Assembly: GCF_900176885.1 (NCBI RefSeq)
Contig: NZ_LT839648.1
Location: forward strand, 2,127,740 to 2,191,739
Length of the DNA: 64,000 bases
Source of the DNA: Oceanobacillus senegalensis
GTDB lineage: Bacteria; Bacillota; Bacilli; Bacillales; Amphibacillaceae
Reading direction: 5' to 3'
The position numbers were made by a program, and so were the translations under genes. The stretch's first letter is position 1, and every line of letters begins with the position of its first letter. The notes under the pieces were generated by a model. That model did no database searches and was not told the origin of the DNA. It saw only the letters and a program-made list of their open reading frames with translations. Positions 1 to 64,000 of this stretch are shown in pieces.

Positions 1-46
1 TGGTTCTAAGTCAAATGTTGGGGTGGGGCTATTAGCTCCTACCCCT

Positions 47-1261
47 TTAACCTATTGAATTGGCTACGGATTTAAATTGATGGTGTAATAATACCCTTAA
101 TCTCAATCGATCATATCTCTTGAATCCAAAGGCATTTCTCTTGATAACCTTTGTTTGATTATTCAATCCTTCAATAAACCCATTACTATACCCAAAGGCA
201 AAGCTGTTCAATATTTCAGGTTGCCAATTTTGTAGCGTCTGTATCGCTTTTTCAAATTCCTCTAAACCCGCATCTTTTACTTGCGTATAAAACTGATACA
301 GCCCTTCTTTAACCTCTTTCATATTATCTTTTCCTATTTTCTTTGCTTCTTCAAACCAAGTTCGATAAGATTCTTTTAACCCATAAGCTGTTCTCAAATC
401 TTCTGATAACCCTAAATATCTTTCTAAGTACCAATGTTGTTTTGCGCTAAGGGCTTCATAATGCTTATAAAATACATGCTTCATTCGCTTGCACTTTTTA
501 CGATCATAAGGGTGGAATTCTTTTTGAACTCGTCTTCGCACACGTTCGAGTGCCCAATAAATATAACGACAGAAATGAAATCGATCCGCTATAATAATAG
601 GATTCCCCAATGCTTGTTGAACAGCTGATTTAAAGCTATGACTCATATCCATAATGACTATTTCTACTTTTTCTCCCTTTTCCTGTAGATACTTTTTCAC
701 CGTTTTTACGGACCGATCAGGAAGAATATCCAAAGGCTCACCTGTCTCACCATTACCGATAATGGTTTGATATTTACCTTTATTTGTATCGCCCTTATAT
801 TCATCGATCGCTATTACCCGTGGCAGAGCTTTAACCTCACGTAATTTACCAGCTGATACGTTATCAAAACGTCGCATAGCTGTATTGGATGACGTATGAA
901 ATTGGGCAGCAGTATCCTTGAAATTCTTCCCCTTTATCACTCGAAAACCTAACGCCTGATTCCATTCCACCGTATGTCGCTGATAACGATAGACAATATT
1001 ATTGTTTTCTACAAACCTCTTTCCACACTCACACCTATAACGACGCTTACGATAAAAAATATAGGTTCTACGTTCAAACAATTTTAAATGCTGAATTTTT
1101 TGCACTCGATAATCATGAATACGCTCTGTTATCTCCCCACAAGAAGGGCATTTATGAGGTTTTTTTGGCAACTGAACATGAATATGAAAGGATCCCTCTA
1201 TCTCCTCTGTTTTCGTTATTTTCATTTCTTCTAATCCAGGTAATTTCATGTTAAAATACAT
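47..1261 (-). CDS. ISL3-family transposase
   Basis: This 404-residue transposase would catalyse excision and insertion of the surrounding element. It has an N-terminal zinc-finger-like region (CPSC at about 38-41, CEC at about 77-79), a helix-turn-helix region, and an ISL3-type DDE nuclease core with aspartates in AIDEYKGD (D153) and MDMSHSF (D205). The C-terminal glutamate lies in the NGFIEGLNNQTK motif. I chose the ATG at 1261 because AGGAG lies about 10 bases upstream; an in-frame GTG further upstream would place that ribosome-binding site inside the gene. The site is buried in a hairpin (see 1265-1327). Length and motifs are those of a complete protein. Confidence 0.93.
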   Translation of the reverse strand: MYFNMKLPGLEEMKITKTEEIEGSFHIHVQLPKKPHKCPSCGEITERIHDYRVQKIQHLKLFERRTYIFYRKRRYRCECGKRFVENNNIVYRYQRHTVEWNQALGFRVIKGKNFKDTAAQFHTSSNTAMRRFDNVSAGKLREVKALPRVIAIDEYKGDTNKGKYQTIIGNGETGEPLDILPDRSVKTVKKYLQEKGEKVEIVIMDMSHSFKSAVQQALGNPIIIADRFHFCRYIYWALERVRRRVQKEFHPYDRKKCKRMKHVFYKHYEALSAKQHWYLERYLGLSEDLRTAYGLKESYRTWFEEAKKIGKDNMKEVKEGLYQFYTQVKDAGLEEFEKAIQTLQNWQPEILNSFAFGYSNGFIEGLNNQTKVIKRNAFGFKRYDRLRLRVLLHHQFKSVANSIG

Positions 1262-1264
1262 ATA

Positions 1265-1327
1265 CACGCAACTCCTATCCACTTGTTTCTCGTCAATTCA
1301 AGTTTAAAGGATATAGGAGCTTGCGTG
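1265..1327 (-). promoter_or_regulatory. Hairpin sequestering the transposase ribosome-binding site
   Basis: The inverted repeat 1265-1280 / 1309-1327 lets the mRNA leader CACGCAA-CTCC-TA-ATCC pair with GGAT-AGGAG-TTGCGTG. The second arm contains the AGGAG ribosome-binding site and ends 3 bases before the ATG. A transcript entering from outside the element would carry both arms and fold, hiding the site; a transcript starting inside the loop would lack the first arm. Such protection from read-through transcription is known in IS10, IS50 and IS200. For this element it is inferred. Confidence 0.65.
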
Positions 1328-1379
1328 TTTTTTTATGCTTAAATTTTATTAAAACCCCAACATATATTTTAGAGCCAAT

Positions 1380-1419
1380 AAAAAAGCGTTAATCCTTCAT
1401 TAAACAAAGGACTAACGCT
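1380..1419 (-). terminator. Intrinsic terminator of tRNA-Val
   Basis: The arms AGCGTTAATCCTT (1385-1397) and AAGGACTAACGCT (1407-1419) form a 13-bp stem with one G-U pair on the minus-strand transcript. It is followed by TTTTTA. It lies just downstream of the tRNA and 3 bases from the right end of the insertion sequence. Confidence 0.85.
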
Positions 1420-1430
1420 CTTTTAGTTAG

Positions 1431-1503
1431 TGATTCCGATTGGACTCGAACCAACGACCCCTACCCTGTCAAGGTAGTGCTCTCCCAGCTGAGCTACGGA
1501 ATC
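1431..1503 (-). tRNA. tRNA-Val (anticodon GAC)
   Basis: On the minus strand a 73-nt cloverleaf can be drawn. The acceptor stem is GATTCCG/CGGAATC with discriminator A. The D-arm contains AGCTCAGCTGGGAGAGC, and the anticodon stem CTACC/GGTAG encloses the loop TTGACAG, giving anticodon GAC (valine, GUC codons). The T-arm is TTGGTTCGAGTCCAA. No CCA is encoded. The gene stands alone with its own terminator. Confidence 0.96.
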
Positions 1504-1590
1504 GTATAAAATGAATAGCAATTAATATAAATATAATCGTTTTTTAACTTCTTGTCAACATTTTACTATATTGAGTTAATTTTTAAACAT

Positions 1591-1627
1591 GAAGAACCCC
1601 CAATCGCCAAATGATTGGGGGGTCTTC
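1591..1627 (-). terminator. Terminator of the dctPQM operon
   Basis: The arms GAAGAACCCCCAATC (1591-1605) and GATTGGGGGGTCTTC (1613-1627) form a near-perfect GC-rich stem 15 bases after the dctM stop codon. An AT-rich tail follows on the minus strand. Confidence 0.8.
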
Positions 1628-1641
1628 AAATAAATCATAGA

Positions 1642-2925
1642 CTAACCACCTAACAAATTCGGCAAAAACATAACAATACTAGGTACAAATGCAAAGATAA
1701 ATAGTATTATAATTAACGTAATAGTAAATGGAAGAGTAGATTTAGCAACCTGTTCCAAAGATAATCCACTGATAGCGCTTGCCACATTTAAATTGTCTCC
1801 AACAGGTGGAGTTAAAAAGCCAATTTCTGCAGCTAAGATCATGACAATCCCAAAATGTACGGGGTCCATTCCAAGTTCTGTGACAACCGGAAGTAATATA
1901 GGTGCCAATAGGAGAATCCCTGCTAATGTTTCCATAAACATACCGATAAATATAAGTAAAATAACGATAAGACTAATAATTACCCATGATTCAACAGGCA
2001 GTGCTATTAAATAGTTTGCAATTGACGAAGGAACTTTTTCCACTGTTAGAATACGTCCATAGATTGATGCAGTTGCTACAATGATGAGTATAATTCCTGA
2101 GATTAAGATTGTCTGTTTAAAAATATCCGGTACCTTAACCCACTTTATTTCCCGGTAGACAAATATACCTAATAATGCACTATATCCAACTGCTACACCT
2201 GCAGCTTCTGTTGGAGTAAATACCCCGCCATAAATACCTCCAAGTACAACTACAGGCATAAGAAGCGTCCATTTTGCATCATTAAAGTATCTCCATCTTT
2301 TCTTCCAGCTTGCCTTCTCTCCAGAACCAACAAAATTTCTTTTTTTCGAAATAAAATAGCTAATAGTCCAAAGCAATGCTGCTATGATGATACCGGGTAT
2401 AACACCTGCAATAAATAAATCTCCAATAGACGTATTTGTCGTTATTCCATAAATAATCAACGGAATACTTGGTGGAATAATAATACCGAGTGTACCAGCA
2501 GAAGCTACAACTCCTGAACTAAACCCAGTATCATATTTTTCCTTCACCATCGCAGGAATCATAATACCCCCAATAGCCGCTACAGTCGCAGGACCAGATC
2601 CGCTTAATGCCGCAAAAATAGTACAAGCCACAATAGCGACCCCTGCCAGCCCACCAGTAAAATGACCGACAAACGATTTAGCAAAATCTATAAGTCTTCT
2701 TGACATTCCTCCGTGTTCCATTAAAATTCCTGCAAATACAAATAAAGGAACCGCCATTAATGCATAGGAATCAACGGTCGAAAACATTCCCTGTGCAATG
2801 TATTCAATTGGCATTCTTTCTGTAACAAATAAGGTAAGAATAGATGCTATTCCTAAAGCGAATGCGATTGGCACACTAAGAATCATTAGTAAAATAAAAC
2901 TACCAAATAATATGAGAGTACCCAA
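1642..2925 (-). CDS. dctM: TRAP transporter large permease subunit
   Basis: This 427-residue protein is the large membrane subunit (DctM/SiaM type, about 12 membrane segments) of a TRAP transporter. The family imports carboxylic or sialic acids using a sodium gradient. Long hydrophobic segments cover most of the chain, and the conserved motif GxxTPPVGxNLNVASAISG is visible near the C terminus. The start is a TTG preceded by GGAGGTG at 7 bases. It is the last gene of a three-gene operon, 18 bases after dctQ, and is followed by a terminator. Substrate cannot be deduced from the permease; the binding protein at 3528 sets it. Confidence 0.93.
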   Translation of the reverse strand: MGTLILFGSFILLMILSVPIAFALGIASILTLFVTERMPIEYIAQGMFSTVDSYALMAVPLFVFAGILMEHGGMSRRLIDFAKSFVGHFTGGLAGVAIVACTIFAALSGSGPATVAAIGGIMIPAMVKEKYDTGFSSGVVASAGTLGIIIPPSIPLIIYGITTNTSIGDLFIAGVIPGIIIAALLWTISYFISKKRNFVGSGEKASWKKRWRYFNDAKWTLLMPVVVLGGIYGGVFTPTEAAGVAVGYSALLGIFVYREIKWVKVPDIFKQTILISGIILIIVATASIYGRILTVEKVPSSIANYLIALPVESWVIISLIVILLIFIGMFMETLAGILLLAPILLPVVTELGMDPVHFGIVMILAAEIGFLTPPVGDNLNVASAISGLSLEQVAKSTLPFTITLIIILFIFAFVPSIVMFLPNLLGG

Positions 2926-2943
2926 CTACCCTCACCTCCAATA

Positions 2944-3432
2944 TTATTGATTTGATTTTGGGATGTTATTTTTCATATCTTTCAGGATGTTTACAATATG
3001 CTGCACAACTCTAAATGTCATAAGAAAGGAACCTAGAGGTAATCCAATATAGATAAGGTACATCGGAATTTGATTCGCAGGGGATAATTGATGTGTATGG
3101 TACTGATCAATAATTAATTGAACACTGTAATAATCAAGGTAGATTAAAAAACTAATCCAAAATAAAAGTGCAATAAAGCATACAAAAAGCGATGCGAAGG
3201 TTGAAAACTTTCGAGTTAAATGGACTAAGATATTAAATTTAACATGGCGTTGATACCGCACTGCATAACTTGCACTTACATAAACAAACCAGACAAAGGC
3301 ATATCGTGATAACTCCTCTGACCATGTCAATGGACTATCAAAAACATAACGCATAATAACCTGAATAATAACAAGAAACGAAAAAAATACGATTAATATG
3401 GATGCCAGATACGTTTCAATATGTTCATCCAA
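2944..3432 (-). CDS. dctQ: TRAP transporter small permease subunit
   Basis: The small membrane subunit of the TRAP transporter has four predicted membrane segments and the family motif WSEELSRYAFVWFVYVSASY. It partners dctM and the solute-binding protein. The start is uncertain. The coordinates given use a TTG (162 residues), but no ribosome-binding site lies at a suitable distance. The only strong site, AGGAGG just upstream of 3450, stands 5 bases before an in-frame ATT at 3450. An ATT start would add six residues (IRLYKH in place of M), giving an N terminus that looks like other DctQ proteins. Identity is secure, the exact start is not. Confidence 0.9.
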   Translation of the reverse strand: MDEHIETYLASILIVFFSFLVIIQVIMRYVFDSPLTWSEELSRYAFVWFVYVSASYAVRYQRHVKFNILVHLTRKFSTFASLFVCFIALLFWISFLIYLDYYSVQLIIDQYHTHQLSPANQIPMYLIYIGLPLGSFLMTFRVVQHIVNILKDMKNNIPKSNQ

Positions 3433-3478
3433 ATGTTTATAAAGTCTAATAGGAACCTCCTCCTTTTAAGAAATTTAA

Positions 3479-3523
3479 ATAGCCAGGAAGTAATGCCTTA
3501 GCTAGACACTAAATCCTGGCTAT
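3479..3523 (-). promoter_or_regulatory. Hairpin in the dctP-dctQ intergenic space
   Basis: Perfect 10-bp arms, ATAGCCAGGA (3479-3488) and TCCTGGCTAT (3514-3523), lie between the binding-protein gene and the permease genes, without a T-tract. Such hairpins in transporter operons usually stabilise the upstream message or terminate part of transcription, so that the binding protein is made in excess. That role is inferred here. Confidence 0.6.
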
Positions 3524-3527
3524 ACAT

Positions 3528-4604
3528 CTATTCACTTATAGCATTCAGGATTTTCTCATTTCCAGCAGCTTCTAATATATTGATTAACATTTCTTTATCT
3601 ACTTCGTCGGTAAATTTCTCATAAAATGGTATGGAAGCTTCCACCCATGCATTATGCTCTTCATCAGATAAATCGGTAATAATTGCTCCTTCATCAATAA
3701 GCTTCTCTCTTAGTTCATCATCTAAATCTTTATTAAGATCTCTTAGATGTTGGATTGCTTCATTTGCGGAAGTTTGGATAATTTCTTGATTTTCTTCGGA
3801 CAATCCTTCAAAAAATTCTTTATTAATTACTAGAATCTCAGGATCAAAAATGTGTCCAGTCGTAGTGATATAGTTACTAGGTTCATGGAATTTTCCGGTA
3901 TAAATAAGTTGAAATGGATTTTCCACTCCTTCTACAACACCAGAAGATAATCCTGTAAACACCTCAGTGAAAGCCATAGGTGTTGGATTTGCACCAAGCT
4001 CTTTCCAAAATTCAATATGCATTGGTACTTCCATTGTACGTAGTTTTAACCCTTCCACTTGATCTGGAGTTACAATTTCCTCTTTCGTATTGGACAAATG
4101 TCTCCAACCATTTTCACTATAACCTAGCCCAATCAGGCCACTTTCCTCTAAACCAGCTAATAGTTCCGCACCTACTGAGCCATCAAAGACTTGATAAACC
4201 GCTTCTCTATCTTTAAATATAAATGGAAAATCAAAAACTTCTAGTGCAGATGAAAAGTTTGAAAGTACTCCAACAGATGGTGAGGTAATTTGTATATTTC
4301 CTGCCTGTGTGTTTTCTACCATTTCTCTTTCTCCACCCAATTGGCCATCAGGATAAACATCAACGACTATTCTTCCGTCTGACTTTTCCTCTACAAGCTC
4401 TTTAAATTTCAAATACATGTCATGTTGTGTTGCATCCTGAGAGACAACGTGTGCGGCTTGAATGGTAATGGTTTCTGTAGAATTACTACTTGAATCTTCT
4501 CCAGAGTTTTGGTCGCTATTTGATGAATCAGACCCACCCGAACAAGCTACTAACACCATTAAGATGAATGCAAATAATAAACCCCCTAACCATTTCTTTC
4601 TCAA
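3528..4604 (-). CDS. dctP: TRAP transporter solute-binding lipoprotein, DctP family
   Basis: This 358-residue extracytoplasmic receptor captures the TRAP substrate and delivers it to DctQM. It begins with a lipoprotein signal: basic MRKK, a hydrophobic stretch, then the lipobox LVACSGG with the lipidated cysteine at 21. A Ser/Asn/Asp-rich linker and a DctP domain follow. The substrate-ring motif LKLRTMEVPMHIEFWKELG carries the arginine that binds a carboxylate in this family. The start is TTG with GGGGGGAG upstream. It is the first gene of the operon. The family mostly binds C4-dicarboxylates or other organic acids; the exact ligand is not readable. Confidence 0.93.
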   Translation of the reverse strand: MRKKWLGGLLFAFILMVLVACSGGSDSSNSDQNSGEDSSSNSTETITIQAAHVVSQDATQHDMYLKFKELVEEKSDGRIVVDVYPDGQLGGEREMVENTQAGNIQITSPSVGVLSNFSSALEVFDFPFIFKDREAVYQVFDGSVGAELLAGLEESGLIGLGYSENGWRHLSNTKEEIVTPDQVEGLKLRTMEVPMHIEFWKELGANPTPMAFTEVFTGLSSGVVEGVENPFQLIYTGKFHEPSNYITTTGHIFDPEILVINKEFFEGLSEENQEIIQTSANEAIQHLRDLNKDLDDELREKLIDEGAIITDLSDEEHNAWVEASIPFYEKFTDEVDKEMLINILEAAGNEKILNAISE

Positions 4605-4657
4605 CGAATACTCCCCCCTTTTTCATCTTTTTTCATTCTCCTTGTATGGTTATGATT

Positions 4658-4681
4658 GGATTAGTCCTTTTATGCTAATCC
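4658..4681 (-). promoter_or_regulatory. Inverted repeat upstream of dctP
   Basis: GGATTAG (4658-4664) and CTAATCC (4675-4681) are exact 7-bp arms separated by 10 bases, about 55 bp upstream of the dctP start. The position suits an operator for the TRAP operon. No DctR or DctS regulator is encoded nearby, so the binding protein is unknown. Confidence 0.4.
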
Positions 4682-4726
4682 ACACGTCCTCACTATTAAA
4701 AGAATTAGATTTCTATTAGGAGAGTT

Positions 4727-4766
4727 AAAAAAACAGTCCCTCTCAAAATCTATGGAAAGAAACTGT
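4727..4766 (-). terminator. Terminator of the DinB-family gene
   Basis: On the minus strand ACAGTTTCTTTC pairs with GAGAGGGACTGT (12 bp including G-U pairs, 4733-4766). The stem is followed by seven T residues. It stands just after the stop codon of the DinB gene and before the dctPQM promoter. Confidence 0.8.
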
Positions 4767-4784
4767 TCGTCATAAGATTATAAT

Positions 4785-5225
4785 TTATTCAACTAGTCGC
4801 TTCATCGCATGAATTTGTCCAGAATGATGAGATTCATGGTGAGCAATGATAGATACCACTTCTCCATACGTGTTAACACCGAATACAGGTTCAGGCATTT
4901 TATCAGCAAATCGTTCGTCTGGTATCTCCATTATTCGATTTTGTTGATCCTTCAATTGCTGAACAAGTGACTCCATTGCTGGTACTTCCCATTCCCATTC
5001 AGAAGGTTTTGACCCTGTATCAAATAGCTCTTTATATTTTGTTGGTAGTTTTCCATTTTCCGGAAATAAAAACTTCTCTGTAACAACCAATATATGACCC
5101 ACATGCCAATGAATCGTATTATTGAATCCTCTTGGCTGCACATCAAGACTTTCCCTCAATCCCTCGATTTCCTTAAATAAGCTATCTCTTGTCATCCGGA
5201 ACTGCATTTTGATTAGATTACTCAT
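4785..5225 (-). CDS. DinB/YfiT-family putative metal-dependent protein
   Basis: This 146-residue protein has a four-helix-bundle DinB-like fold. The family places three histidines around a metal, seen here in HWHVGHI and in HHESHHSGQIHAM near the C terminus. Members include damage-inducible DinB and thiol-transferase relatives; the substrate of most is unknown. I chose the ATG at 5225 because GAAGGAG lies 6 bases upstream; a longer frame reaching 5336 lacks such a site and adds unrelated sequence. It is transcribed alone. Family assignment is firm, function is not. Confidence 0.85.
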   Translation of the reverse strand: MSNLIKMQFRMTRDSLFKEIEGLRESLDVQPRGFNNTIHWHVGHILVVTEKFLFPENGKLPTKYKELFDTGSKPSEWEWEVPAMESLVQQLKDQQNRIMEIPDERFADKMPEPVFGVNTYGEVVSIIAHHESHHSGQIHAMKRLVE

Positions 5226-5481
5226 ACTAACTCCTTCAATATATATTTTCTGATCACTAATAATAATATGATATTTATATGGAGGAAATTCTAGCTTTTC
5301 TATTTCTTTTATTCTATTACAACAGAAGGATTTCATTTATCTTTTTAAGTAAATATGTTCTTTCTCCTTTATTTCTTTCATAAAAATGGTGAAGAGTCTT
5401 TGCTAAATACCATTCCTTAAGACAAGCCCTTGCTCCATTCAACATTAAAATATGTCCACATACGGTAAGGAGGAAGCTTTT

Positions 5482-6144
5482 TTGGAAATTTTACAGCCTA
5501 TACTAGAAATTTTACTCATTAATATCTTACTTAGTGGCGATAACGCTCTAGTCATTGCTATGGCAAGCCGAAATTTATCAATAGACCTGCAAGCAAGAGC
5601 TATTCGCTGGGGAACTTTCGGTGCTATTGGATTAAGAATACTTTTCACTTTTTTAATGATTCATCTTCTAAAAATGCCATTTATCGAGTTAGTTGGTGGC
5701 GTGTTACTACTTGTTGTTGCTTACAAATTATTAGTAGACAATCATGAAACAGATCATATAAAAAGTGGCGATTCGCTACAAGAGGCTGTTTCAATCATTA
5801 TCTTTGCAGATGTGCTAATGAGCTTGGACAATGTACTAGCCATTGCTGCAGTTGCTGAGAATAATGTTCTTTTAATTATAACGGGAATCGTTCTAAGTAT
5901 TCCTATTATATTAACTGCTAGTGAGCTCATTCTAAAACTAATCAAAAAGTATCCAGTTATCATTTTTTTTGGCTCAGGACTGCTTGCATGGACTGCTGGA
6001 GAAATGATATTAAAGGAAGGAATAGTGCAACATTTTGTTGAACATAAAGGTATACCTCCCATTGCCCTTCTTATTTCAGTTACATTCCTTGTTCTCTTAA
6101 TTGGGGGAATAAAACGAAAATGGAATAAAAAAGGAGAGGAATAG
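5482..6144 (+). CDS. TerC-family integral membrane protein (YjbE-like)
   Basis: This 220-residue protein has about seven membrane segments. The TerC signature acidic residues lie in LLSGDNALVIAMA and in ADVLMSLDNVLAIAA, pairs of Asp within membrane helices that are thought to handle divalent metal, probably manganese efflux. In B. subtilis the yjbE homolog lies in the spx region. I chose a TTG start at 5482 because AAGGAGG lies 7-8 bases upstream; an ATG at 5452 has no site. I looked upstream for a yybP-ykoY manganese riboswitch and saw none. Confidence 0.88.
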   Translation: MEILQPILEILLINILLSGDNALVIAMASRNLSIDLQARAIRWGTFGAIGLRILFTFLMIHLLKMPFIELVGGVLLLVVAYKLLVDNHETDHIKSGDSLQEAVSIIIFADVLMSLDNVLAIAAVAENNVLLIITGIVLSIPIILTASELILKLIKKYPVIIFFGSGLLAWTAGEMILKEGIVQHFVEHKGIPPIALLISVTFLVLLIGGIKRKWNKKGEE

Positions 6145-6192
6145 ACATTCAAGACATTTAATACCTGTTTTATTTTTAAAAAAATCTCAAAC

Positions 6193-6235
6193 TGTGACAT
6201 TTCTCACTAAAGTCATCCTAATTTATTACTATAAT
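6193..6235 (+). promoter_or_regulatory. Fnr-type class II promoter of the globin gene
   Basis: The sequence TGTGACATTTCTCACT (6193-6208) matches the Bacillus Fnr consensus TGTGA-N6-TCACA at 9 of 10 fixed positions. A perfect TATAAT follows at 6230-6235, placing transcription start near 6242. The palindrome is then centred 41.5 bases upstream, the standard class II activator position. No good -35 box is present, as expected for an activator-dependent promoter. Binding by Fnr is inferred. Confidence 0.7.
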
Positions 6236-6275
6236 AAAGTTATAAATAATAAAAATGGCAAAGGAGATTTTCTAT

Positions 6276-6629
6276 ATGTCCGAAACAATTACACAAGATA
6301 CCATAGACAAAATTATCGAACGCTTTTATGAGAAATTAACAAAGGAACCGTATTATCGTTCCATGTTTAAAGAACGTGGAGTGGATATTGAAGTGCTAAA
6401 AGAAAGGCAGAGAACATTTATTGCACGTCTCATTTCCGAGGAATTTTCACAGGATGGGGAAGATAAAAATCAAGTGATTAAAAGACATCCATTTAAAACA
6501 ACCCCAGAAAGAGCAGAAATATGGATGGGACACATGAAGGAAACATTGAATGAAATGGATATTACCGATACAATTAAAAGTCGCTTATTGGGAAGAATAC
6601 AATCACTGATGGACCAGATAGTAGAATAG
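6276..6629 (+). CDS. Truncated-hemoglobin-like protein
   Basis: This 117-residue protein is a bacterial 2-on-2 globin relative. The candidate haem-proximal histidine (F8) lies in KRHPFKTTPERAEIW, matching the position of RHLPFPITP in group II globins, and the following helix IWMGHMKETLNEM resembles helix G. Such proteins bind oxygen or nitric oxide. I chose the ATG at 6276 since AAAGGAG lies 7-10 bases upstream; an upstream ATG at 6255 precedes the ribosome-binding site. The promoter looks Fnr-dependent, suggesting expression at low oxygen. A monocistronic unit ended by a strong terminator. Confidence 0.78.
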   Translation: MSETITQDTIDKIIERFYEKLTKEPYYRSMFKERGVDIEVLKERQRTFIARLISEEFSQDGEDKNQVIKRHPFKTTPERAEIWMGHMKETLNEMDITDTIKSRLLGRIQSLMDQIVE

Positions 6630-6640
6630 AATACAACTTT

Positions 6641-6679
6641 AGTGGTACTTACCAACTTATTGGAAGTACCACTTTTTTC
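6641..6679 (+). terminator. Terminator of the globin gene
   Basis: The arms AGTGGTACTT (6641-6650) and AAGTACCACT (6664-6673) form a perfect 10-bp stem followed by TTTTTT, 12 bases after the stop codon. Confidence 0.9.
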
Positions 6680-6731
6680 AATTACCGGGTAGCCCCAGTC
6701 TTGACATTTTAGATTTTTCCAAAAACATCAA

Positions 6732-7046
6732 TCAGAATCCATTGTTTCTATAATACGGATAACCATAACCCCCAGGGTATCCATGATGTCCGTAACCTGG
6801 GCCATATCCTCCGTAACCAGCACCAGGATAAAATCCCGGACCGTATCCGCCAAACCCTGGACCATAAAAACCTCCAAATCCTGGGCCGTAAATAGGATAA
6901 TGATGATGTTGATCAAACAACTCCCCACCTATAAAACCTAATCCCGCTCCAATAAGTCCTGCTGTTAGAGGTGTTATCCCAAAACCAGGGGCAGACCTTT
7001 GAGGAATTCCATAGTTCATAGGTATGTTTTTCCCAAATCCATGCAT
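6732..7046 (-). CDS. Gly/Tyr/Pro-rich putative spore protein
   Basis: This 104-residue protein has a short N-terminal segment, a hydrophobic glycine-rich stretch (about 25-44, TPLTAGLIGAGLGFIGGELF), a His cluster, and then repeated GPGFGG / YGPG / GGYGYP units to the end. The Gly-Tyr-Pro composition is typical of Bacillus spore-coat and spore-associated proteins. I do not recognise a named ortholog. AAAGGAG lies 7 bases before the ATG. The neighbours at 7497-7779 are YjcZ-like spore proteins, which supports a sporulation role, but no enzymatic function can be proposed. Confidence 0.75.
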   Translation of the reverse strand: MHGFGKNIPMNYGIPQRSAPGFGITPLTAGLIGAGLGFIGGELFDQHHHYPIYGPGFGGFYGPGFGGYGPGFYPGAGYGGYGPGYGHHGYPGGYGYPYYRNNGF

Positions 7047-7496
7047 TTAACATTCTCCTTTTCTTCAAAAATGAATCCTCTATTTCACGGAGTATTACTA
7101 TCTTTAAACTGTAATCATTCACCTACAGTTGGTCATCTAAATTCTTCTTCACTATAGCCTATGGAAAAACAAGAAAAATGAAATAGGCGTCATTCCCAAA
7201 ATAAAAAACATTTTTAGTCGTTGCGAATAAAGTGAAGCTTCAATCAGCGCGGGGGGTTTTATCCCCCACTAAAATGATTCGTTTTTCCTCCATTTTGGGA
7301 TGCGATATTCCTGCCCCTTAACCCGCGATAATTAATATTTTTCTAAACTACACCAAAAGGGCAACCTTATTTGGTTACCCTATTTCAAAAAATATATTTG
7401 AGGAGGACCAACAGGTGTGGGTATAGGTGAATGACCGAGCATTTGGAGGTTTCATCGCCTGTTGTCTCACACTTATTCGTTTACTTTATATTCCTA
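7047..7496. other. Non-coding stretch between two spore genes
   Basis: No gene is supported here. It holds one copy of a dispersed repeat (7228-7321) and an imperfect hairpin AGGGCAACC/GGTTACCCT at about 7357-7382. A possible CATA-N3-TA sigma-K -10 element lies on the minus strand at about 7155-7165 upstream of the Gly/Tyr-rich gene; its -35 region is poor. Confidence 0.5.
7228..7321. repeat. Dispersed intergenic repeat, copy 1
   Basis: This stretch starts ATAAAGTGAA, continues CAATCAGCGCGGGGGG-TTTTAT-CCCCCACT as a hairpin and ends TTCCTCCATTTTGGGA...CCCCTTAA. It matches a second copy at 31556-31671 along its full length, and the first third matches 61438-61482. No coding capacity is seen. 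Confidence 0.6.
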
Positions 7497-7640
7497 CTAC
7501 ATCCAAGCTGCGCCAACAATAATTAGAAGGATGAATAATACTACAATTAAGACAAAGCTATCAGTACCATATCCTCCTGAACCGTAGCCGTAACCGCCGT
7601 AACCATAGCCTCCACCGCAATGTCCAAAACCGAATCCCAT
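7497..7640 (-). CDS. YjcZ-family tiny transmembrane spore protein
   Basis: This 47-residue protein consists of a Gly/Tyr-rich N-terminal half and a single membrane helix [20 protein letters not shown]. That C-terminal motif defines the YjcZ family of tiny sporulation proteins. The ATG at 7640 follows TAAGGAG at 7 bases; a longer frame reaching 7679 has no such site. It lies 28 bases after a second YjcZ-like gene and is probably cotranscribed from the sigma-K promoter at 7810-7836. The family's molecular role is unknown. Confidence 0.85.
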
Positions 7641-7668
7641 AATAACACTCCTTACGTTTATATTTTGA

Positions 7669-7779
7669 TTAATAACCAAATCCGACGTATGCAGAACCTA
7701 CAATAATTAAAAGAATGAACAATACAACGATTAAGGCAAAGCCTTCACCGTATCCTTTCCCTGCAAATGCTTCGCTCAT
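7669..7779 (-). CDS. YjcZ-family tiny transmembrane spore protein (36 aa)
   Basis: A 36-codon gene encodes [20 protein letters not shown] followed by [16 protein letters not shown]. The helix [17 protein letters not shown] is nearly the same as that of the gene at 7497, so the two are paralogs. The strong ribosome-binding site AGGAGGTG stands 9 bases before the ATG, and a textbook sigma-K promoter lies about 30 bp further upstream. Its small size explains why gene finders may miss it. Spore association is inferred from family and promoter. Confidence 0.85.
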
Positions 7780-7809
7780 TTTGATAACACCTCCTAGCAT
7801 TTACACAAT

Positions 7810-7836
7810 TACTATATGTATTTTAGACCATATCGT
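7810..7836 (-). promoter_or_regulatory. Sigma-K promoter of the YjcZ-like genes
   Basis: On the minus strand AC (7835-7836) is separated by exactly 16 bases from CATATAGTA (7810-7818), matching the sigma-K consensus AC-N16-CATANNNTA. It stands about 30 bp upstream of the 36-codon gene, indicating late mother-cell expression. Confidence 0.75.
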
Positions 7837-7983
7837 TATAGACAATTGTCCAAATCCTTTTAAATTAGGCTATATAGAAGTTGTTTAAATTGATGGAAGA
7901 CAAACATATACTCTATTAATAACTCTTCCATAATTATGTTAATATGATAGAAAAGTGAAAGTTCACTCATGGGAGGAAAACCA

Positions 7984-8472
7984 ATGATACAATTAAATGT
8001 GCCAGTAATTGGACAACTTCCGGAGCTTCCGACTGGTTGTGAAATTACTGCTGTTACCATGATGCTACAATATAAAGGAGTTTCAGTTGATAAAATAACA
8101 TTGGCAAATGAAATGCCAAGAGCTTCCAAAGATCCAGACCTAGGTTATGTTGGAGATCCATTTACACCGGATGGTTGGACCATTTACCCTACTGCGTTAG
8201 TAGAATTAGTTAAACGCTATTGTGGGAGTAGTGTAAATTTAACAGGAACAGACGGTAATGAATTAGAAAAGCACTTATCTAATGGAAAACCAATTGTCGT
8301 CCTTGTCTCACCTATGCATCGTTTTACCGTTCACGCAATAACAATAACTGGTTATGATGAACAATTCTACTTCTATAATGACCCATGGACAGCAAAGAAG
8401 GATGTTAAAATGAAAAAAGAGAAGTTTTATCAGATATGGGAGAAGCAAAATAAAAGAGCATTAACTTACTAA
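7984..8472 (+). CDS. C39-like cysteine peptidase domain protein
   Basis: This 162-residue protein matches the peptidase C39-like (papain-fold) family, including B. subtilis YvpB. The probable catalytic cysteine is in LPTGCEITAVTMML, the histidine in HAITITGYDE, and the Asn/Asp in YNDPWTAKK. No signal peptide or membrane segment is visible, unlike many family members, so a cytoplasmic or spore location is possible. GGGAGG stands 7 bases before the chosen ATG; the upstream ATG at 7969 overlaps that site. A terminator follows. The substrate is unknown. Confidence 0.82.
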   Translation: MIQLNVPVIGQLPELPTGCEITAVTMMLQYKGVSVDKITLANEMPRASKDPDLGYVGDPFTPDGWTIYPTALVELVKRYCGSSVNLTGTDGNELEKHLSNGKPIVVLVSPMHRFTVHAITITGYDEQFYFYNDPWTAKKDVKMKKEKFYQIWEKQNKRALTY

Positions 8473-8557
8473 TTTATAGAGCAAATTACGTATACAAACG
8501 AAAAAAAGGTATTATATATAAGTCACTATCAGATTACATGCAAACAAGTAAATACTG

Positions 8558-8593
8558 AAAAGACCCCACCTATAGAGGGAGGATGGGGTCTTT
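8558..8593. terminator. Bidirectional terminator between convergent genes
   Basis: AAAAGACCCCACC and GGATGGGGTCTTT (8558-8593) form a GC-rich stem with U-rich tails on both strands. It separates the C39-like gene from the converging catechol dioxygenase gene. Confidence 0.82.
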
Positions 8594-8615
8594 ATTAGGT
8601 CATCTATTATAGCGT

Positions 8616-9602
8616 TTATTTTGTAGTTACCGGTGATTTTACTTGCGGTGTTCCATACTTAAAGTAAGTATCTGGTAGTGGTGCACCATAGAAAATAATC
8701 GCTTTTTCTACTTCTTCTTCTGTCCATGTTACTGGTTTCCAATCTGGATCAAAAATAAGGTATCCGGAGTCCCCGAATAATTCTATACGGTTTCCACCCG
8801 GTTCAAAGACATACATACACATAGCTTGTGATACACCATGCTTTAATGGTCCTGCTTCAATTTCAATTCCATTTTCCGTTAATAATTCGGATAAATCATG
8901 TAAATGTTGTGGGAACCCATACCAAAATGCAAGATGATGAAGTTTTCCTAACCCCTTTTCTGAAGTGGATTGGTCACCCATAAAAGCAATTTCGTGAACC
9001 AATGGACTAACACTTAACCATGCACCAATTTCTGAACCATCATTTTTTACAACATGTTCCCTTAAATTAAATCCAAGTTCATTCATCAGAAAGTTCTTGT
9101 TATTTGTTACATTACTTGACATCAAATTAACATGATCAATACGACGTACAGGTACACCTTTGTTTGGACGTTTTTGTGGACGGTTTTTTAGTTGTGTTAT
9201 TTCACTGTCCGGAGCTTGGTAATAATCTACATCCCAAAGAATTTCCATCTGATGATTATCCGGGGTTATAAATTGGTATGCTGCACCATGACCAAGGTCG
9301 CCATCAATCCAACCTTGGCCAGCACCAGATTTTTCCAAATCTTTCACACGACGTTCTAGAGCATTTTTAGAGCTTGCTCTCCAACTGACATGACCCAATC
9401 CAGGTTCATTTCTTTCTGTTACCTTTAAAGAATGATGATAGAAATCTTCATAGGACCGTAGATAAACAGATTGACCTTCTCTGGCTACTTCTGTCATTCC
9501 TAGTATTTCCTTAAAAAACCATAGGGTTCCATCTGGGTTTGGAGTAAATAACTCCACATGAGCTAACTGCGCAACATCAAATCTTTTCAATTCATTTTCC
9601 AT
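8616..9602 (-). CDS. xylE: Catechol 2,3-dioxygenase (extradiol, VOC superfamily)
   Basis: This 328-residue enzyme opens catechol or a substituted catechol next to the hydroxyls to give 2-hydroxymuconic semialdehyde, using Fe(II) and oxygen. It has two vicinal-oxygen-chelate domains. The iron ligands are H157 (RRIDHVNLM), one of H222/H223 (LHHLAFW) and E274 ([10 protein letters not shown]). As I recall them, thermophilic Bacillaceae catechol 2,3-dioxygenases (PheB type) are close in length and sequence. GGGGGGGG precedes the ATG. It is the last gene of the meta-cleavage cluster but has a 222-bp upstream gap with its own operator and cre-like sites, so it may also be transcribed separately. Confidence 0.9.
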
Positions 9603-9642
9603 TTAAAATCCCCCCCCATTTTAATTTTGAATTTAACCTTTA

Positions 9643-9656
9643 TGATAACGCTTCCA
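9643..9656. promoter_or_regulatory. cre-like site (CcpA) upstream of the dioxygenase gene
   Basis: TGATAACGCTTCCA matches the catabolite-response consensus TGWAANCGNTNWCA at 12 of 14 positions. A second cre-like site lies upstream of the semialdehyde dehydrogenase gene. Repression of aromatic degradation by preferred sugars is plausible; binding is inferred. Confidence 0.5.
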
Positions 9657-9756
9657 TTGATTATTAAAAAAATATGTATAATCGTTTCGTTTCATAAAAG
9701 TTAAGTAATAATTCTTAATTTTTATTATAGAGGAACTTATAGCAAAGGGAAGACTA

Positions 9757-9777
9757 CAGTTCCTCTATATGCAACTG
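9757..9777. promoter_or_regulatory. IclR-type operator candidate, internal copy
   Basis: The arms CAGTT and AACTG flank a core TTCCTCTATATGC that closely resembles the core TTCCTCTATGC of the palindrome at 12581. It lies 155 bp upstream of the dioxygenase start, between the tautomerase and dioxygenase genes. It suggests that the IclR protein also controls this internal promoter. Confidence 0.5.
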
Positions 9778-9824
9778 TTTATATTTTTTTCTAACAAAAT
9801 TTCTAGTAGTTTTCACCCTATTAT

Positions 9825-10016
9825 TTATCTACCTAGTTCTTTGGCACTTTTCCCCGCAATACCCCAGTGGGTTTTTGGCACCTCGTTTACAATAACACGT
9901 ACATTTTCTTTCGGTGCATCTAATGACTCACTAACAGTATCCGTCACATTTTTCATCAAATTATTAATTTTTTCCTGTGATCTACCTTCCATAATTTGAA
10001 TTTGTACTAATGGCAT
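9825..10016 (-). CDS. xylH: 2-hydroxymuconate (4-oxalocrotonate) tautomerase
   Basis: This 63-residue 4-oxalocrotonate tautomerase converts 2-hydroxymuconate to 2-oxo-3-hexenedioate in the oxalocrotonate branch of catechol meta-cleavage. After removal of Met1 the N terminus is Pro, the catalytic base of the family. R40 in ENVRVIVNEV corresponds to the substrate-binding arginine, and W51 (KTHWGIAGK) matches the conserved aromatic. AAAGGAGTG precedes the ATG. It sits between the decarboxylase and the dioxygenase genes in the same direction, consistent with one pathway operon. Confidence 0.92.
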   Translation of the reverse strand: MPLVQIQIMEGRSQEKINNLMKNVTDTVSESLDAPKENVRVIVNEVPKTHWGIAGKSAKELGR

Positions 10017-10109
10017 AATCTTTCACTCCTTTATAAAATCTCTATGCCTTTTTGTAGAAAATACGGCTGTGCATATCTTTAAGTAAGCCGCATTTTCTAC
10101 ATGAATCTA

Positions 10110-10898
10110 CTATTCTTTTACAGAGAAGGAAACGTTTCCTAAGCCACCGTACTTCACATTTATGAAATCACCTGACTCAATGCGTACTGCTGCTGTTATT
10201 CCGCCTGTCATAATGGGTTGGCCAGCTTTAACTTTTTGTCCTTTTTTACTTAACATATTAGCAAGTCTAGCAACTGAATTAGCAGGATGACTTAATACAG
10301 CAGCACCAGCTCCTAGTGACCTTATCTCTCCATTTACGCTTAATGTCACACCAACTACATCTAGTTCTAGTGATTCTGGTCTTCTTATAGTTTTACCAAA
10401 AACAGCTCCCGCAGCAGAGGTATTATCCGCAATAACGTCTGGTAATGTGAAATTAAAGTTTTCATACCGACTATCAATAATTTCAATAGCTGGGAATACA
10501 TATTCTGTTGCAGCAAGAACATCTAATGCTGTAATATTCGGTCCTTCCAGATCTCGTGATAGAATAAAACCAATTTCAGGTTCTACTTTAGGATGAATAT
10601 AGTCTGATACGGAAATCGAGTCGTTTTCCTTCTCTATCATATAGTCAAATACATATCCATATATTGGGTCATCTACATTCATCTGTTTCATTTTTGCTTC
10701 ACTAGTGATTCCCATTTTTGGCCCAATAATTTTATGTCCTTCTTCCAATTTTTGTTGAATTAGCTCTTCTTGAACTAAATAAGCATCATCAATGGAAAGA
10801 TCAGGATATAACTCAGATGTAATTTTGGTAATTTCTCGTTTATCTTTTTCTGCCTGGTGTACATAATTTGCTAGTTCTTTAATTAAACCTTTATCCAT
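10110..10898 (-). CDS. xylI: 4-oxalocrotonate decarboxylase
   Basis: This 262-residue enzyme belongs to the fumarylacetoacetate-hydrolase-like family shared by 4-oxalocrotonate decarboxylase and 2-hydroxypentadienoate hydratase. KMGITSEAKMKQM, PIYGYVFDYM and the C-terminal MTGGITAAVRIESGD resemble XylI/DmpH, so I call the decarboxylase, which releases CO2 to give 2-hydroxypenta-2,4-dienoate. The metal ligands are in HPKVEPEIGF and the following acidic segment. It lies 60 bases downstream of the dehydrogenase and upstream of the tautomerase, the expected partners. The hydratase remains a weaker alternative. Confidence 0.85.
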   Translation of the reverse strand: MDKGLIKELANYVHQAEKDKREITKITSELYPDLSIDDAYLVQEELIQQKLEEGHKIIGPKMGITSEAKMKQMNVDDPIYGYVFDYMIEKENDSISVSDYIHPKVEPEIGFILSRDLEGPNITALDVLAATEYVFPAIEIIDSRYENFNFTLPDVIADNTSAAGAVFGKTIRRPESLELDVVGVTLSVNGEIRSLGAGAAVLSHPANSVARLANMLSKKGQKVKAGQPIMTGGITAAVRIESGDFINVKYGGLGNVSFSVKE

Positions 10899-10957
10899 GT
10901 TTCTCCTCCCAAATACGTCAATCTATTATTTATTTCATAGCCTTCTTATCTCTCTTT

Positions 10958-12424
10958 TTAAAGCTTGACAGTTATATTGGTTAGTTCAGAGTAGAAGTCA
11001 AAGCTATGTGCTCCACCTTCTCTTCCTATTCCACTGTGTTTCATTCCACCAAATGGTGTACGAAGGTCGCGTAAGAACCAAGTGTTAATCCAAACCATAC
11101 CTGCTTCAATTTGACTCGCAACACGAGTTGCACGCTTAATATCACTTGACCATACACTTGCACTTAAACCATAATGCGTATCATTCACTTGCTCCATTAC
11201 TTCTTCTTCTGTATCAAAAGGTATAACCGTAACAACCGGACCAAAAATTTCTTCACGTACACATCTTGAATCTTTTCCTAAGCCAGTGATTATTGTTGGC
11301 TCAACGTAGAATCCTTTGTCCATGTTATCTGCCGTTTTTCCACCTGTTAAGAAGGTACCACCTTCTTCTTTCGCAATATCTAAGTAGCTAAGTACTTTAT
11401 TATAGTGTTCCTCACTAACTAATGCGCCGACATTTGTATCTTCATTAAATGGATCCCCTACTTTTAATTCCTTCGTTTTTGCAACGAATTTATCAAGGAA
11501 TTCATCATAAATGGATCGCTCTACATAAATTCTTGAACCACATAAGCAAACTTCTCCTTGGTTGATAAAGCTAGATTTCAAAGTGGTTGCAATCGTATCA
11601 TCTAAGTTGGCATCTGCAAATATAACATTAGGGTTCTTTCCACCTAGTTCAAAGGATAATTTCTTCAAGGTTGGTGCTGCAGATTTCATAATCGCACTAC
11701 CTGTAATCGTTTCACCTGTAAATGCAACAGCATCCACATCCTCATGGGACGTAATGGCTGCACCTGTTTCACCAAAACCATGAACCATGTTAACTACCCC
11801 ATCCGGTACGCCTGCCTCTGTACAAATTTCTGCTAATATCGTTGCTGTCATAGGTGTTACTTCAGATGGCTTCATAACTACTGTATTTCCTGCTGCAAGA
11901 GCTGGAGCTAACTTCCATGTCATAAGTAATAACGGAAGATTCCATGGATTGATTAAACCAACCACACCAGTTGGGCGTCTTACCGCATAGTGAATCGCAA
12001 TGTCATCCTGTTGATAGGATTCATTTCCAACTGTTGTCATGTAATCAGCGAAGAAATGAAAGTTATATGCAGCGCGATCAGTATCTACACTTGTTGATAA
12101 CCATAATGGTTTTCCTGTATCAAGTGTTTCAAGTGCTGCTAACTCATCTTGTCTTTCTAAAATTAGATCACCAATTTTACGAAGAATTGCAGAGCGTTTT
12201 CGTACTGGCATATTTGCCCATTCGCCTTTTAACGCTTTTTTTGCGGCCTTCACTGCCTCATCTACTTCTTCTTTTCCACCTTCTGCTACCGTCCCTAGTA
12301 CCTCTTCTGTTGCCGGATTTACATTCTCAAAAGTTTTCCCATTTGTAGAAGGTACATATTTTCCATTGATATAATGTGAACAATTAATTGGCTTTACTTT
12401 ACTTTTAGTTTCTGTTGTTTGCAT
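10958..12424 (-). CDS. xylG: 2-hydroxymuconic semialdehyde dehydrogenase
   Basis: This 488-residue aldehyde dehydrogenase oxidises the ring-cleavage product to 2-hydroxymuconate with NAD. The catalytic cysteine is C293 (QGEVCLCGS) and the general base is E259 (FELGGKNPN). The Rossmann motif FTGETITGSAIM is intact. Neighbouring dioxygenase, tautomerase and decarboxylase genes indicate the hydroxymuconic semialdehyde rather than a generic aldehyde as substrate. The ATG at 12424 has AAGGAGG 8 bases upstream; a frame extension to 12505 would put that site inside the gene. It is the first gene of the operon, opposite the IclR gene. Confidence 0.9.
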   Translation of the reverse strand: MQTTETKSKVKPINCSHYINGKYVPSTNGKTFENVNPATEEVLGTVAEGGKEEVDEAVKAAKKALKGEWANMPVRKRSAILRKIGDLILERQDELAALETLDTGKPLWLSTSVDTDRAAYNFHFFADYMTTVGNESYQQDDIAIHYAVRRPTGVVGLINPWNLPLLLMTWKLAPALAAGNTVVMKPSEVTPMTATILAEICTEAGVPDGVVNMVHGFGETGAAITSHEDVDAVAFTGETITGSAIMKSAAPTLKKLSFELGGKNPNVIFADANLDDTIATTLKSSFINQGEVCLCGSRIYVERSIYDEFLDKFVAKTKELKVGDPFNEDTNVGALVSEEHYNKVLSYLDIAKEEGGTFLTGGKTADNMDKGFYVEPTIITGLGKDSRCVREEIFGPVVTVIPFDTEEEVMEQVNDTHYGLSASVWSSDIKRATRVASQIEAGMVWINTWFLRDLRTPFGGMKHSGIGREGGAHSFDFYSELTNITVKL

Positions 12425-12580
12425 ACTAAATTCCTCCTTAAGTATTTCATTTCCGAAAGCGTATTCATCGCTTTCGAGATACATTTCTTTAAAAATTCTC
12501 TTCATAACTTAAATTTATTTCTTAGTATCTTTTAAGTTACAATTCTATTATAGGAACGACAAAAAATTTATAAAAGAGCG

Positions 12581-12601
12581 TTGTTCCTCTATGCGGAACA
12601 A
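12581..12601. promoter_or_regulatory. IclR-type operator, main copy
   Basis: Perfect 7-bp arms TTGTTCC and GGAACAA are separated by TCTATGC. GGAAC-containing palindromes of this size are typical binding sites of IclR-family regulators. The position between the divergent operon and the regulator gene fits control of one or both. Confidence 0.65.
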
Positions 12602-12639
12602 TTTATAGAAATTTTTAAATTATTTTTGAATTATTTCGT

Positions 12640-12653
12640 TGCAAGCGTTACCA
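12640..12653. promoter_or_regulatory. cre-like site (CcpA) upstream of the operon
   Basis: TGCAAGCGTTACCA matches the cre consensus TGWAANCGNTNWCA at 12 of 14 positions. It sits between the two IclR-type palindromes. Carbon catabolite control is inferred. Confidence 0.5.
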
Positions 12654-12701
12654 AAATCGTATACATTATATATATAGCTATACAAATTCTATTTATCTAA
12701 C

Positions 12702-12718
12702 GTTCCTTTATATAGAAC
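12702..12718. promoter_or_regulatory. IclR-type operator candidate near the regulator start
   Basis: GTTC and GAAC arms around a core CTTTATATA lie 25 bp before the IclR gene. The half-site GTTCC repeats that of the main palindrome. The position suits autoregulation of the IclR gene. Confidence 0.45.
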
Positions 12719-12742
12719 ATATTTTTTTTACGAGGTGGTACC

Positions 12743-13540
12743 ATGTCGAAAAATAAAAAATCACCACAAATTCTGTCATCTGTTAGAAACTCACTAAGAA
12801 TCTTAAAAAGTTTTTCAACATTTGAACCTTCCAAAAAGGTTAGTGAGCTTTCCGAATCATTAGGTTTAGCAAAAAGTACGGTTAGTAGACTTCTATCAAC
12901 ACTAGCTAGTGAAGGGTTTGTCATTAAAGATAAAAAAACAAATGAGTACCGTTTAGGATTATCCGTACTTACATTAGGAGGAATTGTTACTAATAATTTG
13001 GAAATCCATACAGAGGCCGCACCGGTCCTAAACAAACTAGTAAATGATACTGGGGAAACCGCTCATTTAGCTATCATGGATGGACTAGATACCATTTATA
13101 TTCATAAAGAAGAATGTCATCACCCGGTGCGTATCCTTACCCATGTTGGTAGAAGAAATCCTTCTTATAGCACAAGCTCCGGAAAAGTCCTTCTTGCTTA
13201 TTCAGAAGATGACACTGTCGATAAAGTGATAGAGAACGGATTGGTTGCCCATACACAAAACAGTATCACTAATCCAGACGAATTACGAAACGAACTGGAA
13301 GTCATCCGTCAAAAGGGATACTCTGTTAGCACAGAGGAATTAACGATAGGAACAAGGTCAGTAGCCGCCCCCATACGAGATCATACTGGAAAGGTGGTTT
13401 CTGCCATTACCGTTGTTGGCCCCATCCAACGAATGAAGGATTATAAAATTCCTGAGATAGGAAGAAAAGTGATAGAAGCTGGGAAGGATGCTTCCGAACG
13501 GCTTGGATATGATGAACGTTTCGTACATCGATTTACATGA
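12743..13540 (+). CDS. IclR-family transcriptional regulator
   Basis: This 265-residue regulator has an N-terminal winged helix-turn-helix (about 12-70, with KVSELSESLGLAKSTVSRLL as recognition region) and a C-terminal IclR effector domain (about 85-255), including the GRRNPSYSTSSGKVLLAYS segment conserved in the family. IclR proteins often control aromatic catabolism, responding to a pathway intermediate. Its divergent position opposite the meta-cleavage operon, with shared palindromes, makes that operon the likely target. GAGGTGG precedes the ATG. Whether it activates or represses cannot be told. Confidence 0.9.
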   Translation: MSKNKKSPQILSSVRNSLRILKSFSTFEPSKKVSELSESLGLAKSTVSRLLSTLASEGFVIKDKKTNEYRLGLSVLTLGGIVTNNLEIHTEAAPVLNKLVNDTGETAHLAIMDGLDTIYIHKEECHHPVRILTHVGRRNPSYSTSSGKVLLAYSEDDTVDKVIENGLVAHTQNSITNPDELRNELEVIRQKGYSVSTEELTIGTRSVAAPIRDHTGKVVSAITVVGPIQRMKDYKIPEIGRKVIEAGKDASERLGYDERFVHRFT

Positions 13541-13730
13541 TAAAGAAAAGAAACCAGACAAAACCGGCCGATTATTTTTATCTATTTCAACCATAGAAGA
13601 GAATATCAACCAAAGCAGAGCATATATCAACTAGAAAGCGACGGATATCAACCTGTAACCTGAGATTATCGAAACGGGAACTTCCAAATGGATGACCACT
13701 TCAAATCTATGTTTCCAAAATAAAATAATC

Positions 13731-13766
13731 AAAAAGGGTATCCCATAAAATCGGGATACCCTTTTT
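13731..13766. terminator. Bidirectional terminator between IclR and guaC
   Basis: AAAAAGGGTATCCC and GGGATACCCTTTTT (13731-13766) form a 12-bp or longer perfect stem with U-tracts in both directions. The two genes converge on it. Confidence 0.9.
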
Positions 13767-13768
13767 CT

Positions 13769-14752
13769 CTAATAAACCTTATCACCATTAAAAATAGAAT
13801 TTTTTACAACAACATAATCAACATTGCGAATGGCATTCAATTCTCTTCCACCAGCATATGAAATGGAAGACTGTAAATCTTGTTCCATCTCCGTTAACGT
13901 TTCTTGTAGAGAGCCCTTGTAATCTACATACATTTTCTTACCTTCGACGTTTTTCTTTTCTCCTTTTTGGAACTCAGAAGCTGAACCAAAGTATTCCTTA
14001 TATAGTTTACCATCTTTTTCAACTGTTTCACCTGGAGATTCTTCATGACCTGCAAATAGAGAACCAATCATAACCATCGTTGCCCCAAAACGAATGGATT
14101 TTGCAATATCACCATGTGTACGAATTCCACCATCAGCAATAATCGGTTTGCTTGCTGCTTTAGCACACCATCTTAATGCAGCTAATTGCCATCCACCTGT
14201 ACCAAATCCAGTTTTAATTTTAGTAATACATACCTTTCCAGGTCCAATACCTACTTTTGTTGCATCAGCACCTGCATTTTCTAATTCTCTAACCGCTTCT
14301 GGTGTTCCAACATTCCCTGCTATTACAAAACTTTCCGGTACATGTTCTTTTATATGCTTAATCATACTTATTACCGCATCAGAATGACCGTGTGCGATGT
14401 CAATTGTAATATAATCAGGAATAAGTTTTTCATCCACTAATTGTTCGATGAAGCGATATTCTTCTTCTTTCACGCCAACACTAATGGATGAATATAATCC
14501 ACGCGCATTCATATCTTTTATAAAATCGATTCGTTTTTCTGGTTCAAATCGATGCATAATGTAAAAATATCCGTTTTCAGCTAAATATAATGCTATCTTT
14601 TCATCTATAATTGTCTGCATATTAGCAGGAACGACTGGCATTTTGAATGTACGTTCACCCAATGTTACTTTTGTATCACACTCTGAACGACTTTTAACCA
14701 CGCATTTTGCGGGAATCAATTGTATATCTTCATAATCAAATACATTTTCCAT
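13769..14752 (-). CDS. guaC: GMP reductase
   Basis: This 327-residue enzyme reduces GMP to IMP with NADPH, linking guanine and adenine nucleotide pools. It belongs to the IMPDH/GMPR barrel family. The active-site loop [18 protein letters not shown] contains the catalytic cysteine, and [20 protein letters not shown] is the phosphate-binding region. No CBS domains are present, which separates it from IMP dehydrogenase. The ATG at 14752 follows TAGGAGTG; a longer frame to 14782 is not supported. A sigma-A promoter with a large palindrome lies just upstream. Confidence 0.95.
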
Positions 14753-14806
14753 GAAAACACTCCTAAAATACGAATATTTCATTCCAATTACCTAAGGAAC
14801 GTTCGT

Positions 14807-14844
14807 CCATAAAATAATGTACCTTATTTTATGGTATATGTCAA
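14807..14844 (-). promoter_or_regulatory. guaC promoter overlapped by a 28-bp palindrome
   Basis: On the minus strand TTGACA (14839-14844) and TACATT (14816-14821) are spaced by 17 bases, a good sigma-A promoter. A perfect inverted repeat overlaps the spacer, the -10 box and the first transcribed bases: CCATAAAATAA and TTATTTTATGG with a 6-base centre (14807-14834). A repressor bound there would block transcription. The regulator is not identified. I saw no PurR box pair or guanine riboswitch. Confidence 0.7.
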
Positions 14845-15289
14845 AGTTTTCTCCTCAATTTCACGTATATAAATGAAGGAATCTCAGTTAACGTACGGTT
14901 TTAGACAAAAAGATGGGGAAACCTAGCTTATAACCGGTCTATGAATTCTTAGTGCTACCTTTAAGTGTTCCATAAGTTCAATCTTGTCTTCGCCCTGACC
15001 TGCATGTAATTAAAACCATATCCATACTATACCCCCAACATAATTAAATTACTTATTTACAACTGATTAGAATAGGAATCCACTACTATTAAATTGCATC
15101 AAACGGAATATGAATAATACTATTTCATAAACTTAACCTACAATAAACAAAAATAAAAAACTGGATAAAAAACTTAGCTAAGATTATAATAGTAGGAAAA
15201 TTCACTAAAAATATCCAAATAATATCACATATCTTTAGAAGACCTTATTTATAAAAACCATATTCTTTTAATATTGAAGGAGTCATAAT
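14845..15289. other. Intergenic region upstream of bmrC
   Basis: No gene is supported in these 445 bp. A TATAAT at about 15185-15190 could be the -10 box of the exporter operon, but its -35 region is poor. I did not see a recognisable bmrB-like leader peptide with a terminator/antiterminator pair, such as controls bmrCD in B. subtilis. Confidence 0.4.
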
Positions 15290-17011
15290 GTGAGAAATAT
15301 CTTAACATTTATAAAGCCATATAAAATATCTGCAACCCTTGCATTATTATTCATGTTCATGGAAATAGGTATTGAGCTACTTCTCCCTTATTTCCTTGGA
15401 CTGATGATAAATGAAGGGGTAATGAATCAAGATTTAGAAGGAATTATGAAGTGGGGAAGCTTGATGATCGGACTTGCCTTCCTCTCATTTATAATAGGGA
15501 TTCTAAATTCATTTTATTCCTCTCATGTAAGTTTTTCATTCGGATATGACCTACGACAAAAGCTTTTCGAAAAAATACAAGATTTTTCCTATAAAAATTT
15601 AAATCAATATCCTACCTCTAGCCTTATCACTCGCTTCACGAATGATATCAGGCAAATACAAAACATGGTTTTTATGGGGCTTCGAATCGCTGCCAAAGCC
15701 CCATTAATGGTTATAGGCGGGATTACCATGGCCTTTGTCGTAAATGCTAGATTAGCACTAATTTTCTTCGTATCTGTCCCATTACTTCTTTTCTTATTAT
15801 TTGTTGTCTTTACATTTGCTGGTAAAATGTTTAAAAAGGTACAAGAAAATGTTGACGGTGTTAATCGAGTGATGCAAGAGAATCTAACAGGGATGAGACT
15901 TATTAAAGCTTTTACACGGAGAAACTTTGAAGAAGAACGCTTTGAAAAGGCAAATAACGATTTAGCAAATTCAACAAAAAATACATTTCGCTTTGTTGAA
16001 GCATCTACCCCTGTTTTATTTTTCATTATGAATCTTAGTCTTGTCTTTATTATATGGTTTGGAAATACTCAAATTTTTGCAGGAAATACAAATGTTGGTG
16101 AAGTTGTTACAATTATCAATTATGCTCTACGTGTTTCGATGATGATTTCGATGTTCTCCTTTATTATTATGGCTATATCTCGGACAAAAGCTTCCTCCGA
16201 AAGAGTAAATGAAGTGTTATCCGTTAGTATAAAGTCTACCGACAAAGCAGAACAATCAATCATGATTGCAAACGGAAAGGTAGAATATCGGCATGTATCC
16301 TTTCAATATCCAGATACTCAAGAGAAGGCTTTAGATGAGTTATCTTTTACGGTACGAGCTGGAGAAAAATTATCTATCATTGGTGCGACGGGTTCAGGTA
16401 AAACTTCACTCTTTCAATTAATGCCAAGATTATACGATACAACAAGTGGTGAAATTTATATTGATAATTATCCCATTCAGTCCTACCCATATACAAATCT
16501 AAGAAATGGAATTGGTTATGTTCCACAGACACCATTGCTTTTTTCAGGGACCATTTCCAATAATATCGCCTGGGGAAAAAAGGAGGCTTCCATGGAGGAG
16601 GTCATCCAAGCAGCCAAAAACGCTCAGATCCATGAGACAATCATGGAATTGCCAGACCAATATAACACCAAAGTTGGTCAAAAAGGAGTCAATTTATCTG
16701 GTGGACAAAAACAAAGAATTTCTATCGCTCGAGCCCTTATACGTAAACCAAAAATCCTTATGCTTGATGATAGTACGAGTGCACTTGATTTGGAAACAGA
16801 ATCCAATCTATTAGATGCTATAAAATCTTACCATTGCACATTATTTATTATCACACAGAAAATCTCTACAGCTATGGATGCGGATCAAATTTTACTTCTT
16901 GACGAAGGAAAGATACAGGATATCGGGACCCATAATGAACTTTTGCAACACTCAAATTTGTATCGGCAAATTATTAAATCACAGTTTGGGAAGGAGTATG
17001 CACATGTCTAG
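15290..17011 (+). CDS. bmrC: Heterodimeric ABC exporter subunit, BmrC (YheI) type
   Basis: This 573-residue half-transporter has six membrane helices (about 1-300) and a C-terminal ATPase domain: Walker A GATGSGKTS, signature LSGGQKQ, Walker B LMLDDSTSALD. The catalytic glutamate is replaced by Asp (LDD) and the switch histidine by Gln (ITQKISTA), the degenerate pattern of the BmrC half of multidrug exporters. It must therefore pair with the next gene. The GTG start follows GAAGGAG. Its stop codon overlaps the start of the partner by 8 bases, indicating translational coupling. Confidence 0.9.
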   Translation: MRNILTFIKPYKISATLALLFMFMEIGIELLLPYFLGLMINEGVMNQDLEGIMKWGSLMIGLAFLSFIIGILNSFYSSHVSFSFGYDLRQKLFEKIQDFSYKNLNQYPTSSLITRFTNDIRQIQNMVFMGLRIAAKAPLMVIGGITMAFVVNARLALIFFVSVPLLLFLLFVVFTFAGKMFKKVQENVDGVNRVMQENLTGMRLIKAFTRRNFEEERFEKANNDLANSTKNTFRFVEASTPVLFFIMNLSLVFIIWFGNTQIFAGNTNVGEVVTIINYALRVSMMISMFSFIIMAISRTKASSERVNEVLSVSIKSTDKAEQSIMIANGKVEYRHVSFQYPDTQEKALDELSFTVRAGEKLSIIGATGSGKTSLFQLMPRLYDTTSGEIYIDNYPIQSYPYTNLRNGIGYVPQTPLLFSGTISNNIAWGKKEASMEEVIQAAKNAQIHETIMELPDQYNTKVGQKGVNLSGGQKQRISIARALIRKPKILMLDDSTSALDLETESNLLDAIKSYHCTLFIITQKISTAMDADQILLLDEGKIQDIGTHNELLQHSNLYRQIIKSQFGKEYAHV

Positions 17012-18827
17012 TAATGAAATAAAAGCACCCTTCCAACATAAAAAGATTCCACTTGACACCATTGATCCAGTAAATAAAAAACGTGCTAAAGATATGAGAG
17101 GTACGTTAATCCGGATTTGGTCGTACCTTGCAAGAGAAAAAGGAAAATTATTACTTGTTATATTGATGGTAACATTAACTTCTGGACTTACATTGCTTGG
17201 ACCTTATATGGTAGGGATGGCCATTGATGACTTTATTGTTACAAGAGAAGTTTCTGGACTTGCTTATCTTTTAATCGGATTGGTCACGATTTATCTTTTT
17301 CATTCCTTATCCATGTTCTTACAAAACTATTGGATGATTGGTGTTGCACAAAACACAGTCAAAGATTTACGTGGGAGCTTATTCAAACAGTTCCATCGTC
17401 TCCCTATCTCCTACTTTGATAAACGCCAGCATGGAGATCTTATGAGTCGACTAACAAACGACATAGATAATATCAATATGGTGCTAAATACATCCGTTAT
17501 TCAAATATTTTCCAGTGTCTTAACCTTAATTGGGACCGTGATTGTCATGCTAACTTTAAGTCCTATTTTAACCATGGTTACAATGGTCATTATCCCTTTG
17601 ATGTTCTTAGCTATGAGATGGATAACCAAACGAACAGGTCGGTTATATAAAATGCAGCAACGAGACATTGGTGAAATAAATGGATATGTTGAGGAAATTA
17701 TTTCTGGACAACATGTCGTTAAAACCTACTCACAAGAAGAACGTGTGATCCAGGAATTTGAATACCGTAACAACAGTCTAAAAAACACTGGATTTTGGGC
17801 ACAAACAATTGCAGGCTTTACACCAAAGGTTATGAATGCATTAAATTTTTTAAGTTTTGGTTTCATCGCCTTCCTTGGTGGAATCTTATCGATTAATACA
17901 GGTTTAGTTACAGTTGGGGTAATTGTAATTTTCACAGAATATGCGAGACAATTTACTAGACCTTTAAATGAATTGTCAAATCAATTTAATATGCTTCTAT
18001 CTGCGATTGCTGGAGCAGAGCGTGTCTTCCAGGTTTTAGATGAAACAATTGAAGAAAGTGATGAAATACAAACAACAGCCATCCATTCCGTACAAGGTCA
18101 GGTGGTTTTTGATCATGTATCTTTCGCATATGAAAATACACCGATTCTAGTAGATATTAGTTTTCAGGCAAATCCTGGTGAAACGATTGCATTTGTTGGT
18201 CATACAGGAGCCGGTAAAACTACGATTATCAACCTAATTTCAAGATTCTACAACTATGATAATGGAAAAATCACTTTAGATGGTACGGATATCAAGAACA
18301 TTAAACGATCTAGCTTACGAAGGCAGATTGCGTTTGTATTACAGGATTCCTTTTTATTTCAAGGAACCATTCGGGAAAATATTCGTTATGGAAAACTAGA
18401 TGCTACGGAGGAGGAAATTATACAAGCTGCAAAAAATGCTAACGCCCATGATTTTATTTCCAGTTTAAAAGACGGCTATGATACTGTACTGGATCAAGAA
18501 GGTGCTGGGATTTCTCAGGGGCAAAAACAGCTTCTGACAATCGCTCGAGCAATCATTAAAAAGCCCACCATACTTATTCTAGATGAGGCAACTAGTAATA
18601 TCGATACCATTACAGAGATAAAAATTCAAGATGCCTTAAAGCGACTCATGAAGAATTGTACTAGCTTTGTCATTGCCCATCGTTTAAACACGATACAAGA
18701 AGCAGATAAAATTATTATGCTTGAACACGGTAACATCATCGAACAAGGAAACCATCACGAGCTTATCCAACAACAAGGTCTGTATTATCAGTTATACAGA
18801 AAACAACTAATGAATACAGCAAATTAG
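17004..18827 (+). CDS. bmrD: Heterodimeric ABC exporter subunit, BmrD (YheH) type
   Basis: This 607-residue subunit has six membrane helices and an ATPase domain with Walker A GHTGAGKTT, a canonical Walker B LILDEATSNID and switch region AHRLNT. Its signature is altered (ISQGQKQL instead of LSGGQ). Paired with BmrC this gives one complete and one degenerate ATP site, the classic asymmetric arrangement. The start at 17004 has AAGGAG 7 bases upstream and lies inside the end of bmrC. Substrates are probably hydrophobic drugs, judging from the family only. Confidence 0.9.
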   Translation: MSSNEIKAPFQHKKIPLDTIDPVNKKRAKDMRGTLIRIWSYLAREKGKLLLVILMVTLTSGLTLLGPYMVGMAIDDFIVTREVSGLAYLLIGLVTIYLFHSLSMFLQNYWMIGVAQNTVKDLRGSLFKQFHRLPISYFDKRQHGDLMSRLTNDIDNINMVLNTSVIQIFSSVLTLIGTVIVMLTLSPILTMVTMVIIPLMFLAMRWITKRTGRLYKMQQRDIGEINGYVEEIISGQHVVKTYSQEERVIQEFEYRNNSLKNTGFWAQTIAGFTPKVMNALNFLSFGFIAFLGGILSINTGLVTVGVIVIFTEYARQFTRPLNELSNQFNMLLSAIAGAERVFQVLDETIEESDEIQTTAIHSVQGQVVFDHVSFAYENTPILVDISFQANPGETIAFVGHTGAGKTTIINLISRFYNYDNGKITLDGTDIKNIKRSSLRRQIAFVLQDSFLFQGTIRENIRYGKLDATEEEIIQAAKNANAHDFISSLKDGYDTVLDQEGAGISQGQKQLLTIARAIIKKPTILILDEATSNIDTITEIKIQDALKRLMKNCTSFVIAHRLNTIQEADKIIMLEHGNIIEQGNHHELIQQQGLYYQLYRKQLMNTAN

Positions 18828-18906
18828 ATTGTTCGAAATAGACATGATATGCTAAAACATAAGATAAAATAATTTAGCGAATTCTTATTTAACTTGGGGG
18901 ATAACT

Positions 18907-19644
18907 ATGGGACGAAAAGGTACGATGATTAATAAAGAAATCAACAGTTCGTATTTAAATGAAACGAAGCAAATCAAGATTTATAAACCAGAAAGCTTCT
19001 CTCCGCTTTATAAGTACAATATTTGTCTTATGCAAGATGGAAATGATTATTTCCAGATGGGGAGAATTGCAACATTTAGTGATAGACTACACGAATCAGA
19101 AGAAATTACGAATACTGTCTTTATCGGTATTCATTATAAGGATAGGCAGGATCGAAGAAAAAAGTATCATCCAAGTGGGGAACAGTATGAAGCATACACG
19201 AAATTCGTAGTGAATGAAGTGATTCCTTTAATAGATGAGATTATTCCAACATTACTTCTTGGGAAAACTAGAGCAATTATGGGTGATTCACTTGCTGGTT
19301 CATTTGCATTAGCAACCGCACTGAGATATCCGAATACTTTCGGCAAGGTTATTATGCACTCCCCTTATATTGATGAGGTAATGTTAAACTTAGTAAAAGA
19401 AACGAAAGTCGATTTATCTTCCATTGATATTTATCATACCATTGGTACTAAAGAGGATAATGCCACGCTTTCAGATGGAAAAGTGGAAGACTTATTAACA
19501 CCAAGTCGCAAGTTGAATCAACTTCTAACTAACAAAGGTGCAAGCTATACGTATCATGAATTAGAAGATGGCAACCATACTTGGAAGTATTGGCAAAAGG
19601 AGATGCCTAGAACATTAACATCCATGTTTTCCGAAACATATTAG
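18907..19644 (+). CDS. yjcH: Putative esterase, YjcH-like
   Basis: This 245-residue alpha/beta hydrolase belongs to the esterase D/enterochelin-esterase-like family. The nucleophile elbow is GDSLAG (serine in IMGDSLAGSFAL) and the catalytic histidine is probably in EDGNHTWKYW. No signal peptide is seen, so it is cytoplasmic. It heads a yjcH-yjcG-yjcF set that is also found in B. subtilis. GGGGG precedes the ATG. The substrate is unknown. Confidence 0.85.
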   Translation: MGRKGTMINKEINSSYLNETKQIKIYKPESFSPLYKYNICLMQDGNDYFQMGRIATFSDRLHESEEITNTVFIGIHYKDRQDRRKKYHPSGEQYEAYTKFVVNEVIPLIDEIIPTLLLGKTRAIMGDSLAGSFALATALRYPNTFGKVIMHSPYIDEVMLNLVKETKVDLSSIDIYHTIGTKEDNATLSDGKVEDLLTPSRKLNQLLTNKGASYTYHELEDGNHTWKYWQKEMPRTLTSMFSETY

Positions 19645-19704
19645 ATTTTTTTGTTATACTAAATGTAAAAGAGAGATTCTAAAATTCAGTAGGAGGTTAT
19701 GTAA

Positions 19705-20223
19705 ATGAAATATGGTATTGCAATTTTTCCTTCTAAGTCTATACAAGATGAGGCTAATTCATACCGAAAGCGATATGATCCGCACTATTCTTTAATTCCA
19801 CCACACATAACATTAAAGGAATCATTCCATACAGATGAAGATCAGCTAGGGGAACTAATAACAGAATTAAAACATATTGCAAATGATACGAAACCTTTTA
19901 CTATTAATATCAACAAAGTGAGTACATTTGCCCCTGTTACGAATACGATTTATTTTAAAATCGAACCCATTCAAGATCTTATTGATTTGCAACAAAAAAT
20001 GCATGAAGGAAAATTTGAGAATAACTCTAAACATGCATTTGTACCACATATTACGATTGCACAACAATTAGCAGACGATGAATATTCCGATGTATTTGGA
20101 ACATTAAAAATGAGTAAATTTAAATTTGAGGATAAAATTGACCGTTTTCAATTACTGTATCAATTAGATAATAATTCGTGGACAGTACATGAAACATTTG
20201 TCTTTGGAAAGGAAAAGGTATGA
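19705..20223 (+). CDS. yjcG: 2H phosphoesterase superfamily protein, YjcG-like
   Basis: This 172-residue protein carries the two His-x-Thr motifs of the 2H phosphoesterase (2'-5' RNA ligase-like) superfamily: PPHITLKESF in the first half and VPHITIAQQ in the second. Members hydrolyse 2'-5' or cyclic phosphodiester bonds; the YjcG substrate is not known. TAGGAGG precedes the ATG. The stop codon overlaps the start of the next gene (ATGA), so the two are coupled. Confidence 0.9.
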   Translation: MKYGIAIFPSKSIQDEANSYRKRYDPHYSLIPPHITLKESFHTDEDQLGELITELKHIANDTKPFTININKVSTFAPVTNTIYFKIEPIQDLIDLQQKMHEGKFENNSKHAFVPHITIAQQLADDEYSDVFGTLKMSKFKFEDKIDRFQLLYQLDNNSWTVHETFVFGKEKV

Positions 20224-20642
20224 ACGTAAAAATTGTAGAAACACAAGAAGAATTAGAAGATGCCTATCACGTACGAATGGTCGTGTTTGTAAATGAACAA
20301 AAGGTTCCAGCTGAAGAAGAACTGGATGAATATGACAAAGTAGCTACCCACTTTATTGGTTATGAAGATAATCAGGCGATAGCGGCAAGTCGACTGCGAT
20401 TTGTTGAGGAATATGGAAAATTGGAAAGAATTTGCGTCCTGAAGGATTATCGAGGAAAGTCCTATGGAAAACAGTTGATTCTTGCGATGGAGGATGTTAT
20501 TAAAGAAAAAGGATATAAAAAATCTAAACTTAATGCCCAAATCCACGCAGAGGACTTCTATAAGAAGCTTGGGTATGAAACAGTTTCTAGAGAATTTATG
20601 GATGCAGGAATCCCACACATCACTATGATTAAAGAATTTTAA
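20220..20642 (+). CDS. yjcF: GNAT-family N-acetyltransferase, YjcF-like
   Basis: This 140-residue acetyltransferase has the GNAT acetyl-CoA loop in ERICVLKDYRGKSYGKQLI (motif A, R-G-K-S-Y-G-K). Residues FYKKLGYETVS form the usual C-terminal beta-strand signature. It overlaps yjcG by 4 bases and is followed by a strong terminator, so it ends the operon. Its acceptor is unknown. Confidence 0.9.
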   Translation: MNVKIVETQEELEDAYHVRMVVFVNEQKVPAEEELDEYDKVATHFIGYEDNQAIAASRLRFVEEYGKLERICVLKDYRGKSYGKQLILAMEDVIKEKGYKKSKLNAQIHAEDFYKKLGYETVSREFMDAGIPHITMIKEF

Positions 20643-20646
20643 GTAC

Positions 20647-20673
20647 AAGCGTCACACAGTTGTGACGCTTTTT
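20647..20673 (+). terminator. Terminator of yjcHGF
   Basis: AAGCGTCACA and TGTGACGCTT form a perfect 10-bp stem with loop CAGT, followed by TTTTT, directly after yjcF. Confidence 0.92.
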
Positions 20674-20759
20674 AACTTTCAAATAAAGTTACTTATTGTA
20701 TTGCTTTTCGCCCTATGGATAGACTAAATAATAAATTCGTTTTATAAGGGGATACAAAA

Positions 20760-21470
20760 ATGAATGATTACTTATCTATCTTTGTTGAGACCATATTTGG
20801 TTTTTTTTGCCTGTTCATTATTACAAAAATACTAGGAAAAACACAAATCTCACAAATTACACCATTTGATTTTATCTCCGCACTATTACTTGGGGAACTT
20901 GTAGGGAATGCCTTATTTGATGAAAATGCTGGAATCTTAAAAATTGGCTTTGTTGTTCTCATATACGGAACTTTAATGTATACCTCGGAAATTATTACGC
21001 AGAAAGTAAAACGAACACGCCACCTTATTGAAGGTTTCCCTTCCATAGTGATTCATAATGGAAAACTCATTCGAGATACGATGGAAAAAAATAAACTTGA
21101 TGTCAATCAGCTCCAACAACTATTACGAATGAAAGACGTTTTCTCCATTCAAGAAGTCGAATTCGGTATATTAGAAGCGAACGGATCACTATCCATTATG
21201 AAAAAATCTGATTATCAAACACCAACAAGAAAAGATATGAAGTTGGCCCCTCAGGATGTGACCCTCCCCATCACACTTGTGAACGATGGTGAAATTATTT
21301 ATGATAACTTGAAAGAGAAAAACCTTACAGAAGAATGGCTTTTCGAACAGTTAAGAGAACAAGGCTTTGATAAAATAGAAGAAGTTTTTTATGTGGAATA
21401 TAATAAAGGACAGGATTTATTTGTATTACCGTTCATTAACCGCAACCATCAAAAATGGGATATCGAATAA
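20760..21470 (+). CDS. DUF421 (YetF-like) membrane protein
   Basis: This 236-residue protein has three N-terminal membrane helices (about 1-80) followed by the cytoplasmic YetF domain with GFPSIVIHNGKL and DNLKEKNLTEEWLFEQLREQ motifs. B. subtilis has several paralogs, some spore-associated; the biochemical function is not established. AAGGGG precedes the ATG. The gene appears monocistronic; a hairpin (21453-21480) overlaps its last codons. Confidence 0.88.
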   Translation: MNDYLSIFVETIFGFFCLFIITKILGKTQISQITPFDFISALLLGELVGNALFDENAGILKIGFVVLIYGTLMYTSEIITQKVKRTRHLIEGFPSIVIHNGKLIRDTMEKNKLDVNQLQQLLRMKDVFSIQEVEFGILEANGSLSIMKKSDYQTPTRKDMKLAPQDVTLPITLVNDGEIIYDNLKEKNLTEEWLFEQLREQGFDKIEEVFYVEYNKGQDLFVLPFINRNHQKWDIE

Positions 21471-21701
21471 TATCCCATTTAAATGGTTGTATGAAAATAA
21501 ATTATCTTTCCTAAATCCAGACTCCAGTGTTGATTTTTCTGCAGATAAAGACATTCTCCCATTTAGTCGTTCATATTGTTTCTTAACATTCTGATGCTTT
21601 CTATCTAATACTACCTTGAATGGTTTGTGGACTGGTTTTGCTTGCTTATTTGCTCGTACTCGCATTTGCTGATAACTGTGTAGGTAATGATTTATTGGCA
21701 T
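21426..21701 (-). CDS. Possible small basic protein, unknown
   Basis: An open frame of 91 codons encodes a basic, glutamine- and lysine-rich sequence with no recognised domain. Its last 15 codons run antisense to the end of the YetF-like gene, and the ribosome-binding site (AGGG, 6 bases from the ATG) is weak. I list it as possible because it fills an otherwise empty 340-bp gap and has a protein-like composition over its first 60 residues. It may equally be a chance frame. Confidence 0.3.
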   Translation of the reverse strand: MPINHYLHSYQQMRVRANKQAKPVHKPFKVVLDRKHQNVKKQYERLNGRMSLSAEKSTLESGFRKDNLFSYNHLNGILFDIPFLMVAVNER

Positions 21702-21807
21702 TATATACCCTATCCCAGCTCCCCCCTAATTTACTGCATTTTTCTTTAGTCTTTTTTACGTTCTATTATAAAGTTTATCCTTTCCTCTATTAATATCAAA
21801 ATTTTCT

Positions 21808-22011
21808 CTATTCATCAAACATTTTCTCTAAATCCTTCATTACTTTCTCGATATCTCTAATGTTCTCTAAAAATTCCTTATTCCATGTTGTAGCATTTTT
21901 TTCAAATATCTTCATCTTCTTTTCTGGTCGTTGAAACCACTTTTCATTTTTTTCTAAATGCTTTTCAATAATCCGCAAATTTTCCTGTAATTCTTTGTCC
22001 TTTTCCTTCAT
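21808..22011 (-). CDS. Small charged coiled-coil protein, unknown
   Basis: This 67-residue protein is almost entirely charged helix, rich in Lys and Glu with heptad-like spacing (LRIIEKHLEKNEKWF, IRDIEKVMKDLEKMF). The start at 22011 has AAAGGA 7 bases upstream; an ATG two codons earlier abuts that site. I do not recognise a family. It lies next to spore coat genes but has no clear sigma-K promoter. Confidence 0.5.
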   Translation of the reverse strand: MKEKDKELQENLRIIEKHLEKNEKWFQRPEKKMKIFEKNATTWNKEFLENIRDIEKVMKDLEKMFDE

Positions 22012-22142
22012 ACTCATTTCCTTTCAACAGACTTTACCATAGTTTATGAAGCGCAGACTCAAGACGAAACTTAGAACTTCAATTCAAGTCGTACTCGAGG
22101 AAGAAATGGGTATTTTCTAGTGAAACATTGATAAATGCCCAC

Positions 22143-22169
22143 ACCAACACTGTGGTCTAACATATTCTA
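22143..22169 (+). promoter_or_regulatory. Sigma-K promoter of cotZ
   Basis: AC (22143-22144) is followed after exactly 16 bases by CATATTCTA (22161-22169), matching the sigma-K consensus AC-N16-CATANNNTA. It ends about 40 bp upstream of the coat gene. Confidence 0.75.
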
Positions 22170-22210
22170 ATAGGGAAAGTTAACCTAAGTTATGAAAGGA
22201 GACATAAATC

Positions 22211-22699
22211 ATGGGTTGTGGAAAAGACTTTAATACAGGTAATTGTGTTGCAGATATTTTAAAGGATATCGTGGATGCACAAAATGATATCGTAGAAAAT
22301 TGCTGTGATACTAGTTGTGAACAATCAATTGCTGATTTATTAGGTGAATCAGAGCCTTCTAATGGCTTAGATACAGTACCAGTGATTTTATATTGTAAAG
22401 GGGACTGCAAACCATTCAAAGGTTTCGGAGCAGAAAGAGAAGTTGATAACGGTAGATTCGGTATTGGCCACATTGTATCAAGCTTCATTTTCCGTGTTAA
22501 ATCCGTTGATGACGATAATTGTGCGGTTTTAGAACTATTACTAAAAGATGGGGAAACATGTGGGTACAATGAAATGAAAGACCCTACAGACCAATCAACA
22601 CACAATCTTCTAGCAACTGGAATATGCATCACTGTTGACCTAGATTGCTTCTGCCATATAACATGTCTACCAGCAATCAGCGTATTTAATAATGACTAA
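22211..22699 (+). CDS. cotZ: Spore coat/crust protein of the CotY/CotZ/ExsY family
   Basis: This 162-residue cysteine-rich protein begins MGCGKDF and contains the family's clustered cysteines (ENCCDTSCEQS, LYCKGDCKPF, DLDCFCHITCLP). In Bacillus, CotY, CotZ and ExsY self-assemble through disulfides to form the crust or exosporium base layer. The adjacent cotO gene matches the B. subtilis cot cluster, which favours CotZ; the exact paralog is uncertain. AAAGGAG precedes the ATG, and a sigma-K promoter and terminator bracket the gene. Confidence 0.88.
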   Translation: MGCGKDFNTGNCVADILKDIVDAQNDIVENCCDTSCEQSIADLLGESEPSNGLDTVPVILYCKGDCKPFKGFGAEREVDNGRFGIGHIVSSFIFRVKSVDDDNCAVLELLLKDGETCGYNEMKDPTDQSTHNLLATGICITVDLDCFCHITCLPAISVFNND

Positions 22700-22730
22700 A
22701 GGATGCAGTAATTGCTAAAACTGTAAACGC

Positions 22731-22761
22731 AAAAAGCACCATGGAAATCATGGTGCTTTTT
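22731..22761. terminator. Bidirectional terminator between cotZ and cotO
   Basis: AAAAAGCACCATG and CATGGTGCTTTTT form a perfect 13-bp stem with a 5-base loop; both strands end in U-tracts. The two coat genes converge on it. Confidence 0.93.
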
Positions 22762-22774
22762 AAATAATAATTGG

Positions 22775-23260
22775 TTAAAATCCTAATAAACGAACTGAAT
22801 AAATATCTTCAAATGAAATCTCGATCATTTTTCTGCCAACTTGGACAAAAACCATTTCATCTTTAAAATCCATAATAAAACCTCGATATGACTTCTTTTC
22901 CGTTTTTATCTCACATTTAACCTTTGGAGCATACTCCGAAGTATCCAAGAAATAATGGATACGTTCTCTTACTGACATATCCTTAAATTGTTTTCGCTGG
23001 TTTAATGGTACATCATGCTTCTCCTCTTTTTTTTCCTCTTTTTCCGATGGGGGTTCTTCATTTAAAACCTTTTTAGCAGAGTATCTCCTTTTTGGGATTT
23101 CTTTAGCTGGCTCAGATGTATCGGATGGTTGTTCCACAGATTTATTTTTCTTTTGTCTCTTAGGAGAAATATAACTGTCCTGCATTGGAGCTTTTGGCGT
23201 ACTAACACTTGGCTGATGTATAAAAAGTAATGGATCATTAGCAAATTTTTTCTTAGCCAT
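22775..23260 (-). CDS. cotO: Spore coat protein CotO-like
   Basis: This 161-residue protein has a lysine/glutamate/serine-rich, probably disordered N-terminal two thirds and a conserved C-terminal domain (about 95-160, from MSVRERIHYFLDTSEYAPKV to the end) typical of CotO (YjbX), a morphogenetic protein of the spore coat. The ATG at 23260 follows AGGAGAGG. A sigma-K promoter lies upstream on the same strand. In B. subtilis cotO is also next to cotZ, supporting the assignment. Confidence 0.82.
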   Translation of the reverse strand: MAKKKFANDPLLFIHQPSVSTPKAPMQDSYISPKRQKKNKSVEQPSDTSEPAKEIPKRRYSAKKVLNEEPPSEKEEKKEEKHDVPLNQRKQFKDMSVRERIHYFLDTSEYAPKVKCEIKTEKKSYRGFIMDFKDEMVFVQVGRKMIEISFEDIYSVRLLGF

Positions 23261-23293
23261 CAAAACCTCTCCTTTATAAATAATTCACTAACC

Positions 23294-23321
23294 TAGTATA
23301 TGTAGCCCATTATTGAAGTGT
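23294..23321 (-). promoter_or_regulatory. Sigma-K promoter of cotO
   Basis: On the minus strand CATATACTA (23294-23302) matches CATANNNTA exactly. AC pairs stand 15 and 17 bases upstream (23318-23319 and 23320-23321), close to the preferred 16. Confidence 0.65.
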
Positions 23322-23452
23322 GTTATACGCCTAGTTATTTATGTGTGACCCCTTGAATTCTTTATGCTGCGGTTGATATATGTTACTCCTCTTCAGTTGA
23401 TTTATTCTTCTCTTTTGGCTGATAATCGATTTCCTGAATTCCAATAATCACA

Positions 23453-23478
23453 AAAAGCACCCCTACAGGAGGTGCTTT
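23453..23478 (-). terminator. Terminator of mgtE
   Basis: AAAGCACC and GGTGCTTT (23453-23478) form the stem; TTTTTG follows on the minus strand, 15 bases after the mgtE stop. Confidence 0.8.
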
Positions 23479-23492
23479 AAACGAATCCCAAA

Positions 23493-24878
23493 TCATATTA
23501 AATATTGCATAAATGTTGTCGCCATTCCAAAATAAATTAAGATAGAAATGATGTCATTAATGGTTGTAATAAATGGACCTGAAGCAACTGCAGGGTCTAT
23601 TTTTAAGCGATCCATTAAGATAGGCACTAGTGAACCAGCTAATGTTGCGACGATAAGGGAAGCCATGATAGAAACTCCTACAATAATTCCGAGAAATAAA
23701 TCACCCTTCCAGAAAAAAATTACGGTTGAGATTACTATTCCACATACTGAACCAGTAATGAATCCAGTTGTAGCCTCACGTAGGATGAGTTTCAGTTTTC
23801 CTTCATTTTCATAGTCACCATTGGAGAGCCCACGTACAGCTACCGCCAATGCCTGAGTACCTGTATTTCCTGCCATCCCTGCAATAAGGGGGATAAAAAT
23901 GGCAAGTACGGCAACTTGATCCAACGTTTCTTCAAATTGTCCAATTAGACTTGCAGTAAAAATGCCTAAAAACAGAAGGACAATTAACCATGGTAGTCTT
24001 TTTTTAGCCGCTTCCATCGCTGTATCATTAGGTCTATCCGCTTCAGATATACCGGCCAATTTAGAGAAGTCTTCACTTGCTTCTTCTTCCATAACGTCCA
24101 GAATATCATCAACTGTTATAATTCCTAATAAATGATTTTGAAAATCAACTACAGGGAGTGCAAGTAAATCATAATCACGGAATGTCAAAGCAACTTCTTC
24201 TTGATCTCTTGCTACCGAGACAGCAACCACTTTTTCACTCATAACCTCTTCAATTTTTGTTTCCTCTTTGGCGACAATTAAATCGCGTAAAGATAAAACT
24301 CCCACTAATCTCTTATCATCATCAAGAACATATAAATAATAAATCGTTTCTGCATCAGGAGCTTGCTGTTTTAATTGCTGCATTGCCTCTTCCGTTGTTT
24401 GTGTTTTAAATAATGCAATATATTCGGTTGTCATGATACTACCAGCTGTTTTTTCCTCATAATGCAATAAGTGCTTGATTTCCTCTGCAGCATCTTTTTC
24501 CATAATGGTTAAGAAGCTAACTACTTCTTCCTTATCCATTTCATTCAAAATATCAACTGCGTCATCAGCAGGCATTTCTGAAATGACCATTGCACCAAGA
24601 CGAGGATTCATCTCTTTAAAATATTCTGGTATATTTTCAAATTCAATATTAATCATCAGTTCAGCAAGCTCAGCCGGAGATAAGTAAGAATAGATTCGCA
24701 TGCGATTTTCTTTTTCTTGATCAATAAAAAACAATGCCTGGTCATATGGATGCAAATCTAGAAATTCATTTCGAAACGCATCGGTTAGTTCCCGATTCAA
24801 GGCTTGATAAACTTTATCCCAATGTGCTTTATACTGTTCTTCGTACGCTCTTTCGTATATATTTTGTTTCTCTTCCAT
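23493..24878 (-). CDS. mgtE: Magnesium channel/transporter MgtE
   Basis: This 461-residue Mg2+ channel has the cytoplasmic N domain (about 20-130, with MPADDAVDILNEMDKEEVV), two CBS domains (about 130-250, MTTEYIALF to MEEEASEDF), a plug helix and five membrane helices (about 285-460) with the pore motif PLIAGMAGNTGTQALAVAVRG. Magnesium bound between N and CBS domains closes the pore. The ATG at 24878 follows AAAGGAAG; the frame extension to 24911 lacks a site. I saw no M-box riboswitch in the 295 bp upstream. Confidence 0.94.
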   Translation of the reverse strand: MEEKQNIYERAYEEQYKAHWDKVYQALNRELTDAFRNEFLDLHPYDQALFFIDQEKENRMRIYSYLSPAELAELMINIEFENIPEYFKEMNPRLGAMVISEMPADDAVDILNEMDKEEVVSFLTIMEKDAAEEIKHLLHYEEKTAGSIMTTEYIALFKTQTTEEAMQQLKQQAPDAETIYYLYVLDDDKRLVGVLSLRDLIVAKEETKIEEVMSEKVVAVSVARDQEEVALTFRDYDLLALPVVDFQNHLLGIITVDDILDVMEEEASEDFSKLAGISEADRPNDTAMEAAKKRLPWLIVLLFLGIFTASLIGQFEETLDQVAVLAIFIPLIAGMAGNTGTQALAVAVRGLSNGDYENEGKLKLILREATTGFITGSVCGIVISTVIFFWKGDLFLGIIVGVSIMASLIVATLAGSLVPILMDRLKIDPAVASGPFITTINDIISILIYFGMATTFMQYLI

Positions 24879-25173
24879 AGGGATACTTCCTTTCTTTAAA
24901 GAACAATTCACTCATCTATTCCCCATTTTATTTCCATGATATTAGTGAACGAAAGCCTGTTCAATAGTAAACTCGACTCATTGCTTGCAAAAAATGACGA
25001 TTACCCTTCGCAACAGGTAAACCATCATAACGTATAAAAACAATTTTGTTGTATACAATTATTATAGATAAAAACGCATTTGGTGTTCGTATACTTAATA
25101 AATACGTGACTATCATAATTAGATATGTAAAAAAACTGCAATCTCTATTTTTCAACAAAAGGTGGATGAAAAA

Positions 25174-25914
25174 ATGAAAATTGATGTAATTGGTGATATC
25201 CACGGTTGTATAGAAGAGCTTCATATGCTTTTTCAAAAATTAGGATACCATTACCAAAACGGTGCATATGTTCACCCCAATGATAGAATCCCCGTATTTG
25301 TCGGTGATTTGACAGATCGCGGTCCAAACTCCATAGCGGTGATACAACTTGTTTATCGAATGGTCATAGAGGAACAAAAAGCAAAATATGTTCCAGGTAA
25401 CCATTGTAACAAATTATACCGGTTCTTTTTAGGAAATAATGTTCAACAAAAGCATGGCCTGGAAACAACGGTTGCTGAATACGAGGTACTTTCGACTCGT
25501 GAGCAAAAAATTATACGAAAACAATTCATGACTCTTTATGACAAGGCACCGTTATATTTAGAAATTCCAGAGGTTTCTGCAGTCATTGCTCATGCTGGAA
25601 TTAAGGAAGCTTACATAGGACGTAGCGATAAAAAAGTGAAATCCTTTGTTTTATATGGGGATGTAACCGGAGCCACCCATCCAGATGGCCGTCCTATTCG
25701 ACGTGATTGGGCAAAACATTATAAGGGAAGCCATTGGATTGTATATGGTCATACCCCCGTGAAAGAGGCTAGAATAATAAATAAAACAATCAATATTGAT
25801 ACTGGTTGTGTTTTTGGAAATGCTTTAACGGCATTCCAATTACCAGAAGAAAAAACAGTGGCTGTTGAATCCAAACAACCACTAGTAGAAGAAAAATTTA
25901 ATTCATTTGATTAA
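25174..25914 (+). CDS. prpE: Bis(5'-nucleosyl)-tetraphosphatase PrpE
   Basis: This 246-residue metallophosphoesterase hydrolyses Ap4A asymmetrically in B. subtilis and is implicated in spore germination. The calcineurin-like metal motifs are [28 protein letters not shown] and YGHTP, in order. The ATG at 25174 has AAGGTGG 8 bases upstream; the ATG at 25162 directly abuts it. It converges on rluD-like yjbO, and the two coding regions overlap by 17 bases at their 3' ends. Confidence 0.88.
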
Positions 25915-26788
25915 AATTTTCAATGAATCCAGCCATATCATCTGGTAATGGTGAATCTAAATCGATTACTTTCTTTGTAAACGGATGCTCGAAGGATAGC
26001 ATGGAACAATGAAGAGCCTGTCTATTTATATCCCTCTTAGTTCCTCCATACAGATCATCTCCGGCTAGCGGATGATTTAAATAGGAGAAATGAACACGTA
26101 TTTGATGTGTTCTGCCAGTTTCAAGCTGAATATTCACGTATGTATGGCTTGTTAACCATTTTTCAACCTGAAAATGAGTCACCGCCCGTTTACCCGTCTC
26201 TCTGACAGTTCGTTCGATAATCGAATTTTCCTTTCGATCAATCGGTGCATTAATCGTTCCCGTCATTCTCTCCATACTTCCTTCGACAATTGCCTTATAT
26301 CTACGCTTGACTTTTCCTTCCTTTTGGGATTTCGCCATAAGCGAATGACTATACCGATTCTTCGCAATTAATAATAAACCAGATGTATCCCTATCCAACC
26401 TAGTGACTACATGTACGGTATATGGGATATTATGTTTTACATAATATCCTAGTATCCCATTTGCTACGGTTCCTGTAGGGTGATTTAATGAAGGAATCGT
26501 TGCAATCCCAGCTGGCTTATCGACGACTAGAACAGCTTCATCCTCATACACAATCGATATATCCATTTCCTCAGCTTTCATATGCAAACCAATGCTCTCT
26601 TTTGGAAAGGTAATTTGTAGCAAATCTCCTTTCTTCAAGTAATAGCGAACCGTTTGGGGAATATCATTAACTTTAATCCCCCCTGCTTCCTTCACCATAA
26701 TAAGAATTCTTCTAGAAAAACCGTGGACGATGCGTAAATAATCTCGAATCATCATACCATCATGTTCATTTTGAATGATCCATTTCAT
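25898..26788 (-). CDS. RluA/RluD-family pseudouridine synthase, YjbO-like
   Basis: This 296-residue enzyme isomerises uridine to pseudouridine in RNA, probably 23S rRNA. It has an N-terminal S4-like RNA-binding region (about 1-60) and the catalytic motif [13 protein letters not shown], whose Asp in LDRDTSG is essential in the family; YKAIVEG and [10 protein letters not shown] follow. It is the third gene in a relQ-nadF-yjbO order, 12 bases after nadF, the same as in B. subtilis. The exact target base is not known. Confidence 0.9.
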
Positions 26789-26800
26789 GAAATATTAACC

Positions 26801-27616
26801 TCACTCCATTCTTTGTTCCCCTTCAGCAACAAATGAATCACGAACCCTATCCCAGAACGGAAATTGCCGGAACCTAGCAAACCGAACTCTTTCCTTAGCA
26901 ACTCGACATTGAATTGATTTTACATCATCATACGTTCTTGTGAAATGATCAATAGCGATTAAGAAGCTTTTCCCTTCTTTCATCGGCTCCAATAAGCACG
27001 TATGATGTTTTGGAAGGATGAGTGGGGAACCAATAGTACGGAATACCCGATTATTAATTGAAGCCATTTCTGTTAATTGAATAGCCTCAATGGATGGATG
27101 GATAATAGCGCCACCTAAGGCTTTGTTATATGCAGTACTACCTGATGGTGTTGAAATACAGATTCCATCTCCACGAAATGTTTCAAAATGCTCACCTTTA
27201 ATTTTCACATCAAATACTACTGATCCCTCAGCTGTCTTAATCATTGATTCATTTAAAGCAAGAACCCTATCTTCCTTTTCACTTGAATTTCCACGGATAA
27301 TGACTTCAAGTATTGGATATTCCACAATTTGAAAAGGAGTTTTTGCAATTTCAATCACGAGTTTCTCTAGTTCATCTGGTGTATAATCCGCATAAAAGCC
27401 TAAGTGGCCTGTATGAACTCCGATAAAAGCGGTCTTATCCAATCGGTGTATATAGCGATGGAATGCTTCAAGAAATGTTCCATCACCACCAACAGATATA
27501 ACCAAATCTGGTTCTTCTTGGTTGTACACCAAATCAAAATCAAGTAAATACTGCTTCATCGTTGATTTGATTTTATTAGAACGTTTGTCACCTTTAGATA
27601 TGATTTTAAAATTCAC
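26801..27616 (-). CDS. nadF: NAD kinase
   Basis: This 271-residue enzyme (also called PpnK or NadK) phosphorylates NAD to NADP. The ATP/NAD-kinase signature [11 protein letters not shown] is at about 44-54, and the NAD-binding loop [19 protein letters not shown] is intact. The start is GTG preceded by GGGGAGG. It lies 42 bases after the alarmone synthetase gene and just before yjbO, a conserved Bacillus arrangement. Confidence 0.94.
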
Positions 27617-27658
27617 AACTATAGCCTCCCCTATTTGTAAAGACAGTTATTCTATCAT

Positions 27659-28270
27659 CTAAAATTTTCGCCGGAACATCCGTTGTGCTTCTTGAATTTC
27701 ATGCTTAATCATTGACATTTCTTCATCCAACTTAAAAGCCGCTTCCGAAGCACGTTGAAGTCTTTCTTTTATTTCCGTTGGGATACTACCACTATATTTA
27801 TAATTAAGCGAATGCTCATTTGTCGCCCAGAAATTCATAGCTAACGTTCTAATTTGAATTTCTGCCAAAACAAATTTTCTTCCTTGAACCATTTCAACCG
27901 GATATTCAATAATCATATGATAAGAGCGATAGCCACTTGGCTTTTTATTTGTTATATAATCTTTTTCTTCAATTACTTTAAAATCATTTCGCCTGCGAAG
28001 CATTTTAACAATTGTATAGATATCATCAACAAACTGACATACAACTCTTACACCTGCAATATCATATATTTCTGTTTCTATATTCTCTAAAGGAATTTCC
28101 CGACTTTTTGCTTTTTCTAAAATACTTGGGACTGGCTTAACCCTTCCTGTAACAAACTCTATTGGAGAATGGCTCGAGTCATATTCGAATTGTGAACGAG
28201 TCCCTTTTAATTTCACTTTTAATTCTTCAACTACTTGTTTATAAGGAGCTAGTAAAGCTTCCCAATTCAT
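27659..28270 (-). CDS. relQ: Small alarmone synthetase (RelQ/YjbM type)
   Basis: This 203-residue single-domain RelA/SpoT synthetase makes (p)ppGpp from ATP and GTP or GDP without a hydrolase domain. Conserved parts include HSPIEFVTGRVKP, IYDIAGVRVVCQFVDDIY and KPSGYRSYHMII. B. subtilis YjbM forms an allosterically regulated tetramer. The ATG at 28270 follows GGGAGAG; the frame extension to 28297 lacks a site. It is the first gene of relQ-nadF-yjbO and is divergent from the CYTH gene. Confidence 0.93.
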   Translation of the reverse strand: MNWEALLAPYKQVVEELKVKLKGTRSQFEYDSSHSPIEFVTGRVKPVPSILEKAKSREIPLENIETEIYDIAGVRVVCQFVDDIYTIVKMLRRRNDFKVIEEKDYITNKKPSGYRSYHMIIEYPVEMVQGRKFVLAEIQIRTLAMNFWATNEHSLNYKYSGSIPTEIKERLQRASEAAFKLDEEMSMIKHEIQEAQRMFRRKF

Positions 28271-28415
28271 AACAACACTCTCCCACGTTTCAGTCAATCA
28301 AATTATAGCCTATATTATTTTAACATACTAGCCGAATTGATTTTCATTGCAAAATAAATAGAGTTTCGCCATAATCAATCAATAATATCTTTTTTAATAC
28401 AATGGAGGCAATATG

Positions 28416-28988
28416 ATGGCACAAGAAATCGAAATTGAATATAAAAATTTATTAACAAAAGAAGAATTCAAACATTTACTGGATAAATTACCATTTCCTG
28501 AATATAGTGTTAAACAAACTAATTTTTATTTTGAGACAGAGACACTTTCCTTAAAAGATAAAGGTTGTGCACTACGAATAAGAGAAAAGGCTGCAAAATA
28601 CCGATTGACTTTAAAAGAGCCTCATGAATTGGGATTATTGGAAACCCATGATGAATTATCAAAAGAAGAAGCACTTCAATGGACCAAAGGAAATATTATC
28701 CCTAAACCCGAAACAACAAAGCAATTAACTAACTTAGGTATCGAACCAAAGGATTTAATTTATTTCGGAAAACTAATCACAGAAAGACGAGAAGTTACCC
28801 ACCGCAATTGTTTCATTGTATTAGATTACAGTATTTACAATGATAAAGAGGATTTTGAATTTGAACTAGAAGCAAGCGATAGAAAAACTGGGATAGATAC
28901 GTTTCATTCCTTATTGGAGGAATGTAACATTACAATTAAAAATACTCCTAATAAAATAGAAAGATTTTTCGATTCGTTACCAAAATAG
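28416..28988 (+). CDS. yjbK: CYTH-domain protein, YjbK-like
   Basis: This 190-residue CYTH (triphosphate tunnel metalloenzyme) protein begins with the signature EIEIEYK (ExExK) and folds as a beta-barrel that binds triphosphate substrates. It contains further charged strands LRIREKAAKYRLTLKEP and FEFELEAS. It may hydrolyse tripolyphosphate or similar compounds. Two adjacent ATGs are possible; the second (28416) is 7 bases from GGAGG and is preferred. It lies opposite relQ, as in B. subtilis, and a terminator follows. Confidence 0.88.
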   Translation: MAQEIEIEYKNLLTKEEFKHLLDKLPFPEYSVKQTNFYFETETLSLKDKGCALRIREKAAKYRLTLKEPHELGLLETHDELSKEEALQWTKGNIIPKPETTKQLTNLGIEPKDLIYFGKLITERREVTHRNCFIVLDYSIYNDKEDFEFELEASDRKTGIDTFHSLLEECNITIKNTPNKIERFFDSLPK

Positions 28989-29100
28989 GTATTTTCACAT
29001 ACACCAAATCAGATTGTTTGCCCACATAGATAGTACACTGTAAAATAAGGGCAAACAGATTACACTGCCTATCTTGTATGAAGGCTAATTTTATAAAATC

Positions 29101-29132
29101 GTTGCTTTTAGCTACAGCAAAGTAAAAGCAAC
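29101..29132 (+). terminator. Terminator after yjbK
   Basis: GTTGCTTTTA and TAAAAGCAAC form a perfect 10-bp stem, followed by an A/T-rich tail with AAAATTTT. It lies between yjbK and the globin gene. A second inverted repeat, TGTTTGCCC/GGGCAAACA, stands just before it at about 29015-29058. Confidence 0.65.
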
Positions 29133-29190
29133 AAAATTTTAAAAATTTTATTATGTAACAAATTTAGAATTTAAATACAAGGAGATAAAT

Positions 29191-29577
29191 ATGAAAGAAG
29201 TAAAGCATGGTAATATTTATGATGCAATTGGTGGTTTTGAAACGATAGAAAGACTTGTTACCTCGTTTTACAAACGCGTAGGAAAACATCCTGACTTAAT
29301 TCCAATATTCCCAGAGGATTTAACCGAGACAGCAAGAAAACAGAAATTATTTCTAACTCAGTTTTTCGGTGGTCCAAGATTATATGAACAAGATCGGGGA
29401 CACCCGATGCTAAGGAGACGCCACCTCCCCTTCCCTATTACACCAACGAGAAGAGATGCATGGCTTCATTGTATGAAGGAAGCGTTAAAAGAAGCAGAAA
29501 TTGAGGAACCCTACCAAACAGTTATCTATGAAAAATTGACCCTAACAGCCAATCACATGATGAATAGACTAGATTGA
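29191..29577 (+). CDS. yjbI: Truncated hemoglobin, group II (YjbI)
   Basis: This 128-residue group II truncated hemoglobin contains the conserved proximal-histidine segment MLRRRHLPFPITPTRRDAWL, with F8 His in RHLPF and the G8 Trp in DAWLHCM. YjbI binds oxygen tightly and has been linked to SpxH function and redox stress. AAGGAG precedes the ATG. It is 18 bases upstream of spxH and probably in the same operon, the same order as in B. subtilis. Confidence 0.93.
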   Translation: MKEVKHGNIYDAIGGFETIERLVTSFYKRVGKHPDLIPIFPEDLTETARKQKLFLTQFFGGPRLYEQDRGHPMLRRRHLPFPITPTRRDAWLHCMKEALKEAEIEEPYQTVIYEKLTLTANHMMNRLD

Positions 29578-29595
29578 TAGAAAGGAGAATTCGAT

Positions 29596-30462
29596 GTGAG
29601 TTGGAATCAAATTGGGCTTAGTAACTTCAATAATACAAACACATCGGAAAGCTGCAACTATCAAAACTTTAATCCAAAACCGATTGAAATGTATGTCTTT
29701 ATCGACCCGCTTTGCCCAGATTGCTGGTATTTTGATCCATATTTAAAAAAGCTTACATTAGAATATGGGCGATTTTTCACTACTAGGCCAATTGTAAGTA
29801 TCGCAATAAATCGTGAAAGCCTTTGTAGATCAAAAAATAACTTTAAAAAGTTAACTAGACAATCAGAACAAACGTTAAATCAAATAGAAAAGTCAATAAA
29901 CAGTCCTTGGATTGTTTCTCTTGCCATAAAAGCTGCTGAGATTCAAGGTAAGAAATCAGGAAAAGCCTTTTTACGAAAACTACAAGAAAACCTATATTTA
30001 AGAAAACGCAATATCTCAAAGGAAGAAATATTAATTGATATCGCTAAACAAGCAAATCTCGATATTGAAGAATTTACTGAAGACCTTTATTCATCATCAG
30101 CCAAGAAGGCGTTCCAGCGTGATGTACAATTAACACATGAGATGGAAATTGAAGATATTCCAACTATCGTGTTTTTTAATCATTCTAATGATGACCAAGG
30201 GATAAAAATTTCAGGTGTTTATTCTTACGAGGTTTATGAATTTATTTTACGAGAAACATTAAAAAATACACCTATCCCATCCGCAAAACCTCCATTAGAA
30301 GAATTTATACAGAATTTTGAGGTGGTTGGAAGTAAGGAAATTTCCATTGTATATGATTGGTCCATATCCAAGACAGAAAAAGAAATGAAGAAACTCCAAT
30401 TCAAACAAAAAGTAGATAAGATTTCCAGTCAGCAAGGAACCTTCTGGAAATACCTTGGTTAG
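29596..30462 (+). CDS. spxH: ClpXP adaptor SpxH (YjbH), DsbA-like
   Basis: This 288-residue thioredoxin-fold protein presents Spx to the ClpXP protease. The DsbA-like CxxC is in DPLCPDCWYFDP (about 38-41). The GTG start follows AAAGGAG; an overlapping ATG is directly followed by a stop. The N-terminal tail has only one cysteine and no histidine, whereas I recall a His/Cys-rich metal-binding tail in B. subtilis YjbH. Its substrate Spx is encoded 6 kb away in this window. Confidence 0.92.
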   Translation: MSWNQIGLSNFNNTNTSESCNYQNFNPKPIEMYVFIDPLCPDCWYFDPYLKKLTLEYGRFFTTRPIVSIAINRESLCRSKNNFKKLTRQSEQTLNQIEKSINSPWIVSLAIKAAEIQGKKSGKAFLRKLQENLYLRKRNISKEEILIDIAKQANLDIEEFTEDLYSSSAKKAFQRDVQLTHEMEIEDIPTIVFFNHSNDDQGIKISGVYSYEVYEFILRETLKNTPIPSAKPPLEEFIQNFEVVGSKEISIVYDWSISKTEKEMKKLQFKQKVDKISSQQGTFWKYLG

Positions 30463-30584
30463 CCTTTATAAAAAAGCTTTTTTTATTGGGTGGATATTAA
30501 GAATGAGGATTGACAAATTAGATTTGTTTCCTATAAATTTCGTTTCGATTTGTTATTTTCCAACATACAAAATCAATTAGATAT

Positions 30585-30706
30585 AAAAGAAGGATATGCG
30601 GGGCAGCGCATATCCTTTATTCCGTCTTTGTATAAATACAAAGGGGGATGGGAGAAAGTTTCATGATCAAACAAAAGGGGTATTTGTTTGTGTAATTAAC
30701 TTACAC
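30585..30706 (-). ncRNA. roxS: RoxS/RsaE small RNA, copy A
   Basis: This is a predicted 122-nt transcript. A promoter TTGCGA (30734-30739) / TAATAT (30711-30716) with 17-bp spacing precedes it. The RNA carries AAGTTAATTACACAAACAAA, the C-rich motif ATACCCCTTTTG, TTTCTCCCATCCCCC and CTTTGTA/TACAAAG, and ends in the terminator GGATATGCG/CGCATATCC plus a T-rich tail. The two C-rich segments match S. aureus RsaE and B. subtilis RoxS as I recall them. The site between spxH and the yizD-position gene is the B. subtilis roxS locus. RoxS pairs with mRNAs of central metabolism under nitric-oxide and redox control. Confidence 0.85.
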
Positions 30707-30754
30707 GTATATATTAACAATGATGACCTAATCTCGCAATACTTTTGTTCATAT

Positions 30755-30763
30755 TTTCACAAA
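30755..30763 (-). promoter_or_regulatory. ResD/SrrA-like box upstream of roxS copy A
   Basis: On the minus strand TTTGTGAAA followed by NNATGAAC lies just upstream of the -35 box. The same motif precedes copies B and C. TTTGTGAAT is the described ResD consensus, and roxS is a known ResD target. Confidence 0.6.
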
Positions 30764-30880
30764 ATGTTCAATTCTAATTTTGATTTTAAACCATATAAAT
30801 GTAGTATGAACATGGTGGGACTGCCATTACTCGGCTGCCGAAATCTTGTGGAGGGCTTCAGTAACTTGGACGTCCAAATT

Positions 30881-30906
30881 TGAACATGATTATTTTATCA
30901 TGTTCA
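30881..30906. promoter_or_regulatory. 26-bp palindrome upstream of the yizD-position gene
   Basis: TGAACATGAT and ATCATGTTCA are perfect arms with a 6-base A/T centre, 60 bp before the small membrane-protein gene. No U-tract follows, so it may be an operator rather than a terminator. Confidence 0.4.
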
Positions 30907-30966
30907 TAACACCGGATTTTTATCTTTCAAAGAGAATTCATTACATTTTGAAACAGGAGTGAAAGT

Positions 30967-31149
30967 ATGATGCAACAAACTTATCCGTTTCTATTTCTAA
31001 TTATAACAATTTTTGCCTTTTTTATGAATGTCTTAGGACTTATGCAATTAGTTCCACTTTATGTTACACTCCCCTTCTTGTTTATATCTATCTATTTAAC
31101 CATCTATTCATTTACCAATCAAAACACTTATAGAAGACGTATGAGGTAA
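30967..31149 (+). CDS. Small membrane protein in the yizD position
   Basis: This 60-residue protein has two hydrophobic segments (about 6-26 and 31-50) and ends in a basic tail YRRRMR. CAGGAGTG stands 5 bases before the ATG, so it is very likely a real gene. In B. subtilis the small gene yizD occupies the place between pepF and spxH; I cannot confirm sequence homology. Two hydrophobic helices and small size also fit a type I toxin, but the flanking RNAs look like RoxS rather than antitoxins. Confidence 0.7.
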   Translation: MMQQTYPFLFLIITIFAFFMNVLGLMQLVPLYVTLPFLFISIYLTIYSFTNQNTYRRRMR

Positions 31150-31297
31150 ATAACTAAAGCAGAATCGCTCTCACAAGCTAACACATCACGTCCTAGAAAT
31201 GCGGTTACCGTCCCGAGGAAAACTATTTATCACAACAACTATACTAGCACGTCTTGTGCATCGTAGATATAGTTAATAATTTCATACCTAGAAAAGC
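31150..31297. other. Structured intergenic stretch between yizD-like gene and roxS copy B
   Basis: No gene is seen. The main feature is a long imperfect hairpin at about 31226-31275, with arms AACTATA / TATAGTT and inner pairs GCAC / GTGC. It could act as terminator for the small membrane-protein gene although no U-tract follows. Confidence 0.4.
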
Positions 31298-31416
31298 GAA
31301 AAAGGATATGCGGGCAGCGCATATCCTTTTCTTCCGTCTCTATTTAAATAAAGGGGGGTGGGAAAAAGTTTCAAGATTAAATAAAAGGGGTATTTATAAG
31401 TGTAATTAACTTACAG
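31298..31416 (-). ncRNA. RoxS/RsaE small RNA, copy B (diverged)
   Basis: This second copy keeps the same layout. Its promoter is TTGTAC (31444-31449) / TATGAT (31421-31426) with 17-bp spacing. GTAAGTTAATTACAC, ATACCCCTTTT, TTTCCCACCCCCC and the terminator GGATATGCG/CGCATATCC plus TTTTT all follow in order. It differs most from copies A and C in the middle (TTTAATCTTGAAACTTTTT) and in the second hairpin, where the CTTTGTA stem is lost. Both C-rich motifs, the seed regions, are retained, so it is probably functional with altered targets. Confidence 0.8.
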
Positions 31417-31464
31417 ATATATCATAGCAACATGTTTACGTTTGTACAAGTAATATGTTCATTT

Positions 31465-31473
31465 GTTCACAAA
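31465..31473 (-). promoter_or_regulatory. ResD/SrrA-like box upstream of roxS copy B
   Basis: TTTGTGAAC with the downstream half-site ATGAAC is present on the minus strand at nearly the same distance from the -35 box as in copies A and C. Confidence 0.6.
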
Positions 31474-31555
31474 AAATTCATTGGATTTTAATTCAGTTAT
31501 TTGTTCTTAATTTAGAAAGGCAGTTACGTAAACAATCAAAAACTACAATTATAAA

Positions 31556-31671
31556 ATAAATCTCAATCAGTGGGGTTTTCTTTCATCCCCCACTGATTAT
31601 TAGATAAACAAATCATGCTTTTTGGGACAGTTATTCCTCCATTTTTGGGTTGAGCTATTACTTCCCTCTTA
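31556..31671. repeat. Dispersed intergenic repeat, copy 2
   Basis: It starts AAATCTCAATCAGTGGGG and forms a hairpin with CCCCCACTGATT. It ends with TTATTCCTCCATTTTTGGG and CTTCCCTCTTAA, matching the copy at 7228-7321 from end to end with a short insertion. It lies between roxS copies B and C. Confidence 0.65.
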
Positions 31672-31824
31672 AATTGTAGTAATTTTCACAAAACCGACTT
31701 CATTCCCCTATCAACTTCAATATCTTTAAAAAGCGAATATCATTATTTTATGTATTAGAAGGAAAATGGACAACACCGAGTAAAATACAACATGTAATTT
31801 GGATAAATTTTTGAAAGAACAAAT

Positions 31825-31949
31825 AAAAAAGAATATGCGGGGCAGCGCATATTCTTTAATCCGTCTTCTTTGTATAAATACAAAGGGGGGATGGGAGAAA
31901 GTTTCATGATCAAACAAAAGGGGTATTTGTTTGTGTAATTAACTTACAT
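31825..31949 (-). ncRNA. roxS: RoxS/RsaE small RNA, copy C
   Basis: This third copy, 125 nt, is very close to copy A. Its promoter is TTGCAT (31977-31982) / TATTAT (31954-31959) with 17-bp spacing. The RNA starts ATGTAAGTTAATTACAC, as S. aureus RsaE starts AUGAAAUUAAUCAC. ATACCCCTTTTG, CTCCCATCCCCCC and the CTTTGTA/TACAAAG stem follow, then the terminator GAATATGCG/CGCATATTC with TTTTTT. The terminator arms carry paired changes relative to copy A (GGAT to GAAT, ATCC to ATTC), which keeps the stem. Confidence 0.85.
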
Positions 31950-31997
31950 GTATATAATAGCAAGTGCACACACATCATGCAAGGATGTTGTTCATAG

Positions 31998-32006
31998 TTT
32001 CACAAA
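31998..32006 (-). promoter_or_regulatory. ResD/SrrA-like box upstream of roxS copy C
   Basis: TTTGTGAAA with half-site ATGAAC lies upstream of the copy C promoter on the minus strand, in the same layout as the other two copies. Confidence 0.6.
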
Positions 32007-32040
32007 ATGTTCAATTTCTAGGCAATATTTGACATAGTTA

Positions 32041-32067
32041 AAGGGAACAGATTAACACTGCTCCCTT
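32041..32067 (-). terminator. Terminator of pepF
   Basis: AAGGGA-CAG and CTG-TCCCTT (32041-32067) form the stem, 10 bases after the pepF stop. The minus-strand tail TTTAAC is short of U, so efficiency may be moderate. Confidence 0.6.
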
Positions 32068-32076
32068 ATTAATTTA

Positions 32077-33888
32077 TTAACCTAATAACAATTTTTCAAA
32101 CTCATTCAACTTCTCTTCAAATACTTCTAATGCACCCATTATTGGCTGTTTGGATGTCATATCAACTCCGGCTTTTTTCAATACTTCAATTGGATAATCA
32201 CTGCTCCCAGCTTTCAAGAACTCTAGATAGCGATCGACAGCATTATCCCCTTCTGACAGAATTTGATTAGCTAGAGAAGTGGCTGCGGAATATCCTGTTG
32301 CATACTGATAAACATAATAATTATAATAAAAGTGAGGAATTCTCGCCCATTCTAAACCAATCTCTTCATCTGAAACAATTGCATCACCGTAATATTTCTT
32401 ATTAAGGTTATAATAAATCTCTGTTAACTTATCAGCTGTTAATGCCTCACCATTTTGTCCTCTAACATGAATATCATGTTCAAACTCCGCAAACATTGTT
32501 TGACGGAACACTGTACCACGAAAGCCTTCTAAAAAATGATTTAAAATATATAATTTTTCTTTCTCATCGCTAAGATTTTTTAATAAATAATCATTTAGTA
32601 AAGCTTCATTACATGTGGAAGCAACTTCTGCTACAAATATGGAATAATTTCCATAGCGGAATGGCTGATGTTTTCTTGTATAATAACTGTGTAGAGAATG
32701 CCCTAACTCATGCGCCAAAGTAAATGTATTATTAATATTATCTTGCCAGTTCAATAAAATATATGGGTTGGTTCCATAGGCGCCAGATGAATATGCTCCA
32801 CTACGCTTCCCTTTATTTTCTTCCACATCAATCCACCGATTCTCAAAGCCCTCTTTTAATACCTTACCATAATCTTCACCGAGTGGTGCTAACCCTTTAA
32901 GAACATAATCCTTTGCTTGTTCATAGTTTATTTCCATCTCCACATCTTTTACAAGAGGGGTATATATATCATACATGTGGAGTTCATCAACGTTTAAAAC
33001 TTTCTTACGAAGCTCAATGTAACGATGCATTAAAGGTAGTTTTTCATTTACAGCTTCCACTAGATTATCATATACCTTCTCTGGAATATTGTTGTTATCT
33101 AATGCTGATTGGCGAGCAGATTCATAATTCCTTACTTTTGCAGAGAAATTATGTGTTTTTACTGTACCACTGAGTGTTGATGCAAATGTATTTTTAAACT
33201 TGCCATACGTTTCATACATAGCTTTAAATGCATCTTCACGAACCCTACGATCCTTGGATTCCATAAACCGACTGTAGCGTCCATGTGTTACATCCACTTC
33301 TTCCCCATTCTCGTCCTTTATAGATGGAAAAGTTAAATCTGCATTATTAAGCATTCCAAATGTTTGTGAACCAGTTGATAACGCCTCTGAAGCTTCAGCT
33401 AATAAAGCTTCCTCTTTTTGACTCAATACATGGGGACGTTGACGTGTAATTTCATCTAATACCTTTTTATATAATTGCAATTCTTCTTTTTCGTTTAGAA
33501 AAGTATCTATCTTATCTTCATCCATTGCTAAAATTTCTGGTACAATAAAGCTCATGCTACTAGATGCTAATGTAAGAACATTCTCAGCTTGTGCATTTAA
33601 AGCCTGGTAAAAGGAATTTGTCGTATCTTGATCATAGCGCATATGCGCATATGTATATAGTTTTCCTAGCCGTTCAGATAATTGGTCCTGCATTTTTAAT
33701 AATTCATATAGCATATCTGCTGATTCGGACAATTTCCCTTGATATTTCTTAATTTCTGGTATATCTTCTTGTAATTTGTTAAATTCTGTTTTCCATTGAT
33801 CATCCGTTTCGAAAATATCCTCTAGTCTCCAAGTTTTTTCTTCTGGTAATTCTTCCCGCTTTGGTAATTCTTTAGCAGATTGTGCCAT
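32077..33888 (-). CDS. pepF: Oligoendopeptidase F
   Basis: This 603-residue M3B zinc metallopeptidase degrades oligopeptides in the cytoplasm. The active-site motif HELGHSLHSYY (HExxH) is present, with a downstream Glu ligand in EVASTCNEALL. The ATG at 33888 has AAAGGAGG 7 bases upstream; a frame extension to 33918 would place that site inside. Length is normal for PepF (about 600). It stands alone between coiA and the roxS array; pepF also follows coiA in B. subtilis. Confidence 0.95.
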   Translation of the reverse strand: MAQSAKELPKREELPEEKTWRLEDIFETDDQWKTEFNKLQEDIPEIKKYQGKLSESADMLYELLKMQDQLSERLGKLYTYAHMRYDQDTTNSFYQALNAQAENVLTLASSSMSFIVPEILAMDEDKIDTFLNEKEELQLYKKVLDEITRQRPHVLSQKEEALLAEASEALSTGSQTFGMLNNADLTFPSIKDENGEEVDVTHGRYSRFMESKDRRVREDAFKAMYETYGKFKNTFASTLSGTVKTHNFSAKVRNYESARQSALDNNNIPEKVYDNLVEAVNEKLPLMHRYIELRKKVLNVDELHMYDIYTPLVKDVEMEINYEQAKDYVLKGLAPLGEDYGKVLKEGFENRWIDVEENKGKRSGAYSSGAYGTNPYILLNWQDNINNTFTLAHELGHSLHSYYTRKHQPFRYGNYSIFVAEVASTCNEALLNDYLLKNLSDEKEKLYILNHFLEGFRGTVFRQTMFAEFEHDIHVRGQNGEALTADKLTEIYYNLNKKYYGDAIVSDEEIGLEWARIPHFYYNYYVYQYATGYSAATSLANQILSEGDNAVDRYLEFLKAGSSDYPIEVLKKAGVDMTSKQPIMGALEVFEEKLNEFEKLLLG

Positions 33889-33994
33889 TACAATTCCTCC
33901 TTTTATTTCATTACTCATTATAGTTCTAGATTTTGGAAAAAATTCCTTCCAAAATAATTCCCTTAGCTATTTAGTATTACGAAAGTAGGACAAA

Positions 33995-35188
33995 TCATGC
34001 TTGTATTTTGTTTTTATTCAATCGAATTAGTTCATCCATTAGCACATTATCTCCTTTTAACGCCTCTTCTATATTTGAATATTTTTCAAAATCCTTTACC
34101 TTAATATACGTATGCTTTGAATGAATGCATAATATACCAATTTGAGTTAAGTGTTGGAAATATTGTTTGATTGGGTGGTCATTAGAATTAATTAAAGGGA
34201 AAGTTGTTCTTGGCTGGAGGTGTTTTTTAAGTAATGATTCAACTGTTTGGATGGAGAATACTTTACCAATGGACATTGGCTTAAGCAATTCTAGACACAA
34301 TCTACTTTGCCAATCCCATAACGATGTCTTCATCCGATATTGAGAAGAAATTGGTAGATATACAATGGATGGTAGGTATTCAACGTGACTCCCTTTTAGA
34401 TATAACCATTGATACCATGCTAGTTCTTTTCCATAAACTTTTTTACTAGGCCTTAGACGAAAGCGTTTCTTCTCTTTTTGCCAAAGGTATAGTAATTCAT
34501 GATTTAAGAACCTTTTATACTTAAATAAATGTTGGAAAGGATGTTCATTTATTTTCTTTATTTCCATTTTCCCAATTGCTCGATTCGTTTTAGTGAAATA
34601 TAAGTCTTGTAGAGTAGTAAATTGCCGTGTATATGGACAAAAGTAATATAATACTGGTGGCAGATTAGAAGAAAAGCGATGGATAAATTGTTGTGTAAAT
34701 GCATTGATTTTAAAATGGTATGATGCTTCTCTACAAAAATGATTGGCACCTAATACCCAAATAGGTGTGATGCCGGCTGATAAATACCCTTCATTTCGCT
34801 TTTGAATAACGTTTAAAGGTATACGTGCACATTGATATTCTAATGCTATTCTTTTCTTATTTAGAACTAACAAGATATCCGGGCGTTGTCCAATATCTGG
34901 AATGTATTCTTCCAAGAAAGCGGATAACCCTTGACGCTTCAACCATTGATATAATAGCCATTTTCCTTGTTCATGATAGGTTCCTTCCCCACCATCAAAC
35001 GATGAACATTTTTCACTTTTATAATGAGCAAAGTGAGGAATAGTTTTCGGACCTGCCTTTATCAGAACGGGATGGTGGCACACAGGACAATAAAATTTTA
35101 TTTTTTTATCTTTTAATCTATGAACCTCATTTCTTTTTAAATGAATAAGCGTTATCAAATTCCCGTTTTCCAATTTTGCTTGCAACAT
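33995..35188 (-). CDS. coiA: Competence protein CoiA family
   Basis: This 397-residue protein belongs to the CoiA family, needed for transformation in several Firmicutes, probably in processing incoming DNA. An N-terminal zinc-ribbon-like segment, FYCPVCHHPVLIKAG with PHFAH, is followed by a nuclease-like core with RPDILLVLNKKRIALEYQ, which fits a PD-(D/E)xK active site (RPD, then E-x-Q). The chosen ATG is 11 bases from AGGAGG. Its place between mecA and pepF matches B. subtilis yjbF. Confidence 0.88.
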   Translation of the reverse strand: MLQAKLENGNLITLIHLKRNEVHRLKDKKIKFYCPVCHHPVLIKAGPKTIPHFAHYKSEKCSSFDGGEGTYHEQGKWLLYQWLKRQGLSAFLEEYIPDIGQRPDILLVLNKKRIALEYQCARIPLNVIQKRNEGYLSAGITPIWVLGANHFCREASYHFKINAFTQQFIHRFSSNLPPVLYYFCPYTRQFTTLQDLYFTKTNRAIGKMEIKKINEHPFQHLFKYKRFLNHELLYLWQKEKKRFRLRPSKKVYGKELAWYQWLYLKGSHVEYLPSIVYLPISSQYRMKTSLWDWQSRLCLELLKPMSIGKVFSIQTVESLLKKHLQPRTTFPLINSNDHPIKQYFQHLTQIGILCIHSKHTYIKVKDFEKYSNIEEALKGDNVLMDELIRLNKNKIQA

Positions 35189-35520
35189 ATCATATATCAC
35201 CTCCTCCCTATATTCGACAATAATTTGCATTTTCCTGCATACTCTACATATTTTATCTGCTGCTTTCTAAAAAATTATTGTTTTTGACAAAACGTCTATA
35301 GCATGTTCACTAACTTAATACGAGAATTAGTGGTAAATACCGCGAAAGACATACTCTACACTTTTCGTGTATTTCCCGTAGCTGGGCTAATGCTACTTTA
35401 TTTGTTGATTAATTAGAGCGAAGGACGATCGTCTTCTTAAACAAAAAACATTTTCTGCATTTTATGTAAAGAAATACGAAATGGAGCAAAATAAATAGAC
35501 ACCCATATAATAACGAGTGT
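35189..35520. other. Intergenic region between mecA and coiA
   Basis: No gene is supported. It holds the mecA terminator (35496-35523) and the coiA ribosome-binding site. A hairpin-like stretch CGCGAAAGACAT...GTGTATTTCCCG at about 35341-35380 is noted without interpretation. Confidence 0.4.
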
Positions 35521-35523
35521 CTA
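35496..35523 (-). terminator. Terminator at the end of mecA
   Basis: TAGACAC (35496-35502) and GTGTCTA (35517-35523) pair; the arm contains the mecA stop codon region. The tail TTTATTTTG is only partly U-rich. Confidence 0.55.
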
Positions 35524-36192
35524 TACTTGAGCAGGAAAGTATGATTTTATTTGTTCAAATGCATTGTATTCAAAAAGTTTCTTTCCATATTCTTCTAGAA
35601 CATGTATTGACATATCCGAATCATTTGAAAACTCTAGCACCTGACTAATTAAATCCTCTTGCAAGTGATCATCTAACAAGTCTGGAGAAAATTCCATTAA
35701 TAAGTAGTATTTATTATTATATGAGTATAGCGTTTCATCTACACTGTCTGTATCATCCTGGAAATAATGACTTAATTGAATGGCATCCTCAAAATTGTTG
35801 AATTCTGTAATAATCCATAATGCATCTTCAATCATATCTTCATCGGTATCTGGAACATTTTTACCAAACTTATCTTCCAATAAGTCTTCAATTTTATCTT
35901 CAAAATGCTCATCAATTAACCCATCATGTGTATGAAGTTCACCATTTTTAGTGATTTTGGCTTTTGTTACAATTATCTCTAACCCTTTTTCCAGTGCTTG
36001 AACTTGAATCCATAATGGACCATCCACATTAAAATCTTCTTTATAGTTGACTTCATCCATCATTTGCCAGAAAAGCTGTTCACTTCTTTCTCGGTCATAC
36101 CAGATTTCCTCTCGCTCAAACCCCAGATCCTCAATATCTAAATACGAAATGTAAAATTTAACGGTATTCTCATTAATTCTTTCTATATCCAT
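35521..36192 (-). CDS. mecA: Adaptor protein MecA
   Basis: This 223-residue adaptor delivers substrates such as ComK to the ClpCP protease. The N-terminal domain (MDIERINENTVKFYISYLDI) recognises the substrate, an acidic linker follows, and the C-terminal domain (about 110-223) binds ClpC. The ATG at 36192 follows AAGGGAG; a long upstream extension of the frame to 36327 is not MecA-like. It is next to spx and coiA as in B. subtilis. Confidence 0.94.
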   Translation of the reverse strand: MDIERINENTVKFYISYLDIEDLGFEREEIWYDRERSEQLFWQMMDEVNYKEDFNVDGPLWIQVQALEKGLEIIVTKAKITKNGELHTHDGLIDEHFEDKIEDLLEDKFGKNVPDTDEDMIEDALWIITEFNNFEDAIQLSHYFQDDTDSVDETLYSYNNKYYLLMEFSPDLLDDHLQEDLISQVLEFSNDSDMSIHVLEEYGKKLFEYNAFEQIKSYFPAQV

Positions 36193-36632
36193 TTTTTCTT
36201 TCTCTCCCTTCTTATTAGAAAAAATGTTTAACTTCATTTTCTTAACTTTAAAGTATAAACAGTTAGGTGGAGAGACTACTTCACCATAATCTATATGCAT
36301 TGATAAAAATATTTCTTCTTTTAGCAATTACTATCTAACCATTCATTCTTCAGGTGTTACTTCCATTGTATGATAGTGTACGGTAAGTTGGAAATTAATA
36401 TGCCCAGAATTTATAAAATATTTTCTTCTTCATTTCCCACCATATCTTTTCACCATGACAAACGAAAAATATTATAAGGATAGTTAGTATTGTATTCTAA
36501 ACCATTCACGCATTTTTGTCACGACATATAAACTAGGAAAATACAGGATATTAGAATAAAAACGCAGAATAAAAGTATTCTGCGTTTTTCTTATATTAAA
36601 TCAATATAGAGATTGTTCAAACACACTTTCGA
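36193..36632. other. Intergenic region between spx and mecA
   Basis: These 440 bp include the spx terminator and presumably the mecA promoter. The open frame continuing upstream of mecA (to 36327) has no ribosome-binding site and I regard it as chance. No other structure stands out. Confidence 0.4.
36558..36588. terminator. Terminator of spx
   Basis: AAAACGCAGAATA and TATTCTGCGTTTT form a perfect 13-bp stem with a 4-base loop. U-tracts are found on both strands. It lies 45 bases after the spx stop. Confidence 0.9.
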
Positions 36633-37028
36633 TTAATTAACCATTCTTTGTGCTTCTCGTAATTGAAAGGTTCGGACTGTTCTAGGAAGAAACCTACGAA
36701 TCTCATCTTCGTTATAACCAACTTGAAGACGCTTCTCATCAAGTATAATCGGTCTCCTTAACAAACCAGGGTTTTTCTGAATTAAATGGAATAGTTCCTT
36801 CATTGGAAGCTGTTCAATATTTACATCTAATTTTTGAAAAACCTTAGAACGTGTTGAAATAATCTCATCAGTTCCATCTTCAGTCATTCGTAATATTTCT
36901 TTAATCTCATCCAATGTTAAAGGGTCAGAGAATATATTACGCTCTTTATATGGTATGTTATGTTTTTCTAACCATGCTTTTGCTTTTCTGCAAGATGTAC
37001 AACTTGGTGAGGTATAAAGTGTAACCAT
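36633..37028 (-). CDS. spx: Transcriptional regulator Spx
   Basis: This 131-residue ArsC-like protein binds the alpha subunit of RNA polymerase and redirects transcription under disulfide stress. The redox switch CxxC is in [14 protein letters not shown] (C10, C13), and the polymerase-binding glycine and [20 protein letters not shown] segment are intact. It is normally degraded by ClpXP with SpxH, encoded at 29596. AGGAGTG precedes the ATG. The upstream yjbC-like gene is its usual neighbour. Confidence 0.96.
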
Positions 37029-37363
37029 GTTACTTCACTCCTCATTCTATTAAGAATATAAGATTTCCATGTAACTTTTGAAAACTTATTTCATTATTAA
37101 ATTAAAATAAGTTTAAATAACCTTTATGTATTAGTATACTACACTTGTCAAGTAAAAGGTAGAGGGTAATTTAGAAATATAAGGTAATTTTTATTAGTTC
37201 ATAGAAAGTTCTTATTTACTATATAAATATACCCTTATCCTTTTTCATCTAAACCCCCCAAATTGAAAAATGTTATAAATTTTAAAATGCCTCTTCTTAT
37301 AATTTAGTCTATATTTTAAACCAAACAGTTGAAAGCAGTACGTAATAAACGCACTGCTCATCT
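37029..37363. other. Upstream region of spx
   Basis: No gene is seen in these 335 bp. On the minus strand TTGACA (37147-37152) with CATAAA 18 bases downstream may be a spx promoter. B. subtilis spx has several stress promoters; I could not resolve others. Confidence 0.4.
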
Positions 37364-37951
37364 TTAACCTTTCGTCTCTAAATTTCCCAGTATATCTTCA
37401 GAATTACGATTCTCATCATAACTTAATACTTCTTTTGCGGGCTGATAGGATTTCCCATATATTTCTTCATCTTTATACGTGTGAATATCTTCGTACATTC
37501 TCTTCATCTGCTTATAAATTACTTCTTCTGAATCATCGGTAGGTGACCAATACAAAATTTCCATTGGTGTTTCTTCATTTGTAGCTAATGACCTGCGATT
37601 ATAGCCTATAGACTGTGCATGAGTAAAACCCTCTCTCTGATAAAAATGTAACCTTTTTTCTGTATCAGAATCATCATAATCAATGGGTTCAACTTCAAGA
37701 ATAATCGGTTTATTCTTTGCCTTAAGCTTTTCAATTAATTGATGACCAATTCCTTGACCTCGAGTTTCACTGGATACCCAAATATAATCTATAAAAATAA
37801 ATGTTTCGAATTCGGCGTACATTAATACATGTGTCGGACTTTCATCTTTATGGTAAACGTCCCCTTTTTCCTCTAACAATAACTCCATGTGTTTTTTTGA
37901 CTTCATTTCTTCAATCGGAAAGTACTTTTTTAACTTATCGTACCAATTCAT
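37364..37951 (-). CDS. yjbC: GNAT-family acetyltransferase, YjbC-like
   Basis: This 195-residue protein has the GNAT acetyl-CoA binding loop in IWVSSETRGQGIGHQLIEKL (R-G-Q-G-I-G) and the strand LHFYQREGFTHAQSIG. A charged C-terminal tail of about 50 residues follows. AAAGGGG precedes the ATG. Its position directly upstream of spx is that of yjbC in B. subtilis, where the two are cotranscribed. The acceptor substrate is unknown. Confidence 0.88.
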   Translation of the reverse strand: MNWYDKLKKYFPIEEMKSKKHMELLLEEKGDVYHKDESPTHVLMYAEFETFIFIDYIWVSSETRGQGIGHQLIEKLKAKNKPIILEVEPIDYDDSDTEKRLHFYQREGFTHAQSIGYNRRSLATNEETPMEILYWSPTDDSEEVIYKQMKRMYEDIHTYKDEEIYGKSYQPAKEVLSYDENRNSEDILGNLETKG

Positions 37952-38176
37952 TAAACTACCCCTTTTGTTTTTGTCCCGTATCTAAACAGGCAATCCAAAA
38001 CTTTTTACCTTTTTAGTATAACCAACGATAAACAATTTGAAAAACAGCGATAAACATGAAAAATAGACATTATATTCCATTTTGAACAATGAAGTTAAGT
38101 TAATAGAGCTGACCTCCTATTTACATGAAATCCACTCTATATCTTCCAATTCCTGTAACCATTTCAGCTAAAACGG

Positions 38177-39400
38177 TCAGGTTTTATTTTTTCCGACTAA
38201 ATAGTCCACGTTTTTGGTATAATTATTAGCCGCATTCCATAGTAAAAATTCATTAATCCCATTCTCATATAACGCTTTAATTTGCGCCTCTACTTCCTTT
38301 TTCCCATATTCCTTTGTCTGTCCGGTATACAGCCAAGGTGCCTCAAAATCTTGAATCCAAGGTCTGGATGTTGGTGGATTCTCCAACGCTTCCAAAACTT
38401 CATTTTCTACCTTGGCATACGAACTAATCAGACGATATGGTTCCGTATCAGGTAACCTAATTCCGAAATAGTTCTCAGACCAATGACTTGGATAGATCAT
38501 AGATGAAATTACATCAACCTGACTGGAAATCCTTGAAAAGTTCTGTCCAATTCCTGGCGTTTCCTCCATGGTAGCTGCATAACCAAAAATGTCAACAGAA
38601 ACATCTACACCATAACTCATTAATTCATCTTTAGCATACCCTACAAAATTTGTTACAGCTTCCACACGTTTTTTAATATTATTCATATTAATATCTTTAT
38701 AATCCCCCATGGAATAATCTAATTCGTTATCCATTTTTTCAAATCCTTCAGGAAATCGAACATAGTCGAATTGTATTTCTTTAAACCCGGTTTTAGCAGC
38801 CATTTTTGCAATTCCTACATTATATTCCCAAACTTCTCGTAGAAAAGGATTAACGAAAGCTTCTCCATTTCCATTTCTCCATATTTCTCCATTTTCTTTA
38901 AAGGATAAATCTGGCCTTTTTTGTGCGAGCACAGAATCTTTAAAAACAACAATTCTTGCAATAGGATAGATGTTTTTCTCTTCTAATGTTTTCATCATGC
39001 CTTTTGGATCATCAATATAATTTTTTGCAATGTCGGCATAAGGGGAATCGGGAGGAACTTGAAATGTTAAGTTACCATGATCGTCTTTTACATCAATAAC
39101 CATTGTATTCAAATCCGTTGACCCCACTAATTCTACCAATGAATGGAATCGACTGGATCCAGCAGAATGACCAGTAACATAAATACCTCTTACCGCATCT
39201 GGATATTCAAAAGTATAGGCTGAATCAGACATAAAACGTTGATTTTTGTTTTCTGCCCCCATTACGTTTATTCCTATATCCCTTTTAGAATGGGAAGCTA
39301 CAGCCGCTATTGCTTCACTCCCAATATCCATAGGTAGAGACAGCATAACAAGGAGAATCGCCATGATGAAGCTTACAAACCATAGGATTTTTCTTCCCAT
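38177..39400 (-). CDS. Putative membrane-anchored glycoside hydrolase (DUF4015)
   Basis: This 407-residue protein has an N-terminal membrane segment (about 5-25) and a barrel domain resembling putative glycoside hydrolases (PF13200): RGIYVTGHSAGSS, VIDVKDDHGNLTF, EIQFDYVRFPEGF and VDVSVDIFGYAA are typical strand ends with acidic residues. It is probably extracellular and anchored. The ATG at 39400 has AAGGAG 9 bases upstream; upstream in-frame ATGs overlap that site. Substrate unknown. Confidence 0.85.
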   Translation of the reverse strand: MGRKILWFVSFIMAILLVMLSLPMDIGSEAIAAVASHSKRDIGINVMGAENKNQRFMSDSAYTFEYPDAVRGIYVTGHSAGSSRFHSLVELVGSTDLNTMVIDVKDDHGNLTFQVPPDSPYADIAKNYIDDPKGMMKTLEEKNIYPIARIVVFKDSVLAQKRPDLSFKENGEIWRNGNGEAFVNPFLREVWEYNVGIAKMAAKTGFKEIQFDYVRFPEGFEKMDNELDYSMGDYKDINMNNIKKRVEAVTNFVGYAKDELMSYGVDVSVDIFGYAATMEETPGIGQNFSRISSQVDVISSMIYPSHWSENYFGIRLPDTEPYRLISSYAKVENEVLEALENPPTSRPWIQDFEAPWLYTGQTKEYGKKEVEAQIKALYENGINEFLLWNAANNYTKNVDYLVGKNKT

Positions 39401-39531
39401 TTTATCCATCTCCTTAAAATTAATCATATTATAATCATCTTTAAGTATATTTTATGGTTGTTCGTGATGAATATAATATGTAATTTAAGGCTATGTTTCC
39501 AATAGGAATTCATTTAGAATGTTAAAAAGCT

Positions 39532-41370
39532 TTACTTTGGTTCAACTAGCACAATAAGGTGATTGCCTTCCTCTAACGTAATTTTTTCTTGTAAGGTAAT
39601 AAATTCAATTTGACGATTTTTTTTACGTACACATAAAGGAATGATTCCTTTCGTATGGAGTTCATTTTTTATGGCCGTTTGCTTAGCACTGATTTCTATC
39701 GCCTCAATCGTATGGCCGATGTTTATTTTTCGATTCAATTCCGTAAAGACTGCTTCTTCTCCAAAGAGAATACGGGCATGTAACGATAAGGGAACATCAT
39801 TGGATTCAGCATTTCCGTATACCGGTAAGGCAAACGTATTATTATATCCAAATTCAGGTACATAGGATTGACATACCAAAGCATTATAAGCGGTATCTCC
39901 CGTCATCGCTAATATACTTTCATATGGAGTTAAATCAATTTCAAATTCGGAATGTTCTTCTAGTATCTCTCCACGGTATGTCGGAATTTCTAAATCTTTT
40001 GCAGGTAGCAAGCGTTCATTGGAGTTGTCACTAATTAGAACAGGTGTCCCTAGATTCTTTAGCTGTTCAGCAAATGCAACCGCAAAGCTACTTGCTCCAA
40101 CGATTAACACTCCTGGTGGATTTGTATTTGCTAGGTCCAATTTTCTGGCAATCGGCCCAAGTGAAAATCCATGTACACATACCGTAATAAACACAAGTGC
40201 AAAGGTTAAAGCAGTCAAAATGGAAGCACCCTGATACCCGTCATTCAATAACATTTCTGCAAAATAACCAGAAACGGTTAAAGCGACAATTCCTCTTGGA
40301 GCAATCCATCCAATTAATGTTTTTTCTTGTAAGGTCAGTTCCGTATTTATAGTCGAGATAAAAATAGAAAGTGGGCGCACCAAAAATAACATAGCTAATA
40401 CAAAGCTAATAATTGGCCAGCTAAATATATCTAAGATGGTTTCTCTAGTTAAAGAAGCAGTGAGTAAAATAAAGACCGTTGAAGTTAATAGGACGGAAAT
40501 ATTTTCAATAAAATGTCCTACACTACTAATGGAACGAACATATCTTCCTGTTCGAGCTAAAGTTAATCCCATCACTGTCACAGCAAGCATTCCTGTTTCA
40601 TGCATAATAACCTCTGCAATACTAAAACAAATAAAAACAAATGACAAAATAATTGGTGATTTTAAGTATTCTGGAAACCAACCTTTACTTACTAAAAGGC
40701 TTACAAATAAACCAATTCCTAGACCAAGTAGGAAAGCCAAAACACATCCTAGAAAGAATGGAATTAGATCACTGATATGAAAAGAAGTACGGCCTATCAC
40801 CTTGATGATTTCATAAGCAAATAAAGCAAGTAATGGACCTATGGGATCTACAATGATTCCTTCCCATTTAAGGACGGCAGCAGTTCTTGGCTTTAATTTT
40901 GCTTGTCTTAATAAAGGTATGATGACGGTTGGCCCTGTAACAACAAATAACCCCCCGATAATAAAGGATATTTCTAGACTAAGTCCTGCAATATAATGTG
41001 CTGCTAAAGAACCCCCTATCCAAGCTAAAAAAGCACCAAAAGTAACTACTCGAAATACAGACTTCGATATACCTCTTACTTCTCGAATATCTAAGCTTGT
41101 ACTTCCTTCAAAGAGAATAACCGCTACAGCTAGTGAAATGATGGGACTGTACAAATCACCCAGTGCCTCTTTCGGATTAATCAAACCAAAAACCGGACCA
41201 ATAAGTAATCCAGCAATAGACATGATAACAATGGAAGGCCACTGAATTCTCCATGCTAGCCATTGTGAAAAAATCCCCAATACAATAACAGTTATTATGG
41301 CTAACAAAATGTATTCTTGAATATGAATCACCTTCTTAATGTATGTTGTAATATGTATCTCGTTTTTCAC
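39532..41370 (-). CDS. CPA1-family Na+/H+ antiporter with TrkA-like domains
   Basis: This protein of up to 612 residues has about 12 membrane segments in the first 400 residues, with the ion-binding region FVVTGPTVIIPLL and WEGIIVDPIGPLLALF. A Rossmann-like TrkA-N segment (GVLIVGASSFAVAFAEQL) and a TrkA-C-like end follow. It should exchange cations for protons, useful in saline or alkaline habitats. The start is uncertain: the GTG used here has no ribosome-binding site, and AAGAAGGTG further in could serve an internal non-ATG start about 14-22 codons later. Confidence 0.85.
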   Translation of the reverse strand: MKNEIHITTYIKKVIHIQEYILLAIITVIVLGIFSQWLAWRIQWPSIVIMSIAGLLIGPVFGLINPKEALGDLYSPIISLAVAVILFEGSTSLDIREVRGISKSVFRVVTFGAFLAWIGGSLAAHYIAGLSLEISFIIGGLFVVTGPTVIIPLLRQAKLKPRTAAVLKWEGIIVDPIGPLLALFAYEIIKVIGRTSFHISDLIPFFLGCVLAFLLGLGIGLFVSLLVSKGWFPEYLKSPIILSFVFICFSIAEVIMHETGMLAVTVMGLTLARTGRYVRSISSVGHFIENISVLLTSTVFILLTASLTRETILDIFSWPIISFVLAMLFLVRPLSIFISTINTELTLQEKTLIGWIAPRGIVALTVSGYFAEMLLNDGYQGASILTALTFALVFITVCVHGFSLGPIARKLDLANTNPPGVLIVGASSFAVAFAEQLKNLGTPVLISDNSNERLLPAKDLEIPTYRGEILEEHSEFEIDLTPYESILAMTGDTAYNALVCQSYVPEFGYNNTFALPVYGNAESNDVPLSLHARILFGEEAVFTELNRKINIGHTIEAIEISAKQTAIKNELHTKGIIPLCVRKKNRQIEFITLQEKITLEEGNHLIVLVEPK

Positions 41371-41460
41371 ATAGTTTGAAGACGTTTTTCGTTAATTATT
41401 CATGACAAGCAAGCTTCAAAAGTAAGCATCACACAAGTCCTGTTTTAGCCCTTACCATGC

Positions 41461-41498
41461 AAAAAGCCTGCTTATTTTTGTTGATAAGACAGGCTTTT
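41461..41498 (-). terminator. Terminator of the metallo-hydrolase gene
   Basis: AAAAGCCTG-CTTAT and ATAAG-CAGGCTTTT (41462-41497) form a stem with one bulge; U-tracts are present on both sides. Confidence 0.75.
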
Positions 41499-41506
41499 AA
41501 ATTACT

Positions 41507-42364
41507 TTAATGTAATTTTTTATTTATATACTTCCCATAATCGGGAATTGCAATACTATCGAAATCTTGAACCAAAGTTTCTAAGCTCTTTGATAATAAT
41601 TCTCCAGACATCGGTAACCCATGTCCAGTTACTGCAATATTAGGATTCAATTCTTCTAATTTAATAACCGATTGCTTTGCAGCTTTCCAGTCAGTTGTAA
41701 GATATCTTGGTGGTCCGTTTATTTCCTGCTCCTGTGTCAATACCTTGTAAAGAGAATCTTGTTTGACGGTAACAAACGCATCTCCCGCTATTAATGTTCT
41801 ATCGTTTTCTCTAAAAAATGATACATGTCCTGGTGTATGACCAGGTGTATGAATCCAACGAAAATCAGGCATGTGAGGAACAGAACCATCAGATGGAAGC
41901 ATTTCTACTTTATTTCCTAAATTAATGGGTTCATTCGGAAACATTGGGGACATTTTTGCTACCATGCCACCTTCTACGGTTGGATCTGGTTCTGGATAAT
42001 TTTTTTGTCCTGTTAAAAAGGGCAGCTCTAATTCATGTGCGTAGACAGGAACCTCCCAATGTTTAACCAATTCAATGACAGCTCCGACATGATCAAAATG
42101 ACCATGCGTTAAAATAATTGCTTTCGGTCGTGCATTTTCACCATATCTTTCTTCCGTAACTGAGATAATTTCGTCAGCAGACTTAGGCATTCCTGCATCA
42201 ACTAATACAAATTCCTTTGATTCCGGATTTCCAACTAAACAAATGTTGACAATTTGAACGGTATGGCAGAATAGATCTGGTAATACATCCATTCCCACTC
42301 CACTTCCTACCGATGTAGTAGGAATATATTTGTAATCACTACCGTAATTTATCTCCTTTTCCAA
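41507..42364 (-). CDS. MBL-fold metallo-hydrolase
   Basis: This 285-residue protein has the metallo-beta-lactamase fold. The zinc motif THGHFDHVG (HxHxDH) is followed by HTPGHTPGHVSF and IAGDAF, which supply the remaining ligands. It may hydrolyse a lactone or thioester, as glyoxalase II-like relatives do. I chose a TTG start at 42364 because GGAGGAGG lies 6-8 bases upstream; the ATG at 42385 lies before that site. Not obviously linked to its neighbours. Confidence 0.88.
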   Translation of the reverse strand: MEKEINYGSDYKYIPTTSVGSGVGMDVLPDLFCHTVQIVNICLVGNPESKEFVLVDAGMPKSADEIISVTEERYGENARPKAIILTHGHFDHVGAVIELVKHWEVPVYAHELELPFLTGQKNYPEPDPTVEGGMVAKMSPMFPNEPINLGNKVEMLPSDGSVPHMPDFRWIHTPGHTPGHVSFFRENDRTLIAGDAFVTVKQDSLYKVLTQEQEINGPPRYLTTDWKAAKQSVIKLEELNPNIAVTGHGLPMSGELLSKSLETLVQDFDSIAIPDYGKYINKKLH

Positions 42365-42496
42365 AATAACCCTCCTCCAATTCATACCTCATATCTATTT
42401 TTCCAATTTCAAAAATAAATATTTACGTAATTCGGTATTACCAGGGATATCCTAAATAAGGGAATAGACGACAGTAATAAATAGTACTAATACCAG

Positions 42497-43687
42497 CTAT
42501 TTAGCTTGGTCTAAATAACTACAAACAACTTGTCCCACTGATTTAGCAGCAATAAGAATGGCATCTTCATCAATATCAAATTTTGGATGGTGGTTAAAAT
42601 AAGGCTCCTCCACTCCTTTTGGTGTACAACCAATATAGAAATAAGTGCCAGGGAACTCCTCCAAATAATATGCAAAGTCATCAGACGGTGACATTTTAGG
42701 AAATTCCTTTACTTCTTTGATATCTTTATCTTGAGTGCCATCTAAAGTGTCTGCAACAAATGTAGTTAATTCAGGATCATTATATAAAGGAGGATAGTCA
42801 GCTGTATACGTAAGTTCGCAAGTTACACCGAATACTCCTTCCAACCCTTTCACAATTCTTTTGAACTCCCTATTAATTACTTTCTGTGCCTCTTCATTCG
42901 AATAGCGAATATCCCCCTCTATTTCAATACTATCTTTAATCACGTTAAAACTGCCTTTACCGTCAAATGAACCGATTGTTACAACACCAGCATCCAGTGG
43001 ATTTACTCGGCGACTAACAATAGTTTGTACAGTTGTAACAAAATAAGCTCCTGCAACAATGGCATCGTTTGCTTTATGTGGAGATGATCCATGTCCCCCA
43101 ATACCTTGGATTTTTAATTTAAAATAGGTTCGTCCATTAAAGGAATATCCACTATGATAGCCAACCGTTCCAGCTTTGGCCATTGGTAACATGTGAATGC
43201 CAAAAATAGCCTCTAAATCATCAAGTTTACCTGAATCCACAATACTTTTCGCACCACCAGGGGGCTGTTCCTCTGCATGTTGATGAATAATTTTTATGGT
43301 ACCCTTCATTTGATCCTTTAGTTGAAGAAGACAGTCAGCCAAAATTAACAAATATGCTGTATGGGCATCATGTGCACACGCATGCATGACGCCTGCATTT
43401 TTTGACTTATACGGCACATCTGCTTCCTCATTAATTGGCAAAGCATCGAAATCAGCACGAAGTCCAATAGTTTTGCCTTCCAAATCCCCCCTAATCGTTA
43501 CAATGATACCGTAGCCATTTCCAACATTCGTTTCTATTTCAACATCTTTACCTTTATAAAAATCAGCGATATACGTAGCAGTTTTTTCTTCTTTAAAAGA
43601 AAGTTCAGGATGTTCATGTAGATACCGACGAATTTCAATCATCTCATCTTCCCGTTCTTCAAGCATTTTCATTAATTCATCCTTCAT
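42497..43687 (-). CDS. M20-family amidohydrolase
   Basis: This 396-residue M20D peptidase/amidohydrolase resembles IAA-amino-acid hydrolases and N-acyl amino acid deacylases. Metal-binding features are HACAHDAHTAYL, HQHAEEQPPGGA and the C-terminal HHPKFDIDE; the dimerisation domain has GHGSSPHKANDAI. It releases an amino acid from an N-acyl conjugate in the cytoplasm; the acyl group is unknown. The ATG at 43687 follows GAGGGGG. It precedes the pseudaminic acid operon terminator and is separately transcribed. Confidence 0.9.
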   Translation of the reverse strand: MKDELMKMLEEREDEMIEIRRYLHEHPELSFKEEKTATYIADFYKGKDVEIETNVGNGYGIIVTIRGDLEGKTIGLRADFDALPINEEADVPYKSKNAGVMHACAHDAHTAYLLILADCLLQLKDQMKGTIKIIHQHAEEQPPGGAKSIVDSGKLDDLEAIFGIHMLPMAKAGTVGYHSGYSFNGRTYFKLKIQGIGGHGSSPHKANDAIVAGAYFVTTVQTIVSRRVNPLDAGVVTIGSFDGKGSFNVIKDSIEIEGDIRYSNEEAQKVINREFKRIVKGLEGVFGVTCELTYTADYPPLYNDPELTTFVADTLDGTQDKDIKEVKEFPKMSPSDDFAYYLEEFPGTYFYIGCTPKGVEEPYFNHHPKFDIDEDAILIAAKSVGQVVCSYLDQAK

Positions 43688-43829
43688 TAGGAAAGCCCCC
43701 TCTATCATTTATATAAAAGCAGAGCATAAACATCTCAGCATAATATGAAATCATAACGTCCAGTAAGTGCTTGTCTATTAGAGTATCGGTTTTTATCGTA
43801 CTAATTATAAGTAGGTCAGGAGTAAATTA

Positions 43830-43865
43830 AAGAACCTTTGATTCAAAAGAGAATCAAAGGTTCTT
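43830..43865 (-). terminator. Terminator of the pseudaminic acid operon
   Basis: AAGAACCTTTGATTC and GAATCAAAGGTTCTT form a perfect 15-bp stem directly after pseI. The minus-strand tail is TTTAATTT. Confidence 0.85.
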
Positions 43866-43871
43866 CTGTTT

Positions 43872-44924
43872 TTATATAAGATCCCAAGAAACAGCTGTTC
43901 CCTTTTTTACGTCCTGTTTCACTTTTTTCCCCAACAAAATATCATAGTATTTAGGAGCTAACCCATAACCCGGTCGAATGACGGCTAAGTTCTGTTTTGT
44001 AAACACATCTCCTGATTTCATATCTTCCATAATGTATAAAGACCGTCGATATTTTTTGGAGGATTTTTCCGCCTTCGTTGCACCATAATGAACTGATCCA
44101 AGAGATTGCCAGGCTCTTTTCGTTTCCGTTACTAATGCTTCCATTTCGTCAGGTTCTAAAGAGAAACTGGCATCAACTCCCCCGTCCGCCCTAGAAAGTG
44201 TGAAGTGTTTCTCGATAATAGTAGCCCCTAACGCAACACTCGCTACAGCTACGCCATTCCCCATTGTATGATCAGATAAGCCAATTTGGCATTGAAATAA
44301 ATCTTTCATGTGTGGAATTGTTAATATATTTGTATTTTCTGGAGAAGCGGGGTAGGTGCTGGTACACTTTAATAAAATTAAATCCTTGCATCCTTCCATT
44401 CTTGCCGTTTGAACCGTCTCCTCTATTTCACTAGCAGAACACATTCCTGTAGAAATAATCATAGGCTTTTTTGTTTTTGCAACCTTGCGAATTAAAGGTA
44501 TATCTGTGCACTCAAAAGAAGCAATTTTATAACAAGGTACATTCAACGTTTCTAAAAAGTCTACAGCTGTTTCATCAAATGGAGAGCTAAAACCAATTAT
44601 TCCCAATTCTCTACATCGTTCAAAAATAGGCTGATGCCAATCCCATGGTGTATATGCTTCCTGATAGAGCTCGTATAATGATTTGTTTGTCCATGGACCA
44701 GAATCCGAAATTTTAAAATCATCCTTGGTAGTATTTATCGTCATAGTATCCGCTTTATATGTTTGAATTTTTAATGCATTCACTCCTGCCTTTGCTGCTT
44801 CTTCAACAATTTCCAAGGCCCTATCTAGTGATTGATTATGATTACCACTCATTTCGGCTATAATAAATGGTGAGTGATTTTTTCCAATAAACTGTTTTTC
44901 CAGTGTTATTTCTTTCACTTCCAT
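43872..44924 (-). CDS. pseI: Pseudaminic acid synthase
   Basis: This 350-residue NeuB-family enzyme condenses 2,4-diacetamido-2,4,6-trideoxy-L-altrose with phosphoenolpyruvate to give pseudaminic acid. The TIM-barrel domain (about 1-280) includes FIIAEMSGNHNQS and EKHFTLSRADGGVDASFSLE; the C-terminal SAF antifreeze-like domain has RPGYGLAPKYYDILLGKKV. B. subtilis SpsE is homologous. The ATG at 44924 overlaps the pseH stop (TGATG); a GTG 3 bases upstream is also possible. It is the last gene of the operon. Confidence 0.93.
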   Translation of the reverse strand: MEVKEITLEKQFIGKNHSPFIIAEMSGNHNQSLDRALEIVEEAAKAGVNALKIQTYKADTMTINTTKDDFKISDSGPWTNKSLYELYQEAYTPWDWHQPIFERCRELGIIGFSSPFDETAVDFLETLNVPCYKIASFECTDIPLIRKVAKTKKPMIISTGMCSASEIEETVQTARMEGCKDLILLKCTSTYPASPENTNILTIPHMKDLFQCQIGLSDHTMGNGVAVASVALGATIIEKHFTLSRADGGVDASFSLEPDEMEALVTETKRAWQSLGSVHYGATKAEKSSKKYRRSLYIMEDMKSGDVFTKQNLAVIRPGYGLAPKYYDILLGKKVKQDVKKGTAVSWDLI

Positions 44925-45472
44925 CACCCTTCCAAATCCTTTAAAAGATTCAACCTATGGTGCTTCCATTTATTTGCGAAGAGTGCCATCTGAATGACAT
45001 CTAAGTAATGTTGGTTCTTCCAAATATGATTTTTGAGCCTTCCCTCCATTTCAAATCCGAATTTCTGATGGAAACGATAGCTTGCTTGATTTGTAGCAAT
45101 CACTTCCGAGCAAACTTTGTTTATCTGCATTTCATGAAAAATCTTATCCAGTGCAAGTATTCCCATAATCGTACCAGAACCTTTTGGTGCCTTTTCATCC
45201 CCAATATAAAATCCCCAGTAACAACGTGCATTTCTTTTTTGAATGTCGGTAAAATTAACAACACCTAAAGGCCTGCCTTTACCATGTAAAACCAAAACAC
45301 GTTTGCTTGGATCTTCTTGCACGTTATGAAACCATTCTACATGTTCCTTCCAAGAAATTTGATGATCCGTGTACATCCATGATTTAATCCTTTCTGAATT
45401 GCGCCAGTTTAATATAACCTGTAATTCATCAAAACAAACAGGCTTTAATTGAAACTGTTCTATCTTAGCCAT
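44924..45472 (-). CDS. pseH: PseH-type N-acetyltransferase
   Basis: This 182-residue GNAT protein should acetylate the 4-amino group of UDP-4-amino-4,6-dideoxy-N-acetyl-beta-L-altrosamine, the step between PseC and PseG. GNAT features are WGFYIGDEKAPKGSGTIMGIL and NQASYRFHQKFGFEMEGRLK. GGGAGAA precedes the ATG and overlaps the pseG stop codon. Assignment rests on family and on its place in a pseC-F-G-H-I order. Confidence 0.88.
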   Translation of the reverse strand: MAKIEQFQLKPVCFDELQVILNWRNSERIKSWMYTDHQISWKEHVEWFHNVQEDPSKRVLVLHGKGRPLGVVNFTDIQKRNARCYWGFYIGDEKAPKGSGTIMGILALDKIFHEMQINKVCSEVIATNQASYRFHQKFGFEMEGRLKNHIWKNQHYLDVIQMALFANKWKHHRLNLLKDLEG

Positions 45473-45474
45473 GG

Positions 45475-46542
45475 CTATTCTCCCTTAATTAATTGTTTTG
45501 CAACAGCCCCGCTTTCATAGTCTTTCATTATATTTTTAGATGTATCGCTCATTTCTCTAAGCTTATCTGGACATTTGATTATCTCCTCGAGTACTCTTGC
45601 TATGTCTTTTTCCTGAACACCCTTACTGCTACCCAGGTGATAAACTGCCCCTCTCTCAGATAAATAGGATAATATTTCCTTTTGGTTATCAGCTACTTCA
45701 ATTGTTATGGTTGGCAACCCAACGTAACACCTTTCCCATGTTGTACTCCCACCTGCACCAATTCCTATATCTGCTTTTATCATTAGCTCTGAGATGTTAT
45801 TAACTTGAACATAAAGGTTGACATGTGGTGTTTGTTCGCAAAATTGCTTGATAGTAGCAACATTTGAATTTGAGACTCCAATAACTACATCGACAGAAAT
45901 ATCTGTTCGTTTCAGAAGTTTAATTGCCTTTAATGCTTTCATCGTTTCATTTGTAGGATCACTCCCACCAAAAGAAATCAATATTCGTTTAACACTTGTG
46001 CTTCTTTTCATGTTGGTTATATCTCTAAACTCTCTCCTTAATAAAAAATACCTCCCACCTAATAAAAGTGTTGTTTTTTCTGGAGTAAGCTTGATATAAC
46101 GTTGTCTCATATCACGATATAGATTTTGGTCTAATAGTAAATCACAATCGTGCGAACGGTTTGCTAAATCATCAATAATCATTATTTTTCTCACATATGG
46201 TCTTATCTTTTGTTCCCATTTTTTATCAATTGCATAATGATCAATAATAAACCAATCAATTTCGTATTGATCTGATATAGTTTGAATCGTTTGATGTACA
46301 TCCTTCTTCCAATTGTTTTTAAACCAATTATAGTAATCTAAAGGCACATCTTCAGGTGTTGGTAATGACAATACGTTAAATCCATGTTTCTTTATATAGC
46401 CCATTAAATTACCTGGTAATAGCCGGCAAATAAACGTAACTTTTACATTTTCCTTCTTGAGGTCCTCTGCCAGGACCAGGCTTCGCATAACATGCCCAGT
46501 TCCTATATCCTTTGATGCATCCGTTCGTATAAAAACATTCAT
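45475..46542 (-). CDS. pseG: UDP-diacetamido-trideoxy-altropyranose hydrolase (PseG/SpsG)
   Basis: This 355-residue GT28-like hydrolase removes UDP from the diacetylated altropyranose. The N-terminal glycine-rich segment RTDASKDIGTGHVMRSLVLA, with the conserved GxGHxxR, is typical of PseG and SpsG. The C-terminal half has ISFGGSDPTNETMKAL and GAGGSTTWERCYVGLP, the nucleotide-binding region. The ribosome-binding site (GAAAGCGTGAG) is weak, so coupling with pseF may matter. It lies between pseF and pseH. Confidence 0.92.
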   Translation of the reverse strand: MNVFIRTDASKDIGTGHVMRSLVLAEDLKKENVKVTFICRLLPGNLMGYIKKHGFNVLSLPTPEDVPLDYYNWFKNNWKKDVHQTIQTISDQYEIDWFIIDHYAIDKKWEQKIRPYVRKIMIIDDLANRSHDCDLLLDQNLYRDMRQRYIKLTPEKTTLLLGGRYFLLRREFRDITNMKRSTSVKRILISFGGSDPTNETMKALKAIKLLKRTDISVDVVIGVSNSNVATIKQFCEQTPHVNLYVQVNNISELMIKADIGIGAGGSTTWERCYVGLPTITIEVADNQKEILSYLSERGAVYHLGSSKGVQEKDIARVLEEIIKCPDKLREMSDTSKNIMKDYESGAVAKQLIKGE

Positions 46543-46554
46543 ACGCTCACGCTT

Positions 46555-47283
46555 TCAATCTTTTTTCTGCTCGACATGTTGATTGATCAACTGCCAATTG
46601 GAGTTTTTTTCCATAAGCTGTATAATATCTTCTAATGTAAAGTGTTGCTTTTTGGGATATAATTCTTCCACAATTTTCTTAATGAGTATAAAGTCATCCA
46701 TCGTATCAACCGTCCACCGATAATGACTATAATCTTTGCGATATGTCACATTATAGATTTGAAATGATTTTAAAATTTTTGTCATATAAATGGTTACATG
46801 TTCTCGTTCTTTCTTTGTCTTTGCTTTTTCATGTGCTTCTTTTAAAATCTGAAAAGAAAACACCTCAATATCCATTCCTCTTGGAAATGTTCGATTTAAG
46901 GTGTTAGAAACATATTGTAACTTCTGATTATCTAGAAAATATTTAACAATAGTATCAATCTGTGACGGATCAATTAAAGGACAGTCAGCTGTTAAGCGAA
47001 TAACGATATCTGCCTTTACCTGTTTTGCCGCTAAGTAATACCGCTTTAATACATCATCTTCTGGTCCTCTAAAATATGCTACTTTCAATGATTGACACAA
47101 GGATATAATCTGATTATCAATCCTCTTATTGGTAGTAGCTACTAAAACTTCATCTAAATACTGCGAATTTTGTACACGTTCCAGTTGATAGGCTAACAGG
47201 GGTTTTTCAAGAACGGGTTTAAGAGTTTTTCCCGGAAGCCTTGTAGACCCCATTCGAGCCTGGATGATTGCAACGACTTTCAT
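46555..47283 (-). CDS. pseF: Pseudaminic acid cytidylyltransferase (PseF/SpsF)
   Basis: This 242-residue enzyme activates the sugar acid with CTP to CMP-pseudaminate. The nucleotide-binding motif AIIQARMGSTRLPGKTLKPV begins the protein, and RLTADCPLIDP carries metal-binding aspartates. It is the SpsF-like form of cytidylyltransferase, distinct from the NeuA-like enzyme at 55258. GAGGTGG precedes the ATG. It lies 10 bases after pseC. Confidence 0.92.
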   Translation of the reverse strand: MKVVAIIQARMGSTRLPGKTLKPVLEKPLLAYQLERVQNSQYLDEVLVATTNKRIDNQIISLCQSLKVAYFRGPEDDVLKRYYLAAKQVKADIVIRLTADCPLIDPSQIDTIVKYFLDNQKLQYVSNTLNRTFPRGMDIEVFSFQILKEAHEKAKTKKEREHVTIYMTKILKSFQIYNVTYRKDYSHYRWTVDTMDDFILIKKIVEELYPKKQHFTLEDIIQLMEKNSNWQLINQHVEQKKD

Positions 47284-47292
47284 TTCACCACC

Positions 47293-48495
47293 TCAATTTA
47301 TCAAATAATAAGAAATAACTTTTCTCACGCCTTTTATGACATCGTTTAAATCCTCTTCAGACATTTTTGGAAACAATGGAAGGGTAATTATTTCTTCATA
47401 TAAACTTTCTGCATTCGGACATAAACCAATTTTATAACCCAGTTGCTGATAATAAGGATGTAAATATACGGGAATGTAGTGTACGTTTACACCGATATTT
47501 TCCTTTTGCAACGCCTTAAAAATGGCATTTCGATCTACTCTTAACTTACTCAAGTCTAGCCGGATGATATATAAATGCCAGCTTGAATCAGAATACTTTT
47601 GTTCTGTTGGCGTGATTACACCTTCTAAATCTTTAAATGCTTCGGTATACTTTTTTGCATATTCCCTACGCTTTACAAGAAAGTAGCCTATTTTTTTCAT
47701 TTGACTTAAGCCAAGTGCTGCCTGTATATCCGTCATACGATAATTCAAACCAATCTCTTGCATTTCATAATACCATGGCTCATGCTTTCCAATGATTTTC
47801 TGGGGATCACGAGTAATACCATGGTTTCTAAATCCAACTAATTTTTCGTAAAATTGATGATTATCCGTCGTAATGATACCACCTTCACCCGTCGTTATAT
47901 GCTTTACAGGATGAAAGCTAAACATAGTCAAATCAGCAATAGAACCTATATACCTTTGTTTATAAGTAGCACCTAATGCATGGGCAGCATCGTCAATAAC
48001 AATCAATCCATGCTCTTGTGCTAAAGAAAGTATTTCATCATATTCCGCTGGTGTTCCTGTATAATCTACCGTTATAATTGCTTTCGTATTTTCATTAATG
48101 AGGGGCTTAATTGCTTCAGGAGAGATAGTAAAAGTTTTTGGGTCGATATCTGCAAATACTGGAGTTGCTCCCAGATATAAGATACAATTAGAGCTTGCTG
48201 CAAATGTCATCGATGTTGTTATCACTTCATCATTTTCAGTTATCCCAGCTGCGAAGCAAGCAGCATGTAGTGCAGCTGTTCCACTTGAAAATGCAATGGC
48301 ATACTTCGTTCCAACAAAATCACGAATAGCCTTCTCAAATTCAGTAATCATAGGTCCTGTGGTAATAAATTCACTTTGCAACACTTTAGTAACTGCTTTT
48401 ATATCTTCCTCATCAATCCATTGTCTGCCATATGGCAAATAAGCATTGCGTACCGGTTTACCACCATAGAGTGCTAGATGTTTATTCTTAGTCAT
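47293..48495 (-). CDS. pseC: PseC aminotransferase
   Basis: This 400-residue PLP-dependent DegT/DnrJ enzyme aminates the 4-keto sugar to UDP-4-amino-4,6-dideoxy-N-acetyl-beta-L-altrosamine. The PLP lysine is in SFHPVKHITTGEGG (K about 192), with FSSGTAALHAA binding the phosphate and VIDDAAHALGA the pyridine ring. Close to SpsC of B. subtilis. It lies between the SDR gene and pseF, spaced by 9-15 bases. Confidence 0.92.
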   Translation of the reverse strand: MTKNKHLALYGGKPVRNAYLPYGRQWIDEEDIKAVTKVLQSEFITTGPMITEFEKAIRDFVGTKYAIAFSSGTAALHAACFAAGITENDEVITTSMTFAASSNCILYLGATPVFADIDPKTFTISPEAIKPLINENTKAIITVDYTGTPAEYDEILSLAQEHGLIVIDDAAHALGATYKQRYIGSIADLTMFSFHPVKHITTGEGGIITTDNHQFYEKLVGFRNHGITRDPQKIIGKHEPWYYEMQEIGLNYRMTDIQAALGLSQMKKIGYFLVKRREYAKKYTEAFKDLEGVITPTEQKYSDSSWHLYIIRLDLSKLRVDRNAIFKALQKENIGVNVHYIPVYLHPYYQQLGYKIGLCPNAESLYEEIITLPLFPKMSEEDLNDVIKGVRKVISYYLIN

Positions 48496-48509
48496 TTTTG
48501 ATTACACCT

Positions 48510-49454
48510 TTATAATAGATTCGTTGATTTAATCCAGGTTTCCGTTTTTTTAATTCCTTCTTCCAAACGATACTCCGGTTCCCACCCTAATAATGCTTTA
48601 GCTTTACTGTAATCACATAGTAATTTGGGTATTTCACTCTGGGGATGTATATGAGTAACATGTTTTATCTTTGTTTCATCTTTCACAATTAGCTTAGCTA
48701 GTTCATTAATACTAATATCTTTTCCAAGTCCAGCATTTATCACTTCTCCATTAACTTTATCTGAATACCCTGATTCAACAACAAAACGAGCACAGTCTTC
48801 TACATAAAGAAGATCTCGTGTTTGTGTTCCATCTCCGTAAATCTTTAATGGTTTATCCTCCAACATGTTATTTATGAAAATAGCCACAACGCCGCCTTCC
48901 CCATCTGTTTTCTGAAATGGTCCATACGTATTAAATGGTCGAATAACTGTTACAGGAAGATCATAAGCATAGTAGTAAGATAAAACCATATTTTCTGCAG
49001 CTAGTTTCGATCCAGCATATGGTGAGGCAGGCTTAACGCTATTCATCTCACTTATCCCATCATCACTATAGGCGCGTTCATAAACCATACAAGTACTCAT
49101 AAATACAAGTTTTACATGATGCCTCTTACATTGCTCCAATACATTAAAAGTTCCAATTACGTCATTATTAAACGTTTTCCCTGGGTTATCTATACTATCT
49201 TGTACATTAATACTTGCAGCTAAGTGATAACAAACATCAAATTTTTTAAAAAACAAATGATTTAGAACACGGATGTCTTTTATATCCCCATTAACAAAAT
49301 CCTGATAATTTTTATGGTTCTGTAAGTCTACAAGGTTTTCTAAATTACCATTTGATAAATCATCCAACACCCATACGTAATGACCATCCTTTAAGAGTCG
49401 GTCAACTACCCACCTTCCAATAAAACCCGCTCCGCCAGTTACAAGGATATTCAA
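48510..49454 (-). CDS. SDR-family nucleotide-sugar epimerase/dehydratase
   Basis: This 314-residue extended short-chain dehydrogenase has the NAD motif TGGAGFIGRWVVDRL and the catalytic Tyr and Lys in SPYAGSK. It heads the pseudaminic acid operon and should act on UDP-GlcNAc or its product. It is not the classical PseB (FlaA1-like) sequence. In B. thuringiensis two enzymes, Pen and Pal, replace PseB, so it may be one of these; which one is unclear. The TTG at 49454 is 6-7 bases from AAGGGTG; the GTG three codons upstream overlaps that site. Confidence 0.8.
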   Translation of the reverse strand: MNILVTGGAGFIGRWVVDRLLKDGHYVWVLDDLSNGNLENLVDLQNHKNYQDFVNGDIKDIRVLNHLFFKKFDVCYHLAASINVQDSIDNPGKTFNNDVIGTFNVLEQCKRHHVKLVFMSTCMVYERAYSDDGISEMNSVKPASPYAGSKLAAENMVLSYYYAYDLPVTVIRPFNTYGPFQKTDGEGGVVAIFINNMLEDKPLKIYGDGTQTRDLLYVEDCARFVVESGYSDKVNGEVINAGLGKDISINELAKLIVKDETKIKHVTHIHPQSEIPKLLCDYSKAKALLGWEPEYRLEEGIKKTETWIKSTNLL

Positions 49455-49731
49455 AGCCTTCACCCTTTCTAAACCCTCTCATAGCATCTTATTTTCATAA
49501 CATCGAATATATTCATAAATATCAGAAGTACCAAGTGAGAATGAATCACTCGGGATAGGATGTGTCGTGATTTTCCTAAAATCTCTAGAAGGCTTGATGT
49601 AAACATCCTAGGTTGTTTTAATGTTGGTTTCATATAGTGCTCAAAATTCCATTCGTATCCTATGCAAAAAAGATATCTATTTGCATAGAATACCTTAGAG
49701 CTTCATATTACATTGAGGGGTGCAAACATTC
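49455..49731. promoter_or_regulatory. Divergent promoter region of the Pse and Leg operons
   Basis: These 277 bp separate the two nonulosonate operons and must hold both promoters. I could not identify a convincing pair of -35/-10 boxes or an operator, nor a sigma-D or sigma-K consensus that would tie expression to flagella or spores. Confidence 0.45.
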
Positions 49732-50712
49732 ATGTCAAACGTATTGATCACAGGTGCAGATGGATTTATAGGTTCACATCTTACGGAGGAATTAGTAAGA
49801 GAAGGTCATAACGTAAAGGCGTTTGTATTTTATAATTCCTTTAACTCATGGGGATGGTTAGATACATTACCAGCTGATATCAAAAGTGAGATTGATGTTT
49901 TTACAGGTGACATCCGGGATCCAAATGGGGTAAGAAAGGCTATGAACGACGTGGATGAAGTGTATCATTTGGCTGCACTTATCGCCATACCATTTAGTTA
50001 CCATTCACCAGACTCTTATGTAGACACCAATATTAAAGGTACACTAAATATTTTACAGGCTTCACGTAATCTCAATACAAATCGAGTATTGATAACTTCC
50101 ACATCCGAAGTATACGGGACTGCACAATATGTCCCAATTGATGAGAGTCATCCGTACCAAGGTCAATCACCATATTCTGCAACGAAAATTGGAGCTGACC
50201 GAATTGCTGAATCGTTCTATAAATCTTTTAATGTCCCATTGACCATTGTAAGGCCGTTTAATACCTATGGTCCAAGACAATCTGCTAGAGCGGTAATACC
50301 TACCATTATTACTCAACTATTAGCTGGTAAAAAGGAGTTAAAATTAGGATCATTAACCCCTACTAGAGACTTTAATTATGTGAAAGACACTGTACGGGGA
50401 TTTATTGAAATTGCAAAAGAAAACAAAACCATAGGCGAAGAAATTAATATTGCTACACAACAGGAAATCTCTATTGGAAAGCTAGCTAAGGAATTAATAA
50501 AACAAATAAATCCAAACGCTACAATCATAACGGAAGAAGAAAGAATAAGACCGAAAAATAGTGAAGTCAATAGGCTCTTAGGGTCTAATGAAAAAATTCG
50601 AAAACTAACAGGTTGGAAACCAAAGTACACATTAGAAATGGGATTAAAAGAGACGATTGAGTGGTTAGAGAATAATTTAGATCAATACAAAACGGATATT
50701 TATAATATTTAA
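49732..50712 (+). CDS. legB: NAD-dependent 4,6-dehydratase LegB
   Basis: This 326-residue SDR enzyme starts the legionaminic acid pathway by dehydrating GDP- or UDP-N-acetylglucosamine to the 4-keto-6-deoxy form. It has ITGADGFIGSHLTEEL, the Thr/Ser-rich STSEVYG strand and catalytic Tyr/Lys in SPYSATKIGADR. RPFNTYGPRQSARAVIP follows, as in LegB/PtmB proteins. The ATG at 49732 follows GAGGGGTG. It is the first gene of a six-gene plus-strand operon. Confidence 0.9.
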   Translation: MSNVLITGADGFIGSHLTEELVREGHNVKAFVFYNSFNSWGWLDTLPADIKSEIDVFTGDIRDPNGVRKAMNDVDEVYHLAALIAIPFSYHSPDSYVDTNIKGTLNILQASRNLNTNRVLITSTSEVYGTAQYVPIDESHPYQGQSPYSATKIGADRIAESFYKSFNVPLTIVRPFNTYGPRQSARAVIPTIITQLLAGKKELKLGSLTPTRDFNYVKDTVRGFIEIAKENKTIGEEINIATQQEISIGKLAKELIKQINPNATIITEEERIRPKNSEVNRLLGSNEKIRKLTGWKPKYTLEMGLKETIEWLENNLDQYKTDIYNI

Positions 50713-50726
50713 GGAGAAATTCAACC

Positions 50727-51887
50727 ATGATACCTTTATCTATACCAAATTTAAAAGGAAATGAACTAAATTATGTCACCAAAGCATTGAAAGAGGGGTG
50801 GGTATCGACTGGGGGTGATTTCATAAAGAGGTTTGAAACTGATTTTGCAAATTACCTAAAGGTCGACCAGTCCGTAGCATGTCAAAGTGGTACTGCTGGT
50901 CTTCATCTCGCTTTACTTCTTTCTGGAGTGAAAAGTTCTCATGAAGTTATCGTACCTTCATTAACATTTATTGCTGCCGTAAACCCGGTAAAGTACCTTG
51001 GAGCAGAACCTGTATTTATGGATTGTGATGATTCCCTCACGATTGATGTTAAGAAATTAGAAATATTTTTCCAAAAGGAATGTTGGATAACGGATAACGG
51101 ATTAATAAACAAAAAGACGAATAAGCTAATAAAGACAATAGTTGTCGTTCATGTTTTTGGAAATATGGCTAATATGGAAAAAATAATGGAAATAGCAAAA
51201 AAATATAAGTTAAAAGTAATAGAGGACGCTACCGAAGCACTGGGCACTTATTATACTTCTGGAAAATTTAAGGGAAGGTTTGCTGGAACTATTGGTGACT
51301 TTGGAGTTTATTCGTTTAACGGGAATAAAATCATTACTACTGGTGGCGGAGGTATGCTAGTTGCTAAGGATAAAGAAATAGTAGAAAAAGCTAAATACCT
51401 CTCAACACAGGCAAAGGACGATCCACTTTATTATGTTCATAATGACATAGGATATAACTACCGGATGACAAATATTCAGGCTGCCATGGGAGTAGCCCAA
51501 TTAGAGCAGCTAGAAAATTTTATTCATATAAAAAAAATTAATTATCAAACCTACCAGGAGAATATTAAAAGAATAAAAGGTCTTTCCCTCTTAGATTTTA
51601 AAGCAGGCACAAGGCCAAATTATTGGTTCTATTCTTTAGTTATAGATAAGAAAGCATACGGTATAGATAGGGATCAACTACTAGTAAAACTAGCTGAAAA
51701 CGGTATTCAAACCCGGCCAATATGGGGGTTAATCCATGAACAGAAACCATATGTTAATAATCAAGCTTATGCAATAGAAAAAGCAAAAAAATATGTGCAA
51801 TTCATATTAAATATTCCATGTAGTTCTAGCCTAAGGAGGGTTGAAGTTTTAAAAGTTACAGATGTTTTAGGAAAGCTGGAGTCCTAA
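50727..51887 (+). CDS. legC: LegC-family aminotransferase
   Basis: This 386-residue DegT-type PLP enzyme transfers an amino group to C4 of the LegB product. The phosphate-binding CQSGTAGLHLAL, the ring-binding VIEDATEALGTYY and the lysine in FNGNKIITTGGGGM are conserved. AAGGAG precedes the ATG. The next step in the pathway, acetylation by LegH, has no dedicated gene in this operon. Confidence 0.92.
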   Translation: MIPLSIPNLKGNELNYVTKALKEGWVSTGGDFIKRFETDFANYLKVDQSVACQSGTAGLHLALLLSGVKSSHEVIVPSLTFIAAVNPVKYLGAEPVFMDCDDSLTIDVKKLEIFFQKECWITDNGLINKKTNKLIKTIVVVHVFGNMANMEKIMEIAKKYKLKVIEDATEALGTYYTSGKFKGRFAGTIGDFGVYSFNGNKIITTGGGGMLVAKDKEIVEKAKYLSTQAKDDPLYYVHNDIGYNYRMTNIQAAMGVAQLEQLENFIHIKKINYQTYQENIKRIKGLSLLDFKAGTRPNYWFYSLVIDKKAYGIDRDQLLVKLAENGIQTRPIWGLIHEQKPYVNNQAYAIEKAKKYVQFILNIPCSSSLRRVEVLKVTDVLGKLES

Positions 51888-51908
51888 TAAACGAAATGAG
51901 GAGATGTC

Positions 51909-52967
51909 ATGAGTTTAAAAGATTTATTTATCAGTAAAGAACTTTCAATAAGAGATGCACTAGAGAAACTTGATAAGACAGCTAAGAAAATATTATTAGT
52001 TATGAAGGATGAAAAATTACAAGGAATTATTACGGATGGAGATATTAGAAGGTGGATTTTAGATAACGGCGATTTAAACGAGAATGTTGAATTGGCTATG
52101 AATAAATCACCGATATTTATTTTTGAAAAAGATGTCATAAGGGCAAAAGAAATATTGAACGAAAAAATGATAGAAGCAATTCCTGTTCTGAATAAGAATC
52201 ATAATGTTGTAGATATCATTTATTGGAACGAAAAGTTTAATCGTAAATTAAATTATTACAAAAAACTCAATAATCCAGTAGTTATCATGGCTGGTGGAAA
52301 AGGAACGAGATTAGCACCTTATACTAAAATTCTGCCAAAGCCATTAATACCTATTGGAGATATACCTATTGTTGAAAGGATTATCAATAGATTTTATGAA
52401 TATGGTTGCAGTAATTATTATATGACCGTTAATTACAAAAAGAACATGATTAAAGCGTATTTTGATGAGAAGGAAAAACCATATCAAATAAATTATGTAG
52501 AAGAAGAAAAGCCATTGGGTACAGCGGGAAGCCTACATTTGCTTAAAGGCATTATAAAGGATACTTTCTTTGTAAGTAATTGTGATATTTTAATTGAGGG
52601 TAATTACTCTGGAATGTTGAAATATCATAAAGAAAACAATAATAAAATAACGTTAATAAGTTCACTTAAACACTATACGATTCCTTATGGGGTTATTGAA
52701 ATAGATAAAAACAGCGTCGTTAAAGGAATGATGGAAAAACCAGAGTATGATTATTTAGTAAATACAGGAATGTACATCTTAGAACCTGATTGTTTAAATG
52801 ATATACCGGACAATACGTTTTACCATATTACGGAGTTAATAAGTCACTATATTGATAAAGGTGAAAAAGTGGGGGTATATCCGATCCAAGAAAATTCCTG
52901 GTTAGATATGGGGCAATTTAAAGAAATGGAAATCATGATAGAAAAATTAGGTATTAGAAATGAATAA
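51909..52967 (+). CDS. ptmE: CBS-domain sugar nucleotidyltransferase, PtmE-like
   Basis: This 352-residue protein has two N-terminal CBS domains (about 1-115) and a C-terminal nucleotidyltransferase domain (about 120-350), which opens MAGGKGTRLAPYTKILPKPL and has SNCDILIE. In Campylobacter jejuni the homolog PtmE makes GDP-glucosamine for legionaminic acid, so a GDP-linked route is likely here. AGGAG stands 5 bases before the ATG. Sits between legC and legI. Confidence 0.85.
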   Translation: MSLKDLFISKELSIRDALEKLDKTAKKILLVMKDEKLQGIITDGDIRRWILDNGDLNENVELAMNKSPIFIFEKDVIRAKEILNEKMIEAIPVLNKNHNVVDIIYWNEKFNRKLNYYKKLNNPVVIMAGGKGTRLAPYTKILPKPLIPIGDIPIVERIINRFYEYGCSNYYMTVNYKKNMIKAYFDEKEKPYQINYVEEEKPLGTAGSLHLLKGIIKDTFFVSNCDILIEGNYSGMLKYHKENNNKITLISSLKHYTIPYGVIEIDKNSVVKGMMEKPEYDYLVNTGMYILEPDCLNDIPDNTFYHITELISHYIDKGEKVGVYPIQENSWLDMGQFKEMEIMIEKLGIRNE

Positions 52968-53079
52968 TACTATTTTAATAGATATTGACGTGGTGGCCAC
53001 TGTAACAATGTCATTGGTTCCCTCAAAGATTTAAAGTATTGGCAGTAAACTTATAAAGCCCTACAAGGTGGTGTAAGTA

Positions 53080-54078
53080 TTGAATAGAACATTTATAATT
53101 GCAGAAGCAGGAGTAAACCATAATGGCAGCTTGAAATTGGCTAAGAAACTAGTTGACGAGGCCAGTAAGGCTGGAGCGGATGCTGTGAAATTTCAAACTT
53201 TTAAAACAAACCAGGTACTAACAAAATACGCAGAAAAAGCCGACTATCAAAAAGAAAATACGGATAAGGTAGAAAATCAGTATCAAATGGTAAAAAAATT
53301 GGAGCTTAATAATAAAGAACACCAAGAGTTGATAGAATACTGCAAAACAAAAAATATCCTGTTCCTTTCCTCCCCTTTCGATTTGGATAGCATCGATTTA
53401 CTTTCAAAACTGGGGTTAAAGATTTTTAAAATCCCTTCCGGAGAAATTAATAATGTTCCATACCTTCGAAAAATCGGTCAGTTAGGAATGAAAGTTATTT
53501 TATCTACGGGAATGGCAACAATGGGGGAAATAGAATTTGCCTTAAAGATTTTAAGAGATGAAGGAACGACTGACATTACGGTTCTTCACTGTAATACAGA
53601 GTATCCGACGCCAATGGAAGATGTGAATCTTACTGCAATGAATACAATCAAAAATGGTTTTAAAGTTGAAGTCGGTTATTCAGATCACACATTAGGAATA
53701 GAGATTCCAGTGGCTGCAGTTTCATTAGGTGCCAAAATTATTGAAAAACACTTTACATTGGACAAAAATATGGATGGACCCGATCACCAATCAAGTTTAG
53801 AACCCTTTGAATTTAGGTCAATGGTAATGGCCGTAAGAAATATTGAGAAAGCGTTGGGAGATGGTGTTAAAAGGCCATCAAAATCGGAAGTAAAAAATAT
53901 AAAAATAGCAAGAAAAAGTATCGTTGCGAATACTAAAATTAATAAAGGTGAAAGATTTACAGAAGACAACTTAGACATTAAAAGGCCTGGTGATGGAATT
54001 TCGCCGGTTTTCTGGGATACATTAATCGGCAAAAAGGCCAAAAGAGATTTTTATAAAGACGAGTTGATTGAACTATGA
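53080..54078 (+). CDS. legI: N,N'-diacetyllegionaminate synthase
   Basis: This 332-residue NeuB-family synthase condenses 2,4-diacetamido-2,4,6-trideoxy-mannose with phosphoenolpyruvate. Features are IIAEAGVNHNGSLKLAKKLV, IIEKHFTLDKNMDGPDHQSS and a C-terminal SAF domain with IKRPGDGISP. TTG is the start, 8 bases after AAGGTGG. It overlaps legG by 4 bases. It is a paralog of pseI at 43872. Confidence 0.92.
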   Translation: MNRTFIIAEAGVNHNGSLKLAKKLVDEASKAGADAVKFQTFKTNQVLTKYAEKADYQKENTDKVENQYQMVKKLELNNKEHQELIEYCKTKNILFLSSPFDLDSIDLLSKLGLKIFKIPSGEINNVPYLRKIGQLGMKVILSTGMATMGEIEFALKILRDEGTTDITVLHCNTEYPTPMEDVNLTAMNTIKNGFKVEVGYSDHTLGIEIPVAAVSLGAKIIEKHFTLDKNMDGPDHQSSLEPFEFRSMVMAVRNIEKALGDGVKRPSKSEVKNIKIARKSIVANTKINKGERFTEDNLDIKRPGDGISPVFWDTLIGKKAKRDFYKDELIEL

Positions 54079-55232
54079 AAAGGATTTGCATTATTACTGG
54101 TACGAGGGCAGAATACGGTCTTTTAAAACCATTAATAAGGAAAGTGAAACACGATGAACAGTTGGAACTCAAGTTAATCGTTACAGGTATGCATTTGTCC
54201 CCAGAATTCGGTTTGACCCACAAGGAAATTGAAGCTGATGGATTTAAAATAGATGAAAAATTAGAAATTTTGATGAGCTCTGATACACCTATTGGTATTT
54301 CCAAATCAATGGGATTGGCAATGATTAGTTTCGCAGAATGTTTTGCACGAATAGAACCCGATATGATTATTGTATTAGGTGATCGATATGAAGTTTTTTC
54401 AGCAGTCAGTGCAGCTTCCGTTATGAGAATACCAATAGCACATTTATATGGCGGAGAAACAACGGAAGGAGCTATTGATGAGGCCTTCCGCCATTCGATA
54501 ACGAAAATGAGTTATTTGCATTTTACTAGTACAGAAGCATACAGCAAAAGAGTGATACAACTTGGTGAAGATCCTTTAAGGGTTTTTAATGTTGGAGCTA
54601 TTGGTGTTGAAAACATTAAAACATTAAAATTACTATCGAAACAAGAGGTAGAAGAAGCTATCGGATTAAAGTTGAATGGAAACATAGCATTGGTTACTTT
54701 TCATCCTGTTACTTTGGAAAGTAATACAACTGAAAGACAGTTTAGAAATCTTATCCGTGCATTGGATAATTTAGAAGATATGAAGATTATTTTTACGAAG
54801 TCGAATTCGGATACGGACGGAAGAATAATTAATCAGATGATTGATAAATATGTAAATGATAATAAAGAAAAAGCAGTAAAATTTACCTCGATGGGACAAT
54901 TACTGTATTTAAGCACAATGAAATATGCTGATGTGGTAATTGGCAACTCGTCCAGTGGCATTGTAGAAGCCCCTTTTTTTGAAGTGCCGACTGTAAATAT
55001 TGGTGATAGGCAAAAGGGAAGAATTCAGGCTGACTCTATCCTTGATTGCAGTCCAAATAAGGAAGATATAATGAATAGTGTAAGGAAAGCTTTACGCATT
55101 AAATTCAGCGGAAAAATTAAAAATATCAATAACCCATACGGTGATGGAAACGTTTCTGATAAAATCATCATTAAAATTAAGGAAGCATTGGAAAGTCAAA
55201 TAAATATTAAAAAGCGATTTTACGACACGTGA
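54075..55232 (+). CDS. legG: N,N'-diacetylbacillosamine 2-epimerase (hydrolysing)
   Basis: This 385-residue NeuC-like enzyme hydrolyses the nucleotide and inverts C2 to yield 2,4-diacetamido-2,4,6-trideoxy-mannose. It contains GTRAEYGLLKPLIRK, LGDRYEVFSAVSAAS and GNSSSGIVEAPFF, the nucleotide-binding segments of the 2-epimerase family. The start overlaps the legI stop (ATGA), so translation is coupled. With PtmE in the operon the donor is probably GDP-linked. Confidence 0.9.
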   Translation: MKRICIITGTRAEYGLLKPLIRKVKHDEQLELKLIVTGMHLSPEFGLTHKEIEADGFKIDEKLEILMSSDTPIGISKSMGLAMISFAECFARIEPDMIIVLGDRYEVFSAVSAASVMRIPIAHLYGGETTEGAIDEAFRHSITKMSYLHFTSTEAYSKRVIQLGEDPLRVFNVGAIGVENIKTLKLLSKQEVEEAIGLKLNGNIALVTFHPVTLESNTTERQFRNLIRALDNLEDMKIIFTKSNSDTDGRIINQMIDKYVNDNKEKAVKFTSMGQLLYLSTMKYADVVIGNSSSGIVEAPFFEVPTVNIGDRQKGRIQADSILDCSPNKEDIMNSVRKALRIKFSGKIKNINNPYGDGNVSDKIIIKIKEALESQINIKKRFYDT

Positions 55233-55257
55233 ATGTAAAGGCAGGTGGGTTGGGATT

Positions 55258-55953
55258 ATGTTAAATAAGAAAAAGTTTTTAGCAATTATACCGGCACGCA
55301 GCGGTTCAAAGGGACTGAAAGATAAAAATATTAAAAACTTGAACGGGAAACCGATGATAGCTTATACAATTGAAGCGGCTACTCAAAGCAGGATATTTGA
55401 TGACATAGTAGTATCAACGGATTCTGAAAAATATGCACAAATATCTATAGAACATGGTGCAACAGTCCCCTTTTTAAGACCCACGGAACTGGCATCTGAC
55501 AGTTCAAACAGTATTGATACAATCATTCACACCATTAATGAATTAAAAAAGAGGAACCTGAGCTATGATTACTTTGTTTTATTACAACCTACATCTCCAC
55601 TAAGAGATGCTAATGATATAAAAAAAGCCGTAAACTTATTAATTGAAAAAAAGGCTTTATCCGTAGTTAGTGTATGCAAAACGAAACATTCTCCCCTTAT
55701 CATGAATACGTTAAATGAATCATTGGATATGAGTCATTTCATATCCGACGAATTTAACAAAAGAAGACAAGAACTACCTGCGTATTATAGGGTTAATGGT
55801 GCAATATATCTAAGTGAGTTGGAACATTTTTTGCAGCATAAAAGTTTTTATAAAAAAGGGAGCTTTGCATATGTTATGGACCAAAAAAACTCTATAGATA
55901 TTGACTCAGCATTAGACTTTGAACTTGTGAAAATATTAATGAAATATAAATAG
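55258..55953 (+). CDS. legF: CMP-legionaminic acid synthase (acylneuraminate cytidylyltransferase)
   Basis: This 231-residue NeuA-type enzyme activates the sugar acid with CTP. AIIPARSGSKGLKDKNIKNL is the classical CTP loop, and LLQPTSPLRDANDI carries the family motif. It closes the legionaminic acid operon. No terminator is evident within 100 bases downstream. Confidence 0.9.
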   Translation: MLNKKKFLAIIPARSGSKGLKDKNIKNLNGKPMIAYTIEAATQSRIFDDIVVSTDSEKYAQISIEHGATVPFLRPTELASDSSNSIDTIIHTINELKKRNLSYDYFVLLQPTSPLRDANDIKKAVNLLIEKKALSVVSVCKTKHSPLIMNTLNESLDMSHFISDEFNKRRQELPAYYRVNGAIYLSELEHFLQHKSFYKKGSFAYVMDQKNSIDIDSALDFELVKILMKYK

Positions 55954-56743
55954 ACTTCATTTTTTCATTTACCCTCCACTTCATAGAGATAGGTTCGTGA
56001 TTCACATCATAATGAATAAACAAGATATACCCGCTGTTTACCACCTGTTTTACAAGCCACATGATAACCGAAAAAACATATTAACTGTCACTCCATCCAT
56101 TCTCAAAATTCATTATTTGCCAAACATTTTAATACTTGTAGTTTACATGATTGGTGTTTCTACTTTTAGATGCTAGTGCTGACAAGTAATTTGACATTCT
56201 ACCACCTATAATGTCAAGGGTGTATAATATTTATAAGATATGGTCATGATAATAAATTCTCATTTAATAGTTAAAAATTTCCGCTGCTTCATATTCTGAA
56301 GCAGCTCCTCTTCATATGCTAAGGATTTATTCCCTTTTCACTACGGGTAATGAGTGATCCTTCATTTCAGACCAAACTTTTCATCCTTTCTAACTTCTTC
56401 TTTTAAAAATGAGGAAATATGGACAAACGTATTAGGGCAATTTTGATTAAGGTTACATCACTGAAAACTGTCTCATCCGTGATAAAGCTTTCTACAGTAG
56501 CCTAAAGGGATATTTATTTTATCTATTACTGTATAAATTGTTATAAGCAGAGGTATTCCACTATTTGAAGACATTTAATCTCGAAGGTGGGTTGAAGTCT
56601 TTAACTGGTTATTCCTTTCTGAATATATATATTACTATTTAAATGTTATTAAATTTAACGATAGTAAATAGTTCAGTTATTTAGACAATATTGCGATAGT
56701 ATCGCCTTGGTTTTTTAAAAGTACAGAAGGGTAGGAGAATATC
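55954..56743. other. Non-coding stretch after the Leg operon
   Basis: These 790 bp contain no supported gene in either direction. Visible features are a strong hairpin GCTGCTTCA/TGAAGCAGC at 56283-56305 and a small palindrome GCGATA-G-TATCGC at about 56692-56704 near the next gene's promoter. Stop codons in all frames suggest plain spacer or a fully decayed insertion. Confidence 0.5.
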
Positions 56744-58342
56744 ATGAATACTTTTGATAAAAATTATTGGTCCTTATACCTTAATTTTCTTAAAGATTTT
56801 AAGGAACTGACGTATAGAGGTTTTTCTATTCCGTATTTTTCCATTTTCCCAAAATTAGTTAATACCAGTAAAAAACAATGGAATAATTTATTATTTGATA
56901 AAAAATTGGCACAGCAATTAAATAATCAAGTAAATGATTTGCAAGAAATCCAAAAGGAATTTAGTAAGTTTGTTCAGAGGCACACGAAAAAATCATTAGT
57001 CAAAAATAAACAAGGAAAGGTGGTTTTGCATGTAGACGGACATCTCCGATTTCCCAAGGAAACTTTCAAAAATTATTTTGACCCGACTAGGACATTATTA
57101 ATAAGCGCAGTTAAAGGCAATCCCTCAAATAAGAGATTAACGAGCAAAAAAAAAGCAATAGTTAAATCCCTAACGAATACAATTACCGTAAGGGGAAATT
57201 CCCACAAAAATAGGAACATTACACCAAATACTAGAATTAAACATGTACCAAGTGTTATTGAAATGATAGGGATTGATCATTTACCTGTCGATTATCTCCC
57301 CAATTATTCAGTTGACACGAAAAAAGCGGCACAACAGCTTCAAAATAAAGCAAAGTCAATCTTAAAATCTTATAATAAACACCCCCTTTACGGAGAGGAA
57401 TACTTTCAACGTGCGTTATTATCTCATATCCCCCAAATAATAAACTGGATTGAAGAGGCTAAAAATTTTCTCGATAAAGTATCCGTTTCCTGTTTGGTTA
57501 TATCGTCTCCACATTCCCTTAATCGTGTACTGGCTTTGGCTGCTGCAGAAAAGGGGATTCCTACCATATCTATGCAGCATGGACTTATTGGAAAAACATA
57601 TATACCGAAAATTGCAACCATTGATGCTGTATATGGGAATTTTGAAAAAGATTGGTATATAAAAATGGGGGTACCTGAGGAATCCCTCGAAGTAATCGGT
57701 CATCCAAAATTTGATCAGCTCATTACGAGAACCCCGATGTCACGATCAAAATTCTACAAACGATTGGGATTAGACGCAAGTAAGAAAACATTACTAGTTA
57801 CTGTAAGAGAACAATATGACATGGAGGAATGGAAACTTTTAATAAAAACCATTTCAGACAAATACAGTTTAAATATCTTAATTAGAGACTATCCAGGGAG
57901 AGAAACCAATACATTGTCAAAGGAATTTCCATTTGTCATTGATACAAAAAATTATAACCTTCACCTTTACGACATACTTCCTAATGTTAATGCGGTTGTT
58001 TCATATCCATCCACAGTGTGCCTTGAGGCTATGCTAGCAAATAAACCTGCATTTATTCTAAACAAAGAATTTTTAAATGAAGTAGATTATCGAAACGGTA
58101 GTTTACCTGTCAATTTATCTTGTATTAGGTCCCCCCACTTTATAGGTTATTTTAATGTTCTAGATAAAATGGTTCAAGACGACCCCCGAAAATTAGGACA
58201 ATTAATAATTGATTATTTTAAAGATCCCAGATGGGAAAATTACGCAAAAAAGAAAAGAGAAAAATTTCTTCCTTATGCATACCCTGTTAATAAACGATCT
58301 GGGAAACGATTAATAGATTTAATTAATAAGCTGACAATCTAG
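56744..58342 (+). CDS. Putative GT-B-fold surface-sugar glycosyltransferase, paralog 1
   Basis: This 532-residue protein has no signal peptide or membrane segment. Its C-terminal half resembles GT-B-type capsule and wall polymer transferases: TISMQHGLIGKTYIP, a GHPKFDQL motif, LLVTVREQYDMEEWKLLI and SYPSTVCLEAMLANKPAFIL. I do not recognise a named family. Compared with paralog 2 at 62066 it carries an extra basic segment of about 45 residues (about 125-170). Proximity to the Pse and Leg operons suggests transfer of a nonulosonic acid, a positional inference. TAGGAG precedes the ATG. Confidence 0.75.
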   Translation: MNTFDKNYWSLYLNFLKDFKELTYRGFSIPYFSIFPKLVNTSKKQWNNLLFDKKLAQQLNNQVNDLQEIQKEFSKFVQRHTKKSLVKNKQGKVVLHVDGHLRFPKETFKNYFDPTRTLLISAVKGNPSNKRLTSKKKAIVKSLTNTITVRGNSHKNRNITPNTRIKHVPSVIEMIGIDHLPVDYLPNYSVDTKKAAQQLQNKAKSILKSYNKHPLYGEEYFQRALLSHIPQIINWIEEAKNFLDKVSVSCLVISSPHSLNRVLALAAAEKGIPTISMQHGLIGKTYIPKIATIDAVYGNFEKDWYIKMGVPEESLEVIGHPKFDQLITRTPMSRSKFYKRLGLDASKKTLLVTVREQYDMEEWKLLIKTISDKYSLNILIRDYPGRETNTLSKEFPFVIDTKNYNLHLYDILPNVNAVVSYPSTVCLEAMLANKPAFILNKEFLNEVDYRNGSLPVNLSCIRSPHFIGYFNVLDKMVQDDPRKLGQLIIDYFKDPRWENYAKKKREKFLPYAYPVNKRSGKRLIDLINKLTI

Positions 58343-58555
58343 TATTTTAAAATATAGTATCAATTAATCTTCATTACTATAATTTATTGGTCATGAACAG
58401 TTTAATAAATTAAATAAAGGCAGAAAAATAGTTAGGTGGTATTACTATTGATGGAAAGGAACATTTGGAATTCGTCGAATAATGATTCTAAAACAAATTG
58501 GTTATTAAATTTTTAATATAGATTCTAAAATAAAAAATTTAAAAGGAGAATTCAC

Positions 58556-60520
58556 ATGGATGTTAGTAGATTTTCACAGGTTGTTTCAACTAGTAAAATC
58601 ATACACCCAAAAAAAGAAAAAGTACGTTCTACCTCTATTGGAAGCACAGAGGCTTTTCAAGAACTCCTTCGTCACTCTCAAGAAAATCCTGCAGAATTTT
58701 GGGATAGTGTAGCTCGTGAGCTTGTATGGTATAAACCATGGAATGAAACCATTAGTGGAAAACTCCCTGATTTTCGTTTTTTTGTAGACGGTATTAGTAA
58801 CCCATGCATTAATTTAATCGACCGGCACATAGATAATGGAGCTGGTAATCGAACAGCTCTCATTTGGGAGGGTGAAAATGGCGATACGAAATTTTACACG
58901 TATAATATGCTGCTTTCTGAAGTAAATCGATTTGCAAATGTTCTTCGATCATTTGGTGTAAAAAAAGGTGATTGTGTTGCTATTTTTCTACCAAATCTGG
59001 CCGAAGCAATTATTGCCGTATTAGCTTGTTTTCGGATAGGTGCTATTTATAACACTATTTTCTCAGGTTACTCCGAAAAATCATTAGCAGATCGACTTAT
59101 TAGTTTCAAGCCCAAGGTAGTAGTAACCGCAGATGCAACAAAACGGCGAGCTAAAATCAATCGTTTAAAAGATAAAGTTGATAATGTTATACCTACAATT
59201 CCATCCGTTGAAGCAGTTATTATTGTAAACCGTTTAGATTCAGAAGTTCAAATGAAAGAAGGACGTGATTACTGGTGGCAGGAACTGACAAAAAATGCTA
59301 GTATCGTTTGTGAACCCGAAAGATTAGAAGCCAATGAGAGTGGTATTGTCTTTTATACAAGTGGCACGACTGGAAAACCTAAAGGTGTTCTGCATTCCGG
59401 GATGGCTTTTGTAACTCAAAATTACACATATGCCAAATATCATATGGATCACCATAATGATGACGTTTTCTGGTGTACCGCTGATATCGGCTGGTTAACT
59501 ATGCATATTTGGGGGATAACCGGTGCGTTGGCTAATGGTGTAACAACAATTGTCTATGAAGGGGCAATTGATTATCCTACAAAAGATCGTTTTTATCAAA
59601 TTATTGAAACGTATCGGGTAAATAAATTATTTACTGCTCCAACTGCTTTAAGAATGTTAAAAAGTATGGGCGAAAAACCCTTGGAGAAATTTGACTTATC
59701 TTGTCTTGATGTCATTTCACTTGTCGGAGAACCCTTTGATACGGAAACATGGCATTGGGTATATGAAGTGTTAGGAAAGAAAAAGGTATACATCAATAAC
59801 ACTTGGGGCCAAACTGAAACAGCTGGATCACCGATTGCTGGAGCAGCTTGGTTGACTCCAATGAAACCGGGATCTTCAGGTATTCCATTTTTAGGTGCTG
59901 TTTTTGATGTTGTTGATGAAGAAGGCAATCCGGTTAAACCCTCTCAATTAGGAAACTTAATCATAAGAAAACCATTTCCTATGTTGTGCCGCACACTATG
60001 GAAAGAGCCAGAGCGATATTACAAATCCTATTTTAGCCAAGTCGATGGTAGTTATTATACTAGCGATCTTGCATTGATAGATGATGATGGTTATATATGG
60101 GTAGTTGGTCGTTCTGATGATGTATTTAATGTAGCAGGACATCGATTAAGTACGATGGAAATGGAAAGTGCTGTACTTGAGTGTGAGGGCGTTTCTGAAT
60201 GTGCTATTATCGGGATTCCTGATGAAATAAAAGGAGAAATTCCTTTAGTATTTGTCCGTCTAAGTGATGGTTTTAATGGTACTGCAAAATTAGAAAAACG
60301 AATAAATGATAATATCATAAAACAAATTGGCAAGATTGCCAGACCAAAGACAATTATTTTTACCAATGTGTTACCGAAAACAGTTAGTGGAAAAATTATG
60401 CGCCGTTTATTAAAAGAAATCGTAGTATCTGGAACGGTATCCAGTGATATTACAGGTTTAGAAGATCCGACAACGGTTGTACATTTACAAAAAGTGATTG
60501 CTGAAAGCAAATTTTACTGA
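58556..60520 (+). CDS. Acetyl/acyl-CoA synthetase-like ligase
   Basis: This 654-residue AMP-forming ligase is of the acetyl-CoA synthetase type in length and sequence. YTSGTTGKPKGVLH is the P-loop, WGQTETAGS the adenylate motif and VSGKIMRRLL holds K613, the site acetylated in Acs. The pocket-closing tryptophan of Acs (W414 in Salmonella, WWQTET) is glycine 418 here, so the acyl pocket should be wider; propionate or longer acids are likelier than acetate. AAAAGGAG precedes the ATG. It lies among surface-sugar genes without obvious link. Confidence 0.85.
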   Translation: MDVSRFSQVVSTSKIIHPKKEKVRSTSIGSTEAFQELLRHSQENPAEFWDSVARELVWYKPWNETISGKLPDFRFFVDGISNPCINLIDRHIDNGAGNRTALIWEGENGDTKFYTYNMLLSEVNRFANVLRSFGVKKGDCVAIFLPNLAEAIIAVLACFRIGAIYNTIFSGYSEKSLADRLISFKPKVVVTADATKRRAKINRLKDKVDNVIPTIPSVEAVIIVNRLDSEVQMKEGRDYWWQELTKNASIVCEPERLEANESGIVFYTSGTTGKPKGVLHSGMAFVTQNYTYAKYHMDHHNDDVFWCTADIGWLTMHIWGITGALANGVTTIVYEGAIDYPTKDRFYQIIETYRVNKLFTAPTALRMLKSMGEKPLEKFDLSCLDVISLVGEPFDTETWHWVYEVLGKKKVYINNTWGQTETAGSPIAGAAWLTPMKPGSSGIPFLGAVFDVVDEEGNPVKPSQLGNLIIRKPFPMLCRTLWKEPERYYKSYFSQVDGSYYTSDLALIDDDGYIWVVGRSDDVFNVAGHRLSTMEMESAVLECEGVSECAIIGIPDEIKGEIPLVFVRLSDGFNGTAKLEKRINDNIIKQIGKIARPKTIIFTNVLPKTVSGKIMRRLLKEIVVSGTVSSDITGLEDPTTVVHLQKVIAESKFY

Positions 60521-60671
60521 ATAATGGTTGAATGGGACTAGTCATTTACGATAAAAAATTTCAGCTATTTTGTCTTTGGAAAAGCTAGATCAGCACTCCG
60601 AAAAACAAATAAGACCTATTGCATTGGTAAACCTACCCTCAATCAAAGTTATCTCTGTCACTAAAAAATTC

Positions 60672-60715
60672 AAAAGGATACAATTCCCATACTAATCTAG
60701 GAATCGTATCCTTTT
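60672..60715. terminator. Bidirectional terminator
   Basis: AAAGGATAC-ATTCC and GGAAT-GTATCCTTT form a long stem (60672-60715) with U-tracts on both sides. It separates the acyl-CoA ligase from the converging acyltransferase gene. Confidence 0.85.
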
Positions 60716-60784
60716 TATAATGGACAATAATTTCGTTCCTCCCTGTTACCATTAGCTAAACGTAAACCAAAAAGAAGCAAGCTT

Positions 60785-61372
60785 TCAGTCCTTTGACTGT
60801 TCTATAGAAATTTCTTTTAAGAATGCTTCTTCTAATACTAATAAATCTCTTTTACGTTCTTTTGTTTTTCTTACAGGCACACCAACATAGACACCCCATG
60901 GATCTAAACTATCTGTTACCAAGCTGTGAGCTCCTATAGCACTTCCTTCCCCAATAGTGATATTAGGTAATACCGTTGAATTCGTTCCGATGATAACATG
61001 TTTATTTAAAATTACTTCTCCTGTTGTTACATTTAAATATTTATTAGGAACTGTAGGACCGGTTAAACTTCCTCCTAAATAATCATCAGTCGCAGTATAA
61101 ATAGCAGTTCTGGATGATACACCTGCAAAGTCTTTTATAGTTATACCGCCCTTCCCTCCTAAAAGACAAAAAGAGGCAATGTGAACATTCGAGCCTATAT
61201 TTACTCCTTTTTCACCACCGACCAAAATGCAAAAATCATCAATCCTTGAATCATTACCAATAGAAATAGTTTCTGGTTTGTAAATACTGCATTTTCTACT
61301 AACTTTAACGCCTTTTCCTACACTTTTAAGACCCATCTCTCTTAGTTCTTGCTCACTATAAATGGAATTCAT
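60785..61372 (-). CDS. Left-handed beta-helix (hexapeptide) acyltransferase
   Basis: This 195-residue protein is built of hexapeptide repeats (I-x-I-G-x type, e.g. ISIGNDSRIDDFCILVGG, VNIGSNVHIASFCLL, TIGEGSAIGAHSLV). It most resembles sugar-nucleotide N-acyltransferases of the VioB type, which act on 4-amino-4,6-dideoxy sugars. The histidine in NKHVIIG could be catalytic. GGAGGAG precedes the ATG at 61372. It could supply the 4-N-acetylation missing from the Leg operon, but O-acetylation of a surface glycan is an equally fair alternative. Confidence 0.8.
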   Translation of the reverse strand: MNSIYSEQELREMGLKSVGKGVKVSRKCSIYKPETISIGNDSRIDDFCILVGGEKGVNIGSNVHIASFCLLGGKGGITIKDFAGVSSRTAIYTATDDYLGGSLTGPTVPNKYLNVTTGEVILNKHVIIGTNSTVLPNITIGEGSAIGAHSLVTDSLDPWGVYVGVPVRKTKERKRDLLVLEEAFLKEISIEQSKD

Positions 61373-62065
61373 AGCTCTCTCCTCCAGCATTTAAAATTTT
61401 AACAATTTAGGTTTTACTATAAGAAGTCACTGTAGCTATAAAGTGAATCTCAATCAGTGGCGGTTTTCTTTCTTCCCCACTGAAACAAAGGAACAAAGGC
61501 TAAAGTCACAACATCCGTTGCAACGCCTCCTGAGACCTACGTCCTGTAGACCCGAACGGATCGGCTTTTAGGGTCAGGGCAGTTTTTACCACAAGGATAT
61601 GACACAAGGCCCAATTCATCTGATTATATCAACATTTACATTCCCGTATTTTTCTTCCCCTTGTTTCACAAAACGGTCGTTCCATAAAAGCTTGGTACAT
61701 GAAACCCAATCTATATAATTTATGATAGAATCTGAACCATCATGTTAATATTTGGTAAGATGGATACCAATTTAGAAAGTCTTTTATTCTTTAGAAAATG
61801 GTTGAAAAAGGCATGGCGCAGTTTTCAGAAAAAACTATCTATGTATCAAGATGTTAGAATCTTATTATTTGATCATCAAAGAATCAATCAATAAAAACAT
61901 CCATTTAAAAATTCCTGCATGCGAAAGGTTTTAATTATTTCTGATGAAGCAATAAATGATATAAAAGAGGGAAAGCCTTTATAATTCATTTTTCAGAAAA
62001 ATTAAACGAAGTCAAGGAACAAAAACCAATAAATTTCTACGTTCGTGTACATCACCTTCTTCTAA
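61373..62065. other. Non-coding stretch with repeat fragment
   Basis: It contains a partial copy of the dispersed repeat (61438-61482) and a second GC-rich stretch (61516-61580) with CTACGTCCTGTAGACC-type self-complementarity that looks unlike the surrounding DNA. A 50-codon open frame at 61742-61894 lacks a ribosome-binding site. I see no gene. Confidence 0.45.
61438..61482. repeat. Dispersed intergenic repeat, partial copy 3
   Basis: ATAAAGTGAATCTCAATCAG, TTTTCTTTC and CCCCACTGA match the first third of the repeat copies at 7228 and 31556, then similarity ends. Confidence 0.55.
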
Positions 62066-63472
62066 CTAGTTCGTTAGCCTATCAATTAACTGTTTCAAAC
62101 GTTCCCCTGACTTCTTCATATCCGGATAAGCATATTGAAGGAATTTTTCCCGTTCTTTTTTGAAATACCTCACCCAATTAGAATCGTTGAAGTAGTTAAT
62201 AATTAAATTACCTAAATTTTGAGGGTTTAATTGAACTAATTCCCCTAAGTTATTATAATACCCTGAATAATTCGGTATATTTCTATGCAATATGAATACC
62301 GCTCTGTTTGCAATCATGGCTTCTAACCCTACTGTCGATGGATAAGTAACAACGCAATCAACTTGAGGAAGAATATCATACAAATTGAACGACTGTGTTG
62401 AATGAACAAATGAAAATTCTCGAGTTAACTGGTGAGGAGTTTTAACAGGGTAGTCCTTAATCAATATATTTAAATCAACCTGTTTGGTGACGGTTTTGAT
62501 TAACATTCGCCATTTATCAATGTTTTTATTTCCTCTAACAGCAATCAATAATGTTTTTTTCGATTTATCAAGCCCTAATTGTTTAAAAAATGTATTCTTT
62601 GATATGGTAGGTGGCTGAAATGCTTGGTCAAATCTCGGATGCCCAATAATTTCACAAGAACCATTTAATGCCCCCCTCTGCTTATACCAATCTACCTCAA
62701 ACTGACCATAAACCGCATCCACCGTTGCGATTTTAGGTATAAAGCCGAACTCATTTCCAATGATTCCGTGCTGCACACAAATAGAAGGGATACCTTTTTC
62801 TGCAGCTACTAAAACTAATATCCGGTTGATATAACTGTGGGTAGTCGATACAATAACACATGACGTAGAAACCTCATCTAATAAAAGATGAGACTGTTCA
62901 ATACCATTTACCAATTGTTTAATTTTTTTTAACAATAAAGATTGGAATGTTTTGTCCTTGTACAGATGATGGCCTCTGTATATATAAAACAAAGATTTTG
63001 CTTGTTTTTGCAATTGAAAGATTGCTTTTTTTGTATCCATTTTATAATCATTTAAATATTTGACTGGAATATTGTACATGGTTGATGGACTACTAGATTT
63101 TCGTTTGACACCCGAGCTGATAATCATGGATCGTTTATTAAAATAATCATAAAAAGTACGTGGGGGTAATCGAAGTACTCCATCGAGATGTATCATTACT
63201 TTTCCGTGTTTTTTTTTGACTATTTGCTTCTTTTGATGGGACTGAACATATTTATTAAAAATGCCTTGAATTGTTTTTTGATTATTTACTGTACTTTTTA
63301 ATCGTTCCATAAATTTTTCATGATATAACGCATTCCAAACCTCAGTATGGTGTCTAATTAAGCTAGGAAAATGAACAATATAGGATAGGGAAAAACCTTT
63401 ATATTTTAACTTTTCAAAATCGCGAATAAAGTCAAGGTATAAAGACCAATAGTTCCTTACATACGTATTCAT
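62066..63472 (-). CDS. Putative GT-B-fold surface-sugar glycosyltransferase, paralog 2
   Basis: This 468-residue protein is a clear paralog of the one at 56744: it shares NTYVRNYWSLYLDF near the start, VMIHLDGVLRLPP, IPSICVQHGIIGN, IIGHPRFDQAF, LLIAVRGNKNIDKWRMLIK and TYPSTVGLEAMIANRAVFIL. It lacks the basic insertion of paralog 1. The ATG at 63472 follows GAGGAGG, and the ATG five codons upstream precedes that site. It begins 23 bases after paralog 3 and is probably cotranscribed with it. Confidence 0.78.
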   Translation of the reverse strand: MNTYVRNYWSLYLDFIRDFEKLKYKGFSLSYIVHFPSLIRHHTEVWNALYHEKFMERLKSTVNNQKTIQGIFNKYVQSHQKKQIVKKKHGKVMIHLDGVLRLPPRTFYDYFNKRSMIISSGVKRKSSSPSTMYNIPVKYLNDYKMDTKKAIFQLQKQAKSLFYIYRGHHLYKDKTFQSLLLKKIKQLVNGIEQSHLLLDEVSTSCVIVSTTHSYINRILVLVAAEKGIPSICVQHGIIGNEFGFIPKIATVDAVYGQFEVDWYKQRGALNGSCEIIGHPRFDQAFQPPTISKNTFFKQLGLDKSKKTLLIAVRGNKNIDKWRMLIKTVTKQVDLNILIKDYPVKTPHQLTREFSFVHSTQSFNLYDILPQVDCVVTYPSTVGLEAMIANRAVFILHRNIPNYSGYYNNLGELVQLNPQNLGNLIINYFNDSNWVRYFKKEREKFLQYAYPDMKKSGERLKQLIDRLTN

Positions 63473-63495
63473 CCATGTCCTCCTCATCCATATTT

Positions 63496-64000
63496 TTATC
63501 CCGTCAACCTATTAATCAAGTTCTTTAATCGTTTCTCTGAATTGCTTAAACCAGGATAAGCGTAGTTCAGAAACTTCTTCCGTTTATTCTCTGTATACAC
63601 TCTAAATTGGCGATTTTTAAAATACTTTATCATTTGTGTAGCTAACACTCGTGGGTCTGTTTGAACCAAATCTCCTAACCTATTATAATAACCTGTATGG
63701 CCTGGAAAACTTTTGTTCAAAATAAACACAGGTTTACCGGCAATCATTGCTTCTAAACCTACTGTCGATGAATAAGCTATGACAGCATCAACGTTTGGGA
63801 ATATGTCATATATATGATAGTCTTGTGTTGAGTGAACAAATGGAAACTTTTTGGTTAGTACATGCGGTGTCTTACTTGGATAGTTTTTAATTAAGATATT
63901 AAGATTTATTTTTCTTGAAACTCTTTGAATAAATGTCTGCCATTTATCTATATCATCATTATTCCTGACTGCAATCATGATTGTTTTCCTATTTGAGGAT
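63496..64000 (-). CDS. Putative glycosyltransferase, paralog 3 (cut by window edge)
   Basis: Only the C-terminal part (about 168 residues) is inside the window; the frame stays open to the right edge. SSNRKTIMIAVRNNDDIDKW, DIFPNVDAVIAYSSTVGLEA and FVLTKK-FPFVHSTQ-like segments align with paralog 2 over its last third. The internal ATG at 63978 is not the real start, because the reading frame upstream of it also matches the paralogs. It is the upstream partner of paralog 2. Confidence 0.78.
   Translation of the reverse strand, partial: SSNRKTIMIAVRNNDDIDKWQTFIQRVSRKINLNILIKNYPSKTPHVLTKKFPFVHSTQDYHIYDIFPNVDAVIAYSSTVGLEAMIAGKPVFILNKSFPGHTGYYNRLGDLVQTDPRVLATQMIKYFKNRQFRVYTENKRKKFLNYAYPGLSNSEKRLKNLINRLTG

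Follow-up and report, generated by a model that had tools for sequence, protein, structure and literature searches.

The window analysed here (a 64-kb stretch of the Oceanobacillus senegalensis genome) contains, between pepF and an spxH-like gene, three direct-repeat units on the minus strand (A, B and C) whose membership of the RoxS/RsaE family of small RNAs (sRNAs) is close to certain. The reading that we prefer, and consider reasonably probable, sees here sibling RoxS genes in tandem whose output is shared while their inputs evolve separately, with an added effect of dosage and with one copy, B, that is diverging. RoxS is a model redox sRNA, and arrays with a near-invariant core and separate promoters, which have apparently arisen several times, let one ask what keeps sibling sRNAs in a genome: a higher dose, additional inputs or novel targets.

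The roxS locus of O. senegalensis

Copy A (30586..30706, with a predicted start near 30704-30706) lies on the spxH side, at the presumed ancestral position, and copy C (31825..31949) on the pepF side; between them is copy B (31298..31416), the one with a diverged core. The upstream neighbour is pepF (32077..33918, minus strand; TIGR00181, 729.5 bits). The downstream neighbour (29596..30462, plus strand) encodes a thioredoxin-fold protein of the SpxH/YjbH type (PF13743, E 2.8e-62), which we take to be spxH from synteny with B. subtilis. It is convergent with the sRNA units and is followed by genes for a globin and a CYTH protein. These flanks support the original prediction that this is the roxS locus, and the three minus-strand copies, each with its own promoter and terminator, were found where it had placed them.

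The interval between copies A and B holds a conserved, membrane-like reading frame of 60 aa (ORF60, 30967..31149, plus strand) that served as a synteny anchor. No Pfam or NCBIfam family matched it. It was detected by tblastn in 27 of the 28 pepF loci of the genus, and in the remaining genome (G006) it was found in a separate stretch, L015. The opposite orientation of ORF60 and roxS is also seen throughout Oceanobacillus, in two Virgibacillus and in G071 (group g18), with weaker matches in the g234 loci. ORF60 appears to be a conserved small-protein neighbour of roxS.

Assignment to the RsaE/RoxS family

The best-scoring Rfam family is RF01820 (RsaE/RoxS) for copy A (61.9 bits, E 3e-9), copy C (57.5 bits, E 2.6e-8) and copy B (46.5 bits, E 5.4e-6), and the three units are its sole matches in the whole genome. 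The covariance-model check suggested with the original prediction had a mixed outcome: at the gathering score of 79 bits an Rfam search of the roxS region found nothing for A, B or C, whereas by E-value RsaE is the best family for each. The gathering score is a curated threshold and no biological feature. It is reached by none of the 159 genomes of the taxonomic family, though 142 of them have an RF01820 match, so missing it was not taken against the RoxS identity; in the order sample 175 of 397 genomes reach the cut-off. The predicted RsaE-like segments (AAGTTAATTACAC, ACCCCTTTT and CCCA/CCCC) are present in all three copies, in keeping with homology to RoxS/RsaE. That the units are instead an unrelated C-rich sRNA family, as the empty search at the gathering score might suggest, is barely credible given the E-values, the same locus, the same upstream box, the covarying terminator and RF01820 scores that rise gradually through the family and the order until they pass the cut-off, and chance repeats are ruled out by the Rfam match, the locus and the terminator covariation. 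Weak matches of other Rfam families to the same stretch, such as LhrC (25.6 bits against 110) and FsrA (18.7 bits against 80), score far below their cut-offs and were rejected. Elsewhere in the window (61484-61550, plus strand) there is a match to the Bacillaceae-1 RNA (RF01690) at 48.4 bits.

The units resemble RoxS of B. subtilis and RsaE of S. aureus in locus, length, C-rich regions, fold and upstream ResD-type box, as far as these are described in the available text of PMC4409812, and differ from them in being three in tandem. The fold was examined on an alignment of 44 RNAs from the genus (one of the 45 units was dropped, two being identical). On the consensus fold 99.1% of the cells are paired, against 96.7 in shuffled alignments, and 9 pairs and 38 cells are changed on both sides; shuffled alignments give 3.2 and 6.2, and sliding the structure along the alignment gives no more than 3 and 6. 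The count of further pair types (16) lies below that of the shuffles (18.1). Covariation is almost wholly that of the terminator, where 7 of the 11 pairs vary on both sides; stems 1-3 hardly vary, with no covarying pair in stem 1 and one each in stems 2 and 3, from single sequences. The terminator change between A and C is itself compensatory (G-C to A-U), and selection on terminator structure, proposed from such paired changes, is supported. On the consensus fold CRR1 and CRR3 lie unpaired in all copies: ACCCC occupies the loop of stem 2, and CCCA/CCCC falls in the gap between stems.

The terminator loop reads CTGCCC in 44 of 44 rows despite the covarying stem (30601-30606 in copy A), a difference from the RNAs of B. 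subtilis and S. aureus; copy B has one C fewer after it, and the two G071 copies have the same loop. This loop may serve as an additional site of pairing.

Promoters, upstream boxes and terminators

Each copy is preceded by a promoter with a TG before the -10 and exactly 17 bp between -35 and -10, as originally predicted: TTGCGA and TAATAT for A (30711..30739), TTGTAC and TATGAT for B (31421..31449), TTGCAT and TATTAT for C (31954..31982), all on the minus strand. All 45 units of the genus keep this layout. A scan with the generic sigma-70 consensus did not single these promoters out (8 found against 8.3 expected); the promoter of B is the one member of the trio among its results, as a shifted 16-bp form. 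Since the scan is at expectation and the layout is kept in 45/45 units, support for the promoters comes from their conservation and not from a consensus score.

Further upstream, a TTTTGTGAA box precedes each copy. In A it reads TGAACATTTTGTGAAAATATGAACA (30746..30770, about -64 to -40), and by sequence comparison it lies at 31456..31480 for B and at 31989..32013 for C, all on the minus strand. All 45 genus units have a T[AT]TGTGAA box, putatively of the ResD type by its sequence, and in B. subtilis ResD activates RoxS through a putative site near -65 (PMC4409812, in the part available). At the other end of the units, a terminator scan found three intrinsic terminators in 1.6 kb (0.8 expected), exactly one per unit: 30590..30617 for A, with the loop CTGCCC, 31299..31331 for B and 31828..31857 for C, again on the minus strand. 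It is likely that each copy is separately transcribed, from its own extended -10 promoter with its own ResD-type box to its own intrinsic terminator; both this expression and the control by ResD are inferred.

Origin of the copies

The gene order pepF - ORF60 - roxS is found in all 15 single-copy genomes of the genus, and copy A lies on the same side of ORF60 as their roxS. In the group of 11 genomes that includes O. senegalensis, the extra copies lie between pepF and ORF60 (in G006 this was read from L015), from which it follows that A would be the ancestral roxS and that duplication would have added B and C on the side of ORF60 that faces pepF. A different arrangement, with both copies beyond ORF60 on the far side from pepF, is seen in G009 and G012. 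O. alkalisoli (L056) and G071 share it, and so do the g234 tandem pairs in which ORF60 was found (5 of the 7). This position points to separate duplications. The PepF tree groups the 13 multi-copy genomes of the genus in one clade (SH-aLRT 86), and it conflicts with the ORF60 positions over a single origin. At least two duplications within Oceanobacillus are the favoured reading, and the gene order as a whole points to several independent roxS duplications.

In three species pairs (G003/G023, G004/G027 and G009/G012) copy 1 of one species is the orthologue of copy 1 of the other, and likewise for copy 2, which indicates that the paralogs were kept through speciation.

A nearly fixed core under diverging promoters

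The comparison of paralogs covers 19 of the 21 within-genome pairs, the two pairs with copy B being excluded. The core differs at 31 of 1020 positions (3.0%) and the spacer between -35 and -10 at 169 of 551 (30.7%). The other parts are the upstream box (72/475), the 5' leader (26/245), stem 3 (41/298) and the terminator (32/551). In O. senegalensis a single inserted C (1 of 54 positions) is all that separates the cores of A and C; copy A has no core substitution relative to the genus consensus, and both cores are essentially that of the single-copy species. In the preferred reading, the C-rich segments that A and C expose to ribosome-binding sites are the same, so that both would regulate the same redox and central-metabolism mRNAs, with the additional copies raising dosage. 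Because promoters and 5' operator regions diverge over a nearly fixed pairing core, we suggest that this shared output answers to different inputs. Such splitting of inputs as the reason for the retention of the copies is the least certain step of our reading, and spacer divergence is also what weak constraint would produce with no change of input.

The same comparison bears on a simpler explanation, in which the copies are kept just for a higher level of RoxS, gene conversion homogenises them and B is becoming a pseudogene. The three copies of G006, with identical cores and terminators and spacers that differ at 0-2 of 29 positions, fit dosage or gene conversion and count against a splitting of inputs. 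Also in line with dosage are the G016 copies, whose cores are identical and which fall into a single starred group, but their spacers differ at 5-10 of 29 positions. Copies on the pepF side carry more core substitutions (mean 1.53 for 15 copies, 1.0 without B) than the 11 at the ancestral position (0.45) and the other 19 units (0.11), which also fits this explanation. Against dosage alone stand the distinct orthologous copies 1 and 2 of the three species pairs and the intact features of copy B (see below), and we regard this explanation as unlikely.

The Rex operator was scored as TTGTGA-N6-TCACAA, which we take to be the Rex consensus; it is a regulatory trait that lies outside the definition of the RNA family. 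In favour of input splitting, all six g234 tandem pairs that were scored combine one copy with 0-1 mismatches and another with 4-5. In five of them the operator is perfect in copy 2 and departs from the consensus at 5 positions in copy 1; in G677 copy 1 has 1 mismatch and copy 2 has 4. The seventh pair (G654) was left unscored, its second copy having escaped the motif search. Against input splitting, both copies of G071 share the same Rex-like site with one mismatch.

RoxS of B. subtilis is repressed by Rex, whose site lies immediately after the start (PMC5419742, in the part available). At this position A, B and C carry the same 5' dyad, TGTAA-GTTAA-TTACA in A (30691..30705; 31401..31415 in B and 31934..31948 in C, all minus strand), with 6 mismatches to TTGTGAN6TCACAA and 2, at the ends, to TTGTAAN5TTACAA. 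None of the 45 genus units has the Rex operator (4-6 mismatches of 12), so a split of the g234 type cannot be read in the O. senegalensis genome; the TTGTAA-N5-TTACAA dyad, which in Oceanobacillus replaces the Rex site of B. subtilis, is found within one mismatch in 29 of the 45. Rex itself is encoded in the genome (342.6 bits). Of the 16 operator-like genomic sites with at most one mismatch (6 in the control) none is at roxS, but one lies 92 nt upstream of rex, between it and a divergent ABC-type gene. A wider regulon for the TTGTAA-N5-TTACAA dyad in O. senegalensis was considered and rejected (44 sites against 46 in the reversed control, no enrichment). Nor did pair counts support an RNA 5' hairpin formed by the dyad (76.0% paired against 76.2 in shuffles, in a part of the alignment that is gapped).

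Copy B and the predicted targets

Copy B has 9 core substitutions relative to the genus consensus (the other 44 units have at most 2), among them C-to-T and T-to-C changes in and beside CRR3. At the same time all 12 C residues of its CRR1/CRR3 are intact (chance 0.04), and so are the core of the upstream box, the layout of the promoter and all 11 terminator pairs, features that speak against a pseudogene. Its core also differs less than its spacer from both siblings (11/53 against 18/29 relative to A, Fisher P 0.0003; 12/54 against 15/29 relative to C, P 0.013). With these elements kept and core changes rarer than spacer changes, copy B is probably still under constraint, at a reduced level. 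In the tree of units it stands beside G006_1 (97/86), on a long branch and with unsure placement; if real, this would make it an older copy that is still kept, again contrary to dosage alone. On the consensus fold, stem 2 of copy B keeps 5 of 8 pairs and stem 3 keeps 5 of 7, each with one double compensatory change. The original prediction of a lost middle stem was thus overstated, although the minimum-energy fold of B does differ from the consensus; its contrast between close A and C copies and a drifted B holds, in the sharper form that B alone has diverged while the A and C cores are near identical.

The pairing potential of the copies was compared over 369 start regions taken from the window and 20 sampled stretches, with crude gene calls and accessibility ignored. 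Duplex energies correlate (Spearman) at 0.97 between A and C and at 0.66 between A and B; two shuffled copies correlate with A at 0.45 and 0.32. The top 30 start regions have 25 members in common for A and C and 15 for A and B. Mean energies are -19.95 for A, no stronger than the shuffled copies (-19.45 and -20.17), and -17.12 for B; since A does no better than shuffled sequence, the calculation serves to compare copies and shows no targeting. A search for seed complements gave 50 sites for A/C against 37 in the control and 47 for B against 53, counts that include the three copies themselves and do not clearly exceed the control. Single sites at the start codons of genes for an aminotransferase (L124), a GapB-like protein (L139) and a dehydrogenase E1-beta-like protein (L168), products named by eye, are not claimed as targets.

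The original prediction saw in the array a set of paralogs with diverging targets, each specialised to different mRNAs. The substitutions in the core of B, its lower correlation and overlap with A and the persisting constraint on its core would suit this idea. As a theme of the family it is not supported, with A and C correlated at 0.97 over cores like those of single-copy species and such drift seen in 1 of the 30 units of the 13 multi-copy genomes, and the weaker energies of B overall (mean -17.1 against -20.0 for A) are what decay would give too. We judge it quite improbable as an account of the array. The preferred reading, sibling genes with a shared output, would accommodate B as an intact-looking gene whose core is drifting, probably with a weaker or altered target range. 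As the sole unit of 45 to leave the frozen core, copy B is a test case between decay and new function.

Between B and C (31566-31597, minus strand) there is a strong hairpin that holds GGGGGATG, complementary to CATCCCCC of RoxS and reminiscent of the G-rich sponge RosA described in the available part of PMC8216469. The surrounding 186 nt fold better than shuffles (z -2.66), and an exact search found the hairpin in 10 of 209 loci, all from the O. senegalensis genome.

Relation to other sibling sRNAs

Sibling sRNAs, that is, two or more closely related sRNA genes per genome, are a known kind to which the three copies found here belong; LhrC is one example. The csrB sRNA acts by titrating a protein, whereas RoxS pairs with mRNAs. 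A likeness to the duplicated csrB of Vibrio lies in copies placed under different regulation (PMC6262261, in the text available). The csRNAs, Qrr and PrrF are likewise present as multiple close relatives in one genome, in some cases arranged in tandem, and their roles can be redundant or not; they are other RNA families, and RsaE does not occur in the available portion of the review that treats them (PMC4211561). The accessible text treats RoxS as a single gene: 'copies' and 'paralog' are absent from that of PMC4409812, and 'copies' from that of PMC8216469. Among the papers listed, judged partly by title alone, our literature searches returned no report of roxS arrays and no paper joining RsaE or RoxS with Oceanobacillus, so that such arrays are apparently new within the literature searched.

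Distribution of roxS arrays

The array is not the one-off arrangement that had been proposed. All 28 Oceanobacillus genomes have roxS, in three copies in 4, two in 9 and one in 15, so that 13 of the 28 are multi-copy, and tandem pairs occur in other genera as well. Most relatives carry a single RoxS gene. The 131 genomes of the family outside the genus yielded one tandem pair (G071). In the class sample roxS was found in 113 of 398 genomes and was multi-copy in 2, both Oceanobacillus; in the order sample it was found in 248 of 397, with more than one match in 13 and a tandem arrangement in 11 (4 Oceanobacillus and 7 of the 12 roxS-bearing g234 genomes). Searches of more than 40 genomes used stricter filters, and their counts of weak copies are lower bounds. 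A scan of named genomes for the exact core returned 27 stretches (24 from Oceanobacillus, 2 from Virgibacillus and 1 from Compostibacillus), with three cores within a single stretch each in O. piezotolerans and O. halophilus and two each in O. caeni, O. luteolus, O. chungangensis, O. indicireducens, O. alkalisoli and Oceanobacillus sp. Castelsardo.

A broader and more tentative proposal is that recurrent duplication of roxS in several lineages of Bacillales builds input-splitting arrays, in which an occasional copy, such as B, becomes a new riboregulator. If true, a near-frozen redox output RNA would stand under two or three separately evolving switches, exemplified by the Rex-controlled and Rex-blind copies of g234 and by the non-Rex dyad of Oceanobacillus.

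Some genomes have additional weak RF01820 matches (36-44 bits) that were not counted as tandem, a second one in G131, G812 and G884 and a third in G845 and G864, located on other contigs or about 76 kb away. Two of them lie on the opposite strand about 76 kb from a tandem pair: L119 1501-1608 in G864 (44.0 bits), RoxS-like and with its own CTTGTGAAATACTGAACA box, and a weaker RoxS-like match in L120 of G845 (38.1 bits). Both are possibly a diverged, relocated paralog.
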